A DNA stretch of 64,000 nt from the NCBI RefSeq assembly GCF_002979865.1, contig NZ_PCPZ01000003.1:248001-312000 (forward strand), in the 5' to 3' direction. The position numbers and the translations under genes were made by a program. The notes below the pieces were generated by a model. That model did no database searches. It saw only the letters and a list, made by a program, of their open reading frames with translations, and was not told the DNA's origin. Below, in pieces: positions 1 to 64,000 of the stretch. The stretch is from Arthrobacter sp. MYb214. Its GTDB lineage: Bacteria; Actinomycetota; Actinomycetes; Actinomycetales; Micrococcaceae. Numbering within the stretch: position 1 is the stretch's first letter; each line of letters starts with the position of its first letter.

Positions 1-158
1 GGCTCCAGCTTGGTATTAGTGCGCGAGACAGCCGGTGAGCAGGCTCACCGACCCAGTTCACCCTTCGTTTGCCTCATATCCACCCTTGGGGCACGCGCCC
101 CGGGCATCCTCAAGGTACCCGCCTTTTGCAGGCGACACCTCGCACAGGAGAACGCACT

Positions 159-1212
159 ATGAACAACAAGCCCCTCTCGGCCGCACTTGCCGCCGCTGTA
201 TTGATCCCGTTGGTCTTGGCGCCGGCAGCCAGCGCCGCTGCTCTGCCAGGAACCGCTGCTTCCGCGCTTCCAGCGGTAACGGCCTAGTCCCCAGAACCGG
301 GTTTCCGCGTACTGCCCTACCTCCAAGCTCCTGCTGCCACGTCGATGACCATCAACTGGATCAGCGAAACCGATGAGCCGGGCACGATAAGCCTCTCGGG
401 ACCGGGACTGGGAAAGTCCGGGAAGCAGAGCAGCGCACCACAGTACCTGGATCTCATGGAATACACCCGGGCCGAACTTGATCAGCAGATCGAGGGCTTG
501 GAACAGGGCTCGTGGTTGAAGTCGAATTCGAACTACAAGCACTCGGTGACCCTCCAGGGCCTGCTGCCCGGAAAGTCCTACAACTACACCGTGACCCAAT
601 CAGGAGAAACCCACAGCGCGGCTTTCAAAACAGCTCCCAAGGGCGGGGCGTGGAAAAACGTGCGCATCATTGCGTTCTCAGATTCTGAAACCGAACCACG
701 CGGACGCACCGAACACCGCGAGTGGGAGCTCTCCCCGGTCAACGGCTACACCGCAGATTCCATCCAGCGTCCGGGCGCGGGGTCCAAATGGGACCAGCAG
801 TTCGGCATGACCACCCGCAACGGCGAACCGACCCTGCGCTACCCGCTGGACCAGTCCACCGCATTCAACGAGAACCTCAAGCACATCGAAGCTGCCGATC
901 CGGACCTGGTCATGATGGCAGGCGATCTCACCCAGGGTTCGGGATACCAGCCGGCGTGGGATGAGTTCTTCGGCCATGTGGCCGGCGAGCATTCGGACTT
1001 GGCCTCCAGCGTTCCGCTGCTTCCAGCTTTGGGCAATTGGGAAACCTATGCGGCGCTGAACGGCGGCTACGGCACGGAAACCGACCTTGACCCCGGTTCA
1101 CATTTTCCCCCAGCAGGATTCGGAATACCAGTTGGAAAAGACCGAGCGACGCGCCTATGACGACGTCGTGAGCTTCGCGGTAGGCAAGGATGGCGTGCCG
1201 CTGGCGAAGTAG
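159..1212 (+). pseudogene. Broken purple acid phosphatase-like metallophosphoesterase
   Basis: An intact 5' end starts at ATG 159 with a good ribosome site (AGGAG) and encodes an export signal (MNNKPLSAALAAAVL... ending ASAA). A TAG at 285-287 interrupts the frame, but coding continues in the same frame through a fibronectin-like region (NWISETDEPG), the phosphoesterase motif FSDSETEPRGR, a GDL motif (MMAGDLTQG) and a GNxE motif (LGNWETY). Near 1105 the frame is lost: a plausible C-terminal tail (QQDSEYQLEKTERR...) resumes in another frame and ends at TAG 1212. The later His-containing motifs of the family are absent, so a middle section seems to be deleted as well. At about 350 codons the gene is well short of what the family needs for a full catalytic domain. 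The domain assignment is firm; the order of the lesions is inferred. Confidence 0.75.
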
Positions 1213-1313
1213 TGCCCACGGCAGCGACGACTTGTCGCCACGGCTGCACGTAGTGGAGTATTGAAGCAGACGGCAAGACGCTGGTCAGAGCATCGTAGAG
1301 AGTAAGGCAGCAG

Positions 1314-1559
1314 ATGAGTGAGCAACGCGTTTTCAAGGCAGTAGTCGGCAAGGAAGGCGGCTGGTGGAACATCTGGGTTCCGGAATTGGACCATGTGACG
1401 TCCACCCGGAAATCACGCAAGATCGCCCTTTACACCCGCTCACTGATCGCTGCGGTTCTGGGGATTGACGAGTCTTCATTCCGCGTGGAACGAGAAGTGG
1501 TCAGCGCCGAGGAATTCGAACGCCGCTACACCGAAGCCGTACGCAAAGCCAACGCCTGA
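1314..1559 (+). CDS. HicB-like small protein, no toxin partner seen
   Basis: This 81-residue protein begins MSEQRVFKAVVGKEGGWWNI. The pattern of a strand with GGWW, then VPELDHV, then a helix with a run of basic residues and LIAAVLGID resembles the HicB antitoxin fold (a partial RNase H-like domain found in antitoxins and in many solitary proteins). No HicA-like mRNA interferase with its catalytic His lies next to it, so a toxin-antitoxin role is not supported here. The last 20 residues are charged and probably helical. It stands alone, downstream of the broken phosphatase gene and before a strong hairpin terminator. Only the fold is suggested; the function is unknown. Confidence 0.6.
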   Translation: MSEQRVFKAVVGKEGGWWNIWVPELDHVTSTRKSRKIALYTRSLIAAVLGIDESSFRVEREVVSAEEFERRYTEAVRKANA

Positions 1560-1568
1560 GTTCGTATT

Positions 1569-1608
1569 GGCCGCCGTTTACCCCCACCCGGGCAAACGGC
1601 GGCCTTTT
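1569..1608 (+). terminator. Rho-independent terminator after the HicB-like gene
   Basis: GGCCGCCGTTT at 1569-1579 pairs perfectly with AAACGGCGGCC at 1594-1604, with a 14-base loop, and TTTT follows. It sits 9 bases after the stop of the HicB-like gene and just before the stop of the convergent AhpD-like gene. Confidence 0.85.
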
Positions 1609-1609
1609 G

Positions 1610-2110
1610 CTATTTGTCCGCCTTTTCCAGTTCGCGTTCCTTGACCGGGTGGCGCGAAAGGATGGAAATCCTGTTGAAGGCATTCATGGCGACGGCGATC
1701 CATTGGATGGCTGCCACTTGCTCATCGCTGAGCACCAGCCGGGCCGAAGCCACCGCTGCTATGCGCTCATCGGGATTAGGCAGGTCCGTGGCGGCTTCTG
1801 CGATGGCCAACGCTGCGCATTCTTCTTCGCTAAACAGGCCGCCGCATTCATCCCAAGTGCTCAGCAGGTTGATGCGTTGCAGACTCTCCCCTGCGTCCAG
1901 TGCCTTGCGGGCGTGAAGGTCCAAGCAGTAGGCACACCCATTGATCTGCGAGACGCGCAGGTTGATCAGCTCGGCGGTGCGGTCGCTGATTCCGGCTGCG
2001 CGGTAGGACTTGGCGACATCTTTGGAAAATCTGCCAATCGAGTTCCATAGCTCTGGATTGGTCTTATCAAGGAAAAGCGGGTCTGAAACGGCCATATCAG
2101 AACCATACAT
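1610..2110 (-). CDS. Carboxymuconolactone decarboxylase / AhpD-like family protein
   Basis: The protein carries the family hallmark CAYCLDLHA (Cys-x2-Cys-x3-His) after the helix ELINLRVSQINGC. In AhpD-like proteins this redox-active pair reduces peroxides, often as part of an alkylhydroperoxidase relay; many paralogues have unknown substrates. An ORF extends to 2131, but the ATG at 2110 (MYGSDMAVSDP) is preferred because GGAGG lies 11 bases upstream; a further ATG at 2095 has no ribosome site. Length (166 residues) fits the single-domain family. It lies just upstream, on the same strand, of nothing obvious, and downstream of rlmN but separated from it by a hairpin, so it is probably monocistronic. 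Confidence 0.85.
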   Translation of the reverse strand: MYGSDMAVSDPLFLDKTNPELWNSIGRFSKDVAKSYRAAGISDRTAELINLRVSQINGCAYCLDLHARKALDAGESLQRINLLSTWDECGGLFSEEECAALAIAEAATDLPNPDERIAAVASARLVLSDEQVAAIQWIAVAMNAFNRISILSRHPVKERELEKADK

Positions 2111-2150
2111 GCAGTCGTAGACCTCCTGCACGAAGAGGGGTCGTTAACGC

Positions 2151-2184
2151 ACCGTGGAGACCAGCGAAAGCTGGTCTCCACGGT
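2151..2184 (-). terminator. Strong hairpin terminator after rlmN
   Basis: A perfect 15-base-pair stem (2151-2165 with 2170-2184) closes a four-base loop. It lies immediately beyond the rlmN stop codon. There is no long T run, so termination strength is inferred from the stem. Confidence 0.7.
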
Positions 2185-2189
2185 AAATG

Positions 2190-3488
2190 CTACTTGTCGC
2201 CGTCGGCTGCGAGCTGGCCGCAGGCGCCGTCGATTTCCTTGCCTCGGGTATCGCGCAGCGTGGTTGGCACGCCGAGCTCATCGAGGCGGCGAACGAACTT
2301 GGATGTGATATCCGGTTCGCTGCGGGTCCAAATGGAGCCCGGCACCGGGTTCAGCGGAATCGGGTTCACGTGCACCCAGCCGCGGCCGCGCGCGTTCAGC
2401 TTCTTGGCCAGCATTTCTGCACGCCATTCGTGGTCGTTCATGTCCTTGATCAGCGCGTACTCGATGGAGACGCGGCGACCGGTCTTCACGTAGTAGTCGT
2501 ACGCGGCATCCAGTGCCTCGTCGACCTTCCAGCGCGAGTTGACCGGGATCAGCTCGTCGCGCAGCTCGTCATCCGGCGCATGCAGCGACAGCGCGAAGGT
2601 GACCTGGACATTCTCCTCGGTCAGCTTGCGGATCGCCGGAACCAGGCCAACGGTGGAGACGGTGATGCCGCGGGCGGCCATGCCCAAGCCCTCAGGGGCA
2701 TCGGCGACCATGCGGTGCACGGCGTTCATCACGCGCTTGTAGTTGGCCAGCGGCTCGCCCATGCCCATGAACACGATGTTGCCCACGCGCTCCTCGGGGT
2801 GCTGGCGTCCGCCCAGTCCGCCTTCGGCGATCACGCGGTTGGCCTGGACGATCTGGTCCAGGATTTCAGCGGTGGACATGTTGCGGGTCAAGCCCGCCTG
2901 GCCGGTGGCGCAGAACGGGCAGTTCATGCCACAGCCGCACTGCGAGGAAATGCACAGGGTGATGCGGCCCGGATAGCGCATCAGCACGGACTCGACCAGC
3001 GAGCCGTCGAACAGGCGCCAGAGGAACTTGATGGTCTTGCCATCATCGGTTTCCAGGCGCTTGACCTCGGTGAGCAGCTTCGGGAACATGGCCTCGGCCA
3101 GTTCCGCACGGCGCTCCTTGGGAAGATCGCTCATCTTCTCCGGGTCGGTGGTGTAGTGCTGGAAGTAGTGCACTGAGAGCTGCTTGGCGCGGAAGGCCGG
3201 CAGTCCCAGTTCCTTCAGCTTGGCCTGGCGCTCGGCCAGGGACAGGTCAGCCAGGTGCGTTGGCGGCTGGGAGACACGGCGCTTGGTGGCGAACTGCAGC
3301 TCTGGACGACCATCGGCACCCATCTCCTGCTTCCAGCCTTCGGCGGTTGGAACGACCTGGGCGCGGCCTTCGGCTTCGGCTCGGGACTTGGAGATGCGCA
3401 TCTGCTGGGCGCGCTGGGCCGCGGCCTGCTCATTGCGCAGTGCCTTGCGTTCTTCGGCGGAAAGTGGGGTGGAATCGATGGAAGTCAT
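2190..3488 (-). CDS. rlmN: 23S rRNA (adenine-2503-C2)-methyltransferase RlmN
   Basis: This radical-SAM enzyme methylates C2 of A2503 in 23S rRNA (and A37 of some tRNAs in other bacteria), which tunes the peptidyl transferase centre and exit tunnel. The 4Fe-4S cluster motif is visible as Cys186-x3-Cys190-x2-Cys193. Two mechanistic cysteines are present: Cys179 in TLCISSQ and Cys423 near the C-terminus in DGACGQL, matching the methyl-carrying and resolving Cys pair of the E. coli enzyme. The GxxxGMGEP motif ([12 protein letters not shown]) supports the call. The first 75 residues form a charged, Ala/Arg-rich extension seen in actinobacterial homologues. The ATG at 3488 has only a weak ribosome site. 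Confidence 0.97.
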
Positions 3489-3542
3489 TGCTACCTATTG
3501 TTTCATGTATCCGCGAGTATTTGGCGGTGAGTTTGGGCACGC

Positions 3543-3585
3543 AAAAACAGTGCCGCACCGCCAATCTACCGGCGGCGCGGCACTG
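3543..3585 (-). terminator. Rho-independent terminator closing the polyketide operon
   Basis: A 15-bp stem with a single A/C mismatch (3548-3562 with 3571-3585, loop of 8) is followed, on the minus strand, by five T residues (A run at 3543-3547). It lies 15 bases beyond the stop of the last gene of the 3600-6913 cluster. Confidence 0.9.
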
Positions 3586-3599
3586 CTGCATTCGGGTGT

Positions 3600-3920
3600 T
3601 CAGTACTTGACGGATTCCTTCAGGTGGCCGAGGTTGCCCACGGCACCGGCAAGGTCCATGTCTCCCAGATGCCCGCTGGTGGCAGAGGCCGGTCGGTCTT
3701 TGCTCCAGTGCCGGAATCCATCCTGATGCTCGTAGGTGACCACCGCATCACCGGTGCCGGCCATGACCGCCTCCAGCTGGAAGGTCTCGCCCCAGATGGA
3801 CTCGCCGTGGTCGGTTTCACCCAGGTAAGCCCTGACTTCTCCGCTGACCGAGCCGTTGGCGAGCTGCTTGTCGATGTGCACTTCCTGCGCCGTTGGGCGC
3901 CATCCGGATAGATGCTCCAT
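3600..3920 (-). CDS. Small protein of unknown function, last gene of the polyketide cluster
   Basis: About 106 residues beginning MEHLSGWRPTAQEVHIDKQL. I do not recognise a family. It is soluble, acidic to neutral, with no signal peptide or membrane segment; it is rich in Gly, His and Trp (GETDHGESIWGETFQLEAVM, EHQDGFRHWSKD) and looks like a small beta-rich domain. A TTG start at 3926 would add two residues; neither start has a clear ribosome site. It follows the FAD hydroxylase gene by 32 bases on the same strand and precedes the terminator at 3543-3585, so it may be co-transcribed with the polyketide genes, but nothing shows a role in the pathway. Confidence 0.55.
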   Translation of the reverse strand: MEHLSGWRPTAQEVHIDKQLANGSVSGEVRAYLGETDHGESIWGETFQLEAVMAGTGDAVVTYEHQDGFRHWSKDRPASATSGHLGDMDLAGAVGNLGHLKESVKY

Positions 3921-3952
3921 TCGCAATCAGTCTTCGAAACGTTGCCATTTCG

Positions 3953-5086
3953 TCATGCGACGGGAACCGAACGCTGTCCGGGACCGGTCATCGTGAAGTC
4001 GCGCGCCACCTTCTCATGCAGCCAGGCACTGGAGGCCAGCCGGGAAAACGCCGAATCCCGCAAAGGGACGGCCCAGCGCGGCAGTGCACGGCCCAGCAGC
4101 ATGTTCGCCTGCGCACGCCGGGCCGCACTGCGGGCGGCCCCGAGCCGCAGGTCGTCCAAGGCTTCAAGGGGTGCCCTGGCGGCAATGAGCTGCACCACCG
4201 CCTGCGCATCAGCCAGCCCCAAGCTCAGCCCCTGCCCACCGATCGGGCTGATCTGGTGGGCCGCATCGCCCAGCAGCACCACGCGCCCATGGACCATCGA
4301 GGGCACCATCCGGGTGGCAGTGCCGAAATTGCTGGTCATCGTGCAGGCCTCGGCGTCAAGAAGGTATCCGGTGCGGTCCAAGATGGTCTCGGCCAGCATG
4401 CCCGGCGAATCATCGACCTGCGTTTGCTCGATGCGCACCACCCAGCGCCGCCGCGCAGCGGGCAGCGGGAAGGATTCGACAATCCCCTGCTGATGCAGGA
4501 AAAGCGCGGCAGTGTGCGCCAGCCCAGTGGTCTCCGGGAAGTCCCCCATCAGGTAGCGGTCCCGATGGTCCCTTCCGGCAAAGCCCACGCCGAGATCCCT
4601 GCGGACCGCGGAACGGACCCCGTCGGCTCCGGCCAGCCGCAGGGCCCGGTGAACCACGCCGCCAGCGGCAAATTCCACGGCTTGCTCCGATTGCCCAAGT
4701 ACCTGCTCGAAAGCGCACTCCATCATCAATGACCCCGGTGCCAGCTGCTCCAAGCGCTCGCGCAGCAATTGCTCGGTGTCCTGCTGCGGCAAGGACAGCA
4801 CATAGGGATACTGGCCGCCAATAGTGGAGAAATCCATCGAAGCGATACTCCGCCCGCGCGAGATCCCCAGTCCGCCGCGGATCTGCACGCCGCCGCGCTG
4901 CACCGCCGGTCCCACGCCGAGCCGCGCCAGGACCTCTTGCGCTGGAGGATGCAGGCCGATGGCGCGCGAGTGGGCTACCGGTGCGCCGCGCTGCTCGAAA
5001 ACCCGAACGGCATGCCCGCTTTGGGCGAGCTCTATGGCCAGCGCCAGGCCCACCGGCCCGGCGCCGATGATCGCGGCGTCATCCAT
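3953..5086 (-). CDS. FAD-dependent aromatic hydroxylase of the type III polyketide cluster
   Basis: A class A flavoprotein monooxygenase of 377 residues. The Rossmann dinucleotide motif GAGPVGLALAIELA is at residues 9-22, the DG-type motif AGADGVRSAVRRDLG in the middle, and the ribityl-binding GD motif LLGDAAHQISPIGGQG near 270-285. These enzymes use NAD(P)H and O2 to hydroxylate phenols. The ATG overlaps the end of the methyltransferase gene by 8 bases, so the two are translationally coupled. In Streptomyces srsABC a type III synthase, a methyltransferase and a flavoprotein hydroxylase make methylated phenolic lipids or quinones; the same trio here suggests oxidation of a polyketide-derived phenol to a hydroquinone or quinone. 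The exact substrate is unknown. Confidence 0.85.
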   Translation of the reverse strand: MDDAAIIGAGPVGLALAIELAQSGHAVRVFEQRGAPVAHSRAIGLHPPAQEVLARLGVGPAVQRGGVQIRGGLGISRGRSIASMDFSTIGGQYPYVLSLPQQDTEQLLRERLEQLAPGSLMMECAFEQVLGQSEQAVEFAAGGVVHRALRLAGADGVRSAVRRDLGVGFAGRDHRDRYLMGDFPETTGLAHTAALFLHQQGIVESFPLPAARRRWVVRIEQTQVDDSPGMLAETILDRTGYLLDAEACTMTSNFGTATRMVPSMVHGRVVLLGDAAHQISPIGGQGLSLGLADAQAVVQLIAARAPLEALDDLRLGAARSAARRAQANMLLGRALPRWAVPLRDSAFSRLASSAWLHEKVARDFTMTGPGQRSVPVA

Positions 5087-5807
5087 GGCCGCCAGCTTCC
5101 CAGAGCAGCAGGTTGCGGTAGGGCCGCTGCGTGCGCACCTCCCAACCAGGGCGGAGCAATGGCCCCAGTTCCCCCGGCACGAAGCTGCGCCGAATGGAGG
5201 TCAGGCCATCGCGCCGGATCAGCGAACTGCCTGCCAGCGGCAGGGTCGCCAGCCCGAACAGGCCCAGCGCCACCGGGGAACGCCGGATATCGCTGTGCAA
5301 CCCGATCCCGGTGCACAATTGCTCGGTCTCGTCCTGCAACTGGCGCAGCTGGTCCGTACCCAGATGGTGCAGCAGGTGGTTGGAGAGCACCAGGTCGAAC
5401 TGCTCGCCGTCGGCCGCTAGCCGGGTGCTGGTCGTTTCCCGGAATTCCAGCACCCCGCGCGGCAGCTTGCAGCGTTGCAGCGCTTGCCGGGCGTAGGAGA
5501 TGGCCCGGGGATCCGGGTCGATACCGCACACTGCCACCTCGAACCCGTCGGCGAGCGCCCAGCGCGCCAGATTCGCCGCAATGTCTCCTCCCCCGCAGCC
5601 CACGTCCAGTATCCTGGCCCGGACCCGGCGCGCCAGCAACGGGCGGATGCACTGCACGTAATTGCCCCGCCAGCCGGCTACTATCCGGTTCACCAGAGGG
5701 AACTGGGCGTAGGTGCGGCGCAGCAGCACCGGGTCGCAATCCGGGCGGTCCATTTCCTCGATGGCTTCCGCTGCCCGCGCCAGCCGGAGCATTATCCTTG
5801 CCGGCAT
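5079..5807 (-). CDS. Class I SAM-dependent methyltransferase of the polyketide cluster
   Basis: A 242-residue methyltransferase. The SAM-binding motif ILDVGCGGGDIAANLARWAL lies at about residues 66-85, followed by an acidic residue in CGIDPDPRA and the motif FDLVLSNHLLHHL. The fold is that of the UbiG/UbiE-like class I family, not the membrane isoprenylcysteine-methyltransferase type used in Streptomyces srsB, although it has the same place in the gene order. It overlaps the synthase gene by 16 bases upstream and the hydroxylase gene by 8 bases downstream. Probable role: O- or C-methylation of the phenolic product of the synthase, before or after hydroxylation. The substrate is inferred from the neighbours only. 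Confidence 0.85.
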   Translation of the reverse strand: MPARIMLRLARAAEAIEEMDRPDCDPVLLRRTYAQFPLVNRIVAGWRGNYVQCIRPLLARRVRARILDVGCGGGDIAANLARWALADGFEVAVCGIDPDPRAISYARQALQRCKLPRGVLEFRETTSTRLAADGEQFDLVLSNHLLHHLGTDQLRQLQDETEQLCTGIGLHSDIRRSPVALGLFGLATLPLAGSSLIRRDGLTSIRRSFVPGELGPLLRPGWEVRTQRPYRNLLLWEAGGHG

Positions 5808-6913
5808 ATGGTGAACAGCCCGGATTCCACGGTCAGCCCCGGACCGAATGCCATGGAGCAGACCCTTTCGCCCTGGTCCGCAGCGGCCGCTTCCAGGATT
5901 TCCTTGAGCACGAATAGCACCGTGGCGCTGGACATGTTCCCGTAGCGATCCAGGATCGCGCGGGCTGGCACCAGCTGCTGGTCATCCAGGCCCAGCCGGT
6001 TTTGCACCCGGTCCAGGATGGCCCGGCCCCCGGGGTGCAGACCCCAATGCTGGATCCGGTCCACAGAGAGTTCCGGGTCGGCGTCCTTGGCCAAGAGCGG
6101 CTGCAGCGCCCCGGTGATGTGCTCGTCGATGATGTGCGGAACGTAGGTGCCCAGCACCATCTCGAATCCATGGTCGCCGATATTCCAGGCCATGGCCTCC
6201 TCGCCCACCGGGGTGAGCACGGTTTCGAAGCCGTCCATTTGCAGCAGCCCGCTGCCCTGCGCCGAGACGATCACCGCCGCGGCCCCGTCGGCGAAGATGG
6301 CCGAACCCATGATGGTGTCCGGGTCATTGGAGCTGTGCACATGCAACGTGCACAGCTCGGCGCAGACCACCAGCACGGTGGCTTGAGGATCGGCCAGGCA
6401 GAAGTCGCGGGCCGCGCGCAGGGCGGGGAACGCCGCGTAGCATCCCATGAAACCAAGGTGGTGGCGCACGGTGCTCGGTGCCAGCCCCAGCGCCCGCACG
6501 ATCTGGTAGTCCGGGCCCGGGTTGTAGAACCCGGTGCAGGAGACGGTTATGACGTGGGTGATATCTTCCGGGGCAAGGTCCGGGCAGGCGTCGAGGGCCT
6601 TTTTCGCGGCGTTCGTGAACAGCGCGCTGGCCTGCTTCGCATAGATGCCGTTGCGTTCGGCGGTGCTCGGGGAGAGCAACCGGCCTTCAACCCGGTCGTA
6701 GAACAGCGGAGTTTCGGGTTCGGGCAGGGAGAGGTCGAATTCATCGACGCAGCTGTACCTGGTGCTGATCGCGGCGGAGTTGAACGAGGTGGCGATGAGC
6801 CGTTCACCCAGCCGGCTCAGGTTCGGCTGGCTGGCGAAGACATCGCGGATCTCTTCCTGGGCCAGGGTCGTCGCGGGAACTGCGGTTTGAATCGTGCGGA
6901 TCTTCACTGACAT
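5792..6913 (-). CDS. Type III polyketide synthase (chalcone/stilbene synthase family)
   Basis: A 373-residue ketosynthase-like enzyme with the whole catalytic triad: Cys158 in LGFMGCYAAFPAL, His293 in WGLHPGGRA and Asn326 in RYGNMSSAT. Such enzymes extend an acyl-CoA starter with malonyl-CoA and cyclise the chain to resorcinols, pyrones or tetrahydroxynaphthalene without an acyl carrier protein. The length is normal. It is the first gene of a tight minus-strand operon with a methyltransferase (16-base overlap) and an FAD hydroxylase, an arrangement known for phenolic lipid pathways. An alkylresorcinol-type or small aromatic product cannot be told apart from sequence alone. No ribosome site is clear before ATG 6913. 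Confidence 0.95.
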   Translation of the reverse strand: MSVKIRTIQTAVPATTLAQEEIRDVFASQPNLSRLGERLIATSFNSAAISTRYSCVDEFDLSLPEPETPLFYDRVEGRLLSPSTAERNGIYAKQASALFTNAAKKALDACPDLAPEDITHVITVSCTGFYNPGPDYQIVRALGLAPSTVRHHLGFMGCYAAFPALRAARDFCLADPQATVLVVCAELCTLHVHSSNDPDTIMGSAIFADGAAAVIVSAQGSGLLQMDGFETVLTPVGEEAMAWNIGDHGFEMVLGTYVPHIIDEHITGALQPLLAKDADPELSVDRIQHWGLHPGGRAILDRVQNRLGLDDQQLVPARAILDRYGNMSSATVLFVLKEILEAAAADQGERVCSMAFGPGLTVESGLFTICRQG

Positions 6914-7080
6914 GACCCGAGCCTAGGACCGACGCGGCGGAAGGTAAACAGTTTTGGCGAATTACCAGCAATAGCCCGGGTATTCTGTTCCGCCGTGCGC
7001 GTGGATTATCTATCCCCTGCGAAGAATATGATTATTGTTATTAACATCAGATTCAATCGATCACGCATGAAGAGGTCAGC

Positions 7081-7746
7081 TTGGCAAAGGCATCAGTTCA
7101 TTCCCTGGAGGGTATCCGCCGAACCATCCTTGATGGCTTCTGGTCCCCCGGCGACCGCCTTCAGCCGACCACTTTGGCAGAACAGTTCGAGACCAGCACC
7201 ACCGTGATCCGCGAATCGCTGACACGGCTAGCGGGGGAAAACCTGGTGGTCATCCGCCCAAACCGCGGCTTCTTCGTGCCGGATCTGAACCTGCGCGAAC
7301 TGGCGGATATCACCGAACTGCGGTGTTCCACCGAGGCACTGGCCGCCCGCTTGGCGGTGGAGCGCGGAGATGTCGCGTGGGAATCGAACTTGATCGCAGC
7401 CCACCACAAGCTTTCGCGCACCCCGCGGCGTTTGCCGGAGGAACCTGGCACCGTCAACCCCGCATGGTCCGAGGCGCACCGCGAATTCCACCATGCATTG
7501 CTGGTACCGTGCGATTGCCAGCCGATGCTCAAGCTCTCTGCCGACCTTTCGAACTTCACCGAGCTGTACCGCCGCTGGGCTGCCCCGTCGAAGGCCGCAG
7601 GCAAGCGCAACGTTGAGAAGGAGCACCAGGAAATCCTGGATGCCGCCTTGGATCGTAATGCAGCCCTGCTCGGCGAGCTGCTCAATAGCCATTACCGCTC
7701 CACTATCCAGGTGGTCATGGATGCGGGATTGAGCACCCTGCGCTGA
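7081..7746 (+). CDS. GntR-family transcriptional regulator (FCD type)
   Basis: The start is TTG at 7081, supported by AGAGG five bases upstream. The N-terminal winged helix-turn-helix reads GIRRTILDGFWSPGDRLQPT and then TSTTVIRESLTRLAGENLVVIRPNRGFFV; a C-terminal all-helical FCD effector domain follows, with AHREFHHALLVPC and the metal-ligand-like EHQEILDAALDR. It lies divergently from the type III polyketide synthase across 167 bases of AT-rich DNA, so it could control that cluster, but the gene on its other side is convergent and no operator was identified. The ligand is unknown. Confidence 0.88.
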   Translation: MAKASVHSLEGIRRTILDGFWSPGDRLQPTTLAEQFETSTTVIRESLTRLAGENLVVIRPNRGFFVPDLNLRELADITELRCSTEALAARLAVERGDVAWESNLIAAHHKLSRTPRRLPEEPGTVNPAWSEAHREFHHALLVPCDCQPMLKLSADLSNFTELYRRWAAPSKAAGKRNVEKEHQEILDAALDRNAALLGELLNSHYRSTIQVVMDAGLSTLR

Positions 7747-7785
7747 ATCATCGCGCAGTAGTCTTTCCTTGCGGGCGCCGTCCAG

Positions 7786-8448
7786 CTATTTCTTTCCGGG
7801 CGCGGGCGGAATGACGCGCTGGGTAACGATGGCGGCGTTCATCGCTGCCACTGCCCGTTGCGCTGAATCGGCTGCCGGTGAATCCTGTGCGAGTTCCGCA
7901 ATCCGGGACTGCGCTTGGCTTCCCGACATGGGTGCCAGCTCGTCTTCCAGCACATGGTTCACCAGGCCTATCGCCTGCAAGATCGCGAGCACGGTGGTAT
8001 CGCTGGTTCCCGGGATCTTCTGTCCGTGCAGGGCGCCTTGTAAATCGGTCCGGATCTGGCGCTGGATCTGCTGGTTGATGAGGCGGACCCGTTGCTTGCC
8101 CAAGCCCAGCAGTGTGCGTTCGCCGTATTCGATAATCCCGGCCTTGGCCAAGGAATCGGTCAGCGAGCGGGCATCGCACAAGGAATTGATCTTCACCGCT
8201 TCGTCGAGGCTCAGATTGCCTCTCTTTTCCAGCTTTTCCAAAGGCGCGGCGAGAACTGGATCCGGGCAGGGGCCGGCACCGATGAGGTGGATCTGCCGAT
8301 GCTGATCCTCGCTCAACGCCACACGCCCAGCGATCATCAAGTCGGTGATGATGGCAGCATTCATGCCGTATCCCGTAGCTGATACAACTGTCTCCGGCTT
8401 TTCGGAGTCATCGGCCATTAGCAAGTAGAGCTTTTCCGCAATCAACAT
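7786..8448 (-). CDS. GPP34 (Golgi phosphoprotein 3-like) family protein
   Basis: The 220-residue sequence starts MLIAEKLYLLMADDSEK and has the GPP34 pattern: an N-terminal LLIAEdLLLL-like helix, then AAIITDLMIAGRVALSED, ADP/LxAGII-type repeats and the R/K-rich middle. In eukaryotes this fold (GOLPH3/Vps74) binds PtdIns4P; in actinobacteria the function is not established. There is no signal peptide or clear membrane segment. It is convergent with the GntR gene at 7081-7746 and lies downstream of a multi-pass membrane protein gene on the same strand (gap 60 bases). Confidence 0.85.
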   Translation of the reverse strand: MLIAEKLYLLMADDSEKPETVVSATGYGMNAAIITDLMIAGRVALSEDQHRQIHLIGAGPCPDPVLAAPLEKLEKRGNLSLDEAVKINSLCDARSLTDSLAKAGIIEYGERTLLGLGKQRVRLINQQIQRQIRTDLQGALHGQKIPGTSDTTVLAILQAIGLVNHVLEDELAPMSGSQAQSRIAELAQDSPAADSAQRAVAAMNAAIVTQRVIPPAPGKK

Positions 8449-8508
8449 ATTTTCAGGCTACCGGCCCGCAGAGGCGAAATGCTTCAGCCTTCCGACGGAT
8501 ATTCAAGT

Positions 8509-9690
8509 TCAGCCGCCCTTGGCCGCGGACTTCTTCGCCTTGGCTACTTCGGAAGGCGAGTGGGTGGTTCGGGGTTCTGAACGGTCCTGGGTCATCGCCG
8601 AAGTCGTGCGGATGAACACCGAGATCCAGCTGAACATGATGGCCACGACCGAGAGCTCGAAACCGGTCAGGTTGTAGTAGGACCATTCGCTCCACAGCTG
8701 GAAGGCCGCCCAGATCGCGCCAATGGCCGCGTAGGACAGCATATGGAACACCGCAGGGTAGCCAGGCAGCAGCACGACGGTGCCCAGCAGCAAGAAGATC
8801 ATGGCTGCCGAGACCATCTGCACGAAGGCCGAATGCACTTCCATGGCCACGTCGAAGGGAACCAAGCCAATGCCGATAATGCCGACCGAGACAATCAGCA
8901 GGCACCAGCGCACGAGCCACGGCCGCGGACGCACCATTCGTGCAATCCTGTATCTTTCCAGCGCCGGGCGGCAACGGTAGGACTGCGCCAGGCGGACCAG
9001 GTCGCGGGTCAGGAACTCGGTGAAGGCCGCCAGCACCAAACCGGAAATCACCAGGGTGAGGTTGAAGGTCCAGAAGGAGCCCATGCCGGCCTGCGTTGTT
9101 CCCAGCGAAGAGAACATGCTCTGCCACCAGCCTTGGTCTTCAGCCAGCAGCATGCTGATCAGCACGCCAGCGCCCATGAAGATGCCCAGCACCACGGAAA
9201 GTGATTCCGCGTTGATCCGCGCGGTTGCTTCCAAGGACAGGTAGGCGGAGATGCCCGTGGCGACGCTGACCGCCAACGCGCCTGCCAGCACATCCAGATG
9301 CAGCCCGTAGAAGGCCTGTTGGAACAAATGGAACACAACCAGCAGGATCATGACAGAACTGGCTACGTGCACCAATACGAGGCCCAGGGCCGTGATGATC
9401 TGGCGCCATTTGGGGATCTTCTTCAGCCACGGTTCACGTGCCCGCAGCATCGAACGGAAAGCATAGGCGCTGCTGGTTCCGGCCGAGACAGCACCGCAAG
9501 CGGCGGAGACGATGCCCACGGACAGATCGCCAAAGAGCGGCGGACGCTCGCCGGCAAAGACAATGAGCCCCACAACCAACCCGAATAGGGAACAGAACAG
9601 GCCAGCCCACAGGGCACGGCGCTCAATGTCTAGTTCGCTGACTCGTTTGCTGAGAGTTACATCGGGATATTGGGAATGCACGGAGTACAT
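8509..9690 (-). CDS. Multi-pass membrane protein of unknown function
   Basis: About 393 residues with roughly nine to ten hydrophobic segments, for example ALWAGLFCSLFGLVVGLIVF and LGLVLVHVASSVMILLVVF, and an unstructured Lys/Ser-rich cytoplasmic tail ending AKKSAAKGG. I do not recognise a transporter motif; the organisation resembles DUF998-like or other uncharacterised actinobacterial membrane proteins. A longer ORF runs to 9738 but its first 16 residues (Arg-rich) would sit poorly before a membrane protein; the ATG at 9690 (MYSVHSQYPDV) is preferred, with a weak GAGAGA upstream. The GPP34 gene follows on the same strand. Confidence 0.65.
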   Translation of the reverse strand: MYSVHSQYPDVTLSKRVSELDIERRALWAGLFCSLFGLVVGLIVFAGERPPLFGDLSVGIVSAACGAVSAGTSSAYAFRSMLRAREPWLKKIPKWRQIITALGLVLVHVASSVMILLVVFHLFQQAFYGLHLDVLAGALAVSVATGISAYLSLEATARINAESLSVVLGIFMGAGVLISMLLAEDQGWWQSMFSSLGTTQAGMGSFWTFNLTLVISGLVLAAFTEFLTRDLVRLAQSYRCRPALERYRIARMVRPRPWLVRWCLLIVSVGIIGIGLVPFDVAMEVHSAFVQMVSAAMIFLLLGTVVLLPGYPAVFHMLSYAAIGAIWAAFQLWSEWSYYNLTGFELSVVAIMFSWISVFIRTTSAMTQDRSEPRTTHSPSEVAKAKKSAAKGG

Positions 9691-9759
9691 TCTCTCATTT
9701 TCATTGAAGAACGTGTACCGCTCGCGGCGCCGCCGCACACCGCGCAGCAGCGCACTGCG

Positions 9760-10497
9760 CTAGTGGGAGGCCAAGTCGACCAAGCCGCTTGCCATGAGGC
9801 TCAAGGCACCGCCGAAGGCAATCAGTATCACGAATGCGCGACTGAATTTTTGCGGGATCCTCGGAGCCAGGTAATTGCCCAGCAAGATGCCCAGCACCAT
9901 CGCACCAAGACAGGCACCCCACTGCTGCCAATCCAGTTGAGGCATGCCGCCCTTGGCGGCCAGGGACGTCAGCGACAGCACCAGGAAGTAGAGCTGCACG
10001 GAGATGGCGAATTGCGCCTGCGGCCAGCGGCTGGCCACAGCGTATCCCGCGATGGCCGGGCCGGAGACACCGGCCGTCACCGACATGAAACCGGAAACTG
10101 CCCCGGCACCGACGGCCAATCCCTTGCTTTGGGCCAGCGCTAGATTTCGAATCATGAAACTCGAAACCAGTGCCAGGATCACCATGAACGAAATGCCGAT
10201 GGAAAGCCATGGACCCTCCAGCGAGTTCGCCAGCCAAGCCCCCGGAACGGTCATGAGCATGGCCGGTATGAGCATGAAGGCGACCTTCCGGTACTCGACC
10301 TGACGGAAGACCTGCGCAAAGATCAGCAAACTGCTGCAGGCGCCGAGCAGGTTGACCAGCATGACCCCCTCATGGGGTCCCAAGACCATGACCAGGAAGG
10401 GCGAGGAGACCAGCGCGAACCCCATTCCAGAGATCCGTTGCGTGGAGGCGCCCACGAAAACCGCAGCTGCCAAGCCGATTACCGCCACTAGTTGCAC
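9760..10497 (-). CDS. TauE/SafE (TSUP) family membrane transporter
   Basis: Some 245 residues with about eight membrane helices and the two-fold repeat of the TSUP family: an N-terminal GASTQRISGMGFALVSSPFL motif and a matching second-half GAVSGFMSVTAGVSGPAIAGYAV motif. Members move sulfite, taurine-derived sulfonates or other organic anions out of the cell; the substrate here is unknown. The ORF can be read back to 10557, but a GTG at 10497 follows GGAGG by four bases and places the first helix right at the N-terminus, so it is preferred. The gene diverges from the sarcosine-oxidase-like gene about 100 bases away. Confidence 0.85.
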   Translation of the reverse strand: MQLVAVIGLAAAVFVGASTQRISGMGFALVSSPFLVMVLGPHEGVMLVNLLGACSSLLIFAQVFRQVEYRKVAFMLIPAMLMTVPGAWLANSLEGPWLSIGISFMVILALVSSFMIRNLALAQSKGLAVGAGAVSGFMSVTAGVSGPAIAGYAVASRWPQAQFAISVQLYFLVLSLTSLAAKGGMPQLDWQQWGACLGAMVLGILLGNYLAPRIPQKFSRAFVILIAFGGALSLMASGLVDLASH

Positions 10498-10598
10498 GCT
10501 GCCTCCGCTTTCCCGATTCCCATCCTCTATTACGTTAGTCCACGGCCAATGAGTCAATTGAATGGAGCCCGCTTCAGTTGGAGTTTTACGCTGTAGAG

Positions 10599-11774
10599 GT
10601 GAGCAATGACGTAGATTTCCTGATTATCGGCGGCGGCGCGATGGGCTCGGCGGCCGCGTGGTCCCTGGCCTCTGCCGGGCACGAGGTCCTGCTGCTGGAA
10701 CGCTTTGCCCCGGGGCATATGGAGGGCGCCTCGCACGGAGCAACCCGCAACTTCAATCCTGCTTACACCGAACTGGAGTATCTTCGCCTGCTGCAGCGTT
10801 CCGACGCTTTGTGGGATTCGCTTTCCGAGCAAGCCGGCACTCCGCTGCTGGAACGCACCGGATTGGTCAATCACGGAATCGTTGCCGAACAACGGGCAAT
10901 GCAGCAGAGCCTCGCCCACGCAGGATTCGGCAGCGAGCTGCTGAGCATCGCTGCGGCAGAAGAGCGTTTCGCGGGAATGAAGTTCGAGACCGAAGTCCTG
11001 CATATCCCCGCCGGCGGCCAGATCAATGCCGATCTTGCGGTAGCTTCGCTGCAGAAGCTGGCCGTAGCGCACGGAGCTGCCGTGGAATACGGGCACCGGG
11101 TGACCGCTCTGCAGGTGCTTGCCGATGACCGTGTCGAGGTGCAAGTCCAGCACCAGGGCACCGTTTCGGCTATCCGGGCCCGCCATGCCATCGTCACCGC
11201 GGGGGCTTGGACCGCGCTGCTGCTGGGCGATGCGCTCAAGCTTCCTGCCATCCACGTCACCGAAGAGCACCCGGTGCATTTCGCGCAGAAGGACCTGCCG
11301 GCGCACTGGCCGGGGTTCAACCACACCCTGGATCCGGCACGGGATATCGGATCACGCGTCTTCGGGCCCATCTACGGCATGCGCACCCCGGGGGAAGGCA
11401 TCAAGGTGGGCTGGCATGGTTCCGGACGGATCATCGATCCGGAGCACCGGCCGCACCAGGCCAGCGACGAGCAGCTGCGCGGACTGCAGGACTACGCGGC
11501 ACGCTGGCTTCCGGGAGCGGATCCTTCGCGCTACGAAACGGTGTCCTGCACCTACGCCAACACCGCCGACGAGCACTTCATCCTCGATTCGCTGGGGCCG
11601 GTCACCGTCGGCGCGGGATTCAGCGGCCACGGCTTCAAATTCGTGCCCGCCATCGGCGAATACCTGGCCGACCTGGCCCTGGGCCGGCGTGCGGCCGACC
11701 CCCTGTTTTCCGCGACTCGCACGGCGGCGAAACCGGTCTTCCTGGAACGCCGCCGCGCGGTCGGCCTGGGCTAG
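10599..11774 (+). CDS. Monomeric sarcosine oxidase / N-methyl-tryptophan oxidase family flavoprotein
   Basis: An FAD amine oxidase of about 391 residues. The Rossmann motif IIGGGAMGSAAAWSLASAG is near the N-terminus, then LLERF, and the family signature SHGATRNFNPAY that covers the region where FAD sits near Arg/Lys. The C-terminal YTNTxDEHFILD-like motif (CTYANTADEHFILDSLG) and GFSGHGFKFVPAIGE are typical of MSOX/MTOX. These enzymes oxidatively demethylate N-methyl amino acids or oxidise secondary amines, giving H2O2. The start is taken as GTG 10599 (SNDVDFLIIGGG); a TTG at 10578 would add seven residues. It is convergent with aguA, so a wider amine-catabolic locus is plausible. Confidence 0.87.
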   Translation: MSNDVDFLIIGGGAMGSAAAWSLASAGHEVLLLERFAPGHMEGASHGATRNFNPAYTELEYLRLLQRSDALWDSLSEQAGTPLLERTGLVNHGIVAEQRAMQQSLAHAGFGSELLSIAAAEERFAGMKFETEVLHIPAGGQINADLAVASLQKLAVAHGAAVEYGHRVTALQVLADDRVEVQVQHQGTVSAIRARHAIVTAGAWTALLLGDALKLPAIHVTEEHPVHFAQKDLPAHWPGFNHTLDPARDIGSRVFGPIYGMRTPGEGIKVGWHGSGRIIDPEHRPHQASDEQLRGLQDYAARWLPGADPSRYETVSCTYANTADEHFILDSLGPVTVGAGFSGHGFKFVPAIGEYLADLALGRRAADPLFSATRTAAKPVFLERRRAVGLG

Positions 11775-11778
11775 GGGC

Positions 11779-12810
11779 CTATTCCCGTTCGGTGGCGGGC
11801 AGCTGCTGGGTGATGCAGTGGATGCCGCCGCCGCGGGCGAACAGCTCGCGTGCATCCACGCTGGCCACTTCCCGTCCGGGATAGGCCGCCTCCAGGATGC
11901 TCGCGGCCTGGTGGTCGTTGGGATCATCGAAGCTGCAGGCGATGACCCCGCCGTTGGTCACCAGGTGGTTGATATAGGAATAGTCCACCCAGTCCTCGGC
12001 ATCGCGCAGCACCGTCGGCGCCGGAACGGCAATGAGCTCCAGCGCCCGTCCCTGCGCGTCGGTTGATTGCTCCAGCCGTTCGCGCACCGCCTGCGAAATC
12101 GCGTAGTCCGGGTGCCGCGGATCCTGCTGGTCGTGGTAGAGCACCACGCCGGGCCGGGCGAAGCAGGCGACTATGTCCACGTGGCCGCGCGTGCCGAATT
12201 CCTCGTTGTCGCGGCTCAGCCCGCGATCGAGCCAAATGGTCTTCCGGGTTCCGAGCAGCCGGGCGAACTCGTCCTCTATGTCCTTCTCGGTCTTGCCCGG
12301 GTTGCGGCCCGGATCCAGCTGGACGCTGCGCGTGGCCAGTACCGTGCCCTCGCCGTCCACGTGGATCCCGCCGCCCTCGTTGGTGATCGACGCCCGAATC
12401 TCCTCTGCGCCAGCAAGGCGCGCGACATGGCCCGCCACCAGTCGGTCCTTGTCCCAGGACGCCCAGCTCTGCGCGCCCCAGCCGTTGAAATTCCAGTTCA
12501 CCGCCTTGAGCTGGCCCTGTGCGGTGCGCACGAAGCTCGGGCCGGAATCACGCATCCAGGCATCGTCCAGCGGGTGCAGGCAGTAGCTGACCGCATCACC
12601 CAGATGGCGCCGGGCTGCGGCTTCGCTGGCCGGGTCCACCACCATCGTGACCGGGGTGAAAGCGCTGACCGCCCGGGCCACGGCGCTCCAGGCGGCGCGG
12701 GCCGCTTCGGCCTGCGCTTCGGTTTCTCCCAGCGTGTAGCCGCCGGAGGGAAATGCCATGAAGATGCGCTCATGGGCTTCGGTTTCTGCCGGCATGCGCA
12801 ACTCAGGCAT
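11779..12810 (-). CDS. aguA: Agmatine deiminase
   Basis: The 343-residue enzyme hydrolyses agmatine to N-carbamoylputrescine and ammonia. Family landmarks are all present: DDAWMRDSGPSFV, NWNFNGWG, TNEGGGIHVDGEG, GTRGHVDIVACF and the C-terminal catalytic cysteine in GGGIHCITQQLP. The open frame extends far upstream, but ATG 12810 overlaps the stop of aguB by 8 bases, which fits translational coupling, and the protein then has the usual family length. It follows aguB in a two-gene operon; together they give the two-step route agmatine to putrescine. Two palindromes and a TetR gene lie upstream of aguB and probably control both. Confidence 0.95.
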   Translation of the reverse strand: MPELRMPAETEAHERIFMAFPSGGYTLGETEAQAEAARAAWSAVARAVSAFTPVTMVVDPASEAAARRHLGDAVSYCLHPLDDAWMRDSGPSFVRTAQGQLKAVNWNFNGWGAQSWASWDKDRLVAGHVARLAGAEEIRASITNEGGGIHVDGEGTVLATRSVQLDPGRNPGKTEKDIEDEFARLLGTRKTIWLDRGLSRDNEEFGTRGHVDIVACFARPGVVLYHDQQDPRHPDYAISQAVRERLEQSTDAQGRALELIAVPAPTVLRDAEDWVDYSYINHLVTNGGVIACSFDDPNDHQAASILEAAYPGREVASVDARELFARGGGIHCITQQLPATERE

Positions 12811-13780
12811 GGGTCTGCGTCCGTTCTCCCAGCTGGGCGTCTTCGCGCGGCGCCGCCAGCGCCGCGTAGGTATCGGGACGGCGGGTGCGCAGGAAGGGGA
12901 AGAGCTCCAGCCAGTCACGCCGGGCGTCCAGGTCCAAGGTGGCCACGAGCACCGCTGAGGCATCGCGCGGGGCGCGGGCCAGGATGCGGCCGTAGGGGTC
13001 CGAGATGAATGACGAACCGTAGAAGTCCAGTGCTCCCTCGTCGCCCCACCGGTTGGGGACAACCATGAACAGCCCGTTGGCAATGCCGTTGCCGATGATG
13101 GTCTGGCGCCACAGCGGCTCGGTGTCGAAGTCCGGGTGGTCCGGCTCGGAACCGATTGCGGTGGGATAGGCCAGCAGGTCCGCTCCGGCCAGCGAATAGA
13201 TGCGCGGCGGCTCGCTGAACCATTCATCCCAGCAGGTGGGCAGGCCCATGGCCAGGTCCCCGAGCGCCGCGATGCGGTGCACCGGATAGGGCTCGTCATT
13301 GGGCCCTTCGCGGAAGTATTTGTCCTCGTAGTAGCCTGCGGTCCGCGGAATATGCAGCTTGTTGGTCAGCGCGACGATCCGGCCCTGCGGGGAAAGAACC
13401 ACTGCGGTGTTCAGTCCCAACCCGTCGGCGGCCGGAGCCTTGCGGAACAGCGAGATGTGCACGTGCAGGTTGTACTTCGCGGCCATCTCGCGGGCGAAGG
13501 CCACGGTCGGCCCGTTCTCCAGATCCTCGGCGGTCTCGTCCGCGGCGTCGGCGTCCGGGATCTCGAAGGCCGGATATTTGCCCAGGGTCAATTCCGGGAG
13601 GAAGACGATGCGCGCGCTATGCTTGGCCGCGCGGGCAATGCCGTCCTCCAGTTCCCCGCGCAGTTCCCGCGGGTCTTCACGCCAGCGGTGCTGCACCAGC
13701 GCAATGGTGATCTCGCCGCGCGACTTGGCTTCGGCACGCGCTGGGGAAACGGGTGGTTCAAGGGCCAGGATCTCTTGCAT
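12803..13780 (-). CDS. aguB: N-carbamoylputrescine amidase-like nitrilase-superfamily hydrolase
   Basis: A carbon-nitrogen hydrolase of 325 residues with the Glu-Lys-Cys triad of the nitrilase superfamily: Glu in FLPELTLGKYPA, Lys in YEDKYFREG and Cys in LPTCWDEWF. With agmatine deiminase directly downstream, the likely reaction is N-carbamoylputrescine to putrescine, CO2 and ammonia. The ATG at 13780 has GGAG five bases upstream. The first 20 residues (LEPPVSPARAEAKSRG) are a short extension before the alpha-beta-beta-alpha domain starts at EITIALVQ. A perfect palindrome ends 20 bases upstream of the start codon, in a place suited to repression by the divergent TetR protein. Confidence 0.9.
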   Translation of the reverse strand: MQEILALEPPVSPARAEAKSRGEITIALVQHRWREDPRELRGELEDGIARAAKHSARIVFLPELTLGKYPAFEIPDADAADETAEDLENGPTVAFAREMAAKYNLHVHISLFRKAPAADGLGLNTAVVLSPQGRIVALTNKLHIPRTAGYYEDKYFREGPNDEPYPVHRIAALGDLAMGLPTCWDEWFSEPPRIYSLAGADLLAYPTAIGSEPDHPDFDTEPLWRQTIIGNGIANGLFMVVPNRWGDEGALDFYGSSFISDPYGRILARAPRDASAVLVATLDLDARRDWLELFPFLRTRRPDTYAALAAPREDAQLGERTQTHA

Positions 13781-13799
13781 TGGGCTCCCCTTCAGATAT

Positions 13800-13820
13800 T
13801 AAACGAATGGTATTCGTTTA
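13800..13820. promoter_or_regulatory. Palindromic operator in front of aguB
   Basis: A perfect inverted repeat, TAAACGAAT-N3-ATTCGTTTA, lies between the divergent aguB and TetR genes, 20 bases from the aguB start. A second, imperfect copy lies at 13857-13877. This is the usual size and symmetry of TetR-family operators. Confidence 0.75.
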
Positions 13821-13856
13821 CAGATTAGGTCCAGCGACGGCCTCGGCGCAAGAGAT

Positions 13857-13877
13857 TTAACGAATGACTTTCGTTTA
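13857..13877. promoter_or_regulatory. Second copy of the operator, in front of the TetR gene
   Basis: TTAACGAAT-N3-TTTCGTTTA matches the perfect palindrome at 13800-13820 in most positions (7 of 9 symmetric pairs). It ends 43 bases before the TetR start codon, so binding here would give autoregulation. Confidence 0.65.
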
Positions 13878-13920
13878 TTTGTGTAAGCTCTACCCAGAAC
13901 CTTCAACAACGGGAGAATTC

Positions 13921-14526
13921 ATGGCCAGGCCTTCCAAGCCGAAGCTCAGCACCGCCGCGATCGCCGATGCCGCACTCAAGCTCGTCGACGCCCATGGCGA
14001 GTTCACGCTTCCGCAATTGGCCAAGGCCCTCTCGGTCTCCGCTTCGTCCCTGTACAACCACGTGTCCGGCAAGGATGAGATCATCGAGCTAATGAGAGGC
14101 CGGGCCATGTCGGCGATCAGCCTGCCAGATAGCGTTTCCAGCGACTGGCAGGAGATCGTACAGCAAATTGCCACGTCCTACTGGGAGTCGTATTCAAGGC
14201 ACCCACGGCTGATCCCGCTGCTCACCAGCCACACAGTCCGCGACAGCACCACGCTGCGCGTCTACGATGCACTGGCCGAGGCCTTCGCTATGGCCGGGTT
14301 CGAACCGAAGCGGCGGCTGCAGGCCATCACGATCGTCGACTCCTTTGTGCTCGGATCCGCCTTGGATGCGGCGGCACCTGAGAATGTATGGGAAATCGAC
14401 GGAGAGTCGACACGCGCTTTCAGCGAGACACTGGCCACTGCCCTGGGCGACGAGGACCGGGCGTCAAAGACCTTTGCGGTGGGCCTTGATCTGATTATCA
14501 ATGGTCTATATTCGCTGCCAGGCTAG
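13921..14526 (+). CDS. TetR-family regulator, probable repressor of aguBA
   Basis: A 201-residue protein with an N-terminal helix-turn-helix: STAAIADAALKLVDAHGEFTLPQLAKALSVSASSLYNHVSGKDEIIELMRG is the TetR DNA-binding domain with its SLYNHV recognition region. The rest is an all-helical ligand domain resembling TetR_C-type domains (YSRHPRLIPLLTSHTV). The ORF could start at 13864, but that would lie inside an operator; ATG 13921 has GGGAG seven bases before it. The gene diverges from aguB across a region with two copies of the same palindrome. The stop codon shares CTAG with the stop of the convergent SipW-fusion gene. The ligand may be agmatine or a product, which is inference. Confidence 0.88.
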   Translation: MARPSKPKLSTAAIADAALKLVDAHGEFTLPQLAKALSVSASSLYNHVSGKDEIIELMRGRAMSAISLPDSVSSDWQEIVQQIATSYWESYSRHPRLIPLLTSHTVRDSTTLRVYDALAEAFAMAGFEPKRRLQAITIVDSFVLGSALDAAAPENVWEIDGESTRAFSETLATALGDEDRASKTFAVGLDLIINGLYSLPG

Positions 14527-15653
14527 TGCGGTTGGCAGGTTAAACGCTTGTTGCTGCCCAGAAGTCCAGCGCTGCCATGAATTTGAGTAAAGCTCACCGG
14601 GGCTGAACTCCATGATCCGTAATTCGCCCTGATCGCCACCGTGAATTTTCTGTCGAAGCCTACGAGCAAATCCAGCAGGGCACCCAGTAGACCCTGGCTC
14701 GAAGACAGGGATGTCGTGTAGCTTCGCGTGTTGCCAGCAAGCGACTCTGTCTTTACCGTCGAGCTGCCATTGAGTTGTCCGGTGATGGTATAGGACGTTG
14801 GTTCTGGTCCGGAAACTGACCAATCGAATCGGATGGTTTGCTGGTCCCCGACATTGCCTGTGCATTTAGCGTTGGCTGGGGGCAGAGCCGTGAGCGCAGT
14901 AGCCGTGGCGGAAGCCGCCGCTTGGCTGGAGAAAGCTGCCTGGGTTTGTTCGATTTGAATCGGCAAAAGGCACAACGTGAGCATTGAAAACATGCCAGCC
15001 ATCTGAATCAGGGTCCGTCGCCGAGATCGTTGCGACATGGATTCCCGACTAGCTCCGGATACCCGAAATTCAGTGGCTTGATGCTCGCGACCAGCAAAAG
15101 GGCCTGGGTCCATTTCGGCCTCATTCATGCCCTGCCCGGATGAAAGTCGGCCGCTTCCACCATCCCTCTTGATGAACGCGACATAGAGCAGGTAGGCGCA
15201 CAGCAGTCCGCCGAGAAAATAGGCCCATGGCTGGGACAGCCACGATACGACGTAGCCCAGGACCGGTACACTGGCCAGCAGTTTGTCGACGCTGTCCACC
15301 GCATACGGTTGCAGGTCCGCGACGGGATTGGCATCACCCTTGAGGACCAGCCCCGCGTCCGTCTTTTCGACAACCCGGTGCGTCACCCGCACTTCGTCAC
15401 TGATCACCACCGAAACCACGTCGCCCACGGCGACGTCCTCTACCGCGGTCGGAACAGCCAGCCCCAGGGAACCGGTGGGGATGCCCGGTCCCATTGATCC
15501 CGAGGCGAAAACCAGGGGCTTGATCCCGAAAGCCAACGCCAGCACCGCCATGACCAGGCACAGGGTCCCGGCCGCGGCGCAGGCGTTCAGCACGAGGCGC
15601 TGGAACAGCGTCAGCGAAGATCCTGTGCGGGGTCCAGTTCGATTCAACTTCAT
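14523..15653 (-). CDS. SipW-type signal peptidase fused to a secreted, SipW-substrate-like domain
   Basis: Residues 1-165 are a signal peptidase of the SipW/archaeal type: a membrane helix at about 20-45, catalytic Ser53 in SGSMGPG, His92 in VTHRV and the box LVLKGDANP, then a second helix at about 135-160. Unusually the protein goes on for another 210 residues. After a polar linker, residues 206-240 look like a fresh signal peptide (MSQRSRRRT, a hydrophobic stretch, then QAAFSSQAA, the AxF(S/T) pattern of SipW substrates), followed by a Ser/Thr-rich extracellular domain that may have a fibronectin-like fold. The gene begins one base after the stop of the preceding gene. An internal start at 15038 (MSQRSRRRT) after GGGA is possible. 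Its stop overlaps the stop of the TetR gene in CTAG. Confidence 0.8.
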   Translation of the reverse strand: MKLNRTGPRTGSSLTLFQRLVLNACAAAGTLCLVMAVLALAFGIKPLVFASGSMGPGIPTGSLGLAVPTAVEDVAVGDVVSVVISDEVRVTHRVVEKTDAGLVLKGDANPVADLQPYAVDSVDKLLASVPVLGYVVSWLSQPWAYFLGGLLCAYLLYVAFIKRDGGSGRLSSGQGMNEAEMDPGPFAGREHQATEFRVSGASRESMSQRSRRRTLIQMAGMFSMLTLCLLPIQIEQTQAAFSSQAAASATATALTALPPANAKCTGNVGDQQTIRFDWSVSGPEPTSYTITGQLNGSSTVKTESLAGNTRSYTTSLSSSQGLLGALLDLLVGFDRKFTVAIRANYGSWSSAPVSFTQIHGSAGLLGSNKRLTCQPH

Positions 15654-15654
15654 C

Positions 15655-16230
15655 TCATGAACCCACCGTCGAGGTGAAGTCCAGGGTGATTGCCGTCGTG
15701 GCGCCCTGCAGGGTATTGGCCGCGGTTACTGGCAGCGAGTACTGCACGCACAGGGTTTCGCTGCTGCCGGCGGCCAAGGGCCTGGCGGCCGAGGCACTGC
15801 CGAACTGGGATCCAGCGTTCTTCGACAGCAGCGTGGTTCCGCCCGAGCAAGTAACGCTGGAGCCGGTGCCGCTGACCGTGGCGCCTGTTTTTACAACGAT
15901 ATTGAGTGCCGCCCCCAGCGCAGCGTTGCCCGATTCGGTGATTCTTCCGCCGAAAACATAGGGCGCCGAGATGGAACCGGTGTTCTTCACTGTCACGACG
16001 GATGCCGATGTCGAGCCCGGAAACAGGTTATTGCCGCTGATGGGCATCTGGTAGCTGGCCGAGGTTGCGCTGGTCGCAGTAGCTCCAACTCCCAGGGCAA
16101 CGGTGGCCGTGCTGACGTTCGAGGTAGCTGTCGCTTGTCCGGTCCATGAGGCCAGCGTCGAGACGGTGCCGAATCCTACGAGGACGCCCAAGGACAGAAT
16201 TGCCTTGATGCGCATTGAACGGTCGCTCAT
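15655..16230 (-). CDS. Small secreted protein with SipW-type signal (TasA/camelysin-like class)
   Basis: Residues 1-35 form an export signal with the SipW-type cleavage context: AILSLGVLVGFGTVSTLASW followed by TGQATATSNVSTATVAL. The mature part (about 155 residues) is rich in Ser, Thr, Ala and Gly with few charges (VVTVKNTGSISAPYVFGG, TLCVQYSLPVTAANTLQGA), a make-up like that of secreted beta-sandwich proteins such as TasA/camelysin relatives, and has two Cys (SVTCSGG, ETLCVQY) that may form a disulfide. It overlaps the preceding gene by four bases (ATGA) and lies one base from the SipW-fusion gene. Likely processed by one of the two signal peptidases of this operon. A structural role at the cell surface is inference. 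Confidence 0.78.
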   Translation of the reverse strand: MSDRSMRIKAILSLGVLVGFGTVSTLASWTGQATATSNVSTATVALGVGATATSATSASYQMPISGNNLFPGSTSASVVTVKNTGSISAPYVFGGRITESGNAALGAALNIVVKTGATVSGTGSSVTCSGGTTLLSKNAGSQFGSASAARPLAAGSSETLCVQYSLPVTAANTLQGATTAITLDFTSTVGS

Positions 16231-16913
16231 TCTTCCACTCCGTCCGTTTCAAGTTCCTTTTGTTTCCTTCGTTGCGCAGCAAGCAACGATAATCCCCCGA
16301 TACCCGCGATGCCTGCCGCCGCAAGCAGCGCCGCACCGCGGAACCCGGTATCTCCGAGCCCATCATGCCGCTCGGGAGGATCCGATTGGGGCAGCTCTTC
16401 CCTCGGCGCATCACTGTCGGGCGAATACCCTTCGTCAGGCGGCCGCGAAGAATCCGGAGCTTGCCCATCTCCGCCTGCTAATTCGACGGCGTCGATGCGC
16501 ACCTGCAACGAAGGCACCTGCTGGTCCTCCGACTCATTTTTCGCCGACCAGGGCAGTCCGACCCTCAGTCCGAATTCCGCGGCTTTGTCCGGTTCCAACC
16601 GGACTACCGTGGCTCCGGCTGTTTCGAAATAGATCCTGGTTGACGCAGCGGGCTCGATCGTCCGGATGCGGACTTCGATATCCGACTCCCGGTCATTGCG
16701 AATCCACAAGGATCCTGTGGATTCAACGCCCGGCGCCAAGACCGGGGCTCCTCCAAATACCTGCGGTGGGGCATCGGAATAGACCCGGCCGTCCAAGCTG
16801 TAGCTTAGGCCCTGGTCAGTTTCCGCGGCTGATGCGGGCAGTGCCAGGCCGAGTGCCGCGCAGGGAATCACGGCCGTCATGGCCGCGCGGGCTGCAAGAA
16901 AACGGAGCTTCAT
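16227..16913 (-). CDS. Surface protein with signal peptide and LxxTG-like C-terminal anchor
   Basis: The 228-residue protein has a classical signal peptide (MKLRFLAARAAMTAVIPCAALGLALPASAA), a beta-rich domain of about 110 residues (GSLWIRNDRESDIEVRIRTIEP), a Pro/Asp/Ser-rich linker (DSSRPPDEGYSPDSDAPREELPQSDPP), then LGDTG, a hydrophobic segment (AALLAAAGIAGIGGLSLLAA) and the basic tail QRRKQKE. The end follows the layout of a sortase sorting signal, but with LGDTG in place of LPxTG. So it is either wall-anchored by a sortase that accepts LxxTG, or simply a membrane-tethered protein. Both ends overlap neighbours by ATGA. It is the only protein of the operon with an ordinary signal peptide. 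Confidence 0.78.
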   Translation of the reverse strand: MKLRFLAARAAMTAVIPCAALGLALPASAAETDQGLSYSLDGRVYSDAPPQVFGGAPVLAPGVESTGSLWIRNDRESDIEVRIRTIEPAASTRIYFETAGATVVRLEPDKAAEFGLRVGLPWSAKNESEDQQVPSLQVRIDAVELAGGDGQAPDSSRPPDEGYSPDSDAPREELPQSDPPERHDGLGDTGFRGAALLAAAGIAGIGGLSLLAAQRRKQKELETDGVEE

Positions 16914-17479
16914 CGATGCCCTTTCCCCTGCCGTTCACGCCATGCCCCGCCGAACATCACCAGCGAATACACGATCAATCCGCTCGTTGCGATCCAGGTC
17001 AGCCACGTTCTCTGCTGGAGTGACAGAGCGCTGTTCACGTATCCCAGGAGCGGGACGGAATACCAGAGCTTGCCCCGGATCTGTTCGGGTTGCACCGGCT
17101 CGTCATCGGCATTGTTTGCATCCCCGCGGAAAATGAATTGTTCTTCCCCGCCCAGGCTCGCGCCGATAGCGGAAACACGGTGCGTAACGACTTCAGGCTC
17201 ACCTGATTCCAGCTGGTAGGTGGCAACCTCGCCAATGCGAAGGTGCTGTGGGTCAATCGGCTTCACCACCACCAAAGTACCGGGCGGCAAATGCGGCCGC
17301 ATGGATCCGGTGAGCACGGTATACGCCGTCGCCCCGCCCAATTTCGGAACCACGATCATGACGGCAATCAGGGCAAGGACGATGAACAGCACGAGCCAGG
17401 AAAGCACCTGACCGCACCACCACCGGATCCCTGTGCGTTCCTGCTGTTCCCTGCGCCGGACGCGATTCCCAATTGTCAT
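16910..17479 (-). CDS. Signal peptidase I, SipW/ER type
   Basis: A 189-residue membrane protease. Two helices flank the periplasm-facing (outer) catalytic part: LSWLVLFIVLALIAVMIVV at about 27-45 and a C-terminal helix (TWIATSGLIVYSLVMF). Ser59 in LTGSMRP and His100 in VVTHRVS form the Ser/His dyad typical of the SipW, archaeal and eukaryotic type, and the box IFRGDANNADD follows; there is no Lys general base like that of bacterial LepB. It overlaps the upstream gene by four bases (ATGA). The ORF extends further upstream but the coupled ATG at 17479 is preferred. Likely processes the three SipW-type proteins of the operon. Confidence 0.9.
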   Translation of the reverse strand: MTIGNRVRRREQQERTGIRWWCGQVLSWLVLFIVLALIAVMIVVPKLGGATAYTVLTGSMRPHLPPGTLVVVKPIDPQHLRIGEVATYQLESGEPEVVTHRVSAIGASLGGEEQFIFRGDANNADDEPVQPEQIRGKLWYSVPLLGYVNSALSLQQRTWLTWIATSGLIVYSLVMFGGAWRERQGKGHR

Positions 17480-18051
17480 CGTTGCTGCCCCGCGAACCCC
17501 AGCTTGAGCGCTACTTTCCCGCCGGAAGCCGTTTGAGGTGCCCCGGAGGGAACCGAAACACGAATGCACAAGGCCTCATTCGCCATCGCCGGCGCGGCGC
17601 GCAGCACCCTGGCAGCTGCGAAGGAGGCGGTGGATCCCAGCGGCCCGGCATACAGCCGTTCCCCGGCCAACGGCTGGTCGGCTTCGCAGGCCGCTTGGTC
17701 CATGCCGGAATAGATGCTCAGTTGCAAAACGCTGGACAGGGCACGATCAGCGGCAGTCGGCGAAGCGGTCGCATTGACCGCCCCATCCAGCTGATAGGTC
17801 AAGTCCACAGTGCCAGCATTGCTGATCACCAGTGATGCTTGCGTAAACGCCCCGGGGATCAGCTCGCTGCCGGACAGCTTCGCGAACTGGTGCTCGGTTT
17901 CGCCACCGGCCAGCAATGCCAGCGAACCGGTTTTCAAGGCTGGCGGATCCACCGTGCTTTCGGCGCGCCAAGTTGCGGCCGTGCCTTGCGCGCTGATACC
18001 CAGCAGCAAGAGCACAACCGCGACTATGGCGAACTTCAAGGGTTTGGGCAT
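17476..18051 (-). CDS. Secreted protein with SipW-type signal
   Basis: A 191-residue protein with N-terminal MPKPLKFAIVAVVLLLLGIS followed by AQGTAATWRAESTV, which fits the GTxAxW context of SipW-cognate signals. The mature part contains FTQASLVISNAGTVDLTYQLDGAVNATAS, a TasA/camelysin-like beta pattern, plus two Cys (AACEADQP and EALCIRVS) that may be bridged. It lies 25 bases downstream of the first gene of the operon and ends in an ATGA overlap with the signal peptidase gene. Shared layout with the proteins at 15655-16230 and 18077-18631 suggests they are related building blocks; the exact function is unknown. Confidence 0.78.
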   Translation of the reverse strand: MPKPLKFAIVAVVLLLLGISAQGTAATWRAESTVDPPALKTGSLALLAGGETEHQFAKLSGSELIPGAFTQASLVISNAGTVDLTYQLDGAVNATASPTAADRALSSVLQLSIYSGMDQAACEADQPLAGERLYAGPLGSTASFAAARVLRAAPAMANEALCIRVSVPSGAPQTASGGKVALKLGFAGQQR

Positions 18052-18076
18052 GCACCAGCCAATCCACGATCCATGA

Positions 18077-18631
18077 CTAAGCGCGGACTTGGTCCAAGGT
18101 CAGCGTCAGCGCTTCAAGATCCAGCGGCTGGTCGTAGGTCGACGGCGGGGTGTCCCCTACCGCTCCTTCGGCAAAGGTGACGGTGATCAGGAATGGAACT
18201 GAATAGGTGCCCGGATCGGCAAAGCTCAGTGTGCCGTCAGCTTCCTCCGTAATCCCCGGCGCCGATGCGTCGACCTGCAGAGCGACGGTCACGTATCCTT
18301 CCAACGCTCCCAGCGCCGTAGCCGCCTGGTCGACGCTCAGGGATCCAGCAATGTTCTTGCCTTCGGCATCGATGGTGGCGGTCTGGCTGAACGCAACGAC
18401 GTCGCCGGGAACGAGCTGCTGGGTTGCCGGGTCGAACGGCTCGGGCGCTTCCGGATTGCTGATGTCCTGCCAGTTGCCCTCCCCGTTGGTCGTCAAGTTC
18501 AGGTGGCCGGTTTCCACGGTGCCCGCGTCAATAGTCTGCTGCGCCTGCCAGCGCGCGATCGTTCCAGCGCCGCCGAGCAACAGCGCTCCGGCTGCAACAG
18601 CAGCAATGGTTGCCTTGGTTACTTTCTTCAT
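18077..18631 (-). CDS. Alternate-type signal peptide secreted protein, first gene of the SipW operon
   Basis: A 184-residue protein. MKKVTKATIAAVAAGALLLGGAGTIARWQAQQTIDAGTV is the alternate signal seen on actinobacterial SipW substrates (GxGTxAxW). The mature part begins with SGHLNLT-like spacing (ETGHLNLTTNGEGNWQDIS) and has the pattern LVPGDVVAFSQTATIDAEGKNIAGSL, found in this secreted family where LxPGD precedes a beta-strand. No Cys. A GAGGA lies 9-13 bases before ATG 18631. As the first gene of a six-gene coupled operon, and the one with the strongest ribosome site, it may be the major product, possibly a fibre-type subunit, which is inference from the Bacillus tapA-sipW-tasA parallel. 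Confidence 0.82.
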   Translation of the reverse strand: MKKVTKATIAAVAAGALLLGGAGTIARWQAQQTIDAGTVETGHLNLTTNGEGNWQDISNPEAPEPFDPATQQLVPGDVVAFSQTATIDAEGKNIAGSLSVDQAATALGALEGYVTVALQVDASAPGITEEADGTLSFADPGTYSVPFLITVTFAEGAVGDTPPSTYDQPLDLEALTLTLDQVRA

Positions 18632-18968
18632 GAATTACGCATCCTCAAAGTTTAGGTGCCCCCAGTGACACACACTTTAAGTAAAGCTTGTTTAGTAGGT
18701 TTTACAACCCCCGGACGTCACATGACAATGCCGCCGGCTTGCACCGCTAAAGGAAACAAGACAACCGCCGTGAAAACGTATTCTCATGCCATCGAAAATT
18801 CTTGCTAACCAGCAGCTGACCAGTTCCTTTGCGCGAGGATTTCAACTCTCGAAACGATCCGGCGCCAGATGGCGAAAGATGGACGGCAAAGGCCATCCAC
18901 CTGTCCATAAAAGTTTAGCTAGTTAGCGAATCAATCCGCCTTTTGGATAATGCGCGAAACGCCCGGGA
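18632..18968 (-). promoter_or_regulatory. Upstream region of the SipW operon and 3' flank of glsA
   Basis: About 340 bases without a gene. The part nearest the operon is AT-rich (TTTAAGTAAAGCTTG at 18677-18690) with a short palindrome CTTTA-AG-TAAAG at 18675-18686. Near glsA, ATGGAC at 18879-18884 pairs with GTCCAT at 18903-18908 around a further small hairpin, perhaps the glsA terminator. I could not assign a promoter or a known riboswitch class. Confidence 0.4.
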
Positions 18969-19997
18969 TCAGCTTTCCCGATCTGGCGCCGACGCAAACA
19001 GATTCAGGCCCATGGCACGCGAAAGCTGCCCGATGGCCAGCTGCGCGCGCACCGAGTTCCCGGCCATATCCAAGGGCGGCGAGAACGCGCCGATGGCACC
19101 CTTGCCCGGAGCTACCGCGACAATACCGCCAGAAACCCCGGACTTCGCCGGGATCCCGATCTCGAATAGCCACTCGCCAGAACGCTCGTACAAGCCGTTG
19201 GAGGCCACGGTCGCCAGGGTATCGCGGCAAACGTCTGCATCGACGACGCGCTTTCCGGTCACCGGGTTCACTCCGCCATCGGCCAGCGTCGCGCCCATGA
19301 CGGCAAGATCATGCGCGCTGATATTCAGCGAGCACTGCTTGGTGTACACATCAACGGCATCCGCAGGTTCGTTCTCCAGCCGCCCATAGCTCTTGAGCAA
19401 ATGCCCCAAGGCCTTGTTGCGCTCGTTGGCCAGCGATTCTGAGTGGTAGACCTCGTCATCCAGGCTCAGCGCCCGGCCGGCAAAGGCGGATAGCCCTTCC
19501 CGGACGTTCTCCCACTTCTTGGCAGCGGTCTTGCCGGGCATCATTGCTGTCGTGGCGATGGCGCCGGCATTGACCATGGGGTTCATCGGCAAGCCGTTGT
19601 TCAATTCCACGGCCATCACAGAGTTGAAAGACATGCCCGTATTGTTCACGCCGATGCGTTCGCGAACGACCTCGCGCCCGTGCTCTTGCACCACTAGCGC
19701 GTAGACGAACATCTTGGAGATCGACTGGATCGAGAACAGATGATCGCAATCGCCAACCATGTGGACAGAGCCGCCGACGTGGGACATGGCGATGCCAAAG
19801 AGATTGGGGTCCGCTTGGCCCAGGATCGGAATGTAGTGGGCAAGGAGCCCGTCGTCTGCATCCGCGTATCGCTCATGGGCTTCCTTGAGCAGGGAATCGA
19901 TGCGATCATGTTCCAGCTCACCGGTAGAAACTTGCTGAACGACGTCGTCGAAATCGGTGGGAATAGTTTCGTTATTCCCTTCCGAAGGATAGGTCAT
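18969..19997 (-). CDS. glsA: Glutaminase A
   Basis: A 342-residue beta-lactamase-fold glutaminase that hydrolyses L-glutamine to L-glutamate and ammonia in the cytoplasm. The SxxK catalytic motif is Ser92-Ile-Ser-Lys95 in FSIQSISKMF; other family blocks are GVNNTGMSFNSV, NPMVNAGAI, SESLANERN, YTKQCSLNISAHDLAVMGATLADGG and the Ser-Gly-rich AKSGVSGGIVAVAPGKGAIG. The ATG at 19997 has AGG eight bases before it; a GTG six bases upstream (20003) is an alternative. It stands alone and diverges from the thioesterase gene over about 240 bases. Confidence 0.95.
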   Translation of the reverse strand: MTYPSEGNNETIPTDFDDVVQQVSTGELEHDRIDSLLKEAHERYADADDGLLAHYIPILGQADPNLFGIAMSHVGGSVHMVGDCDHLFSIQSISKMFVYALVVQEHGREVVRERIGVNNTGMSFNSVMAVELNNGLPMNPMVNAGAIATTAMMPGKTAAKKWENVREGLSAFAGRALSLDDEVYHSESLANERNKALGHLLKSYGRLENEPADAVDVYTKQCSLNISAHDLAVMGATLADGGVNPVTGKRVVDADVCRDTLATVASNGLYERSGEWLFEIGIPAKSGVSGGIVAVAPGKGAIGAFSPPLDMAGNSVRAQLAIGQLSRAMGLNLFASAPDRES

Positions 19998-20240
19998 CTT
20001 CACCTGCCTTTTAGTCCTGGGTCCGTTGATTCATGCTGCTTGATTTGACCTTATCAACAGCATTGCCGCTTAGCACCTTGGAACAGCCGTGAGCAGACAG
20101 GAAGCATTGGGCCAGTTCTCCCGGCACCCGCCCCAATCACGCGTCCACTTGGTATTCAATGCATGAATCGCATGTGTTTTCCCCTACATTGTGGAGCACC
20201 TTACAGCGCAATGCACCCGATCTGACTTAGCATTTTGTGT

Positions 20241-20663
20241 ATGGCTAAGGGTATTACTTTTCATACGCGCAAGTGGGTTCGCCCAGAAGACTTGAACGCA
20301 AACGGCACGCTGTTCGGCGGCAGCCTGCTGCGCTGGATCGACGAAGAAGCTGCGATCTACTCGATCATCCAGCTGGGCAACAAGCACGTTGTCACCAAGT
20401 TCATGTCCGAGATCAACTTCATCGCCTCCGCAAAGGAAGGCGACCTGATCGAGATGGGCCTGACCGCTATCGACTTCGGCCGGACTTCGGTCACCCTGCG
20501 CGCAGAGGTGCGCAACATCTTCACCCAGGAATCGATCCTGACCATCGAGAAGATCGTCTTCGTGAACATCGGCGAAGACGGCAAGCCGGCACCGCACGGC
20601 TACGACCACATCACCTACACCCGCGATCGCATCCCGCTGGAAATCACCAAGGCACTGATCTAG
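20241..20663 (+). CDS. Acyl-CoA thioesterase, YciA-type hotdog fold
   Basis: A 140-residue single hotdog domain: FHTRKWVRPEDLNANGTLFGGSLLRWIDEEAA is the characteristic helix region with the catalytic Asp in IDEEA, and then KHVVTKFMSEINFIASAKEGDLIEM. YciA-type enzymes hydrolyse acyl-CoA thioesters of various chain lengths in the cytoplasm. The frame begins at 20235, but ATG 20241 (MAKGITFHTRK) is the natural start. There is no ribosome site, so the mRNA may be leaderless or weakly translated. It is followed by a strong terminator. Confidence 0.88.
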   Translation: MAKGITFHTRKWVRPEDLNANGTLFGGSLLRWIDEEAAIYSIIQLGNKHVVTKFMSEINFIASAKEGDLIEMGLTAIDFGRTSVTLRAEVRNIFTQESILTIEKIVFVNIGEDGKPAPHGYDHITYTRDRIPLEITKALI

Positions 20664-20710
20664 TCCCCGCTTGAATGCCCGAAGCCCTCAAGAATTCAAG
20701 GGTTTGGTTC

Positions 20711-20760
20711 AAGGCCCCGCACGGCCGCGCTTAACTGCGTGCTCTAGCGGGGCCTTGTTT
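20711..20760 (+). terminator. Terminator after the thioesterase gene
   Basis: AAGGCCCCGC at 20711-20720 pairs perfectly with GCGGGGCCTT at 20747-20756, and the T-rich GTTTCATTT follows. The 26-base loop contains extra GC-rich pairing. Confidence 0.85.
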
Positions 20761-20861
20761 CATTTCAAGGTTAATCCCGCATAGCTCTTGCGCTCGGTTC
20801 ATGCGTCCAGCAAAGTTGTTTTTGCACTGAGGAATTCCCCCGACGCAGAAGCGAGAAACCC

Positions 20862-21284
20862 ATGGGCCAGATGATTTTCGTCAACCTACCGACCGCTGAT
20901 CTAGCCAGAGCCGACAAGTTCTACGAGGCCATGGGCTTCACCAAGAACACGACGTTCTCCGATGAAAATGCCACCTCATGGATCATCGCCGAGAATATTC
21001 TCGTGATGGTGCTGCGCCAGGAGTTCTTCGCAAGCTTCCTGGTCAACGGCGATAAGCCGGCGCTCGGAAGCGGCCTGCGCGAAACCCTCAATGCCCTGTC
21101 GGCAGAAACCCGCGAAGGCGTCGACGACTTCGTCGCACGGGCCGAGGCCGGTGGCGGCAGCATCTACCGCCCGGCAGATGAGCCATTCCCGGGCATGTAC
21201 CAGGCAGCCGTCCAGGACCCGGATGGCCACGTCTGGGAAATCGCGTGGATGAGTCCAGAAGCAATGGAAAACCCAGGCAGCTAG
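20862..21284 (+). CDS. VOC (glyoxalase/bleomycin-resistance) superfamily protein
   Basis: A 140-residue protein with the paired beta-alpha-beta-beta-beta modules of the VOC fold: MIFVNLPTADLARADKFYEAMGF at the start and QAAVQDPDGHVWEIAWM at the end, where the metal-ligand Glu is expected. The set of metal ligands is typical of the uncharacterised PhnB/YaeR-like group, so no substrate can be given. A weak GCGAGAAA precedes ATG 20862. It is convergent with the SGNH hydrolase gene, four bases apart. Confidence 0.8.
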   Translation: MGQMIFVNLPTADLARADKFYEAMGFTKNTTFSDENATSWIIAENILVMVLRQEFFASFLVNGDKPALGSGLRETLNALSAETREGVDDFVARAEAGGGSIYRPADEPFPGMYQAAVQDPDGHVWEIAWMSPEAMENPGS

Positions 21285-21288
21285 GCAG

Positions 21289-22128
21289 CTAGCCGACCTC
21301 GGAATTCCGCAGGTGCCGCAGCTCTTCTGCTTTGCGGCGCTTGCGGAACTGCTTCTTCATCCCCTTGGCCGGATGCATCGGCTCCGGCCAGCGGGGACGC
21401 AGCTGGTCCCCCAGGGTAATGCCGCGCATGCGCCGCCCGAACATCGGCAGCACCCACTGCCTCAGCCACTCCACGTCGCGCTGCGTGGCCTGCCAGAATC
21501 CGACCCGGTCCGCGGCGCCAAAGGGATCGAAAACCAGCTGGTGTGGATACCCGAGGATCTCCAGGATCCTGATGGCCATGTAGCGATGGCCGGCACGATT
21601 CATGTGCAGCTTGTCGATATCCCACATGCGCTTATCCCGGTACGCCTCCCAATTCCAGTAGTCAACGAGCACTACTGAGTCCGGATAGCGTTCAGCGAGC
21701 CGGCGCACGTGGTCATTGAAGCGCCAGTTGCGCCGCTTGAACGGGGCGAGCACCGGGTGCACGGGGATATCGAACCCGGTGAACAGCAGGACCTTGGCAC
21801 CCGTGGAAACCAGGGCTTCGACAGCTTGCGAGTATCGGGCAAGGAATTCCTTCATGTCCTTGCGGAATTCCAGGATGTCGTTGCCGCCGGCATAAAAGGT
21901 GATCACCTCCGGCCTGAGTTCCAGGGCTATGGGGATCTGCTCGTCGATAATCGACTGGAGCCGTCGGCTGCGGATTCCCAGGTTCACGTACTGCCACTCG
22001 GGATCCGCTTTGGATAGCTGCTTGGCCACGCGATCGGCCCATCCGCGTACCCCGTTGGGCAGCCTCGGTTCCCAGTCCCCCACGCCTTCGGTAAAGGAAT
22101 CCCCGATCGCCATAAACAGCCGTCCCAT
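21289..22128 (-). CDS. SGNH/GDSL-family hydrolase
   Basis: A 279-residue cytoplasmic esterase-like protein. Block I is AIGDSFTEGVGD (nucleophile Ser), block III is YAGGNDILEFR (oxyanion Gly and Asn), and block V is DIDKLHMNRAGH (catalytic Asp-x2-His). There is no signal peptide. The last 70 residues are basic (KAKGMKKQFRKRRKAEELRHLRN), which is an unusual extension that might bind nucleic acid or membrane lipid. It is a single gene; substrates of this type (lipids, acetylated sugars) cannot be predicted. Confidence 0.88.
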   Translation of the reverse strand: MGRLFMAIGDSFTEGVGDWEPRLPNGVRGWADRVAKQLSKADPEWQYVNLGIRSRRLQSIIDEQIPIALELRPEVITFYAGGNDILEFRKDMKEFLARYSQAVEALVSTGAKVLLFTGFDIPVHPVLAPFKRRNWRFNDHVRRLAERYPDSVVLVDYWNWEAYRDKRMWDIDKLHMNRAGHRYMAIRILEILGYPHQLVFDPFGAADRVGFWQATQRDVEWLRQWVLPMFGRRMRGITLGDQLRPRWPEPMHPAKGMKKQFRKRRKAEELRHLRNSEVG

Positions 22129-22232
22129 GATTGGCTAATCTACAAGGAACAGTTGACTAAGCAATGACGGGAAAACGAACTCCACCACTCTTTTAGATGA
22201 CAATGGCGTGCAGTCGGTCTATTGGCATAAGC

Positions 22233-23345
22233 TCATCGTGCCGCAGACAAGCTCTTCATCACCGATAAACCCGGAACCATAACGAAATCCTCGGATACAA
22301 GCCGAGCAATATCGTCTGCAATGCCAGAGGTGTCCTTCCCCATGTTCGGTCCGGCTAGTTCGGGAAGCTCGCGCACCACGCTGACGGCAGCAGATTCAAT
22401 GGCCATTGCGGCCCGCTCTTCTCCTAGATGCGCGAGCATCATCGCACCAGACAGGATCGCACCGACAGGATTGGCCCAGCCCTTTCCGGCAATGTCGGGA
22501 GCCGAGCCGTGGATGGCTTCGAACATGCTAGGTGAGTTTCCATCCAGATTGAGATTCGCGCTTGCTGCAACGCCCAGGCCACCCTGGATGACGGCTCCAA
22601 GGTCCGTGATGATGTCTCCGAAGAGATTGTCGGTAACTACTACATCGAATCTTTCCGGGGCAACAGGGAGATGGAAACACATGGCATCGACATGAACGTA
22701 GTCGACTTCAACTTCGGGATAGCGCCCAGAAACGTGGTCCACGACTTCCTGCCAAAGCTTCCCAGCTTCGATAAGTATGTTCTTCTTATGGCACAAGGTA
22801 AGTTTCTTACGCCGGCTCATAGCCAGCTTGAAGGAATACTCCACTACTCGCGAGATCCCCTGCCGGGTGTTGACCGATTCTTGGAGCGCCACAGTGTGAG
22901 GTGTATTTGCGTGGACTGTCGAACCTTGGCCAATGTAGGCACCTTCGGTATTCTCACGGACGATCACCAGATCGCAACGTTCAGGTGTCAGCCCGGCAAT
23001 GGGGGTGGCGACGCCCGGGTAGAGCTTGACCGGGCGCAGGTTCACCGCCTGCTCGAATTCCTGGCGCATCGCTAGGATAAATCCGCGCTCAAGTATGCCT
23101 GGCTGCACTGCTGGATCCCCCATCGCGCCGAAGAGTATGGCATCATGGCCCCGCAGCTTTCGAGTCAACTGCGGGTTCCATAGCTCGCCGGTCTGCAGAT
23201 AATGCTTAGCACCTGCGTCATAAGTAGTCAGATCCAGCGCGAAGCCGAATTTCTTCTCAGCTGCAGCCAAAACGTCAAGTGTTCCCCCCATGACTTCCGG
23301 GCCGATCCCGTCTCCGGGGATGACGGCAACGCTGTAGGTTTTCAT
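22233..23345 (-). CDS. 3-Isopropylmalate dehydrogenase-family oxidative decarboxylase
   Basis: A 370-residue NAD-dependent beta-decarboxylating dehydrogenase. Motifs: VIPGDGIGPEV at the N-terminus, GAMGDPAVQPGILERG, NLRPVKLYPGV, IVRENTEGAYIG, the catalytic Lys/Tyr region and the metal-binding DNLFGDIITDLGAVIQGG, with FEAIHGSAPDIAGKG near the end. It resembles actinobacterial LeuB closely, but it sits beside a GntR regulator (four-base overlap, ATGA) in a catabolic island and not with leucine genes. So it may act on tartrate, malate or a related hydroxy acid; LeuB activity cannot be excluded. It ends 100 bases from the SGNH gene. Confidence 0.85.
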   Translation of the reverse strand: MKTYSVAVIPGDGIGPEVMGGTLDVLAAAEKKFGFALDLTTYDAGAKHYLQTGELWNPQLTRKLRGHDAILFGAMGDPAVQPGILERGFILAMRQEFEQAVNLRPVKLYPGVATPIAGLTPERCDLVIVRENTEGAYIGQGSTVHANTPHTVALQESVNTRQGISRVVEYSFKLAMSRRKKLTLCHKKNILIEAGKLWQEVVDHVSGRYPEVEVDYVHVDAMCFHLPVAPERFDVVVTDNLFGDIITDLGAVIQGGLGVAASANLNLDGNSPSMFEAIHGSAPDIAGKGWANPVGAILSGAMMLAHLGEERAAMAIESAAVSVVRELPELAGPNMGKDTSGIADDIARLVSEDFVMVPGLSVMKSLSAAR

Positions 23346-24001
23346 TGGATAGGCCTTTCACTAGCGGCTAGGTGGTTTTGAAGTTCGTTGAAGTATTCGC
23401 GTACTCGGCGTTGTGCAGCCTTACCGTCTGATTCGGCTAAACACTCCAGGATGCCTACCTGGAGGTTCCGCAGTTTTCCGGTATTCGTCGGGAACCACGC
23501 GGTAGCTGGCAAATGCACTTCCTCGGTTATCCGCACAAGGGTCGAGAATCCTTGAAGATAGCGATTGCCCGATGATCCCAGCAGCAATAGGTGCACCTTG
23601 GAAGCATTATGTGGCGTGGCGGTTCCCGAGTTGCGCAACGCTTGAAGCAGGTCGGCGAGCAAGGGCCTCGATATCTTATCGACTGCCATGCCGCAGGCTG
23701 CCGATTCCAATAGTTCGCGGAATTTCAGTGCTTCACGCAGATTCGTTATGTCCATCTTCGTAACCGTGGCTCGCCCGTAGGAATCGAGCTGAACCACGCC
23801 TTCATGCTCTAGCAAGGCAAAGGCTTCACGCAAGGGTGTCCGACTGACGCCAAGCTCTTCGGAGAGCCGCTGCTGCGCCAAGACTTGTCCTGGCGCATAC
23901 CGTCCCGAGAAGACTCGCTCACTGATGACGCCAGCAGTTTCCCGAGCCAGCGAAACGTTGCTCCTCCAGTCAAAAGCCACCGCCACCGCCTGTACTCGCA
24001 C
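23342..24001 (-). CDS. GntR-family regulator upstream of the LeuB-like gene
   Basis: A 219-residue regulator: winged helix-turn-helix in RVFSGRYAPGQVLAQQRLSEELGVSRTPLREAFALLEHEGVVQLDSYGRATV, then a C-terminal FCD effector domain (LRNSGTATPHNASKVHLLLL). GTG 24001 is the start assumed; an internal GGAGGAG at SNVSLARE suggests translation might begin a little later. It is co-transcribed with, and overlaps by four bases, the dehydrogenase gene, so it probably senses the substrate of that enzyme and controls its own operon. The divergent gene on the other side is the aldehyde dehydrogenase. Confidence 0.85.
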   Translation of the reverse strand: MRVQAVAVAFDWRSNVSLARETAGVISERVFSGRYAPGQVLAQQRLSEELGVSRTPLREAFALLEHEGVVQLDSYGRATVTKMDITNLREALKFRELLESAACGMAVDKISRPLLADLLQALRNSGTATPHNASKVHLLLLGSSGNRYLQGFSTLVRITEEVHLPATAWFPTNTGKLRNLQVGILECLAESDGKAAQRRVREYFNELQNHLAASERPIQ

Positions 24002-24156
24002 ATCCGAATTTCTCGGTATCCCGAAGTGGAATTGTGAGCATTACTGTTCCCGGAGTTTCGCTTAATGTCAATGAATTCAACGTTTTAGAAGTGTGAAAGG
24101 GTCATTTTCCTCAAACCCGTTGACTGCGAGCTAGATCACTGATTAGCTTTGGTCAT

Positions 24157-24175
24157 CTACTGGTCAGACCAGTAG
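24157..24175. promoter_or_regulatory. FadR-type palindromic operator before the aldehyde dehydrogenase operon
   Basis: CTACTGGTCAGACCAGTAG is a perfect 9-1-9 palindrome with the core TGGTC-N-GACCA, the known shape of FadR/GntR operators. It lies 33 bases before the aldehyde dehydrogenase start codon and on the divergent side of the LeuB-like operon. Confidence 0.8.
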
Positions 24176-24208
24176 GACTTCCATGGCGCCAATTCGAAAG
24201 TAGGAACG

Positions 24209-25657
24209 ATGACTTCTCACTCAGATGCTTACCCTGCGGGATTGCCCATCGGCGATCGGTGGGTGCACTGCGCGGAAACAGCCCCCGTTATTTTCCCTTT
24301 CGATGGTTCAGTAGTTGCGCACGCGCCTGTAGGCTCCGCGGCACTAGCCAGCCAGGCATTGGACGCCGCCCAAAGCGTCGCCAAGGAAGTTGAGAGGCTG
24401 AGCACCGGCACCAAGCGGTCAATCCTCTTGGCGGTCCATCACAAGATTTCCGAGCACCGCGAAGAGCTCGAGAATCTCCTGGTCCTCGAAACCGGCAAAC
24501 CCCTGGTGGACTGCCGGGTAGAAGTTGCGCGCACCCTGACCACATGGGCCGCGGCAGCCGAAGAAGTTGCGAACCTGCGCGGCGAAACAGTACCCCTGGA
24601 TCTGCAGGCCAGCGGCGATGGCATGATTGGGTACTGGACCCGTAAACCGGCAGGAATCGTGATCGGCATCGCCGGTTTCAATTACCCTTTGCTCTTGGCC
24701 AGCCATAAGCTTGCGCCAGCGCTGGCGGCTGGGTGCCCGATCATCATCAAGCCAGCACCGAATACTCCTCTGTCCACGTTGTGGGCTGTGCACTTGATCC
24801 GCGAAGCCCTCGCCGCCCATCAGGTCAGCACCGCAGCGGTGCAGCTGGTTACCGGCGGCATTGACGTTGGCGAGACATTGGTCGCAGACCCTCGCTCAGC
24901 GGTGGTTTCCTTCACCGGGTCCGCGGCCGTCGGCCACCAGATCGCCAAGAATGCGGCACCACGCAAGGCAGTGCTGGAGCTGGGGTCTAACACCGGTTTC
25001 ATTGTCGCCGAGGACGCCGACATCCATGCAGCAGTCGATGCCGTGCTACGCGGGGGGTTCTATGCCAACGGGCAAGCCTGCATCTCTGTTCAGCGCGTTC
25101 TGCTCGATGAGAAAATCGCTGGCGACTTCCAGCGGGAGCTGCTGGCGCGCATCGGCGAAATAGCGGTTGGCGACCCCCGCTCGGAACAGACCCGGGTGGC
25201 TCCGCTGATCAATAAGGCATCCACCGGACGCGTGCTGTCATGGATCGAGAAGGCAAAAGAACGCGGAGCACAGGTGCTGACCGGCGGAGGCTTGCTAGGA
25301 GAATCCATCCAGCCCACGATTCTGAGCGGCGTCCCGTCCGATGCAGAACTATGGTGCGAGGAAATATTCGGTCCTGTCATCTGCTTGCGCACGGTGCCTG
25401 ACCTCGATGCAGCTTTTGAGCTGGTGAACGATTCACGGTACGGACTGCAGGCAGCCATTTACAGCAAGTCGCTGAAGACGGCCTTCCGCGCCATCGATGA
25501 ACTGGAAGTTGGCGGTGTCGTAGTGAATGAAATCCCGGGATTCCGGTCAGACATCATGCCCTATGGAGGAGTCAAGGACTCCGGGATCGGCCGTGAAGGC
25601 CCCCGCTTCGCAATGGAAGAATTCACTGTCACCCGGATGGCCATCATCCGCCCGTAG
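24209..25657 (+). CDS. NAD(P)-dependent aldehyde dehydrogenase
   Basis: A 482-residue aldehyde dehydrogenase. The active site shows Asn158 (GFNYP), Glu257 (LELGSN) and the nucleophile Cys291 (NGQACIS); the coenzyme motif FTGSAAVG is at 236. The gene oxidises an aldehyde to an acid; the group resembles succinate-semialdehyde or other catabolic dehydrogenases but the exact substrate is open. AGGAACG precedes the ATG. It is the first gene of an operon with an SDR (gap 30) and a FadR-type regulator, downstream of a perfect palindrome. Confidence 0.92.
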   Translation: MTSHSDAYPAGLPIGDRWVHCAETAPVIFPFDGSVVAHAPVGSAALASQALDAAQSVAKEVERLSTGTKRSILLAVHHKISEHREELENLLVLETGKPLVDCRVEVARTLTTWAAAAEEVANLRGETVPLDLQASGDGMIGYWTRKPAGIVIGIAGFNYPLLLASHKLAPALAAGCPIIIKPAPNTPLSTLWAVHLIREALAAHQVSTAAVQLVTGGIDVGETLVADPRSAVVSFTGSAAVGHQIAKNAAPRKAVLELGSNTGFIVAEDADIHAAVDAVLRGGFYANGQACISVQRVLLDEKIAGDFQRELLARIGEIAVGDPRSEQTRVAPLINKASTGRVLSWIEKAKERGAQVLTGGGLLGESIQPTILSGVPSDAELWCEEIFGPVICLRTVPDLDAAFELVNDSRYGLQAAIYSKSLKTAFRAIDELEVGGVVVNEIPGFRSDIMPYGGVKDSGIGREGPRFAMEEFTVTRMAIIRP

Positions 25658-25687
25658 CCCGAGGCAACATAAACGAAGGACAACATA

Positions 25688-26458
25688 ATGGATTACACGC
25701 AGCTCTTCCAATTTGCCGGCCAGCGCGTCATGGTCATCGGTGCAGGCAGCGGCATTGGCCGTGAAGCGGCTCTGGCCCTCGACGCCCACGGCGCCCACGT
25801 GATTTGCGCCGACCGCGATGTCGAAACCGCGCAGGAGACCGCCGACATGCTCAGCAGCGGTTCCACGGTTATCGAGCTCGACGTTCTGGATATTCAATCT
25901 GTTCAGGCCGCTTCCAATGAATTCAATGACATCGCTGCCCTGGTGTTCACCGCTGCCACGAATGTCCGAAAGCGCATCGTCGACTACACGATGGAAGAAT
26001 TCGACCGCGTGGTGAATTTGAACCTGAGGGCTTCATTCGGACTGATCCAGGCCTTCGCACCTCGGCTGGCAGCCAATGGCGGCGGATCCATCATTGGCAT
26101 CTCGTCCATTCGCGCATCAGTTGTCGAGCCCGGGCAAAGTGTCTATGCGGCCACCAAGGCTGCACTGGTCCAGCTGGCCCGTACCGCGGCCGCCGAATTC
26201 GGCCCGCAGGGTGTCAGGGTCAATGTTGTTGCCCCAGGGGTTGTTGAAACCCCTCTGACCGCACAGATCAAGGCCAACCCCGGCTGGTACAACGCCTACG
26301 CCCAGAAGAGCGCCTTGGGCCGCTGGGCCAGGCCAGAGGAAATGGCTGGAGCCATTGTCTATCTTGCATCGCCGGCATCGAGCTTCGTGACTGGTTCGGT
26401 GCTCACCGTCGATGGCGGTTGGACCGCCATCGATGGTCGTTTCACCCCACCGAACTAG
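25688..26458 (+). CDS. Short-chain dehydrogenase/reductase
   Basis: A 256-residue classical SDR. NAD-binding GAGSGIG is at residues 18-24, the catalytic set is Ser139/Ser140 (IIGISSIRAS), Tyr153 and Lys157 (SVYAATKAAL). The fingerprint Asn (NLNLRASF) is present near 112. Such enzymes oxidise alcohols to ketones or aldehydes, or the reverse. GAAGGA lies before the start. Between the aldehyde dehydrogenase and the regulator, it most likely works in the same degradative path, first oxidising an alcohol and handing the product on. The exact order is inferred. Confidence 0.92.
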   Translation: MDYTQLFQFAGQRVMVIGAGSGIGREAALALDAHGAHVICADRDVETAQETADMLSSGSTVIELDVLDIQSVQAASNEFNDIAALVFTAATNVRKRIVDYTMEEFDRVVNLNLRASFGLIQAFAPRLAANGGGSIIGISSIRASVVEPGQSVYAATKAALVQLARTAAAEFGPQGVRVNVVAPGVVETPLTAQIKANPGWYNAYAQKSALGRWARPEEMAGAIVYLASPASSFVTGSVLTVDGGWTAIDGRFTPPN

Positions 26459-26508
26459 GCGGTGGTGCCAAGGATTCTTCAGACAGACCACCACGAAAGC
26501 GACTTAAG

Positions 26509-27288
26509 ATGTCACAGACACCAGAGGTGCCAGCTGCAACTAAGACGCGCGCTTTTGAAGCCATCGTCAGTTCCATTGAAAGCCAGGTACTTAGCGGCGA
26601 ACTGAAAATCGGGGATCATCTGCCCGGAGAGCGTGAACTTGTAACCCAGTTTGAGGTGAGTCGTTCATCGGTGCGTGAAGCGATGCGGGTCTTGGAAAGC
26701 AACGGGATAGTTGCCTCTAGGCCGGGTGATCCGCGCGGAGCGGTTGTCCTCTCTCCCACGTCAGCGCCTTTGCGCAAAATGATAAGCCGTTTGGCCACGA
26801 CCTCTTCGTCGAGCCTCGCGGATCTGCTCATTTATCGCATGACCATGGAATCTTCGGCCAATTCGCTGGCCGCAACGCGACGTTCCGATGCGGACTTATT
26901 GAAGCTCGAGAAGGCGATGGCGCGGATGCGGGCGGCGCGTTCGCAGAGCCAAAGCGCTTTCAGCCAGGCAGACCTCGATTTCCATGACGTGATCGCGCAG
27001 GCCAGCGGCCATGCACTGCTGCAGATTACCGGCGAAGCAGTCCGCCAGTCCATCGAGCAGCTCATCACGTCCAGCATTGAACAAAGTTCCGATGACGAGG
27101 CTTTGATGCAACGCACCCTCGACCATCATCACGAGGTCTTCATGGCCATCCAGAAGCAAGATGCGCATCTGGCTGAGCATCTTGCCCGCAGCAGCCTGTT
27201 CGAATACTACGGTCATCTGGTACCTGCCGATGACCGGACAGCTCTTGCCGCGCTGGCGTCCTTCGGACAGGCCACGCAAACCAGCTGA
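26509..27288 (+). CDS. FadR-type GntR regulator, third gene of the ALDH operon
   Basis: About 259 residues. The DNA-binding domain is GDHLPGERELVTQFEVSRSSVREAMRVLESNGIVASRPGDPRGAVV; the rest is a helical FCD domain (FSQADLDFHDVIAQASGHALL) with likely metal or ligand His residues (HHHEVFMAIQ). The ATG at 26509 is chosen because it follows the SDR closely (gap 50); upstream codons in frame overlap the SDR. It is clearly a paralogue of the regulator at 34113-34871 (ERELMVQFSVSRPTVREALRVLQS) and both have a TGGTC-type palindrome nearby. Confidence 0.9.
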   Translation: MSQTPEVPAATKTRAFEAIVSSIESQVLSGELKIGDHLPGERELVTQFEVSRSSVREAMRVLESNGIVASRPGDPRGAVVLSPTSAPLRKMISRLATTSSSSLADLLIYRMTMESSANSLAATRRSDADLLKLEKAMARMRAARSQSQSAFSQADLDFHDVIAQASGHALLQITGEAVRQSIEQLITSSIEQSSDDEALMQRTLDHHHEVFMAIQKQDAHLAEHLARSSLFEYYGHLVPADDRTALAALASFGQATQTS

Positions 27289-27315
27289 TTTCCCGATACT
27301 GCAGATCAGAACAAC

Positions 27316-27356
27316 AAGCAGGGCACAGCAACTGCGGTGGTTGCTGTGCCCTGCTT
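27316..27356. terminator. Bidirectional hairpin terminator between regulator and amidase genes
   Basis: A perfect 17-base-pair stem (27316-27332 with 27340-27356) with a seven-base loop lies between two convergent operons. There is no long T run, but a stem this long is usually enough to stop either transcript. Confidence 0.85.
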
Positions 27357-27367
27357 ATACGGGATTT

Positions 27368-28783
27368 TCAGTCCAAGTTCGACCACTGCGGTTTGGCGCT
27401 ATCTGGCCGAGCTGCCTCATACCAGCTGGCTGCGCGAAGCACATCGTCATCGGTTCCAACTGCTCCGGCCAGCTGCACGCCAATGGGCTTGCCCTCGGAC
27501 GTGAAACCGCAATTGACGGTAGCCGCTGGCTGACCGGACATGTTGTACGGGACGGTGAAGGCAATATGGCCCATGGTGGCGTCAGGATCCACCACTGGCA
27601 TCGGTTGTTCCGCAGGAAAAGCAGCCATCGGGGAGACCGGAGAGATGATGAGGTCATACCCGGCGGTAGCCGCGATGGTCACCTTCTGCATCTGGTCGAT
27701 CGCACCGAAATTCCTGATCGTGTCGGCGCCATCGAACTTGGCTCCTCCTTCGCACCAGCGCACGATGTAATCCAGGACCTTCGCCTGCTCGCTTTCGCTC
27801 AGTTCACGGAAATCGGCCCAGGACCGGGTACGCCAAAAGCGGTCAAGCTGGTCAAGCATGCCTTGGTCGATGAAGGGCGGCAACTCTTCCACCCTGGCAC
27901 CGTCCTGCGCAAAAGTGTCCGCTACCGACTGCACCGCCGATCGGATTTCGGGGTCGACAGCGACCCCAGCGTTAGCTTCAAGCTGCAACCCGATTCTCAT
28001 CCCGCGGACGCTGCCAAGCTTTGACTGCCATTGCATGGCCGGATAGGCCCGTGCCGAATAGTCACGGATATCTGGTTGTCCGAGCACTGACATGAAAAGG
28101 GCAATGTCATCCACGGTACGTCCCATCGGGCCGGCCGCCCGGCCAATGTACGGGACATCCAGGGGAATCAATCCTGCACTGGGTTTCAGTGTTGCCAACC
28201 CCTGCCAGCCGCCGGGCAGGCGAATGGATCCACCGATGTCGGTGCCGACATGCAGTGGCCCGTATCCAGCAGCAGCCGCCGATCCCGCACCCGCACTGGA
28301 GCCACCGGTGGTCCATCCAGGGTTCCAAGCGCTACGCGATATTCCGTGAAGGCTGGAAACACCCGAAGAGAGCATGCCCCAGTCCGGCATCGTAGTCGAG
28401 CCAGCCAGGATGCCGCCGGCTTCAAGAATCCGATCGGTGATCGGCGCGTTCTGCGTGGGCACCTTGGGGTTGGATAGGGCCGTTCCCGAAGGCATCGGGA
28501 TGCCCTTGCGTGCTATGTTCTCCTTGACCGTTGCCGGCACCCCGTCTAGTGGACCGAGCGCTGTTCCGCTGGCCCAGCGTTGCTCGCTTTCGCGTGCCTG
28601 GCTCAGCACGTCTTCCGGATCGAACTGGTACATCGCGTTGAGTACCGGTTCACGTTCCTGAACCCGTTTGATGACCGACTCTGCTACATCCACCGGCGAG
28701 ATGTCCTTCGCAGCATAGGACGCGTGAAGTTCCTGCGCGGACAGCTGGTGCAGTGCGGTGGTGTGTTCAGAAAGCTGGGACAT
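27368..28783 (-). CDS. Amidase-signature hydrolase
   Basis: A 471-residue amidase-signature enzyme with the complete Ser-cisSer-Lys set: Lys87 in TVKENIA, Ser162 in TGGSSAGAG and Ser186 in TDIGGSIR. It hydrolyses a carboxylic amide (aliphatic or aromatic) to acid and ammonia. It is the last gene of a five-gene operon with a binding protein, two permeases and an ABC ATPase, so the amide is probably an imported compound. Four genes of an importer followed by an amidase points to use of an amide or peptide as a nitrogen source. The substrate cannot be told from sequence. Confidence 0.9.
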   Translation of the reverse strand: MSQLSEHTTALHQLSAQELHASYAAKDISPVDVAESVIKRVQEREPVLNAMYQFDPEDVLSQARESEQRWASGTALGPLDGVPATVKENIARKGIPMPSGTALSNPKVPTQNAPITDRILEAGGILAGSTTMPDWGMLSSGVSSLHGISRSAWNPGWTTGGSSAGAGSAAAAGYGPLHVGTDIGGSIRLPGGWQGLATLKPSAGLIPLDVPYIGRAAGPMGRTVDDIALFMSVLGQPDIRDYSARAYPAMQWQSKLGSVRGMRIGLQLEANAGVAVDPEIRSAVQSVADTFAQDGARVEELPPFIDQGMLDQLDRFWRTRSWADFRELSESEQAKVLDYIVRWCEGGAKFDGADTIRNFGAIDQMQKVTIAATAGYDLIISPVSPMAAFPAEQPMPVVDPDATMGHIAFTVPYNMSGQPAATVNCGFTSEGKPIGVQLAGAVGTDDDVLRAASWYEAARPDSAKPQWSNLD

Positions 28784-28811
28784 GATGGCCTCTCAAGGAA
28801 AATGAGCATTA

Positions 28812-30569
28812 CTAGCGCAGGGCCAGTTCGTTGCGCAGGGACATGGATGAATTCACCAAAGTCCGCGTATACGCATGCTGCGGACTGTCATAGATCTGTT
28901 CGGTGGTTCCGCTTTCGACGATCCGCCCTTCATTCATCACCACGACGTTGTCGCAGATATGCCGCACCACGCCAAGATCGTGGGAGACGAAGACGAGGGT
29001 CAGATGGTAGTCGTCGACCAAGTCCGAAAGCAGGTTCAGTACTTGGGCCCGGACGGAGACATCAAGAGCGCTGACCGGTTCATCAGCCACCAGCACCCGA
29101 GGCTCGCAGATCAGCGCACGAGCAATGGAGATTCGCTGGCGCTGTCCACCGGAGAATTGATGCGGGAAGCGCTCCGCGGCATCGGCCGGCAGTCCCACCG
29201 ATCCGAGCATCTCTGCGACCATCTTCCGGTGCTTGGCGCTATCCACCTTTTGCCCCGGAACAAGCAAAGGCTCAGCGATAATGTCGCGGACACGCATCCG
29301 CGGATCCAGCGATCCCATGGGATCCTGGAAAACGATCTGCAGCTGCTGGCGCAATTGGACCAGATCCCGCTCCTTGGCCCCTGCAACCTCGCTTCCTGCC
29401 ACACGAACACTGCCTGAGGTGGGTTGGTCCAGACCTGCCAAGATGCGCAAGAGGGTGGATTTTCCGGAACCGGATTCACCGACCACACCGAAACGTTGCC
29501 CGGCAGCAACGTCAAAGGAAACGCCTTTCAACGCATGCACCTCCGACCGCTTCCCGAAGAGCGACGAGCGTCCGACAGGATAGATTCGCGTCAGGTCCTT
29601 GACACTGATCAACGAGGGCACTTCGGGAGCAGTGTCCCCCGCGGCCTGGTCGTGTTCCCGGAGATCGCTTATTTCCGCGTTTGCTGCTTCCACGACTGGC
29701 TGCGCTTCGGCCAAAGGCGGGATGTAGGAAGCGGCCGAAGCCACGGTGAATAACCTGCCGTCGGCATCTGTGGCATTCAGGTCCGAGGCAGCCAGCAGTC
29801 CTCGGGTGTAAGGGTGTTGCGGATTGCTGAATACCTCGCCGGTATCGCCTTCTTCAACCACTTGGCCGTTGTTCATCACCAGCACCCGGTCGCAGACGTT
29901 GGCGACCACCGAAAGGTCATGGGTGATGAACAGCAACCCGGTGCCGCGTTCTTGGACCGATTCCAAGATCAGATCCAGAACTTGGCGTTGAACCGTAACG
30001 TCCAAAGCCGTGGTCGGTTCATCGCAGAGCAAGAGACCCGGGTTATTCGCCAAGGCCATCGCCAGCATGGCGCGCTGTCGCTGGCCTCCAGAAAGCTGGT
30101 GCGGATAAGAGCGGGCGGCCCGTGCCGGATCCGGGAGCTTAACCGATCCGAGCAGTTCCACCGCACGAGCCTGAGCCGCTGATTTTGAAGCGACGGTCTT
30201 ATGACTGGTCATAATTTCCGCGACCTGCGGACCGACTTTCATCAGCGGATTCAATGCGGTCAGCGGCTCCTGGAAGACCATGCTCATATCCTTGCCACGG
30301 ATTTTCTGCAGTTCCCTGTCAGTTGCCTCGACCAGATTCCGTGGGTGACCCGCAAGCTGGATGGAGCCACTGGCGCTGACACCTTCCGGGAGCAACCCCA
30401 TAAGGGCGGATGTGGTCATGGACTTTCCGGAACCAGATTCGCCAATCAGCCCTACACGATCCCCCGGATTCATGCGCAGATTAAAGTTCGAGACAAGCGT
30501 GCGGTGCTTGGTGCTGATTGTCAGGCCCCTGACATCTATCAGAGCGCCGGTAGTTGTTTTCTTATCCAT
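28812..30569 (-). CDS. Dipeptide-type ABC transporter ATPase, fused DppD-DppF
   Basis: A 585-residue protein with two complete ABC modules. Both have Walker A GESGSGKS, signature LSGGQRQR or FSGGQRQR, and Walker B LLLCDEPTTALD or VLVADEPVSALD. In many peptide/nickel importers these are two proteins (DppD and DppF); here they are fused through an acidic linker (about 290-330). It energises the two permeases encoded just upstream (4-base gap from the DppC-like gene). The downstream amidase gene follows in the same operon. Confidence 0.94.
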   Translation of the reverse strand: MDKKTTTGALIDVRGLTISTKHRTLVSNFNLRMNPGDRVGLIGESGSGKSMTTSALMGLLPEGVSASGSIQLAGHPRNLVEATDRELQKIRGKDMSMVFQEPLTALNPLMKVGPQVAEIMTSHKTVASKSAAQARAVELLGSVKLPDPARAARSYPHQLSGGQRQRAMLAMALANNPGLLLCDEPTTALDVTVQRQVLDLILESVQERGTGLLFITHDLSVVANVCDRVLVMNNGQVVEEGDTGEVFSNPQHPYTRGLLAASDLNATDADGRLFTVASAASYIPPLAEAQPVVEAANAEISDLREHDQAAGDTAPEVPSLISVKDLTRIYPVGRSSLFGKRSEVHALKGVSFDVAAGQRFGVVGESGSGKSTLLRILAGLDQPTSGSVRVAGSEVAGAKERDLVQLRQQLQIVFQDPMGSLDPRMRVRDIIAEPLLVPGQKVDSAKHRKMVAEMLGSVGLPADAAERFPHQFSGGQRQRISIARALICEPRVLVADEPVSALDVSVRAQVLNLLSDLVDDYHLTLVFVSHDLGVVRHICDNVVVMNEGRIVESGTTEQIYDSPQHAYTRTLVNSSMSLRNELALR

Positions 30570-30572
30570 GGA

Positions 30573-31424
30573 TTACCGATCTCCATTCAGTTTCGGATCG
30601 AACCGATCACGCAGACCGTCACCAAGCAAGGTGAAGCCCAACACTGCAACGGCAATGGCGGCGCCCGGCCAAACGGCGAGCATCGGGAAGGTCCCCAGGA
30701 ATTGCTGGGATTCTTGCAGCATGCGGCCCCAGGATGGGACCGGTGGTGGAGTGCCCAAGCCAAGGAAGGACAGCGCAGCTTCGGCAAGTACCGCAATTGC
30801 GAACGATACCGAGCACTGCACCACGACCATGCCGATGATATTGGGCAACACATGGCGCCGGGCGATACGCCAGCTGCTCTGGCTGGATGCCTTGGCAGCC
30901 ATGATGTATTCGGTGCTCATCACCTGCAGGGTGCCGCTTCGCGCAACACGCGCAAAGCCGGGTATCGAGCCAATGCCGATTGCAAGCATGGCCGTGAATG
31001 TGCTGGCTCCAAATACGGCGCCGAACATGATCGCTACCAGCAACGCGGGAAAAGCGAGGAGAATATCAGCGCCACGCATGGTAACTTCCTCGGTGATGCC
31101 GCCTCGCATGCCAGCCAGAATACCTAGCGGCGTCCCTATGATCAGGGCGATGCCTACCGCAACCAAACCCACCAGCAAGGTAATGCGCGCTCCGTACAGG
31201 ATTCCCGAAAAGACGTCGCGTCCGTACCTGTCGGTACCCATCAGATGGGTGACGCTGGATCCTTGCAAGCGATCCTGGGGAACTGCTTGTACCGGATCGA
31301 AGGGGGTCCAGACAAAGGAGACGAGTGCAGCGAGCACCACGAGAGCTACGAGGATGCTGCCTACCAGCAGCGTCACGGAGAGTTTGCGACGGGTGCTTGA
31401 AGCGGTAACTGGTTCTGCAGACAT
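30573..31424 (-). CDS. ABC permease, DppC type
   Basis: A 283-residue integral membrane protein with an N-terminal helix, the DppC-like extracellular part (PVQAVPQDRLQGSSVTHLMGTDRYGRDVFSGILYGA) and five further helices, including the EAA loop ATPase contact MAAKASSQSSWRIARRHVLPN. It forms the second half of the import channel. The start codon overlaps the stop of the DppB-like gene by one base (TAATG). Confidence 0.92.
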   Translation of the reverse strand: MSAEPVTASSTRRKLSVTLLVGSILVALVVLAALVSFVWTPFDPVQAVPQDRLQGSSVTHLMGTDRYGRDVFSGILYGARITLLVGLVAVGIALIIGTPLGILAGMRGGITEEVTMRGADILLAFPALLVAIMFGAVFGASTFTAMLAIGIGSIPGFARVARSGTLQVMSTEYIMAAKASSQSSWRIARRHVLPNIIGMVVVQCSVSFAIAVLAEAALSFLGLGTPPPVPSWGRMLQESQQFLGTFPMLAVWPGAAIAVAVLGFTLLGDGLRDRFDPKLNGDR

Positions 31425-32371
31425 TACGCGCCCTTTCGAATGCGTGGATCCAGGATTGTGTAGAGCACGTCCACGACCAAGTTGATGATCAAGGTAATCG
31501 CGACGAGCACCATGACCACCGATTGCACGGTAAGAAGATCGCGGTTGCCCACCGCGTCGAGCAGCATGGACCCAAGGCCTGGGATCACAAACACCCGTTC
31601 AATGACCACCGCGCCAATGATCAATGCCGCCAACTGCACGCTGGTAACTGTCAGAACCGGGATGGAGGCGTTGCGCAGACCATGCTTGATCAGCGATTCA
31701 AGCTTCCCGAGGCCCTTGGACCGTGCGGTCCGCAAGTAATCCTCGTTCATCACTTCCATCACCGCCGAACGGACATAGCGAGTCAGGATAGCTCCCTGCA
31801 CGGATGCCAGAGCGAGCACCGGCAGGACGACGCGGGAAATGAAATCTCCGAAGTCCTCGCCGGGCGGTGTCCACCCGTTGGCCGGAAGCCAACCCAGGCC
31901 CACGGCAAAGACGACCACCAGCAGAATGCCGGCGAGGAAGTTGGGAATGGCCACGCCTACCTGGCTGATTCCGCTGACAATGATGCCGCTCGGATTGCGG
32001 TGCTTGACCGCCGCGTAGGTGCCGAAAGGAATCGCAATCGCCAGGGCGAGGACCATTGCCAGCAGTACCAGGATCAGGCTGACTTGCACCCGGTCGACAA
32101 TCAGCGGACTGATATCTTGCCGCGTGACGTAGGATGTGCCGAAGTTGCCGGTGGGCAACCCCAGCGCCCAGTCAAAGTACTGGACGATCAGCGGCCGATC
32201 GGTCCCGAACTCGGCTCGCGTTTTGGCCAATAGCTCCGGGGTGGCGTTCACACCCAGGGCAATCTGGGCAGGATCTCCGGGAATTGCTCGCATGAAAAGG
32301 AACACTGCAACCGTTGCAATCACATAAGTGACAACGAATCTTGCCAAGTTGATCAGTAATCTAATACCCAC
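31424..32371 (-). CDS. ABC permease, DppB type
   Basis: A 315-residue permease beginning with a helix (LARFVVTYVIATVAVFLFMRAIPGDPAQIA) that includes the IPGDPA motif of the DppB/OppB group, followed by the usual six helices and an EAA-type motif (YLRTARSKGLGKLESLIKHGLRNASIP) that docks the ATPase. With the DppC-like partner it makes the import pore. It lies 33 bases downstream of the substrate-binding lipoprotein gene. Confidence 0.92.
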   Translation of the reverse strand: MGIRLLINLARFVVTYVIATVAVFLFMRAIPGDPAQIALGVNATPELLAKTRAEFGTDRPLIVQYFDWALGLPTGNFGTSYVTRQDISPLIVDRVQVSLILVLLAMVLALAIAIPFGTYAAVKHRNPSGIIVSGISQVGVAIPNFLAGILLVVVFAVGLGWLPANGWTPPGEDFGDFISRVVLPVLALASVQGAILTRYVRSAVMEVMNEDYLRTARSKGLGKLESLIKHGLRNASIPVLTVTSVQLAALIIGAVVIERVFVIPGLGSMLLDAVGNRDLLTVQSVVMVLVAITLIINLVVDVLYTILDPRIRKGA

Positions 32372-32404
32372 GTGATTTTCCCTTTGTCGGTGCGGCTATG
32401 GAAG

Positions 32405-33925
32405 CTATTTCCAGCCGATATTGGTCATATCCAATGCTTCGGTCACGGAGTTGGCCGGAATGCCGGTCACCTCTGCCTTGGCTACCACGATGTTCGGGAA
32501 GATGAACAGGGTATCTGCAGCTGCATCATCAACGATGGTGCGAACCACCTTTTTCATGCCATCCACGTATCCGGCTTCGTCGGCAGCATCGGCTTTTGCG
32601 GCAAGCTCCTCAATGCCTGAATTGTCGTAGCCCAGGTAGTAGTCCGGGTTGTTGAACATTGCCAAAACATCTCGGCTCTCCACTGCCAGGACGACCGACA
32701 TCTGGTAATCGTGCTTGGTGAAGACCTCGTCGAGCCAGACCGCGGGGAATTCGGAGGACTCGATCTTAGCGTCGATTCCGACATCAGCCAGTTGCGAGAC
32801 GACTATTTCAGAGACTGCGGTTGCGTAAGGGCGAGTTGGAACCTTGAAAGTGATCTGCAGGTTCTCGGCTCCAGCTTCCTTGAGTAACGCCTTGGCCTTC
32901 TCCGGGTCGTACGGGTAGATATCGTTCAGATCCTCGTAGTACGGGTCGGTGGTCGGAACCGGTCCGCCCACCACCGTGCCGTAGCCGTTCCATGCGGTGT
33001 CGACTACAGCTTGGCGGTCGATGGCATACATGACGGCTTGGCGCACGCGCTTGTCATCGAACGGAGCTTTTTTGTTATTCATGGACAAGACGATCTCGCC
33101 ATTGGAGGTGCCGTCAAGGACCTGGTACTTGTCATTTGATTCGAAACGGGACAGCAGTTCCGGGGACTGCATGTTGTAGACGACATCCACGTCGCCGGAT
33201 TGAAGTGCATTGGTCGTGGCTACCGCATCGGCGAAGTAGCGCAGTGAGACCTTTTCAACCTGCGGTTTCTCGCCCCAGTAGTCATCGCGTGTCGCGAGTT
33301 CGATGGACTGCCCGCGGTTCCACGCATCAATTTCGTATGGCCCAGTCCCAATGGCGGTCGAAGCTAGTTCGTCAACGCCGCTTGGATCGAACATGGCTCC
33401 GACCAAGGTGCCCATGTCGAAAAGCCAGGCATTACTCGGCTGCTTCAGGGTAATGGCGACTTCGGAATCACTGAGGACATCGACAGAGTCCACGATTTCC
33501 ATTTTCGTCTTCAAGCTAGAGACCCAGTCATCGGATTGGACTCGTTCGATACTGAATTTGACGTCATCGGCAGTGAACGCTTCGCCATTGGAAAAGGTTG
33601 CGCCTTCGCGAAGCTTGAACGTATAAGTCTTGTTCCCGTTGCTCAGCTCCCACGATTCGGCGAGCAACGGCTGGATCTTTCCTTCTTGGTCGATCTCGAC
33701 CAATCCTTCATAGACATTGGACATGAGCGCTTGCGGAATAGCAGCGCCTGCAGTCGTGGTGAAGTCCAGATTGACCGGTTCACCAGTTAGCGCGACGGTC
33801 ACTGAAGTGTTTTCGGCCGAGCCTTCCGACGAAGTCCCGCCTGATCCTGCAGAGCACGCGGTTAGCGCCAGAGAGCCAACCAGCACTGTCGCCGCAAGCC
33901 GACTGTAGTTCTTTTTCTCTTTCAT
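32405..33925 (-). CDS. Family 5 extracellular solute-binding lipoprotein
   Basis: The signal starts at ATG 33925 (MKEKKNYSRLAATVLVGSLAL) and ends in the lipobox LTAC with Cys24, so the 506-residue protein is tethered to the outer face of the membrane. GGAG lies five bases upstream. The body is the SBP_bac_5 domain (EPVNLDFTTTAGAAIPQALMSNVYEGLVEID; IGTGPYEIDAWNRGQSIELATRDDYWGEKP), which binds peptides, amides, nickel or glutathione in other species. It is the first gene of the importer-amidase operon and diverges from the second FadR-type regulator. Confidence 0.94.
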   Translation of the reverse strand: MKEKKNYSRLAATVLVGSLALTACSAGSGGTSSEGSAENTSVTVALTGEPVNLDFTTTAGAAIPQALMSNVYEGLVEIDQEGKIQPLLAESWELSNGNKTYTFKLREGATFSNGEAFTADDVKFSIERVQSDDWVSSLKTKMEIVDSVDVLSDSEVAITLKQPSNAWLFDMGTLVGAMFDPSGVDELASTAIGTGPYEIDAWNRGQSIELATRDDYWGEKPQVEKVSLRYFADAVATTNALQSGDVDVVYNMQSPELLSRFESNDKYQVLDGTSNGEIVLSMNNKKAPFDDKRVRQAVMYAIDRQAVVDTAWNGYGTVVGGPVPTTDPYYEDLNDIYPYDPEKAKALLKEAGAENLQITFKVPTRPYATAVSEIVVSQLADVGIDAKIESSEFPAVWLDEVFTKHDYQMSVVLAVESRDVLAMFNNPDYYLGYDNSGIEELAAKADAADEAGYVDGMKKVVRTIVDDAAADTLFIFPNIVVAKAEVTGIPANSVTEALDMTNIGWK

Positions 33926-34005
33926 GGGATCTCCATCGGTCAACATGTCCATTGAGTGATGTGATCCATACAACACCATATATGCTGATATTTCTACTAA
34001 GTTTT

Positions 34006-34018
34006 CTGGTCTTACCAG
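34006..34018. promoter_or_regulatory. FadR-type operator between importer and regulator genes
   Basis: CTGGTCTTACCAG is an inverted repeat with core TGGTC-T-TACCA, one base off the TGGTC-N-GACCA core found at 24157-24175. It lies in the 187-base divergent region between the binding-protein gene and the GntR gene at 34113, 95 bases before the latter's start. Confidence 0.65.
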
Positions 34019-34112
34019 TTGTCGAAATATTTGACTGGGGCGGTGCCGCCCCGGAGAACTGCAATACCTTGTCCGCTAACCGTTTCCACTCGCAGCTAAA
34101 GGAAGGCCCCAA

Positions 34113-34871
34113 TTGAGCAAGCTAACTTTCACGCCGGCCGTGCCAACATTGACCTACGAGCGAGTAGTGCAACAAATCGAGGAAGCGATTCTGTCCAAGG
34201 AAATTGAACCTGGCCAGCACCTTCCCAGTGAACGCGAGCTCATGGTGCAGTTCTCCGTCAGCCGGCCAACGGTCCGCGAGGCATTGCGAGTATTACAGAG
34301 CCAAGGCCTCATTGCGTCGCGTCCCGGTAGCCGCAGCGGTCCAGTTGTCTTGCCGGTTTCCACGGATAATCTGGGCAGATCCTTTGCCAATATGGCGCGC
34401 ATAGCTACCCTCTCACTCTCGGAATTGGTTCAATTCAGAATCGTTCTGGAGAGTTCCGCCTGCCAGCTAGCGGCCGTAATGCATAGTTCCGAGCAATTAT
34501 CGGTCATGCGCGATGCAGTTGAACGCATGGAATCTGAGGCGGCTGCGGGCTCCGGATCCTTCAACCGAGCCGACCTCGATTTCCACGCGGCCGTATGGGA
34601 AGCCAGCCACAACAGCCTGTTGCGGATCTGTGGCGAGGCGGTATCCGGTGCCATCTTGAGCGTCATGAATGACCAGATGAGCCACGCGGACAACGAGTCC
34701 CTAGAAATGAAAAAAGTGGTGGCATTGGACCGAGCTATCTTCGATGCAATTGAAGCCAGAGAGCCAGTCACCGCCGGAAACGCAGCCAAGACGGCCATTT
34801 CCACGTATTTCAAACCTCGTCTGGATGATGAAGGGGTGCGCGGCGTTGAAGCGCTGACGGAACCTCGCTAA
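34113..34871 (+). CDS. FadR-type GntR regulator of the importer-amidase operon
   Basis: About 252 residues starting at TTG 34113 with GGAAGG eight bases upstream. N-terminal winged helix (GQHLPSERELMVQFSVSRPTVREALRVLQSQGLIASRPGSRSGPVV) and an FCD domain (FNRADLDFHAAVWEASHNSLL). It is similar throughout to the regulator at 26509-27288, so the two probably arose by duplication and may recognise similar sites. It lies divergent to the SBP gene. Confidence 0.9.
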   Translation: MSKLTFTPAVPTLTYERVVQQIEEAILSKEIEPGQHLPSERELMVQFSVSRPTVREALRVLQSQGLIASRPGSRSGPVVLPVSTDNLGRSFANMARIATLSLSELVQFRIVLESSACQLAAVMHSSEQLSVMRDAVERMESEAAAGSGSFNRADLDFHAAVWEASHNSLLRICGEAVSGAILSVMNDQMSHADNESLEMKKVVALDRAIFDAIEAREPVTAGNAAKTAISTYFKPRLDDEGVRGVEALTEPR

Positions 34872-34931
34872 TTCACGCCGGTTCCTTATCCCGGTGCCAA
34901 AGCGGAGCAAATGCAACACAGCGTCACCGGG

Positions 34932-35606
34932 TCAGAGCAGTTTGCGCATGATCAGCCGGGGCATCCTGCTGGCCTGGGCGTCGCTGACCCCGACGACCTC
35001 GAACCCGGCCTGCTCGAACATCTTCCTGGTTCCGACGAAGGCCATGGTCAGGTCCATCCGCCCTGCCGGATCCACGGGGTAGGCTTCGACCGCTGGCGCC
35101 CCGAGGTCCCGCGCATACTGCACTGCGCCTTGGACCATTTCCCGATTCACGCCCTGGCGGCGGTAGCCGCTGCGCACCACCATGCAGGTGATGCTCCAAG
35201 CCTCCAGATCATCCACGGGCCTGATGAGCTTGGACTTTTCCAGCAGTGGGATCCTCGATCGCGGAGCGATGCTGCACCAGCCCACCGGTTCCCCTGCGCG
35301 ATAAGCGATCACTCCCGGGGCAATCGGCTCGGTGCTCAGTGAGCGCATGGCGGCGAACCGGTCCCCTGCGCCTCGTTCCCTGATCTCGACGGCACCGATC
35401 CGGTGCGACAAGCACCAGCAATGCTTCTGCCTCCGGCTCGGATTCACTACCGTCGCGAAGTCGTCCATGCGTTCTTCGGCCAGCGGCCTGATCTCGAGGG
35501 GCGCTGTTCCTGCCGCCTGCGGATCCTGGTTCGTGTCCATCTGTCCATCCTGCGCTCCGAAAAGCCCAAAGGGCACCCTGGGAGGCAAATTCTTCGGGTT
35601 TTCCAT
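34932..35606 (-). CDS. GNAT-family N-acetyltransferase
   Basis: An acetyltransferase-fold protein of about 224 residues. The acetyl-CoA-binding motif is visible as ITCMVVRSGYRRQGVNREMVQGAVQYARDLGA (motif A with R/QxxGxG/A-like RRQGVN). The N-terminal part is Cys/Trp-rich (KHCWCLSHR), often seen in GNAT proteins with an extra zinc- or substrate-binding element. ATG 35606 (MENPKNLPPRV) has GGAG nine bases upstream; longer in-frame starts would overlap the promoter of the divergent kinase gene. The acceptor substrate is unknown. Confidence 0.82.
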   Translation of the reverse strand: MENPKNLPPRVPFGLFGAQDGQMDTNQDPQAAGTAPLEIRPLAEERMDDFATVVNPSRRQKHCWCLSHRIGAVEIRERGAGDRFAAMRSLSTEPIAPGVIAYRAGEPVGWCSIAPRSRIPLLEKSKLIRPVDDLEAWSITCMVVRSGYRRQGVNREMVQGAVQYARDLGAPAVEAYPVDPAGRMDLTMAFVGTRKMFEQAGFEVVGVSDAQASRMPRLIMRKLL

Positions 35607-35665
35607 AATGAAGAACTCCGGTTCCCTCGGTGTTGGCGCTGACCTGCGCGCTCTAGTGTTGAGGT

Positions 35666-36958
35666 ATGACTTCGACACCTAAGGTTCTACCGGGCACCGC
35701 ACCTGCCCGTCCCCCGCTGAGATTGGGCATGACGCTGCTGCATATGGCATTGTTCGGGTCTGCCGGCCTGATCCTGTTTTCGCTGCTGCTGGCCTGGCTC
35801 TCGGTAGGCGTCGCGCTGACCCCGATCCTCGGTTTGGGCCTGGTCGTCTTGGCCGGAATGGTCTATGCGCTCTTCGGCCTGGCCCGCTTCGAGCTGACTC
35901 GAATCAGCAACCTCTACGACATGGACGTCGCTCCGCTGACCTGGCGGCCACGCCGCCGTGAAGGCTTTGGCGAATACGTCCGTTCGCTCGGACGCAATGT
36001 GTCCAACGGACGCATGTGGGCGCTGCTGGGAAGCTTGCTCTTCTCCTGCCTGGCCGGCTCGCTGATGCTCACTGCCCTGCAAATGGCCGTGCGTTCGTCC
36101 ATCGTTGCCTTCGCCCCGGTCTTGCAGGCAGATAGTGCCGACCCGCTGGCAACCGTTCCCGGGCTGTGGGGCTTCCAGACCCCGGTAAGCCAGGCACCTT
36201 GGCTGGTGCTGGCGGCGCTGCTGGGAATAGCAGTGGTTATCGGCTTGGTTTTCTTGCACCGGATGGTCACCGTGGGAATCGTCGGCTCTATTGCCCGCGA
36301 GAGTGCACTGGTCGAACGCGTGCGCACCACCGCGGTGCAGCGCGAAGGAGCGGTGCGCGCCGCAGAGGTGGAGCGCACCCGCATCGAACGCGACCTGCAC
36401 GATGGGGTCCAGCCCCGGCTGGTCTCCGTGGCCATGACCTTGGGGCTTGCGCACCAGCAGATCGACAGCGATCCGCGCCAGGCCAAGGAACTGGTGGCCG
36501 AAGCCCACGCTTCAACCAAGTCCGCGATTACCGAACTGCGCCAGCTCACCCGCGGAATCTACGCGTCGGTACTCGATGACCGCGGACTGGATGCGGCACT
36601 CTCGGCTATCGCAGGCCGCTCGCATATCCCGGTGGGCCTGGATATCCAGCTCAATGGGCGCTATCCGCGCGTGGCCGAAGCGGCGGTGTACTTCGCCATT
36701 GCCGAGGCGCTGACCAATGCTGCCAAGCATTCGCGGGCCCAGCGCTGCCAGATCACCGTGAGGGTCCGGGAGCATGAGGGCCAGCAAAGCCTGTGGGCCC
36801 GCATCGAGGACAACGGCACCGGCGGGGCGCTCATCACCCCCGGCGGCGGCCTGGATGGAATCAATAATCGGGTGCTCGCCGCCGGCGGCACCTTCAACCT
36901 GGACAGCCCCCAGGGCGGGCCAACTGCAGTGGAGGTGAACGTGCCATGCGCGTACTGA
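35666..36958 (+). CDS. NarL-type sensor histidine kinase
   Basis: A 430-residue kinase. Several N-terminal hydrophobic segments (about 24-72 and 120-210) form the membrane input part. The HisKA_3 phospho-acceptor is His245 in IERDLHDGVQPRL, then the catalytic domain EALTNAAKHSRAQRCQI (N-box) and GTGGALITPGGGLDGINNRV (G-box). It phosphorylates the response regulator encoded next, with 13 bases of overlap. The signal is unknown, but the DUF4097 protein and PspA downstream suggest cell-envelope stress, as for the LiaS kinase of Bacillus. Confidence 0.93.
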   Translation: MTSTPKVLPGTAPARPPLRLGMTLLHMALFGSAGLILFSLLLAWLSVGVALTPILGLGLVVLAGMVYALFGLARFELTRISNLYDMDVAPLTWRPRRREGFGEYVRSLGRNVSNGRMWALLGSLLFSCLAGSLMLTALQMAVRSSIVAFAPVLQADSADPLATVPGLWGFQTPVSQAPWLVLAALLGIAVVIGLVFLHRMVTVGIVGSIARESALVERVRTTAVQREGAVRAAEVERTRIERDLHDGVQPRLVSVAMTLGLAHQQIDSDPRQAKELVAEAHASTKSAITELRQLTRGIYASVLDDRGLDAALSAIAGRSHIPVGLDIQLNGRYPRVAEAAVYFAIAEALTNAAKHSRAQRCQITVRVREHEGQQSLWARIEDNGTGGALITPGGGLDGINNRVLAAGGTFNLDSPQGGPTAVEVNVPCAY

Positions 36959-37635
36959 TTTGCGAGGATTCGGTCCTTCTGCGTGAAGGGCTGGTCAGGT
37001 TGCTGGCCCACAGCGGCCACCATGTTGTCGCGGATTTGCCCGAAACCAGCGGGCTGATGGATTTCCTGGACAACTCGTCCGCCGATGATTTCCCGCAGGT
37101 CTGCATCCTGGATGTCCGCCTCCCGCCGACCTACACGGATGAAGGCATCCGTGCGGCGCTGGAACTGCGCAAGAAGTATCCAGACCTGCCGGTGCTGGTG
37201 CTCTCCCAGTACGTCGAGGAGCGCTACGCCTCGGAACTGATTTCCACCCAGTCCGGAGCGATCGGCTACCTGCTCAAGGACCGCGTTGCGGATGTCAGCG
37301 AGTTCATTGCCTCGCTGGAGCAGATTGCAGGTGGTGGAACCGTCTTGGACCAGGAAGTGGTGGCACAGCTGTTGACTCGACGCAATCACGATGACCGCAT
37401 GCAGAAGCTGACCGACCGGGAACGCACAGTCCTGGCCGCACTGGCCGAAGGAAAATCCAACCAGGCGATCGCCGCGCTGCTCTTCCTCTCGGAGGCCAGC
37501 GTAGAAAAGTACATCACTTCCATCTTCCAGAAACTCGGCTTGGAAGCCGACGGAACGGGCAACCGGCGCGTGCTGGCAGCCCTGGCTCATATTGAAACCC
37601 TGGGCACCAACCGCACAGACAGGACAGGATCATGA
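36946..37635 (+). CDS. LuxR/NarL-type response regulator
   Basis: A 229-residue regulator with an N-terminal receiver domain (Asp8 acidic pocket; phosphorylated Asp56 in CILDVRLPP; Lys in YLLKDR) and a C-terminal helix-turn-helix (LTDRERTVLAALAEGKSNQAIAALLFLSEASVEKYITSIFQKLGLE). The gene overlaps the kinase by 13 bases and the DUF4097 gene by four (ATGA), so the three are made together. It is the probable activator of this operon and possibly of the convergent pspA gene. Confidence 0.94.
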   Translation: MRVLICEDSVLLREGLVRLLAHSGHHVVADLPETSGLMDFLDNSSADDFPQVCILDVRLPPTYTDEGIRAALELRKKYPDLPVLVLSQYVEERYASELISTQSGAIGYLLKDRVADVSEFIASLEQIAGGGTVLDQEVVAQLLTRRNHDDRMQKLTDRERTVLAALAEGKSNQAIAALLFLSEASVEKYITSIFQKLGLEADGTGNRRVLAALAHIETLGTNRTDRTGS

Positions 37636-38495
37636 CTACCACGCAAACCATGCCGCTACCGCCAAACCCACCGGCGCCACCCAACAACGGCAAGCCGCTG
37701 AATATCATCCTCGCGGTGCTCGGCGGGCTGGTCATTCTCACCTTGGTCATCGCCACGGCACGCAGCGCCTTTGCTTCGGTCTCCCGGGAGCATTCGGTCC
37801 ACGAAGCAGAGGTCTCCGGGGTGACCGCCTTGGAAGTTTCGGCGAGCTCGGGACGCTTCGATCTGGTCTTTGCGGACACCGACAAGGCAACACTTGAAGT
37901 CAAAAGCGCCAAGGCCGCGAGCTGGAAGCTGCATCGGGAGCGCAATCGGCTCATCGTCGAAGCCCCGAATGCCTGGGACAACTTCTGCTTCTTCGGCTGC
38001 GGATTCGACGACAACGAGGCAACGCTGGTGCTTCCGCAATCCATGGACAACGGAACGCTGGATGCGGACTTCGAGCTGTCCACCGGATCCTTCAACGCAG
38101 TCGGCGCCTACAAGGACCTGGTGGTTGAAGTCGGTGCCGGGGAGCTGAACCTCACCGGCAGCGCGCACACCGCCGATATCGACTTGGGCGCAGGGGAAGC
38201 AACGGTGCGCCTGGACAATGTCCGAAGCGCCCGGTTTGATATCTCGGCCGGCGAACTCATTGGCGAACTCTCGGGCACGGCGCCCAAGAGCATCGAGGGC
38301 AGTGTCAGCGCCGGCTCGCTGGAGCTGGAACTGCCCGAGGCCACCTACGACCTGCGGCAGAATACGGCCGCCGGATCCGTCGAGAACCTGCTCGCCACCG
38401 ATCCGAACTCCCCTAACAAGATCACGATCGATGTCTCCGCAGGCAGTGCCACCTTGCATCCAGCAGGCACCGCCCAGGAATCGGTTGGCCGCTAG
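37632..38495 (+). CDS. DUF4097-type membrane-anchored protein (LiaG-like)
   Basis: A 287-residue protein: a Pro-rich cytoplasmic start, one membrane helix (IILAVLGGLVILTLVIATA) and a large extracellular region of repeated beta-helix strands (GVTALEVSASSGRFDLVFADTD ... DLVVEVGAGELNLTGSAHTADIDLGAGEATV). These SAGELxL repeats are typical of the DUF4097 putative adhesin domain, which LiaG of Bacillus also carries. The gene is in one operon with the two-component system (4-base overlap). A role as sensor partner or envelope protein is inferred. Confidence 0.85.
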   Translation: MTTTQTMPLPPNPPAPPNNGKPLNIILAVLGGLVILTLVIATARSAFASVSREHSVHEAEVSGVTALEVSASSGRFDLVFADTDKATLEVKSAKAASWKLHRERNRLIVEAPNAWDNFCFFGCGFDDNEATLVLPQSMDNGTLDADFELSTGSFNAVGAYKDLVVEVGAGELNLTGSAHTADIDLGAGEATVRLDNVRSARFDISAGELIGELSGTAPKSIEGSVSAGSLELELPEATYDLRQNTAAGSVENLLATDPNSPNKITIDVSAGSATLHPAGTAQESVGR

Positions 38496-38517
38496 ACCCG
38501 GTTCCCACGAAAAAGGC

Positions 38518-38563
38518 AAAGCGTCCCTTCCCGGATCAGTAGTGATCCGGGAAGGGACGCTTT
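38518..38563. terminator. Perfect 21-bp hairpin terminator between DUF4097 and pspA genes
   Basis: Bases 38518-38538 pair perfectly with 38543-38563, with a four-base loop GTAG; an A run on one side and a TTT on the other allow termination of both convergent transcripts. Confidence 0.9.
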
Positions 38564-38581
38564 GGCGCTTGTGGCTAGGAC

Positions 38582-39409
38582 CTAGGCCTGGTTCTTCTTC
38601 AAGGCAGCCAGGCGTGCTTCGATCTCGGAAACCTGCGGTGCGCCGGCTTCGATCTGCGCTGCGCCGTCGGCTTCCTCGAGGATGTCCTGTGGGGCGTTGC
38701 TGGCCTTCAAGGCTGCCAAGCGCGCATCAACTTCGGTCTCGGCACCGAGGTCTTCCAGCTGCGCGAACTGCGCATCCAGGGAAGAGGCCGCCAGTTCCTG
38801 CGCACCGCGGACCTTGGCTTCGTCCTGGCGGATCTGCTGCTCGAAGCGGCTGATCTCGCTGGTCGGGTCGTTGATGTCCAGGGCCTTGAGGGTGTCCATC
38901 ATCTGGTTCTGGGTCTTGGCATTGCGCGCGCGGGCCACCAGCTCATCGCGCTTGGCCACCAGTTCCTGGCGCTTGGTCTGCATGGTGTTCAGACCGGTCT
39001 TCAGCTTGGCCACGACATCACGCTGGGTGGTGATCGTGGATCCCAGGTTCTTGGCGCGCTTCTCGGCGTCCATCTGGCGCTGGATGGCCACCGTGGCCAG
39101 CTGGTTGAACTTCTGCTGGTTGGTGCTGTCACCGGCGGCAGAATATTCGTCAGCCTTGTTCGACGCGGCCAGCGCCTTGTTGCCCCAGTCCTTGGCTTCC
39201 TGCTGGAACTTGGCGTGGTCGTCCTCGGCCATGCGCAGGTTGCCGATGGTCTGGGCAACCGCCTGCTCGGCCTGGGCAATGTTGTTGGTGTATTCGCGAA
39301 CCGACTGGTCCAGCATCTTCTTCGGATCCTCCAGAGCATCCAAAGCGGCGTTGGCGTTAGCCTTGCCGATACCGAACATTCGAGCCCAAATTGAGCGCTT
39401 CTTGGCCAT
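38582..39409 (-). CDS. pspA: PspA/IM30 family membrane-stress protein
   Basis: A 275-residue, highly helical protein. The first 25 residues form the amphipathic membrane-binding helix (SIWARMFGIGKANANAALDALEDP); then comes the long coiled coil rich in Glu, Gln, Lys and Ala (AEQAVAQTIGNLRMAEDDHAKFQQEAKD). PspA proteins oligomerise on the inner membrane and protect it under stress. Near the C-terminus the phrase ARLAALK occurs twice. It is convergent with the two-component/DUF4097 operon, and a LiaH-like role under that system's control is plausible. Confidence 0.92.
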   Translation of the reverse strand: MAKKRSIWARMFGIGKANANAALDALEDPKKMLDQSVREYTNNIAQAEQAVAQTIGNLRMAEDDHAKFQQEAKDWGNKALAASNKADEYSAAGDSTNQQKFNQLATVAIQRQMDAEKRAKNLGSTITTQRDVVAKLKTGLNTMQTKRQELVAKRDELVARARNAKTQNQMMDTLKALDINDPTSEISRFEQQIRQDEAKVRGAQELAASSLDAQFAQLEDLGAETEVDARLAALKASNAPQDILEEADGAAQIEAGAPQVSEIEARLAALKKNQA

Positions 39410-39493
39410 AGTGCGTCCCTTCGTCTTCCGTTGCTTAAAGCTTAGGGGAATTAGCAGCGCCGCTCTAACCGAAGACCACGCTGCGTCGGCAAT

Positions 39494-40213
39494 CTAGTCA
39501 TTGAAATGGCGCAGGTACCGTCCCGGGGCATCCAGGAAAAGCCGCCAGTTCCGCACCATGTCCAACTCGTCGTAGTCCGATTCGCGGATTCCCCACTCGC
39601 CAATTTCATAGATTCTCGCCTCCGGCAAGGAAGCAAGAATTGGCGAGTGGGTGGAGAGAATCACCTGGGAACCGGAACGCAGCAGATCTGCAATATGCGA
39701 GAGCAGCATGAGGCAGCCATTGAAGGACAGCGCTGACTCGGCTTCGTCGAAGACCCACAACCCATTGACATACGATCGCTCGGTGAAGAACTCGACGAAG
39801 GATTCGCCATGGCTCTGGAAATTGTGCTTTCCGCGCGAGCCGATGGAGCCCAGATAGGCGAAGTGCCCGTGCATGGTTTCTGCGCGCAAGAACACTCCGG
39901 CCTTGGACGCACCGGCTCCGCGTTCCAATTGCAGGTGCGAGGACAACCCGGATTCGGTGGGTTGGGTCTGGTGCATGCTGTTGCGGGTTCCGCCCTCGGC
40001 ATTCAGCCCAAAGGCCGCTGCAATCGCCTCGACGAGCGTTGATTTTCCCGCGCCATTTTCCCCCACCAGCACAGTCAGCTGGCCCAGTTCAAGGCCCTCG
40101 TCAAGCAGTTGCTGCACCGCCGGGATCTGGGCGGCCCAGTCGGAACGATCCATGGGTGCCTTGGGATGTTCGGTGACGCGGCGAACCGGCAGCGTGTCGA
40201 AAAGTGCGCTCAT
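39494..40213 (-). CDS. AAA-type ATPase of the COG3910-like group
   Basis: A 239-residue SMC/ABC-like ATPase. Walker A is GENGAGKS at residues 51-58, the signature-like LSFNGCLMLLSHI follows, Walker B is LWVFDEAESAL, and the His of the switch is in LSTHSPILASL. Such single-domain ATPases often serve in DNA-end, recombination or toxin-antitoxin settings, but no partner is here. The frame goes on to 40315; ATG 40213 (MSALFDTLPVRR) is preferred since the residues upstream are Trp/Pro-rich and unlike the family. Confidence 0.78.
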   Translation of the reverse strand: MSALFDTLPVRRVTEHPKAPMDRSDWAAQIPAVQQLLDEGLELGQLTVLVGENGAGKSTLVEAIAAAFGLNAEGGTRNSMHQTQPTESGLSSHLQLERGAGASKAGVFLRAETMHGHFAYLGSIGSRGKHNFQSHGESFVEFFTERSYVNGLWVFDEAESALSFNGCLMLLSHIADLLRSGSQVILSTHSPILASLPEARIYEIGEWGIRESDYDELDMVRNWRLFLDAPGRYLRHFND

Positions 40214-40324
40214 GCACCCGAGGCTACCAGCAGCGCGCGACAGCTTGGCGGCAGTTATGCAGGCTTGGCCCCTTGGCCGCACCCATGGTTCAGTCGGGTG
40301 CGGCCAAAGAGCCAAGAGGGTTTT

Positions 40325-42223
40325 CTAGCCGTTGGCCGGAAGCATGTTCCCGGCGAAGAACGCGGCGATCTCCTCACGCGCATCCAGCGGGAAGATCCCG
40401 GCGACGTACTGGTCCGGGCGGACCACCACGATGGCGCCGTTCTTGCTGATTTCGCGGTCGCGGAAGATGTCGCGGCCGTGGCCGGCTGCGAATACCTGGT
40501 TGATGTCGTGCAGGCCGTACGGGACCTTCAACGGCTGGAAGGCCTTGGGCACATCATGCAGCTCGACCTGCGTATAGTCCTGCTGGTAGATGGCCTTGGT
40601 ATCGAAAACGGCATCCTCGTCCCCGCCCGCCGGGGTGTACAGGTTGCGCGGCGATGCCGGATCGGCGCTCCACCAAGCGGCGAAGTCGGCCATTGCGGTG
40701 CCCTCCAGTGCCGGTGCTGCCGCATCGGCGAAGGCGTAGATGCGCCAGCGTCCGTCAGCCTCGTGGAAGTGGCCCAAGTGGCGCCAGCGGTTATCAGAAC
40801 GGCGGATGACCTCGGCGGACTTGAAGCGCTTGCCCACCGGGAAGCCCGGGGCCAGATCCTGGTGCTCCAGGCCGGCGGTGATCGGCGATTGGGTGTACTG
40901 CGTCATGAACCCGGCAGGGAATTCCTGGGTCTTGGTGTAGTACTTCTCCAGCTCGTCAGGGTCTTCCCAATCGTCCACCGACTTGGCCATCAGGGTGGAC
41001 CATTCCTTGTCGAAGTCGATCAGGTTCTGCGCGATGACCTTGCGTTCCCCGGCGTAGGTATCCAGCAGCGCATCCGGGGCGCGGCCTTCGAGCACGGCGG
41101 CCAGCTTCCAGCCCAGGTTGAAGCCATCCTGGATGGACACGTTCATGCCCTGCCCGGCCTTGGCCGAGTGGGTGTGGCAGGCATCGCCCATGATGAAGGC
41201 ACGCGCGCAGCGGGTGCCGCGCTCCTCATCGGAAACGTCGTCGAAGCCGTCGGTGATCCGGTGGGCCACCTCGTAGACCGAGAACCAGGCGACGTTCTTC
41301 ACGTCCATCGTGTACGGGTGGATGATGCGGTTGGCTGTGGCCACGATTTCCTCGACCGGGGTGTTGCGGATGGCCCCGGCATCCTCGGCGGTCAGCTCGC
41401 CCAGGTCCACGTAGAAGCGGACCAGATAGCCGCCCTCGCGCGGGATAAGCAGGATATTGCCCGCGTCATGGGACTGGATGGAGCATTTGACCTGGATGTC
41501 CGGGAAGTCGGTGTTGACCATGACGTCCATGACGCCCCAGGCATGCAGGGCCGCATCGCCGTGCAGCTTGTGGCCCAGCGAGCGGCGCACCTGGCTGCGC
41601 GCGCCGTCGCCGCCAACCAGGTACTTGGCCTTCACAGTGCGCTCTTCGCCAGTACGCGGCCCCGCCACGTATTTGATGCGCGCGGACACCGGGTATTCGG
41701 CGTCCGGGTCGATCTCGCAGCCGAGGTATTCCACGCCGTAGTCCGGGGTGATTTTGCCCGGCGCGCGTTCGGCGTCACGCAGGAAGTAGTCCAGGATGCG
41801 CGACTGGTTCACGTAGATGTGCGGGAACTCGCTCATTCCGGTGGAGTCGTCGGCAGCACGCGAATGGCGCTTGATGTTCGCCGGGTTCTCGGGGTCCGGG
41901 GTCCAGAAGCACATTTCGACATTGCGGTAGGCCTCTTCGACAACCTCGTTGGCGAAGCCGAAAGCCTGGAAGGTTTCCACCGAGCGGGCCTGGATGCCGT
42001 CGGCCTGGCCGACGTCGAGCCGGCCCGGGCGCATCTCGATGGCGCGGGCGTTGATGCTCGGGAAGCGCGAGAGCTGCGCGGTCACCACGGCGGCCGCCGG
42101 ACCGGTTCCAACGATCAGCACATCCATTTCATCGGGAATTTGCTCGGCGCGGTCGATGCCGTAGCCGGCCGCTTCCTTGACCCGTGGATCCCCGGAAACG
42201 TATCCCCTGTGGTGAATCTGCAT
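40325..42223 (-). CDS. FAD-dependent aromatic hydroxylase (phenol 2-/3-hydroxybenzoate 4-monooxygenase group)
   Basis: A 632-residue class A flavoprotein monooxygenase. Domains: the FAD-binding VLIVGTGPAAAVVTAQLSRFP at 35-55, a central substrate domain, the GD motif FIMGDACHTHSAKAGQGMN near 350, and a C-terminal thioredoxin-like domain (VVRPDQYVAGIFPLD) typical of phenol hydroxylase-type proteins. NAD(P)H-dependent ring hydroxylation feeds aromatic acids or phenols into ring-cleavage pathways; no such pathway genes are within this window. An IclR regulator lies divergent, with a clear inverted repeat between. Substrate: unknown. Confidence 0.9.
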   Translation of the reverse strand: MQIHHRGYVSGDPRVKEAAGYGIDRAEQIPDEMDVLIVGTGPAAAVVTAQLSRFPSINARAIEMRPGRLDVGQADGIQARSVETFQAFGFANEVVEEAYRNVEMCFWTPDPENPANIKRHSRAADDSTGMSEFPHIYVNQSRILDYFLRDAERAPGKITPDYGVEYLGCEIDPDAEYPVSARIKYVAGPRTGEERTVKAKYLVGGDGARSQVRRSLGHKLHGDAALHAWGVMDVMVNTDFPDIQVKCSIQSHDAGNILLIPREGGYLVRFYVDLGELTAEDAGAIRNTPVEEIVATANRIIHPYTMDVKNVAWFSVYEVAHRITDGFDDVSDEERGTRCARAFIMGDACHTHSAKAGQGMNVSIQDGFNLGWKLAAVLEGRAPDALLDTYAGERKVIAQNLIDFDKEWSTLMAKSVDDWEDPDELEKYYTKTQEFPAGFMTQYTQSPITAGLEHQDLAPGFPVGKRFKSAEVIRRSDNRWRHLGHFHEADGRWRIYAFADAAAPALEGTAMADFAAWWSADPASPRNLYTPAGGDEDAVFDTKAIYQQDYTQVELHDVPKAFQPLKVPYGLHDINQVFAAGHGRDIFRDREISKNGAIVVVRPDQYVAGIFPLDAREEIAAFFAGNMLPANG

Positions 42224-42258
42224 AATGTGGCTCCCCTATCGCTGTGCCGCTGAACTTC

Positions 42259-42301
42259 ATTGTCTCTATAATTGCGACACTGTTCTAACTATAGAAACAA
42301 T
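42259..42301. promoter_or_regulatory. Inverted repeat operator between hydroxylase and IclR genes
   Basis: ATTGTCTCTATA (42259-42270) and TATAGAAACAAT (42290-42301) are an 11 of 12 matching inverted repeat with a 19-base spacer. It lies in the divergent promoter region of the aromatic hydroxylase gene and the IclR gene, which suits an IclR-type operator. Confidence 0.7.
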
Positions 42302-42392
42302 CGTAGCTTTCACGTAGGCTGTAGGCAAGACGTGGATCACACCGGGAACAGCACGGCAGGCATCTGCGCAGGCCAGATGGAATGATTGGAAC

Positions 42393-43058
42393 ATGAGCAA
42401 AACCACCGAAGGCGGTTCGCAGACCCTGGGCCGCGGGCTAGAGGCACTGACCCTGATCGGGGAATCCGCGACGCCGCTGAGCGTCTCGGAACTCGCCGGA
42501 CTGCTGGGCGTGCACCGCTCCATGGCCTACCGGCTGGTCAAGACCTTCGAGCAGTACGGTTTCGTGGAACGCAATCCTGCAGGCGAGCTCGAGTTGGGAG
42601 CCCGCCTGGGCGCGCTGGCGCGCAACGTCGCCAAGTCCCTGCAGGCCGCGGCCGCACCGCATCTGGCCACCGTCTCCGATGAGCTGCAGATGACGGCGCT
42701 GCTTGTCGTCTTCGATGGCGAGGCAGCCGTTACCCTGAGCACCGCAGAACCCCGGCTCGCCGATGCCACCGTAGCCCAGCGCCCGGGCACCCGCCATCCG
42801 ATCGACAACGGCGCACCGGGACGGGTCATCCGTTCCATGCTCAATCCCCAGGAGCACCCGGCCAAGGACTTCGAATTCAGCCATGACGAAGTGATCCCGG
42901 GACTAACCTCGATTGCCGTTCCGCTGGTGCTCCCGCAGGGCAAGCCCGCGGCCATCGCCGTCATCTACCCGCCACTGGAACGCGATCGCAACCACATTGC
43001 AGCCGTGCTTACGGCCGCCTCGGCACGCATCTCGGCAAGCCTGGGCATCCGCTCGTGA
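42393..43058 (+). CDS. IclR-family regulator of the aromatic hydroxylase
   Basis: A 221-residue regulator: an N-terminal winged helix (TLGRGLEALTLIGESATPLSVSELAGLLGVHRSMAYRLVKTFEQYGFVERNPAGELELG) with the HTH LSVSELAGLLGVHRSMAYRLV, and a C-terminal IclR effector domain whose family-typical parts are LVVFDGEAAVTLS and GLTSIAVPLVLPQGKPAAIAVIY. It lies divergent from the flavin monooxygenase gene with an inverted repeat in between, so it is probably its regulator and senses an aromatic compound or ring-cleavage product. Confidence 0.92.
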   Translation: MSKTTEGGSQTLGRGLEALTLIGESATPLSVSELAGLLGVHRSMAYRLVKTFEQYGFVERNPAGELELGARLGALARNVAKSLQAAAAPHLATVSDELQMTALLVVFDGEAAVTLSTAEPRLADATVAQRPGTRHPIDNGAPGRVIRSMLNPQEHPAKDFEFSHDEVIPGLTSIAVPLVLPQGKPAAIAVIYPPLERDRNHIAAVLTAASARISASLGIRS

Positions 43059-43085
43059 GCGGTACCTGCCCGCACGCTGCGCTAG

Positions 43086-43250
43086 CTAGGCGGTGCAGGC
43101 CTCATTGGAGCACCCCGCATCACGCGGACGGTAGGTCTGGGTTCCTTCAACCTTCTCCCACACTATGTGGCGGTGCTGCCCGCAGCGATCGCATGAAGGA
43201 GCCAGGTACGTGGCCCGCTCTTCCATGGTGTATGCACGAAAATCACCCAT
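43086..43250 (-). CDS. 54-residue Cys-rich zinc-ribbon-like protein
   Basis: A small ORF that is too short for routine calls but well supported: ATG 43250 is preceded by GGAGG with a five-base gap, and the protein (MGDFRAYTMEERATYLAPSC...) has two cysteine pairs, Cys20-x2-Cys23 (SCDRCGQH) and Cys47-x4-Cys52 (GCSNEAC), with His25 and His27. This is the layout of a zinc-binding ribbon. It lies between the IclR gene and the DUF2786 gene, on the opposite strand to both. Function unknown. Confidence 0.75.
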   Translation of the reverse strand: MGDFRAYTMEERATYLAPSCDRCGQHRHIVWEKVEGTQTYRPRDAGCSNEACTA

Positions 43251-43466
43251 CACAACCTCCGATGACCAGCCGCGAAGCGAAGTTCGCGGGCCTGCTGGAC
43301 CTGCTTGGTGCCTTCACTCTACGCGCGGTTTGCACAACCGGCTAGGGTCCACTGGCGGCAGTTACCCACAGCCCCTCAAGCAGGGCTCTGCACCTCGTGG
43401 CAAACTAATGCAGAGAACCGGATATGACCGCTTCGCCACCGCCGGACCGCTAGCAAGGAAGAAGCC

Positions 43467-44231
43467 ATGAGCACCTCTGAGCAAAAGCTGCAACGCTTGA
43501 AAGAACGCATTGCCCTATTGCTGAACAAGGCCGAGAACACCACTTTCCCGCACGAAGCGCAGGCCTTCCAGGAACATGCCGAACGGCTCATGGTGCGCTA
43601 TGGCATCGGCCGTGCGGAACTGGATGCCGACTCGGCCCACCGGGGCAAGAAGAAGGAAGCCATTATCGAGGAGCACTTCGATATGCGCGGCGTCTACCGC
43701 CTGGGACAGCGCGATGGCCTGTCCGCTGTGGGCCGGGCCTTCCGCACGGTGTCCATGCTGCAAAGCAACTACTCGACCTCGTGCAGGCTGTACATCATCG
43801 GCCATGAATCGGATGTAGCTACCGTCAAGAATCTCTTCGCCTCCTTGGTTGTCCAGGCGACTGCCGCCATGGCCCACTGGTGGGCACAGGAGGGCAAGCT
43901 CTACGCGAACTGGTACACCGATTCCGAGAAAACCATTGAACGCCGCGAATTCCAGCGCAGCTTCTACCTGCAAGTCGCTTCGCGCATCGCCATCCTCTAC
44001 CAGGAAGAAAGCGTGCACAGCGGCAGCGGGACCGAACTGGTCCTGGCTAGCCGCAAGGAACAGGTCGACGAATTCGTCAGCAACCAATATCCGTTCCTGC
44101 GCCGCAGCAGGAACCGCGCCGCAGCCGGAAGCGCCAATGCCTCATTGGCCGGACGGGTCGCAGGAAGCCAGGCAGATCTCGGTTTCGACAAGCACGTCGA
44201 CTCAGCCGCGACCGGCGAAGTCGCCAGCTAG
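43467..44231 (+). CDS. DUF2786 family protein
   Basis: A 254-residue protein with the DUF2786 N-terminal helical motif KERIALLLNKAENTTFPHEAQAFQEHAERLMVRYGI, which matches the family pattern of a short helix pair with TTFPxEAxAF; the rest is a mixed helical domain with RREFQRSFYLQVASRIA and a disordered end. Members are common in actinobacteria and some phages; a protease-like or DNA-related role is not established. The AAGGAAGAAGCC just before ATG 43467 serves as ribosome site. The stop shares CTAG with the convergent MFS gene. Confidence 0.83.
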   Translation: MSTSEQKLQRLKERIALLLNKAENTTFPHEAQAFQEHAERLMVRYGIGRAELDADSAHRGKKKEAIIEEHFDMRGVYRLGQRDGLSAVGRAFRTVSMLQSNYSTSCRLYIIGHESDVATVKNLFASLVVQATAAMAHWWAQEGKLYANWYTDSEKTIERREFQRSFYLQVASRIAILYQEESVHSGSGTELVLASRKEQVDEFVSNQYPFLRRSRNRAAAGSANASLAGRVAGSQADLGFDKHVDSAATGEVAS

Positions 44232-45475
44232 CGCACTTGCTCTAGTTGCGTGTCCTCGATGTAGCGCGGACGCCCGGCCATGATGCCGACCAGGGTCTGG
44301 AAAACGATCAAGCCGGCAATAAGCCACATTGGCGCAACCCATGAACCCGAAGTTTCGTGCAGCACCCCGACCAGGAACGGACCGGGGAACGCCAGCAGAT
44401 AGCCCGCAGACTGGCCGAAGGTGGAGAGCTTCGAGACACCCGCGGCGGTGCGGGCCTTCAAGCCGATCATGGTCAAGGCCAGCGGGAAGTTCGACCCGCA
44501 AATGCCCAGCAGCACCGCCCACAGCACCGCTCCCTGGACCGGAGCAAGCAGCATGCCGATGATCGCGATGATGCCCACGGCACCGTTGAAGATCACCAGT
44601 GGCGCCTGGTTCGAGAATTTGGCAGCGAGCGCCGGCATCACGAAGGACAAAGGCACGCCCACACCCAGCAGGATCGCCAGCAGGGATCCAGCGAATGCCG
44701 GCGAGACTCCCAAGTCGATGAAGATCTTGGGCAGCCACCCCATGAAGATATAAGCCACGGCGGACTGCCCGCCGAAGAACAACGCCACCCACCATGCGGT
44801 GGCGTTCTTGCTCATCGGCCCGATGCCGGCCGCATCATTTGAGTTACTGGCAAGATGCTGCTGCTGGGCTGCGATTTGGTTGCGCATCCCGAAGTACACC
44901 AAAAGCCACAGCACCAGCGCCAGCAAGGCCAGAATTGCCCAGAATCCCAAGCCCACGCGCCAGTTTCCGCCGAGCATCTGATTCACCGGCACGGCGACCC
45001 CCGCAACTCCGGAAGCACCCAAGGCAACCGCCGTAGTGTAGGCGCCGGTGACAATCCCGATCTTTCCCGGGAACCAGCGCTTGACCAGTACCGGCATGAG
45101 AATGTTGCCCACCGCGATGCCTGCAAGGGCCAATGCGGTGCACAGCAGGAAGAATCCGGTCCCCGGAGCCACCGCGCGCAGGGCAATGCCCAACAGGACA
45201 GCACCCATGGCTGAGGCCACCACTAGTTCCGGTCCGCGCTTCCCGGCCAGCCGTGGCGCCAAGGGACCCAGCAGCGCGAAGCACAGTGGAGGGATGCCGG
45301 TGATCATTCCGGCCACGAAGCCATTCATCTGCAGGTCGCCAATCACCAGATCAAGCAGGGACCCCAAGGAGGTGACGGCAGGACGCAGGTTCAGCGAGGC
45401 CAGGATGATGGCAAGGATCAGCAGTGCGCCAGAGCCCTTGGACAGGGTGGCGCGGTTTTTCGGGAAGTCAGGCAT
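44228..45475 (-). CDS. MFS transporter, CynX/NimT group
   Basis: A 415-residue, 12-helix major facilitator. The N-terminal phrase LAIILASLNLRPAVTSLGSLLDLV is the hallmark of the CynX/NimT (cyanate or 2-nitroimidazole) group. These export or import small anions or drugs; the substrate is unknown. ATG 45475 (MPDFPKNRATLSKG) is preferred over GTG 45484. The stop overlaps that of DUF2786 through CTAG. Confidence 0.88.
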   Translation of the reverse strand: MPDFPKNRATLSKGSGALLILAIILASLNLRPAVTSLGSLLDLVIGDLQMNGFVAGMITGIPPLCFALLGPLAPRLAGKRGPELVVASAMGAVLLGIALRAVAPGTGFFLLCTALALAGIAVGNILMPVLVKRWFPGKIGIVTGAYTTAVALGASGVAGVAVPVNQMLGGNWRVGLGFWAILALLALVLWLLVYFGMRNQIAAQQQHLASNSNDAAGIGPMSKNATAWWVALFFGGQSAVAYIFMGWLPKIFIDLGVSPAFAGSLLAILLGVGVPLSFVMPALAAKFSNQAPLVIFNGAVGIIAIIGMLLAPVQGAVLWAVLLGICGSNFPLALTMIGLKARTAAGVSKLSTFGQSAGYLLAFPGPFLVGVLHETSGSWVAPMWLIAGLIVFQTLVGIMAGRPRYIEDTQLEQVR

Positions 45476-45536
45476 GGTATCCACAGACTATCTGCTTCAA
45501 AACCCGGATCCCATCCCCGTTGCCTGGACTACGGCA

Positions 45537-45566
45537 ACGGGCCGCCCCAAAAGTTGGACGGCCCGT
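45537..45566 (-). terminator. Hairpin terminator after the YqeY gene
   Basis: ACGGGCCG at 45537-45544 pairs with CGGCCCGT at 45559-45566 with a 14-base loop, 24 bases beyond the YqeY stop. There is no T run, so this is a moderate call. Confidence 0.6.
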
Positions 45567-45590
45567 GCCGAATGAAAAGTCCAGTGTTGG

Positions 45591-46049
45591 CTAGCCCAGT
45601 TTGGCGCGCACCATCTGGGAGACAGCCTTGCCATCGAAGCGGCCAGCGATTTCGGCGCCGACCAGCTTCATGGCCTGGCCCATGTCCTTCATGGTCAGGT
45701 CGTGATCGGCTGCAAGTTCGGCCATGATCCTCTCGACAATGTCCTGGGCTTGCGCTTCGTCAAGCATCTTGGGCAGGTACGTGGAGATGAAGGCGGCTTC
45801 GGCCAATTCGCGTTCAGCCAATTCGGTGCGGCCGTCCTTGGCGGCCAGGCCAGCAGTTTCCTCGCGGTTGCCGACTTCCTTGCGAAGCAGGTTCTCGACA
45901 TCCTGGTCGTTGAGCTCGCTGGGGTTCTTTCCCGACTTCTCCTTGGTGCCGATGGCACTGAGGATATTGCGCAGGGTCGTCTTCTCCAGCTCGTTGCCGG
46001 CCTTCAGATGGGCGATGCTGTCATCGCGCAGGCGATCTTTCAAACTCAT
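45591..46049 (-). CDS. GatB/YqeY domain protein
   Basis: A 152-residue protein of the YqeY family: SLKDRLRDDSIAHLKAGNELEKTTLRNILSAI at the start, AAFISTYLPKMLDEAQAQDIV in the middle and KDMGQAMKLVGAEIAGRFDGKAVSQMVRAKLG, the conserved C-terminal motif. The fold resembles the tail of the GatB subunit of amidotransferase; a tRNA-related role is assumed but not shown. It lies divergent from the DUF4232 protein gene. Confidence 0.92.
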   Translation of the reverse strand: MSLKDRLRDDSIAHLKAGNELEKTTLRNILSAIGTKEKSGKNPSELNDQDVENLLRKEVGNREETAGLAAKDGRTELAERELAEAAFISTYLPKMLDEAQAQDIVERIMAELAADHDLTMKDMGQAMKLVGAEIAGRFDGKAVSQMVRAKLG

Positions 46050-46158
46050 GGGAACTCGCTTTCAATACGTGTGCTTGAAATTTTACTCGCATTATCCCGT
46101 TACCGTTTTCCGGAGTACCAGCGGTCAAGCATGAGGTCGCATTTGATACAGTAGCCAG

Positions 46159-47583
46159 ATGAATTCACTGCGCGCTGGAGCTAGCGTCATCGCACTGGCT
46201 CTTATCGCAGCCATCCTGGTGATCTGGCAGCCATGGAATTCCTGCGACGCGCCCGATGAAGTTTGCGATTTCGTTGCAGCCGTCGAGGACCGGGACGGGG
46301 TCCTTGGCGTCCAGATGTCCTCTGAGGTCATGGATCACGATGCCTTGGCCGCACCGGATCTGTCAGTTGACCTGCAATTCGTGCTCTCGGATCAGCTCGA
46401 TCCTGTGCAAGCGGAAGAAATCGTGCGGGAGATGGCACAACAGATCCAGGCTGGGGCCCATGCCCTGAACTTGCGGGACATCGATCTGGCCTTTGTCGCC
46501 GGTGAACCCCAAAATGTCCCAGGCTCAAAAACAAAAACCCACCCTCTGGAAGTCTCCGACAATCTTTCGCACTTTGGAGGCGAAGAGCAAGCGAAGCCTG
46601 GTCTTCTCGGCGAGCGAGCTTCATTCGCATTCCGCCTACGCGAGCTGGGCGCGGCAAGTGCGGCTAACTACTCGGCCACGGCGCTTAGCTTGGAGCAGCT
46701 GCTGGCTCTGGGAAAATTCGCTGCACGGGCCAAGCATCCCACCGACCTGGCACTAGCAGACCGATCCGTGCGCTATTCGCCCGCGAATCGCACTGATATT
46801 CCCGAGCTCCAGCTTCTTATCGAGGCGGCCAAGCGAGGTGTCTTCGAGAACGCCAGCATTGACCATTCCGGATTGAACCTGGTCCTCGGCAACGAGGCGC
46901 CAGCAGAAGCGGAAAAGGAAACCCGCTTATGGCTGGAGAGGCATGATCCATTTGGCGAGCCCATGCCCTACACGCTGGCATCGCCTCGATACGAGGTCCT
47001 TGCTGAAGGCTGGGTTGGAAACAAGAAACCACAATGGCTGATTCCCAAGCCTGTGGTTCTTCCCGACAAGGTCAAAAGCTGGCCAGCGAATCAGCCAGCT
47101 CCGTTGTGCGCAGAGGGGGACTTGGAAATAGCCCTCGGCGCACCCGATGCAGCTGCCGGTTCACGGTACATGGCGGTCTACGCCAAGAACATTTCTGCTC
47201 GCTCGTGCGCGTTGCAGTCCTACCCGCAGATCGATTTCCTCAACGAGGCCGGCGATGCCCAGCCGGATATCGAGCTGCAGCCCGAACCGGATATCCTCCT
47301 TGAACGCGTTGCCATCCCTTCCGGCGAAGCGGTGATTTCGACGCTGGATTGGAATGCCATGTCAACGTCCCAGGATCCGGATGAAACCGTTGCCCTGGTC
47401 ATCGCCGCAGCCAAGGGAATGAAACCGGTCCAGCTCGCACCCCAATACGATGGCCAGCCGACGTCCCTTGACATCCTGGACGGGGCGCAGATCGCCCAAA
47501 GCCCCTGGGTCCAGGCGCGCGACGGGTGGGCAATTCCTGGAGACGCCTTCAAACCGCAACCACCGGCCACTCCTAGGCCCTAG
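46159..47583 (+). CDS. Secreted or membrane-anchored protein with DUF4232 domain
   Basis: A 474-residue protein with an N-terminal signal-anchor (RAGASVIALALIAAILVIWQP) and no lipobox. The region 340-440 resembles DUF4232: SRYMAVYAKNISARSCALQSYPQIDFLNEAGD, with two conserved Cys (LCAEGD, RSCALQ). DUF4232 is common in actinobacterial surface proteins of unknown role. The central part has no assigned domain. It is convergent with the ATP-grasp gene, and five CCTGGG repeats lie at its 3' end. Confidence 0.72.
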   Translation: MNSLRAGASVIALALIAAILVIWQPWNSCDAPDEVCDFVAAVEDRDGVLGVQMSSEVMDHDALAAPDLSVDLQFVLSDQLDPVQAEEIVREMAQQIQAGAHALNLRDIDLAFVAGEPQNVPGSKTKTHPLEVSDNLSHFGGEEQAKPGLLGERASFAFRLRELGAASAANYSATALSLEQLLALGKFAARAKHPTDLALADRSVRYSPANRTDIPELQLLIEAAKRGVFENASIDHSGLNLVLGNEAPAEAEKETRLWLERHDPFGEPMPYTLASPRYEVLAEGWVGNKKPQWLIPKPVVLPDKVKSWPANQPAPLCAEGDLEIALGAPDAAAGSRYMAVYAKNISARSCALQSYPQIDFLNEAGDAQPDIELQPEPDILLERVAIPSGEAVISTLDWNAMSTSQDPDETVALVIAAAKGMKPVQLAPQYDGQPTSLDILDGAQIAQSPWVQARDGWAIPGDAFKPQPPATPRP

Positions 47584-47584
47584 G

Positions 47585-47614
47585 CCTGGGCCTGGGCCTG
47601 GGCCTGGGCCTGGG
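47585..47614. repeat. Tandem hexanucleotide repeat (CCTGGG)5
   Basis: Five perfect copies of CCTGGG fill the gap between the convergent DUF4232 gene (ends 47583) and the ATP-grasp gene (ends 47620). It lies just after the former's stop codon. Confidence 0.95.
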
Positions 47615-47619
47615 CAAGC

Positions 47620-48894
47620 CTACTGGGTGCGCGGCGGGAACGCCTTGAACTTGCGGTAGTGGTTGGCCGCATTCAACAGCAGATAGAGCTTGCGGCGAGG
47701 GTTCTTCTCGGCTGCGAACTTCAACGGGTTCGAGACCTTGCCTGCCTTGAGCAGTGCTTCTGCCTTGCGGCCGGTTCCGCTGTCCAGGAAGCGGCGCAGC
47801 AAGTGGTGCGGCAGCACGGTGAATAGCCGCTGGCGCGACAGCTGCAAGACACCTGTGCCGGTGTCCACCACCGCGTCGGTTTCCGGGTTCGACTGATCGA
47901 ACTGCGCGCCGAGGAACTCGGTGACATAGAAACGGGCCGGGTTCACCCCGGCTGCGGTCAGGTAGAAGTGGTTGCGGCCCAGGCGCGGGTTGATCTCGAA
48001 GAATTTGATCTGGCCATCGCGGTGATCGTATTTGGCATCGATCATGGCAATTCCGCGCCAGCCCAGTTCTTCGAGCATGCGCGCGCCATCGGCGGCCATC
48101 GCATCGTTGCGACCGCTGACAATGGCGGCCGAATTGCCCAGCACCAGCGGGGCATGCTCCTCGATCACCACTTCGCCGTAGCCGGCGAAGATGACCTTTT
48201 CTTCCTGGGTGGCGAAGTAGGTGCACAGGCGCATCGCGTCATCTCCACCCGGAATGTACTCCTGGAAGATGTAGCCCGAGTCGTAGCCGCTGCCATCGAT
48301 TCTGGAAGCCAGGGCTTCGAGGTCGGCGCGGCTGTCGATGGTGTGGATTTTCTGCTTGCCCTCGAACTTGGCGGCGATCCAATCCGCGGAGCTCGATGGC
48401 TTGCCGATGACCGGGTAGTCGAAGGAACCTACAAGCGAATCCAGCGGGGTTCCCGGGTAATACACGGCGGTGCGCGGATGGGCGATGCCCAATTTTTCGG
48501 CGAGCGCGTAGAAGTTCTCTTTCAGTGCCGCACCCTCGATGGTTTCCAGCTGGGGGTACGGGATGACGTACTGTTCCTCAAGCTGCTCACGGTTCTTGGC
48601 GATCAGCATGATGTGGAAGTCCAGGGAGCCGAAAAGCATCAGCGGCCGATCCGCCGCGGCCTTCAGCTCATCGGCCAGCTCGACCAGGGCCGCGACTACG
48701 CGTCCCTCGTCGGCCATGGAACCGATGGGGCGCAGTTCGATGGCTACCGAGTGCTCGATGACGCCGTTGCCGGCAGCCGGCAGAACCACCGAGCGCACCC
48801 CGTAGGCCTCGTAGAATTCGCGCGCCAAGGTGTAGGTGCCGATGTCCCCGCCGAGGATGACCGGGACAAATGGCTGGGTTGGATCGATTGCCAA
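47620..48894 (-). CDS. ATP-grasp carboxylate-amine ligase
   Basis: A 424-residue enzyme with the ATP-grasp fold. Landmarks: FVPVILGGDIGTYTLAREFYE at the start, YPVIGKPSSSADW with the first Lys, GYIFQEYIPGGDDAMR and the metal-binding IKFFEINPRLGRNHFYLTAAGVN near 290-315. The group joins a carboxylate to an amine with ATP; close neighbours are D-aspartate ligases of the cell wall. It is 13 bases downstream of a FemX-type transferase gene, so addition of an acidic amino acid to the peptidoglycan side chain or bridge is likely. In Glutamicibacter the bridge is Ala-Glu type, which would fit, but the organism is only inferred. Confidence 0.82.
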   Translation of the reverse strand: MAIDPTQPFVPVILGGDIGTYTLAREFYEAYGVRSVVLPAAGNGVIEHSVAIELRPIGSMADEGRVVAALVELADELKAAADRPLMLFGSLDFHIMLIAKNREQLEEQYVIPYPQLETIEGAALKENFYALAEKLGIAHPRTAVYYPGTPLDSLVGSFDYPVIGKPSSSADWIAAKFEGKQKIHTIDSRADLEALASRIDGSGYDSGYIFQEYIPGGDDAMRLCTYFATQEEKVIFAGYGEVVIEEHAPLVLGNSAAIVSGRNDAMAADGARMLEELGWRGIAMIDAKYDHRDGQIKFFEINPRLGRNHFYLTAAGVNPARFYVTEFLGAQFDQSNPETDAVVDTGTGVLQLSRQRLFTVLPHHLLRRFLDSGTGRKAEALLKAGKVSNPLKFAAEKNPRRKLYLLLNAANHYRKFKAFPPRTQ

Positions 48895-48907
48895 AGTGGT
48901 GTTTTCC

Positions 48908-50050
48908 CTACTTCTTGCGCCAGTTCATGTATTTTTCGAAGGCCCACGCCAGGGGCTTGTTCAGCGCCAGGTCCCACTCGCCGTTGGTCTGCACGATGTC
49001 GCAGCCGGTGTTGGTCTTGAACTTGGTCAGCCCCGAGAGGTGGTGCTCCTTGTCCAGGGTCGCGCTCACGCCGCCCTGGTCCAGATAGCGGCAACCTGCC
49101 TCGATGGAATCGATGACCATGTGCTGCATGATCGCCTTCGGCGCGAACAGCTTGCGCTGCTCCGAGGAGGAAGCGCCGTACAGGTACCAGGCCAGGTTCG
49201 AGGAACGGATGACAATGGATGCGGCCAGGTCCACGCCTTCATTGCTGGCGATGTACAGGGTGCAGGAGCCCGGCACCGCTTCGTTGAGCACGGTGTGCAT
49301 CTTCTCGAAGTAGCCCAGCGGGCGGCCGGTGAAGTCCTGGCGGTCCGCGGTGTGGTTGTACAGGGCATGGAAGCGGGCCATGTCCTTGGTCTGGCCAACT
49401 TCGATTTCCAGGGTGCTTTTCAGCGCCTTGCGGGTCTCGTTGCGGGTGGTCGCCGAGTAGCTGGCCATGACCTGGTCCACGTCCAGCTGGTTGCCGTCAT
49501 CATCTTGCAACGCCACGCGGGCCACGAATTCCGGCTGGCCCGCAGCGAAGTCCAGTCCCACATCTTCTTTGGAGAAGCCCATTTCCAGCAAGGCGTCATT
49601 CAGCGCTAGCGCGGTGCCTGAGGTGCTCTGGGTTTCAAGGTCAGCGAGCTGGGTGAACCCTTCCTTGCCCAGGTTCTTGCGCACCGCGGCGGCACCCCAG
49701 GTGCGCACGGCCAGTCCCGGGCCCATCTTCAGCTGGAATGCGCCACGATTCTTCAGGTAGGCGGCCAGCGGCTGGATTACCTGTCCAGGAGCATAGGTGC
49801 CGAAGTCGATGACCGGGCCATCGGGGATGTAGGCGAGGGTCTTCTTGATGACCGGGGCTGCACGATGCAGCACCAGTGCCGCGCCTACCAGCTCGTCTTC
49901 CTCGAACCAGCCGAGGGATTCACCGCGCCAGCCGCCCTTGACCTGGGCCCATTCGGGACGCTGCAGGAAGCTGACGTCTTGGGCGGTCTCAAGGAATGAT
50001 GAGTGCTCGGTGCCGGAAATCGGACGCACATGAAGTTCGTTGTGGCTCAC
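48908..50050 (-). CDS. FemX/FemAB-type aminoacyltransferase for peptidoglycan bridges
   Basis: A 380-residue protein with the two GNAT-like domains of the Fem family: FLQRPEWAQVKGGWRGESLGWFEEDELVGAALVLHR in the first domain; a middle helical segment; and SCTLYIASNEGVDLAASIVIRSSNLAWYLYGASSSEQRKLFAPKAIMQHMVI in the second. It takes amino acids from aminoacyl-tRNA and links them to the Lys of lipid II. GTG 50050 (SHNELHVRPIS) follows AGGA at a good distance; the frame continues upstream without a better start. Co-transcribed with the ATP-grasp gene. Confidence 0.9.
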   Translation of the reverse strand: MSHNELHVRPISGTEHSSFLETAQDVSFLQRPEWAQVKGGWRGESLGWFEEDELVGAALVLHRAAPVIKKTLAYIPDGPVIDFGTYAPGQVIQPLAAYLKNRGAFQLKMGPGLAVRTWGAAAVRKNLGKEGFTQLADLETQSTSGTALALNDALLEMGFSKEDVGLDFAAGQPEFVARVALQDDDGNQLDVDQVMASYSATTRNETRKALKSTLEIEVGQTKDMARFHALYNHTADRQDFTGRPLGYFEKMHTVLNEAVPGSCTLYIASNEGVDLAASIVIRSSNLAWYLYGASSSEQRKLFAPKAIMQHMVIDSIEAGCRYLDQGGVSATLDKEHHLSGLTKFKTNTGCDIVQTNGEWDLALNKPLAWAFEKYMNWRKK

Positions 50051-50096
50051 GGGTGAAATCCTACCGTGCTTCCCTCTCCGGCTGGGGGATGCTGGA

Positions 50097-50111
50097 TACC
50101 CCCAGGGGGTA
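50097..50111. promoter_or_regulatory. CsoR operator 1
   Basis: TACCCCCAGGGGGTA is a perfect palindrome of the CsoR operator type (G/C tracts flanked by TA), directly before the -35 region of the csoR promoter. Confidence 0.85.
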
Positions 50112-50112
50112 C

Positions 50113-50140
50113 TTGACTTAATACCCCTAGGGGGTATGAT
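50113..50140 (+). promoter_or_regulatory. csoR promoter
   Basis: TTGACT at 50113-50118 and TATGAT at 50135-50140 are a near-consensus -35/-10 pair with a 16-base spacer. The spacer contains the second CsoR operator, so repression by blocking polymerase fits. The ATG at 50147 lies about 7 bases past the -10, which suggests a leaderless mRNA. Confidence 0.8.
50121..50137. promoter_or_regulatory. CsoR operator 2, within the promoter spacer
   Basis: ATACCCC-TAG-GGGGTAT lies between the -35 and -10 elements and overlaps the -10. It is a second copy of the CsoR palindrome seen at 50097-50111. Confidence 0.85.
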
Positions 50141-50146
50141 CGTTAT

Positions 50147-50476
50147 ATGGATACCAACCACACGCCACATGAAACAGCTGAGCACCACGGCTATCACGCG
50201 GATAAAAGCGCCTTGGAACGACGCCTGAAGCGCATTGAAGGCCAGGTGCGCGGAGTGGCCAAGATGGTAGATGAAGACAAGTACTGCATCGACATCCTGA
50301 CCCAGATCTCCGCTATCAACGCGGCATTGCACAAGGTCAGCGTGCAGCTGATCGATGACCATATCGGCCATTGCGTGGTTGATGCGGCCAAGTCATCCAT
50401 CGAGACGGGTGATCCATCCATCGTGCAAGACAAAATCGCCGAGGCCACGGCCGCCATCTCCCGTTTGGTGCGCTGA
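50147..50476 (+). CDS. csoR: Copper-sensing repressor CsoR
   Basis: A 109-residue, all-helical repressor. Cu(I) ligands Cys47 (KYCIDIL), His72 (DDHIGHC) and Cys76 match the spacing of the Mycobacterium CsoR set (25 and 4 residues). The N-terminus is His-rich (HTPHETAEHHGYHADK), a possible metal buffer. Without copper it binds the two palindromes upstream; copper binding releases it. ATG 50147 has no ribosome site and lies close to the predicted transcription start, so translation is probably leaderless. It is the first gene of csoR-copZ-copA. Confidence 0.95.
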   Translation: MDTNHTPHETAEHHGYHADKSALERRLKRIEGQVRGVAKMVDEDKYCIDILTQISAINAALHKVSVQLIDDHIGHCVVDAAKSSIETGDPSIVQDKIAEATAAISRLVR

Positions 50477-50535
50477 GCGCGCCCCAACGGACCCATTTCC
50501 AATTCACACAGAATTCATCGAAAGAGAGCAAGATC

Positions 50536-50850
50536 ATGAGCCACAACTGCAATTGCGGATGCTCCTCGGAAAAGAACTCCAACCAGGGCCTGCAGATCAT
50601 TCCCCGCGAGCAGAGCACCCCGCTGACTAGCCATGTGGAAATCAAGATCTCCGGCATGACCTGCGGCCACTGCGTATCCTCTGTCACCGAGGAGCTCAAG
50701 GAGCTTGATGGGGTGCAAGAGGTGGAAGTGTTCCTCGATGCGAAGGGCGTGTCCACCGCCAACGTCACCACCAGCGCAACCGTAAGCGAAGAGAGCATTC
50801 GCAATGCCATCGACGAGGCTGGTTACACCGTCGAAGCAATTAACGCCTAG
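50536..50850 (+). CDS. copZ: CopZ-like copper chaperone with Cys-rich N-terminus
   Basis: A 104-residue protein. The HMA domain (about 34-104) has the metal motif GMTCGHC with Cys43 and Cys46. Unlike ordinary 70-residue CopZ it begins with a 30-residue tail carrying CNCGC (HNCNCGCSSEK), a second potential Cu(I) site. GAAAGAGAGC upstream of ATG 50536 can serve as ribosome site. It likely carries Cu(I) to CopA, encoded next. Confidence 0.9.
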   Translation: MSHNCNCGCSSEKNSNQGLQIIPREQSTPLTSHVEIKISGMTCGHCVSSVTEELKELDGVQEVEVFLDAKGVSTANVTTSATVSEESIRNAIDEAGYTVEAINA

Positions 50851-50906
50851 CCGCAAAAAAGCCAGGCACCAAGCCACAACGGCAAGAAAGTGCAAGGTCG
50901 TAAATC

Positions 50907-53165
50907 ATGACTTCCCATGCCCCGCATGAAACAATCCCCGAATTGCGCACCGTCGATCTGGACATCCAGGGAATGACCTGCGCCTCGTGCGTGAATCGGG
51001 TGGAACGCAAACTCGGCAAGCTGCCCGGTGTCAGCGCGACGGTGAACCTGCCCCTGGAAACCGCCAAGGTCCAGGTCCCAGCCGATGTCACCGATGAAGC
51101 ACTGATCGATACGGTGCACGCCGCCGGCTATACCGCTTCCCTCAAGCACCCGCCCAAACCCGCCAGTTCGGATCACCAGGGACACGGGGAGCATGATCAC
51201 GGCGGGCACGAGCACATGGTGCCCAACCACCTGCTGCGCCGCCTGCTGGTCTCCGCGATCTTCACCATTCCGCTGTTCATCATTTCCATGATTCCCGCAG
51301 CGCAGTTCCCGCATTGGGGTTGGGTCGCCTTCGCGCTGGCCACTCCCGTGGTCTTCTACGGCGCCTGGCCTTTCCACAAGGCAGCGGCCGTCAACGCACG
51401 GCACCTGGCCTCGACCATGGACACTCTGGTTTCCCTCGGTGTGCTCGCGGCCTACTTCTTCTCTGCAGTGCAGCTGATCCTCGATCCGCAGCTGACCGCC
51501 CATATCGGCATGTCCATGTCCGAGCATGCGCTCTACTTTGAAACTGCCGGCGTCGTAGCCACCTTGCTGCTGCTGGGCCGTTTCCTGGAGCACCGCGCCA
51601 AGTCCTCGGCATCCGATGCGCTGAAGTCCTTGCTGAACCTGGGCGCCAAGGATGCAGTGGTGCTTCGCGACGGCGCGGAAGTGAAAATCCCGGCCGGGCA
51701 GGTGCAGGTCGGGGACCATTTAGTGGTGCGCCCCGGCGAGAAGATCGCTACTGACGGCGTGGTCATTGACGGCGCCAGCGCGGTAGACACCTCGCTGCTT
51801 ACGGGCGAATCGGTCCCGCAGAAGGCCGGGCCCGGCGATGAAGTCACCGGCGCGACCTTGAATGCCTCAGGCCGGCTGGTGATCGAAGCTACCCGCGTTG
51901 GCGCGGACACCACCTTGGCCCAGATGGGCAAGCTGGTCTCCGAAGCCCAATCGGGCAAGGCGCCCATTGCCCGCCTGGCTGACCGGATATCCTCCGTCTT
52001 CGTGCCTATCGTACTGGCCATTGCGCTGCTCACGTTCGTGACCTGGTTCTTTGCCAGCGGCGATCCCTACCAGGCGTTCACCGCTGCGGTCGCCGTGCTG
52101 GTCATCGCCTGCCCCTGCGCATTGGGCCTGGCGACCCCGATCGGCTTGCTGGTCGGTACCGGCCGCGGCGCGCAGCTGGGCATCCTGATCCGCGGCCCGC
52201 AGGTCCTGGAAGATACCCGCAAACTGGACACCATCGTGCTGGACAAGACCGGCACCGTGACCACCGGGGTCATGGCCCATCAGGGCACCGAGGCCATCGA
52301 CGGAGTCGATCCCGATGAGGTCCTGGCCTTGGCCGGTGCCGTGGAACACCATTCCGAGCATCCGATCGCCCAGGCCATCGCCAAGGCCGCAGCCGGCTTG
52401 GGCACGCTGCCCGAAGCCAGCGACTTCGATTCCGATCCGGGCGGCGGCGTGGTCGGCACGGTCAACGGGCATCGCGTTGCCGTAGGCCGCTCCAGCTGGC
52501 TCGAAGCCCAGGGCGCGTCCTTGGATGACTCCGCCAAGGCCATGCTCGCGCAAGCCGAGCAGGCCGGCGCGACCGCCATCCTGGTCGCGGTGGACCAGCG
52601 GTTCCAGGCAGTGATCTCGGTGGCGGACAAGATCAAGGACAGCTCCGCAAAAGCTATTGCCGAACTCCAGGAGCGCGGCCTGCGCGTGGTGCTGCTGACC
52701 GGCGACAACCAGTCGGTGGCTACCGAGGTTGCCGCCCAGGTAGGCATCAAGGCCGAGGACGTATTCGCCGGGGTGTTCCCTGCCGGCAAGGCCCAGGCGA
52801 TCACCTCATTGCAAGAGCAGGGCAAGGTCGTGGCCATGGTGGGCGATGGCGTGAATGACGCGCCAGCACTGGCGCAGGCCGACCTCGGCATCGCCATGGG
52901 CTCGGGCACCGATGTGGCCATCGAAGCCGCGGACATCACCCTGATGGGTAACGACCTGCATCAGGTCACGCAGGCCATCGACCTGTCGGCCCGAACCCTG
53001 TCCACCATCAAGATGAACCTGTTCTGGGCTTTCGCCTACAACACTGCCGGCATTCCGATTGCGGCCCTGGGCTTGCTGAACCCGATGATCGCCGGAGCGG
53101 CCATGGCAGCCAGCTCGGTGCTGGTGGTACTGAACTCGCTGCGGCTGCGACGGTTCGGGAAGTAG
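50907..53165 (+). CDS. copA: Cu(I)-exporting P1B-type ATPase CopA
   Basis: A 752-residue copper pump. The N-terminal HMA domain has Cys25-x2-Cys28 (GMTCASC), followed by a His-rich stretch (HQGHGEHDHGGHEH). The membrane part includes CPC at residues 402-404, phosphorylated Asp446 in DKTGT, HP in SEHPIAQ and GDGVNDAPALAQADLGIAMG in the hinge. It exports Cu(I) at the expense of ATP. The gene starts 56 bases after copZ and ends before a strong terminator. Confidence 0.96.
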   Translation: MTSHAPHETIPELRTVDLDIQGMTCASCVNRVERKLGKLPGVSATVNLPLETAKVQVPADVTDEALIDTVHAAGYTASLKHPPKPASSDHQGHGEHDHGGHEHMVPNHLLRRLLVSAIFTIPLFIISMIPAAQFPHWGWVAFALATPVVFYGAWPFHKAAAVNARHLASTMDTLVSLGVLAAYFFSAVQLILDPQLTAHIGMSMSEHALYFETAGVVATLLLLGRFLEHRAKSSASDALKSLLNLGAKDAVVLRDGAEVKIPAGQVQVGDHLVVRPGEKIATDGVVIDGASAVDTSLLTGESVPQKAGPGDEVTGATLNASGRLVIEATRVGADTTLAQMGKLVSEAQSGKAPIARLADRISSVFVPIVLAIALLTFVTWFFASGDPYQAFTAAVAVLVIACPCALGLATPIGLLVGTGRGAQLGILIRGPQVLEDTRKLDTIVLDKTGTVTTGVMAHQGTEAIDGVDPDEVLALAGAVEHHSEHPIAQAIAKAAAGLGTLPEASDFDSDPGGGVVGTVNGHRVAVGRSSWLEAQGASLDDSAKAMLAQAEQAGATAILVAVDQRFQAVISVADKIKDSSAKAIAELQERGLRVVLLTGDNQSVATEVAAQVGIKAEDVFAGVFPAGKAQAITSLQEQGKVVAMVGDGVNDAPALAQADLGIAMGSGTDVAIEAADITLMGNDLHQVTQAIDLSARTLSTIKMNLFWAFAYNTAGIPIAALGLLNPMIAGAAMAASSVLVVLNSLRLRRFGK

Positions 53166-53184
53166 CCCTCCGTACCTCCCCACG

Positions 53185-53215
53185 CGGGGCATCGGTTGAA
53201 CCGATGCCCCGTTTT
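53185..53215 (+). terminator. Rho-independent terminator after copA
   Basis: An 11-base-pair perfect stem (53185-53195 with 53201-53211), loop TTGAA, is followed by TTTT. Confidence 0.95.
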
Positions 53216-53337
53216 GCCGCATCCATGCCCTTGCTTCCCGAATCATTACGAAGCGGAGAATCCCCCATTTCGCCAGCCACTTTCCACGATTGGCGTGGCC
53301 AAGCGGTTATCCGGGGCCCGAAGTGTGAAATTGCGAC

Positions 53338-53367
53338 TTGCACCACGTTCATTTTTCTGCGCATACT
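53338..53367 (+). promoter_or_regulatory. Possible promoter of the riboswitch-cycA unit
   Basis: TTGCAC (53338-53343) and CATACT (53362-53367) with an 18-base spacer lie just upstream of the glycine riboswitch, in the 185-base gap after the copA terminator, where the only features I see are this pair and AT-rich stretches. Confidence 0.5.
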
Positions 53368-53400
53368 GTGATGGCAATCACCACATATGCCGTTGATGCG

Positions 53401-53612
53401 TGGCGGGAGAGATCCGCTCACACCATGGGCGGGCGCCGTAGGAGCAATTTCCTCCCCGGGAAACTCTCAGGCACCTGTACCGCTACGAACAGGCACCTCT
53501 GGAAAGCAGCCCAGGTTCGTCCGGGCTCACCGAAGGAGCAAGCTTCACCCAGTATTCGGGTGGAAGTGAAAACTCTCAGGTTGTAATACAGATTGGGGAG
53601 GGACCAAGAACA
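53401..53612 (+). promoter_or_regulatory. Tandem glycine riboswitch
   Basis: Two aptamer-like halves. First half: GGCGGGAGAGATCC, CGCCGTAGGAGCAA and AAACTCTCAGGCACC, closing with CTCTGGAAAGCAG near 53510. Second half: CACCGAAGGAGCAAGCTTC, then GAAAACTCTCAGG and ACAGATTGGGGAGGG. These are the conserved blocks of the gcvT-type glycine aptamer (GGAGCAA and CTCTCAGG in each). The element lies 200 bases before cycA on the same strand, so glycine would control transporter expression. The secondary structure was not computed. Confidence 0.9.
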
Positions 53613-53748
53613 GTGCCGCACCGAGCGCACCAGTTTCGAGGGACTCCCCGTGGCATTCGCAGCAACTGCTCTGAGCGCAGCATGCCGCGCAATGCCCAGC
53701 TGGAATCCTTCCTAGTCGGATGCGTTCTTCAAAGCGAGCAGCTGCTCT

Positions 53749-53767
53749 CCAAGCCTTCAGGGCTTGG
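53749..53767 (+). other. Hairpin in the riboswitch expression region
   Basis: CCAAGCC (53749-53755) pairs with GGCTTGG (53761-53767) around a five-base loop, 50 bases before the cycA start. It may form part of the switch between on and off states, but it has no T run and the mechanism is open. Confidence 0.4.
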
Positions 53768-53817
53768 GGGCAGGAGCGCTTCGAGGCGTCACACCACACT
53801 CCTGGAAGGCAATCAGC

Positions 53818-55320
53818 ATGAGTACCACCAGTTCTGGCCCCGCACTCGAACGAGGGCTCTCCAATCGTCACATCCAGCTGATCGCCATTGGCGGCGCCAT
53901 CGGCACCGGCTTGTTCATGGGCTCCGGCAAGACCATCTCGGTAGCCGGCCCGTCGGTCATCTTCGTCTACATGATCATTGGCTTCATGCTGTTCTTCGTC
54001 ATGCGCGCCATGGGCGAACTGCTGTTGAGCAACCTGAACTACAAGAGCTTCGCCGACTTCGCCGGCGACCTGTTAGGCCCTTGGGCCGCATTCTTTACCG
54101 GCTGGACCTACTGGTTCTGCTGGGTTGTCACCGGCATCGCCGACGTCGTGGCCATCGCCCATTATGTCGCCTTCTGGTGGGGCGATTTGCCGCTATGGAT
54201 CCCGGCACTAGCCTGTATCGTGCTGCTGCTGGTTCTGAATCTGGCGACAGTGAAGGCTTTTGGCGAAACCGAATTCTGGTTCTCGCTGATCAAGATCGTC
54301 GCCATCGGCGCACTGATCGTGGTTGGCCTGGTTATGGTGATCACCGGTTTCGAGCACAACGGTGCTTCTTCATCCTTCGCTAACCTGTGGAACGACGGCG
54401 GCATGTTCCCGACCGGCTTCATGGGCTTCGTAGCCGGTTTCCAGATCGCGGTCTTCGCCTTCGTTGGCATTGAGCTGGTTGGCACCACCGCGGCGGAAAC
54501 CAAGGACCCCGAAAAGACCCTGCCCAAGGCAATCAACTCGATTCCTGTCCGCATCCTGTTCTTCTACGTTGGCGCGCTGATCATCCTGATGGCCGTGACC
54601 CCCTGGGATCTGTTCTCCGCTGCGCAATCGCCATTCGTGGGCATGTTCGCCCTGGCCGGTCTGGCTGGCGCCGCTGGCATCATCAACTTCGTGGTCCTTA
54701 CCTCGGCGGCTTCGAGCGCCAACTCGGGTATCTACTCGACCTCCCGCATGCTCCGTGGCCTGTCCATGGAAGGCGATGCACCGAAGACGTTCACCAAGCT
54801 GTCAGGCCGCAAGGTTCCGCGCAACGCCCTGATGTTCTCCTGCATGTTCCTGCTGGCCGGCGTCGCACTGCTCTACGGCGGCGATTCGGTCATGGGAGCA
54901 TTTACACTGGTCACCACCGTCTCGGCCCTGTGCTTCATGTTCGTCTGGACCATCATCCTGCTCAGCTACCTGGTCTTCCGTGCTCGTCGCCCGCACCTGC
55001 ACGACGCATCGAAGTTCAAGGTCCCTGGCGGCAGCTTCATGCCATATGTTGTGCTGGCATTCTTCGGCTTCATCTTGTGGGCCCTGACCACCCAGACCGA
55101 TACCCTCATGGCTATGGCCATTACCCCGATCTGGTTCCTGATCCTGGCTGCAGGCTACCTGGTCATCCGCCGCAACCCCCAGCACCAGGCACTGCGCGCC
55201 GCGCACCTGGCCAAGGTGGCGCACGAACGCTATGAGGCCTCCGCCTACCGTGATGCGGAATCCTTCGCCAAGCGCGAAGCGGAAACCGCCGCACAGGTTG
55301 CCGAGGACATCCGCCAGTAG
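53818..55320 (+). CDS. cycA: D-serine/D-alanine/glycine transporter CycA
   Basis: A 500-residue, 12-helix APC permease that matches E. coli CycA almost word for word in many blocks, for example NRHIQLIAIGGAIGTGLFMG, SGKTISVAGPS, FVGIELVGTTAAETKDPEK and VVLTSAASSANSG. It takes up glycine, D-alanine and D-serine with protons. Upstream frames run to 53764, but ATG 53818 with GGAAGG before it is the fitting start. The glycine riboswitch in the 5' leader and the terminator after the gene make a single-gene unit. Confidence 0.95.
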   Translation: MSTTSSGPALERGLSNRHIQLIAIGGAIGTGLFMGSGKTISVAGPSVIFVYMIIGFMLFFVMRAMGELLLSNLNYKSFADFAGDLLGPWAAFFTGWTYWFCWVVTGIADVVAIAHYVAFWWGDLPLWIPALACIVLLLVLNLATVKAFGETEFWFSLIKIVAIGALIVVGLVMVITGFEHNGASSSFANLWNDGGMFPTGFMGFVAGFQIAVFAFVGIELVGTTAAETKDPEKTLPKAINSIPVRILFFYVGALIILMAVTPWDLFSAAQSPFVGMFALAGLAGAAGIINFVVLTSAASSANSGIYSTSRMLRGLSMEGDAPKTFTKLSGRKVPRNALMFSCMFLLAGVALLYGGDSVMGAFTLVTTVSALCFMFVWTIILLSYLVFRARRPHLHDASKFKVPGGSFMPYVVLAFFGFILWALTTQTDTLMAMAITPIWFLILAAGYLVIRRNPQHQALRAAHLAKVAHERYEASAYRDAESFAKREAETAAQVAEDIRQ

Positions 55321-55348
55321 CCCGAGCACTTGACAGCTCTCTCAGCCG

Positions 55349-55376
55349 GGCCCCGGCATCACCAGATGCCGGGGCC
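55349..55376 (+). terminator. Hairpin terminator after cycA
   Basis: GGCCCCGGCAT (55349-55359) pairs perfectly with ATGCCGGGGCC (55366-55376), six-base loop, 28 bases beyond the cycA stop. No T run follows. Confidence 0.75.
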
Positions 55377-55488
55377 TAACTGCATAGTCGCTGGGATCGC
55401 TACCGCAATAGCCGGGGTCGATGCGATCATGATGGCAGGCAGCAACCACTTGCATAGTCCGACCCGCTGCCGCTTGGAGGAGAGAACC

Positions 55489-55812
55489 ATGGCATCAACC
55501 GGTCCGTTACCGCGCTTCGAATTCGATCAGAGGCTGGGCGCCTTGCCTGATTGGAAGCGTGATGACTTGGGTTTGCGGGCCGCTTACCGTTTCGATTGCG
55601 CGAGCACGGCCTTGCAGTTCATTGTCCAGGTAGGCCTGCGCGCCGAGCAGGACAACCGGCATCCGCACCTGGAGTGGCGGGTTACCATCGTCGAGCTGCG
55701 CCTAACGCACAACCAGCCCGAGCATCTGGGAACACTGGACCTGGAATTAGCCCGCCATATCTCCATCGAGGCCGGCAAGCTCGAAGCGCAGGTTGTCACC
55801 GAGCACTGGTAG
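55489..55812 (+). CDS. Pterin-4a-carbinolamine dehydratase-like protein
   Basis: About 107 residues from ATG 55489, with GGAGGAGAG 5-13 bases upstream. Its core AEQDNRHPHLEWRVTIVELRLTHNQ followed by LDLELARHI matches the PCD/DCoH pattern (two His-Pro region, then THxx and LDxxLA). In the usual active site the motif is HHP; here it is RHP, so one His is replaced by Arg and activity may be lost or changed. The end of the gene overlaps that of the convergent FUSC gene by 17 bases. No aromatic amino-acid hydroxylase is nearby. Confidence 0.75.
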   Translation: MASTGPLPRFEFDQRLGALPDWKRDDLGLRAAYRFDCASTALQFIVQVGLRAEQDNRHPHLEWRVTIVELRLTHNQPEHLGTLDLELARHISIEAGKLEAQVVTEHW

Positions 55813-56851
55813 CCCCCGGCGTTCGGCCTTGGCGGCGGCGGGCCACCAGCAGCGAAATGGCGATGCTCTGCACCGCACCCACCAAAGCGCCCAGCGCCGT
55901 CATGGAAATGCGGTCGATGAGCAGGGACGCGGCCGGTTCAGGGCTGACCAGGTGGACCATGAGCAGTGCGGTGACCGTCATGAATGCCATCCCCACCGCA
56001 TAGTTGCGCAGAATCACCAGCTCGATGACGAACTGCGAGGCCAGCGCAGCGGCCAGGATTACCCAGACCGGGGAATCGAAGGCAAAAACTATTGCGGTCA
56101 GCGCTACGCCAATGCAGGTGCCTGCGCAGCGCTGCAGCCCGCGGGCTACCCGCGCATAGGCATCAGCGCCGGTGACTGCGGCGATCGCGCCGAGACTGGC
56201 CCAGTACCAGTGGCCGTCGCTGAGCAGATGCCCTGCGATTCCCGCCAGCAGCACGCCCGTGCCCATTTGGAGCGATTGGGCCATGGCCCGGCGCGAGGGC
56301 GACCAGGCGTATCCGGAGCGCAGGGTATGAAGCAGGTTGGCTTTGCGCATCGACAGGCCAAGCATCAGCAGCATGCTGAAGGCCATTGTTCCGCCGCCGG
56401 CCAGCAGCACCCCGGTGAAGCTTTGCGAAGTGGCCGGGATGCCCAGGCAGGCGCCGCCGGCGAAGACCGCGAAGACCGGTCCCGGCGGCATCCAGCGCGT
56501 GGCATGGGAGACGTAGTTGGCGCCAAAACCAATGAATGCCAGCACGAGCACGCGTACCGGGAACGGTGCCTCGATGAGCGAAAAATAGGTGCCCAGCAGC
56601 ATTGCGGCCAGTTGCACGATACCTGCCGAGAGCTGCTGCCAGAAACGCGGCGCGTACGCGTCGAAACGGCCGAAGACCGCGCAGAAGGCGCCGAACGCTG
56701 CATACATTGCCCAGTCAAGGCGGCCAAGGCCGGCCAACAGGATCAGCGGCGCGGCCAGGCTGATCGTCGCCTTGGCTGCCGGGATGAGCGACGGGCGGTG
56801 AGGGGCCACGACGACGCTGCGCTGCACTATTTCTTCTAAGTGGCGCTTCAC
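55796..56851 (-). CDS. FUSC-family membrane protein
   Basis: A 351-residue protein with two six-helix halves in the FUSC/fusaric-acid-resistance layout (LDWAMYAAFGAFCAVFGRFDAYAPRFWQQ in the first half, WYWASLGAIAAVTGADAYARVARGLQRCAGTCIGVAL in the second). It overlaps the MarR gene by four bases (ATGA) and forms a two-gene operon. Such proteins often export aromatic acids or toxic phenols under control of a MarR-type regulator; the substrate is unknown. Confidence 0.88.
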   Translation of the reverse strand: MKRHLEEIVQRSVVVAPHRPSLIPAAKATISLAAPLILLAGLGRLDWAMYAAFGAFCAVFGRFDAYAPRFWQQLSAGIVQLAAMLLGTYFSLIEAPFPVRVLVLAFIGFGANYVSHATRWMPPGPVFAVFAGGACLGIPATSQSFTGVLLAGGGTMAFSMLLMLGLSMRKANLLHTLRSGYAWSPSRRAMAQSLQMGTGVLLAGIAGHLLSDGHWYWASLGAIAAVTGADAYARVARGLQRCAGTCIGVALTAIVFAFDSPVWVILAAALASQFVIELVILRNYAVGMAFMTVTALLMVHLVSPEPAASLLIDRISMTALGALVGAVQSIAISLLVARRRQGRTPGATSAR

Positions 56852-57300
56852 TGGCGTGCCTCGCCGTCCTGCGTAGCGACCAGCTGCAGCAAGGCGCGCA
56901 GCTGCTCCCGCTGCGGCTCATCCAATGCGCCGAAGACCTTGGCTTCGTTATGCGAGGCAGCCTCCATCGCCCGGGCAGCGAATTTCCGGCCCTCGGGAGT
57001 CAGCGTGATGACGTTGCGGCGGCGGTCCTCCGGATCAACTTCGCGTTCCAGGATCCCACGGCTCGACAGCTGATCGAGGTAGGCCACCAGATGGCCGCGG
57101 TTCACATTCGAGCGATCTGCCAAGTCGTTCTGGGAGATGCCGCCGAACTCCTCCAGCGCGCAGATGATGGTGAAATGATGCCGGGACAAGGACTCGGATT
57201 CCATCAGCTCGGTGAGCTCCTGGGTGCCGATGCGTCCGGCTCGGGCGGTGAGATAGCTCAGCGAGTTCCATTGGAACTGCGGAATCCGGTGTTCGTTCAT
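56848..57300 (-). CDS. MarR-family regulator of the FUSC exporter
   Basis: A 150-residue winged-helix protein: LSRHHFTIICALEEFGGISQNDLADRSNVNRGHLVAYLDQLSSRGILEREVDPEDRRRNVITLTPEGRKF is the MarR DNA-binding domain with the DxRxx wing (DPEDRRRN). It overlaps the FUSC gene by four bases and has a palindromic site 12 bases upstream, so it probably represses its own operon and is relieved by the exported compound. Confidence 0.93.
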   Translation of the reverse strand: MNEHRIPQFQWNSLSYLTARAGRIGTQELTELMESESLSRHHFTIICALEEFGGISQNDLADRSNVNRGHLVAYLDQLSSRGILEREVDPEDRRRNVITLTPEGRKFAARAMEAASHNEAKVFGALDEPQREQLRALLQLVATQDGEARQ

Positions 57301-57311
57301 CCCTTCAAAAT

Positions 57312-57332
57312 ATCATTTCAGCTTGAAACGAT
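57312..57332. promoter_or_regulatory. MarR-type operator before the MarR-FUSC operon
   Basis: ATCATTTCA-GCT-TGAAACGAT is an inverted repeat with 8 of 9 symmetric matches. Its near edge lies 12 bases from the start of the MarR gene, a position suited to autorepression. Confidence 0.7.
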
Positions 57333-57367
57333 TTCGCCCTGAAGCAGTTTATTCGATGTATCTCACA

Positions 57368-57399
57368 CGCAGCTGGCGCGCGTTCCATCGCCAGCTGCG
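57368..57399 (-). terminator. Hairpin terminator after the GMC gene
   Basis: CGCAGCTGGCG (57368-57378) pairs perfectly with CGCCAGCTGCG (57389-57399), ten-base loop, about 70 bases beyond the GMC gene's stop. It would end transcription before the MarR operon. Confidence 0.7.
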
Positions 57400-57470
57400 G
57401 TCCACGGAATCATCGTCTCTTGGAATGTGAGGGCTTGTTCTCCTTGGCCGCCGCCATAGTGCGCCGCCTG

Positions 57471-58994
57471 TCAGAGCCGAAGATCCGCTACCAGGAACTT
57501 GGCTCCCAGCTCGCCGATGAGGATGGCCGGGGCATTGGTGTTTCCGGTGGTGATCTTGGGCATGATCGAGGCATCGATGACGCGCAGCCCTTCCAAGCCG
57601 CGTACCCGCAGCTGCGGATCCACCACGGCCTGCGCATCCGTGCCCATGCGGCAGGTACCCACCTGGTGGTGGTAGGTCACTACGTTGTTCCGAATGTAAT
57701 CCTCCAGCTGCTCATCGCCGCGTATTTCTTCGCCCGGGTAGATTTCCCTCGCTCCCCAGTCCCCGGCCAAGGCATCTTGCTCCACCATCGCGCGGCATTG
57801 CTTCATCGATACCAGGAATGCCTGCATATCCCGCGGATCATCCAGCGCATTCAAATCGATGTTCACCGGGTCATCCAGGCCGGGCCCGCCCAGGGTGATT
57901 TCTCCGCGGCTGTGCGGGGTGACGATCCCGGAGTGCAAGGTGAAGGCAGTGCCGTCGACCGGTTCCATGCCCGGGGAGTACATGGGCACGGCGAAGAAGA
58001 TCGGCTGGGTGTCCGGGCGATCCAGGCCCTCGCGGGATCGGGTGAACATGTGCGATTGCGAGACGGAGACCCCGGCACGCGGGGCGGGTATCGCGCGGGT
58101 GGTGGTTTCGGCAATCACCGGTGCCAGCAGGTGGTCATGCAGGTTCTTTCCGACCTGATCCAGCTCATGCAGCGGCATGACGCCCGCGGCTTCGAGCTCG
58201 GCCACCGGGCCGATGCCTGAGCGCAACAGGATTTGCGGGGATCCCAGGGCACCGGCGCTGAGCACCACCTCATCCGCGCGCAGCTCCTGCAGCTGCCCGC
58301 CGATCCGATAGCGCACGCCTACAGCGGATCCGGATTCGAGGATCACCGAATGCACCTCGGCGTCCGTGATGATTTCCATGCACTCGCGCACCGGCTTCAG
58401 ATAGGCCTTCCAGGTGTTGATGCGTTCGCCGCCAGCAACGTTGATCTGCTCCTTGGAAACGCCTTCCAGCTGCTCGCCGTTGTAGTCGGGATTGAATCCG
58501 ATTCCGGACTGCACCGCGGCGTCGATAATCGACTGGTGGATCTCATCCAGCTCGTAGTCGTTGTCCACCGGCACCAGCCCATCGCTGCCGTGGAATTCGC
58601 TGGCGCCGCCAGAGAAGTTCTCGATTTCCTTGTAGATCGGCAGGACATTCTTCCAGGCCCACTGCTCGCCGCAGTCCTTGGCCCAGTCATCGAAATCCTG
58701 CGGGGCGCAGCGCACCCAGATGGTCGCATTCAGCGCGTGGGAACCGCCGAGCACCTTGCCCCGTGGCAGGTGCATCGGCTTGTTCGCTGCCCCGGCCATC
58801 GGGACGGTGTGGTAATCCCAGTCGTCCTTGCTATGCCACAGCTCGCCCATGCGCGAGAGGTCGTGGATGGCAGGGTTGGTGTCCTCGGAGCCAGCTTCGA
58901 ACAAGGTCACCCGCGCCCCGGCATCCACGAGCCGGCGCGCGACCACCGAGCCAGCCGAACCTGCGCCTACGACTATGACCGACTTGCTGCCCAT
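57471..58994 (-). CDS. GMC-family FAD oxidoreductase (choline dehydrogenase-like)
   Basis: A 507-residue flavoprotein. The FAD-binding VIVVGAGSAGSVVARRL is at residues 5-21, the GMC signature PRGKVLGGSHALNATIWVR around 80, and the active-site His region TYHHQVGTCRMG near 445, with NTNAPAILIGE at the C-terminus. GMC enzymes oxidise alcohols such as choline, glucose or aromatic alcohols. Choline dehydrogenase proper (BetA) would be expected near betB or betT, which are absent here, so the substrate is open. A single gene. Confidence 0.93.
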   Translation of the reverse strand: MGSKSVIVVGAGSAGSVVARRLVDAGARVTLFEAGSEDTNPAIHDLSRMGELWHSKDDWDYHTVPMAGAANKPMHLPRGKVLGGSHALNATIWVRCAPQDFDDWAKDCGEQWAWKNVLPIYKEIENFSGGASEFHGSDGLVPVDNDYELDEIHQSIIDAAVQSGIGFNPDYNGEQLEGVSKEQINVAGGERINTWKAYLKPVRECMEIITDAEVHSVILESGSAVGVRYRIGGQLQELRADEVVLSAGALGSPQILLRSGIGPVAELEAAGVMPLHELDQVGKNLHDHLLAPVIAETTTRAIPAPRAGVSVSQSHMFTRSREGLDRPDTQPIFFAVPMYSPGMEPVDGTAFTLHSGIVTPHSRGEITLGGPGLDDPVNIDLNALDDPRDMQAFLVSMKQCRAMVEQDALAGDWGAREIYPGEEIRGDEQLEDYIRNNVVTYHHQVGTCRMGTDAQAVVDPQLRVRGLEGLRVIDASIMPKITTGNTNAPAILIGELGAKFLVADLRL

Positions 58995-59121
58995 GGGTAT
59001 TCCTCCAGCTAGGATGCCTGCGAAACTTGTTTCTCCCAGCCTGTACAGGCCAGCGGGTTTTCCCTTGGCATCCGGCGCACAACAATTGGCATCGCGTGCG
59101 CGTTTTTACCCTACGGGCCGC

Positions 59122-60099
59122 TTAGACCCCCTTGCGTGCCGCACGCAGTTCATCGACACGCACCAGCACCACGCCGCACACAATCAGCAGGCCGCCGAAC
59201 AGCTGCACCGCACCCGGCAGCTCGGAGAGCAGCAGCCAAGCCCACAGCACCGCGAAAAGCACCTCGGTCAAGGAGATGAAGCTGGCCACCTTGGACCCCA
59301 GTTCCCGGGCGGCCATCACACCGGTGGTGTAGGAGAACACGGTGGCGATCAGGATCAGCCCGGTCAAGGCCAACCACCACGGGGTTTCATATCCAGCAAA
59401 TGATCCGCTGCCGGCGGCCCACTGCATTGGAAGGATTCCCAAGCCGCCAACCAGCAGCATGGTTAGCGCGCCAACGGCCATGCCACCGGCCGACAGCATG
59501 ATGGGTGGCAGCGCGCCATCGACCTTGGCGCTAATGAAGAAGTAGACCGTCAGGCCCACCGCTGCCCCCAAGCCCCAGAGCACGCCGATCGGATCAATCC
59601 GCGTGGTGCCGGTCAGATCCAGCACCGCCACCAGGCCTGCCAATGACAATAGGGTGCCAGCGATCGTTGCCGCCGACGGGCGCTTCTGGTGCTTGGCCCA
59701 GAGCACCAGCACGATGAGCACCGGAGCCAGATACTCCAGCAGCAAAGCCACCCCGACATCCAAGCGCTGCACCGCCAAGAAATAGCACAGCTGGCAGGCT
59801 CCCACTCCAAACAATCCGAAGAGCACAATCGACACCCAGTTGGTGCGCAGCAACGTCCAGCGGCCGCGCATCGCCAGGACCGCAGGGATCGCCAGGACCA
59901 GCGCGGCGCCGGCCATGCGTGCGGCCACGGCCGCAGTGGGACTCCACCCTGCTTCGAAAAGCCCCTTGGCGAAGGAGCCGGAAATCCCGAAGGCCGCGGA
60001 GGATGCCAGCGCAATCCAGATCCCCCGGGACTGGCTTTGACGCAGTACTGGACTGCCGGCAGTGGCGGCCGGAAGGCCGGAATCAGACAGGTCGCTCAT
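59122..60099 (-). CDS. EamA/DMT-type transporter
   Basis: A 325-residue, ten-helix drug/metabolite transporter with two EamA repeats: IWIALASSAAFGISGSFAKGLFEAG in the first and GVLWGLGAAVGLTVYFFISAKV in the second. It exports amino acids, drugs or metabolites in other bacteria; the substrate is unknown. It diverges from the CGNR regulator over about 125 bases, so that regulator could control it. Confidence 0.92.
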   Translation of the reverse strand: MSDLSDSGLPAATAGSPVLRQSQSRGIWIALASSAAFGISGSFAKGLFEAGWSPTAAVAARMAGAALVLAIPAVLAMRGRWTLLRTNWVSIVLFGLFGVGACQLCYFLAVQRLDVGVALLLEYLAPVLIVLVLWAKHQKRPSAATIAGTLLSLAGLVAVLDLTGTTRIDPIGVLWGLGAAVGLTVYFFISAKVDGALPPIMLSAGGMAVGALTMLLVGGLGILPMQWAAGSGSFAGYETPWWLALTGLILIATVFSYTTGVMAARELGSKVASFISLTEVLFAVLWAWLLLSELPGAVQLFGGLLIVCGVVLVRVDELRAARKGV

Positions 60100-60223
60100 G
60101 AGGGTCTTTGAAGTCTTTCGCGAAGAATTTCATGCCGCCGTTCAGGGGCAAATGGGGGTATGAGCATGACGATACGGTTAGGCTTGAGTGGCAGTCAATC
60201 TACCCAGCTTCCAGGAACGAATT

Positions 60224-60775
60224 ATGACCTTTGCACCAGATATCGAAGCTTCATTGAAGTCCGTGGTGAACCTTCTGAATACCGAGGTGCAAATCGTGGA
60301 TATGCTCTCCACCGTCGCTGATCTCGATGAGTTCCTTGATGCCGAGAATTTCGAAGGCTCCCGCGCGCACAACCAGGCAGAGCTTCGCTCCATTCGCCAG
60401 TTGCGTTCCCAGCTGAAGAACATCTGGATAGGTACCGAAGAAGAATCCGTCTTCCGGGTCAATGCGATCCTGCGCAACGCCAACGCCCAGCCTCAATTGA
60501 TCAAGAGCGAATCGCTGGGTTACCACCTGCACGCCACCACCAACAGCACCCCGCTCTACGACCGCATGGCCGTGGACGCCGCGATGGCACTGGCGGAAGT
60601 GATCCGCTCCGGCGGATTGCAGCGGCTGCGGATCTGCGCCTCGGAGGACTGCGAGGCGGCCCTGCTGGATCTGTCGCGCAACCGCTCCAAGCTGTACTGC
60701 GATACCGGCAACTGCGCCAACCGCGAGCACGTGCGCGCCTACCGTGCGCGCAAAGCCGGAAAACGTATCGACTAG
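60224..60775 (+). CDS. CGNR zinc-finger regulator
   Basis: A 183-residue protein with an N-terminal ABATE-like domain and a C-terminal zinc finger: RICASEDCEAALLDLSRNRSKLYCDTGNCANREHVRAYRARK, with Cys-x4-Cys twice and the CGNR-type GNCANR motif. It binds DNA as a stress-related regulator in other species. ATG 60224 (MTFAPDIEAS) has AGGAACG before it and is preferred to GTG 60188. Confidence 0.88.
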   Translation: MTFAPDIEASLKSVVNLLNTEVQIVDMLSTVADLDEFLDAENFEGSRAHNQAELRSIRQLRSQLKNIWIGTEEESVFRVNAILRNANAQPQLIKSESLGYHLHATTNSTPLYDRMAVDAAMALAEVIRSGGLQRLRICASEDCEAALLDLSRNRSKLYCDTGNCANREHVRAYRARKAGKRID

Positions 60776-61097
60776 CCAGAACCCCGACACTGAGCACACC
60801 AAGTCTAGTTTCGTCCGTGATCGGCCAGCGCCCCTGCGCACTTCATCACCACGCTGCCATCCCAATCTCGGTGGCAACACCCCCCGGATCATTGGTTAGA
60901 CAGGGGCAAGACACCATGCCGAGATTGGTCGGCCGACAGTCCCTATGATCCTCTTTTTAGGGACTATCAAAAAGATAACGGGCCAGCACGTGGCCAAAAT
61001 GGCGTTGGGCGATGCCCCTCGCCTTTTACCTTGCCCGGGCCATATGATGAACACACAACCGGGATACCGGCAGTTGCAGTAGTGGAAGGGGCAGGTC
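60776..61097. other. Intergenic region without a gene
   Basis: About 320 bases. It contains an 8-bp inverted repeat (AGTCCCTA at 60938-60945 with TAGGGACT at 60958-60965, 12-base loop) but no U tract, and a short CGGCCG-type palindrome near 60930. I see no ORF with a ribosome site. It may hold the promoter of the small gene at 61098. Confidence 0.4.
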
Positions 61098-61406
61098 ATG
61101 ACTCAGGAAACCCACGCTTCGGATGATTACGAGGCACGGATAGAAGCAGCTGAGAGCGGACCATTGAAAGCCGCGGCCCGCTGGGTTGTAGCTCTGGCTT
61201 CTGCCACGCTGGGCGATGCCGAGTACGAAGCGAACGAGCCCCAGGTAGTCGTGCATTCCCGCCAAGACGATTCGGTACTGCTGCGCATGACAACCTCCAG
61301 CCTCGAAGAAGCTGAGCGGCTGATCGTCCAGATCCGCGCGGATTTGGAGGCCTTGGGCACCGAGGAGTTCAAAGCGGAATGGGAAGGCGCAGGCGACAAG
61401 CCCTAG
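61098..61406 (+). CDS. Small acidic protein of unknown function
   Basis: A 102-residue protein (MTQETHASDDYEARIEAAES...) with one amphipathic helical region (GPLKAAARWVVALASATLG) and a beta-alpha part ending LIVQIRADLEALGTEEFKAEW. No recognised family, no membrane segment or signal. GGAAGGGGCAGGTC lies before the ATG. It precedes the convergent RraA gene by 17 bases. Confidence 0.6.
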   Translation: MTQETHASDDYEARIEAAESGPLKAAARWVVALASATLGDAEYEANEPQVVVHSRQDDSVLLRMTTSSLEEAERLIVQIRADLEALGTEEFKAEWEGAGDKP

Positions 61407-61422
61407 CTGGATGGGCCAGCGG

Positions 61423-61899
61423 CTAGTTTTCGACAAGAATCCCGTCGATATCCGCATACACCATCGCGCCCGGTCGGACCTTCACATCCCCGATGCTGAT
61501 CACTTCATCCACCGAACCGTGCGAGCGCTTGACGGTTTTGCGCGGGTTGCTGCCCAGTGCCTTGATCCCGAGTTCCATCTCAGCCAGTGCCGCACGGTCG
61601 CGTACGGCGCCGCTGATGATGACCCCGGCCCAGCCATTGGCTTCGGCATTCGCGGCAATCATGTCACCCATCAGGGCGTAACGCAGGGATGCTCCCCCAT
61701 CGACCACGAGCACTGCGCCATTGCCCGGGAAGCTCAGGATCTCCTTGACCAGGCCGTTGTCCTCATGGCACTTCACGGTACGTGCCGGCCCGTGGAAGGA
61801 CAGCCGCCCGCCAAAGTCCTGGAATTGAGCCGAGACGGACTGCAGTGCATCCCCATGCTGGTCGTAGAGGTCGGCGGTGCTGATCGGTTCCTGGTGCAT
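61423..61899 (-). CDS. RraA-family protein
   Basis: A 158-residue protein with the RraA core: FGGRLSFHGPARTVKCHEDN, LVVDGGASLRYALMGDMIAANAEANGWAGVIISGAVRDRAAL and IKALGSNPRKTVKRSHG. The GD and GAVRDRA motifs match both the RNase E regulator and the family of 4-hydroxy-4-methyl-2-oxoglutarate aldolases, where Arg and Asp bind the substrate and metal. Which role applies cannot be told here. ATG 61899 with GAAGGAAA before it is preferred to an upstream start. Confidence 0.9.
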   Translation of the reverse strand: MHQEPISTADLYDQHGDALQSVSAQFQDFGGRLSFHGPARTVKCHEDNGLVKEILSFPGNGAVLVVDGGASLRYALMGDMIAANAEANGWAGVIISGAVRDRAALAEMELGIKALGSNPRKTVKRSHGSVDEVISIGDVKVRPGAMVYADIDGILVEN

Positions 61900-61982
61900 G
61901 GTGTTTCCTTCATGAGCTGCGATAGTGGTCCACCACACAGCTTAGCCCGCAGTGCCCGCAACCCCAGCGCATGACGAAAGTG

Positions 61983-63458
61983 TCAGAGATTCAGTTCCGC
62001 TTCATAGGCCTTGGCGTCCAAGGCGCCGAGGCGCGAATTGCGGCGGCCGAAGCCCAGATAGATCGCAGCTCCCACAGCCATCCAGATGGCGAAGACCAGC
62101 CAGGTGATGCCAGCCAGGTTGAACATCAGGAACAGGCAGGCAGAGATGCCCAGAATCGGGGTCACCGGATACAGCGGGACGCGGAAGGTCCGTGGGGTAT
62201 CCGGCTGGGTTTTGCGCAGGTACATTACCGAGACACCTACCAACGAGAAGGCGAACAGGGTGCCGATGCTGGTCGCTTCGGCCAGCTGGCCCAGAGGAAT
62301 CAGCGAGGCGGCAATGGCCACGACCGCGCCGGTGACGTAGGTGCCGATGACCGGGGTGCGGGTGCTGGGCGAAACCTTGGCGAAGAAGCGAGGGATCAAG
62401 CCGTCGCGGCCCATGGAGAGCAGGATGCGGGTCTGCCCGTACAAGGTGGTCAGCACCACCGAGACGATCGCGATCACCGAGGCCAGGGCGAAAGCCAAGA
62501 CCATCCACTTCTGTCCGGTGATTTCGGAAACAATCTGCACCAGGGCGGCTTCTGACTCGGCGAACCAGTTCCACTCCCGGGCGCCAATGGCAGCTACGGC
62601 AACCAGCACGTAAATGGTGGTTACCAGCACCATGGCGATCATGATTGCCCGCGGCAGGTCCTTCTGCGGATTCTTGGCTTCCTCGCCGGCGGTCGAGGCC
62701 GCGTCGAAGCCGATGTAGGAGAAGAAGACCATGGACGCTGCCCCGGTCACACCCGCGGCGCCCATGGGCAGCAGCGGAGCGAAGTTCCCGGCATTGAAAG
62801 CGGTGAAGGCGACCACCACGAAGAAGACGAGGATGGCGATCTTCACGATCACCATGACGGTGTTGGCCAGTGCCGATTCGCGGGCACCGCGAACCAGCAG
62901 CAGGGTCGCCAAGATGACCACGATCAATGCCGAGAGGTTGATGACGCCGCCGTCGCCCGGGCCGGCGGCCAGGGCTTGGGGCAAAGCCAGGCCGAAGATC
63001 TCCAGCGTCTGGTTCACGTAGGCGCCGGCACCCACCGCCACCGCTGCCGCGGAAACTGCGTATTCCAAGACCAGGCACCAACCGCACACCCAGGCCATGC
63101 CTTCGCCCAGCGTGGCGTAGGAATAGGAATAGCTGGAGCCGGAGACCGGGACCATGCCCGCCATTTCGGCATAGGAGACCGCCGAAAGCAGCGCGGTGAT
63201 GCCGGCCAGCACGAAGGCGATCCAGATCGCCGGGCCGGCGACCGGAACGGCAGATCCGAGGATCACCAGGATGCCGGTGCCCAGGGTGGCTCCGACGGAG
63301 ATCATGACCAGCTGGGTGACGCCCAGCGAGCGCTTGAGCGTCCCGAGCCCGGCGTTGTTCGCGGCGTCGTTGGCCATCGCCTGGATGGACTTGCGCCGTC
63401 GCAGCTGCTTGCCCAGTGGGGTGCGGCCATGCTGATCAGAGATACTCGTGCTACTCAC
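61983..63458 (-). CDS. APC-superfamily amino-acid permease
   Basis: A 491-residue, 12-helix permease of the cationic amino-acid transporter type (LGVTQLVMISVGATLGTGILVILGSAVPVAGPA at helix 1; FFSYIGFDAASTAGEEAKNPQKDLPRAI in the middle). A charged N-terminal tail of about 45 residues (GKQLRRRKSIQAMA) precedes helix 1. It imports an amino acid, likely basic or branched. A hairpin lies between it and the small membrane protein gene upstream. Confidence 0.92.
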   Translation of the reverse strand: MSSTSISDQHGRTPLGKQLRRRKSIQAMANDAANNAGLGTLKRSLGVTQLVMISVGATLGTGILVILGSAVPVAGPAIWIAFVLAGITALLSAVSYAEMAGMVPVSGSSYSYSYATLGEGMAWVCGWCLVLEYAVSAAAVAVGAGAYVNQTLEIFGLALPQALAAGPGDGGVINLSALIVVILATLLLVRGARESALANTVMVIVKIAILVFFVVVAFTAFNAGNFAPLLPMGAAGVTGAASMVFFSYIGFDAASTAGEEAKNPQKDLPRAIMIAMVLVTTIYVLVAVAAIGAREWNWFAESEAALVQIVSEITGQKWMVLAFALASVIAIVSVVLTTLYGQTRILLSMGRDGLIPRFFAKVSPSTRTPVIGTYVTGAVVAIAASLIPLGQLAEATSIGTLFAFSLVGVSVMYLRKTQPDTPRTFRVPLYPVTPILGISACLFLMFNLAGITWLVFAIWMAVGAAIYLGFGRRNSRLGALDAKAYEAELNL

Positions 63459-63519
63459 TTGAAATCCTTGGTGCGTGCTTGAGGCGTCCTGCCTCGATCA
63501 ATTGGCCCGGCAAACGACA

Positions 63520-63559
63520 ACGCGCTGGGACTATCTGTGGATGGACAGTCTCAGCGCGT
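63520..63559 (-). terminator. Hairpin between small membrane protein and permease genes
   Basis: A 13-bp stem with one G-U pair (63520-63532 with 63547-63559) lies downstream of the small membrane protein gene and 60 bases before the permease gene. It probably ends the first transcript. Confidence 0.65.
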
Positions 63560-63584
63560 CATGCCGCGTGGCTAAGCTTTATTA

Positions 63585-63878
63585 TCAGTCTTCAAACTTC
63601 TTGTCCGGGTTGGATGAGGATCGGTTTACCCCGGTCCCCTTTCCCAGGTCAGGATCATTGTCCTTGGCAGCCATGGTCATCACCGAGATGACCAGCAGGC
63701 TTGCGACAAAGGCGATGCCGAAACAGGCCAAACCGATATCGAAGCGCAAGGGATTCTGCGATCCGCCGGTGGAGCTAACCAAGCCGACCACGCCGGCGAC
63801 GATGGCCAGGATCAGCGAGAAGCTCAGTGGGCCCTTGATTGACTGGCTCCACGGTTGCTTCTTCTTGTTGTTTCCCAC
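63585..63878 (-). CDS. Small two-helix membrane protein
   Basis: A 97-residue protein with two hydrophobic stretches (GPLSFSLILAIVAGVVGLVS and IGLACFGIAFVASLLVISVM), a basic N-terminus (GNNKKKQPWSQ) and a disordered acidic tail. Family unknown. It lies 38 bases downstream of a gene that runs off the window, so it may be its partner. Confidence 0.7.
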   Translation of the reverse strand: MGNNKKKQPWSQSIKGPLSFSLILAIVAGVVGLVSSTGGSQNPLRFDIGLACFGIAFVASLLVISVMTMAAKDNDPDLGKGTGVNRSSSNPDKKFED

Positions 63879-63916
63879 CAGGAACTCCGTTTCTACTTTT
63901 ACTGCAGACCTAAAGA

Positions 63917-64000
63917 CTAGTTGCTTTCCTGGTCCGGCGAATTGATCGTGGTCGGGGCGGCTGCCTTCATTTCATGGCGATGGCCGAAGGCGGCAATCAG
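63917..64000 (-). CDS. C-terminal end of a gene running off the window
   Basis: Minus-strand frame ending at TAG (63917-63919) and encoding AFGHRHEMKAAAPTTINSPDQ as part of a 27-residue fragment, open to the window edge. The tail is polar and Pro/Ser-rich like the end of a membrane transporter, but the family cannot be named. Its stop lies 38 bases upstream of the small membrane protein gene. Confidence 0.55.
   Translation of the reverse strand: MIAAFGHRHEMKAAAPTTINSPDQESN

Follow-up and report, generated by a model that had tools for sequence, protein, structure and literature searches.

A six-gene operon of Arthrobacter sp. MYb214 with two SipW-type signal peptidases, one of them a putative peptidase-substrate fusion

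TasA-type fibres have been described in Bacillus and archaea, and Clostridium has SipW-dependent polymers, as far as the accessible parts of the literature describe them. In the tapA-sipW-tasA operon of Bacillus subtilis, the available text places a SipW-type peptidase beside substrates with an aromatic residue at P2', two positions after the cleavage site (PMC9674648; PMC10151520). For the sipW-tasA/calY and CapP system of B. cereus, the available sections state that SipW processes a pair of camelysins and a single accessory protein (PMC13082335; PMC10151520), and those on sipW-bsaABCRSD of C. perfringens describe a SipW-dependent polymer-forming protein that shares an operon with its peptidase (PMC7395162). 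The operon analysed here lies in a window of 64,000 nucleotides, the whole stretch of DNA under study. It has in common with tapA-sipW-tasA the pairing of peptidase and aromatic-P2' substrates, a protein (E) that resembles TasA in predicted fold, and an Ig-like accessory, which is of the V-set Ig type in TapA according to the accessible text (PMC10151520) and like a fibronectin type III (FN3) domain here. The likeness between this domain, part of protein F, and TapA is one of role only.

Gene content and distribution of the operon

The six consecutive genes, A to F, are listed in Table 1. ORF calls on the window give gaps of 25, -4, -4, -4 and 1 bases between them, in exact agreement with the positions and spacing given in an earlier note on this DNA. 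C starts at an internal ATG, overlapping the stop of B, of a longer ORF whose first codon is the GTG at 17569. The upstream neighbour is a glutaminase gene, and a convergent TetR-type gene overlaps the stop of F by four bases (window 14523-14526). No RNA elements were found near the operon at gathering scores; scans returned two promoter sites (0.9 expected) and five terminators (4.5 expected) and were uninformative.

Table 1. Features of the operon in window coordinates, and the parts of F in residue numbers (↓, predicted cleavage site).
Feature	Position	Strand	Length	Description
A	18077..18631	-	184 aa	Predicted SipW-dependent exported protein, TIGR04089 type; signal G-T-I-A↓R-W
B	17476..18051	-	191 aa	Predicted exported protein, kin of E and, N-terminally, of A; signal G-T-A-A↓T-W
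C	16910..17479	-	189 aa	Predicted Ser/His signal peptidase, A/B-linked clade; two hydrophobic segments (hydropathy)
D	16227..16913	-	228 aa	Probable sortase-anchored member; ordinary Sec signal, LGDTG tail
E	15655..16230	-	191 aa	Candidate TasA-like fibre subunit; signal S-T-L-A↓S-W; predicted beta-sandwich from residue 46
F	14523..15653	-	376 aa	Putative fusion of Ser/His signal peptidase and FN3-like domain
F, C-terminal part	14523..15038	-	residues 206-376	Homologous to free-standing small SipW-type proteins
F, peptidase part	residues about 14-160			
F, linker	residues about 161-206			Probably cytoplasmic
F, third membrane helix	residues 207-228			
F, SipW-type site	residues 237-241			TQA↓AF
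F, FN3-like domain	residues about 255-375			Predicted fold

Both C (86.3 bits) and F (59.7 bits) pass the cut-off of 51.85 for TIGR02228, the family of SipW/ER-type signal peptidases. Ser, His and Asp catalytic boxes are present in each (TGSM from residue 57, THR from 99 and GDAN from 119 in C; SGSM from 51, THR from 91 and GDAN from 106 in F), which bears out the two SipW-type Ser/His peptidases claimed earlier. Neither passes the Bacillus SipW model NF046067 (63.9 and 38.5 bits, cut-off 190). A further TIGR02228 match in the 3.72 Mb genome of the strain (contig C1, 24.8 bits) was rejected as a third Ser/His peptidase: by eye the gene has a Ser-Lys pair and is of the ordinary, LepB-like sort.

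Among the exported proteins, A lies above the cut-offs of TIGR04089 (exp_by_SipW_III; 131.1 bits against 60) and TIGR04088 (20.9 bits, and 24.4 in the genome search, against 19). Since B reaches 21.8 bits with TIGR04089 and E gives no match, A alone is a member of that family. At E-values up to 1, TIGR04088 finds three places in the genome, namely A and, both below its cut-off, B (13.7 bits) and E (13.0 bits). Comparison by hhalign relates B to E (99.3%), the N-terminal part of A to B (97.6%) and A to E (86.7%); D against B, at 13%, was not credible. The P2' residue is Trp in all 41 aligned A rows and all 15 aligned B rows. Three proteins had been credited with GTxAxW signals; A, B and E do carry T-x-A↓x-W, but in E the context is S-T-x-A-x-W, and a fourth SipW-type site, T-Q-A-A-F in F, had been overlooked.

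The E protein of the window matched no Pfam or NCBIfam family, including PF12389 and NF046066, and among 53 aligned relatives (E up to 0.1) ten matched PF12389, the best at 3.8e-13, and two NF046066. Structure prediction was run on E and F. For E, the one protein folded among A, B, D and E, it gave the beta-sandwich expected of the secreted proteins, with the TasA fibre as the top PDB match. Profile searches of the PDB with A, B and D yielded nothing credible; the best match of D was a designed Ig-like protein (0.0067).

D comprises a Sec signal (A-S-A↓A-E, by eye), an extracellular domain, a Pro-rich spacer, LGDTG, a hydrophobic stretch and a basic end. The LxxTG-like tail reported earlier is thus present, though the curated LPXTG models stay below their cut-offs (TIGR01167, 12.1 against 15.9; PF00746, 12.6 against 20), and no other family exceeded its cut-off in Pfam and NCBIfam scans. 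Some aligned relatives of D end in LPETG, LPDTG, LPITG or LPRTG, and two sortases (PF04203) score above cut-off elsewhere in the genome, on contig C14. D is therefore named a probable sortase-anchored member. A role as SipW substrate was rejected for D because A-S-A↓A-E, again by eye, has no aromatic P2'.

The operon is a conserved set carried by the genus Glutamicibacter. Its six-gene order is kept in 12 of the 17 other genomes of the genus, which removes chance or mis-called genes as an explanation and upholds the proposal that the order would recur in relatives. In one of the 12, Glutamicibacter ardleyensis (L064:4256-5449, the same contig as L087), the F gene is split between a 143-aa peptidase fragment and a 196-aa FN3 fragment. 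The other five comprise one genome without B (G013), one with only an E-E-peptidase-FN3 set (G007) and three without a peptidase match at E 1e-6 (G006, G009, G011). All six genes also stand in order in two other genera of the family (G040, G042), and A-C-D-E-F in another family (G132); G040 has a partial second copy of an FN3-type protein after F (L071:3995-4549). Among 16 named loci, the full order occurs in nine Glutamicibacter or Arthrobacter records (L082-L090, F split in L087), most of them the same contigs as in the genome set, and in L091. This last contig, with a full operon at L091:3990-8056, is named Sporosarcina beigongshangi, a Bacillota name, and reflects either contamination or transfer. 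In Dietzia the set is A-B-C-E-F and the fusion is absent; A-C-D-E-F stands in a Marmoricola MAG and in a Nocardioides, whose F gives a weak FN3-part match (21 bits).

More widely, TIGR02228 matches 110 of 147 genomes at E 1e-6, the strain's own included; 84 of these exceed the cut-off, and the weak ones include ordinary peptidases. Across a phylum sample of 198 genomes, TIGR04089 (E 1e-6) was found only in the genome of the strain and the E profile (E 1e-5) in 19, again with its own counted, so the system is patchy.

Peptidase clades and their substrate families

For phylogenetic analysis, 129 peptidase ORFs were collected from 113 regions, and 116 of them were placed in a tree with the two window proteins after 13 with scores below 60 bits or short matches had been left out. 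The label of a peptidase was the substrate profile that scored highest (at least 25 bits) in the 1.5 kb upstream of it; the two window proteins received their labels by hand. The clade of C (54 rows, SH-aLRT 98) bears 35 A labels, nine B and no E, with ten rows unlabelled, and that of F (44 rows, SH-aLRT 97) bears 42 E labels and no A or B, with two unlabelled. The best-matching upstream substrate is accordingly of A/B type for 44/44 labelled C-clade peptidases and of E type for 42/42 in the F clade. The remaining eight of the 50 E labels fall in a third, deep group of 17 rows, and over the labelled rows the tree needs a single change between A/B and E. A more careful tree of 80 rows, made without unlabelled rows, near-identical copies and a number of long or broken sequences, has 35 E rows in one clade (100/100) free of A and B; six E rows from the third group fall elsewhere in it, so that two changes are needed there. 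The catalytic boxes appear in order in 44/44 F-clade rows and in 40/44 A/B-labelled rows of the C clade.

Weaker E-like genes (up to 44 bits) lie beside some C-clade peptidases in place of B, and the modules are also found apart in other genomes. The trees and labels say that peptidases and substrate families appear to travel together; specificity of the enzymes would be a further claim. The operon thus looks like two substrate/peptidase modules, A/B/C and D/E/F, much as if a pair of fibre-export systems of the Bacillus type had been joined. It had earlier been read as one enlarged tapA-sipW-tasA set; the part of that reading which sees a SipW system resembling that of TasA, with one anchored member, still holds, but one simple enlarged set was rejected on the peptidase tree.

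F as a putative peptidase-substrate fusion

The earlier note counted F as the second peptidase, which it is by family; however, F is not only that. Profile matches and alignment indicate that in relatives its C-terminal domain exists on its own, as a small protein that has a SipW signal and is encoded beside F-clade peptidases. The internal pattern T-x-A↓[AS]-[FM] is kept in 14/14 F rows and aligns with the N-terminal signals of the free homologues. Judged by these alignments, F is a fusion of a signal peptidase and a protein bearing a putative SipW-type cutting signal. An alignment of the FN3 part (19 proper rows and one misplaced peptidase piece of L057) matched TIGR04088 in six of its 20 rows, and a profile search with it gave weak FN3 matches (fibronectin 6xax, E 0.0064), which are only a hint because one of the 20 rows was wrongly cut.

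Among the 129 ORFs, other SipW-type peptidases were also found to carry an exported part behind an internal site of this type. Two ice-binding fusions (L174:5800-7161 and L178:4604-6025; PF11999, 97.1 and 98.9 bits) have the domain after a hydrophobic segment and an A-F or G-F site; a laminin-G domain (L172, 71.6 bits) occupies the same place in the protein, and a Big_7 domain was detected in L180 (25 bits, cut-off 24.1). In L149, L189, L190 and L073 the part after the internal SipW-like site has no named domain. In the tree, L149, L172 and L174 belong to the third group and L073 to the F clade, and L178, L180, L189 and L190 were under the score limit.

A hydrophobic stretch followed by the aromatic-P2' pattern was counted in 7/8 exported-domain fusions, 0/10 LPxTG fusions, 0/3 DUF5305-like fusions and 1/10 other tails. 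The pattern misses L174 (L-T-A↓A-F by eye) at the P3 residue and matches the unrelated tail of L128. As the sets were picked by eye from the 129 ORFs, with L153 and the FN3 fusions left out, this census is a description and not a blind test. The LPxTG-tailed proteins are F-clade fusions (L141, L143, L158, L159, L166, L167, L168, L170, L185, L187); six of the ten give a weak match to the D profile (12 to 32 bits), which would fit fusion of a protein resembling D. Three SipW-like peptidases have a long C-terminal part (L155, L163, L173); in L155, the one scanned, it matches DUF5305 (38.2 bits). A natural contrast is offered by the F-clade fusions, since those with FN3 keep a SipW-type site and those with LPxTG tails lack one, which gives sites to compare.

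A proposed filament system and its relation to known systems

Given a TasA-like anatomy with a starter-like part fused to a peptidase, a donor-strand filament is proposed in which F makes the start and D the wall anchor. In our assessment it is fairly probable that two cooperating SipW modules in this operon produce and export surface filaments of the TasA type; this reading is weakened somewhat by the labels being best matches and by the eight of the 50 E labels that lie outside both clades. Peptidase C would remove the T-x-A↓x-W signals of A and B, and the peptidase of F would remove that of E and cut TQA↓AF before its own FN3 domain. In B. subtilis TasA the P2' residue is Phe, and F29 belongs to the donor strand in the available part of the structural description; the donor strand of TasA therefore begins at the cleavage site. 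Similarly, the freed N-terminal segment could act as a donor strand completing the beta-sandwich of the next subunit, so that E, and perhaps B and A, would polymerise. The FN3 domain, made at the membrane beside the enzyme, would expose the same kind of N-terminus and most likely start or cap the filament in a TapA-like role. D, exported by an ordinary peptidase and linked to the wall by sortase, would tie the filament to the cell, in keeping with the wall-attached fibre or coat envisaged earlier. Gene order, peptidase family, signals, two-module split, fusion and the predicted folds of E and F come from computation; that the proteins are processed, polymerise from a primer, are anchored and serve surface attachment or biofilm is what we infer.

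The products could instead assemble into a flat coat, or each serve as an adhesin by itself, without donor-strand polymerisation, the SipW signals being only a route to dedicated peptidases. We consider this rather unlikely: many of the structures matched by the E model are fibre subunits of the donor-strand kind (TasA, AbpA, Fim/Pap), sequence searches with the E profile recover AbpX and TasA, and P2' shows strong conservation. That E and its kin are secreted proteases, and the operon an exporter of enzymes, is suggested by the Camelysin metallo-endopeptidase label of PF12389, to which ten of the 53 E rows match as given above. However, the camelysin name also covers TasA and CalY, filament builders in the available text of the sources (PMC10151520; PMC13082335), and the E of the window has no such match, which makes this reading highly improbable.

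Within the filament proposal, F might cleave its own TQA↓AF, in cis or F on F, and hand the freed donor-strand FN3 starter to emerging E subunits, an idea that we hold only tentatively. The internal hydrophobic segment could instead be a permanent anchor that displays FN3 on the membrane, for instance to hold substrates; this too is possible, if on the doubtful side. The curated TIGR04088 does not call the internal site, P2' is Phe or Met in the F rows against Trp in the 17 free homologues, and residues 242-252 have pLDDT below 50, so that the predicted structure does not support a site docked in the active centre. Against a permanent anchor stand the pattern kept in every F row, aligned with the signals of the free homologues, and the Phe at P2' in TasA. 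If self-release holds, the enzyme would be a membrane platform coupling signal removal to filament initiation, and the ice-binding, laminin-G and Big_7 fusions would be further peptidases carrying their own substrate. With its two peptidases and both substrate families together in a single strain, the operon allows a clean genetic test, and it makes testable both the substrate specificity of SipW peptidases and the notion of a peptidase carrying its own filament starter.

The TasA/SipW kind of system is already known, and TIGR04088 and TIGR04089 are curated families; listings of the open-licence literature showed neither a tested function of TIGR04089 nor any paper on a SipW/TasA system in Actinomycetota. 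Within the searches made, the apparent novelty lies in a two-peptidase operon of two clades, each seemingly keeping its own substrate family, and in a putative peptidase-substrate fusion with a conserved internal SipW-type site. With respect to NCBIfam TIGR04089, A is a full member and B and E fall outside. The archaeal bundling pili are related through E, whose profile matches AbpX and whose model matches AbpA; those pili are archaeal, and we know of no peptidase fusion in them. The available sections on B. cereus describe one SipW, independence from sortase and no fusion (PMC13082335; PMC10151520), and those on C. perfringens one peptidase, with BsaA polymerising without need of the neighbouring sortase gene (PMC7395162). 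Unlike B. subtilis tapA-sipW-tasA, the present operon has two peptidases, each from its own clade, substrates from two families and a member of the LPxTG type, and its accessory domain is fused to the peptidase.
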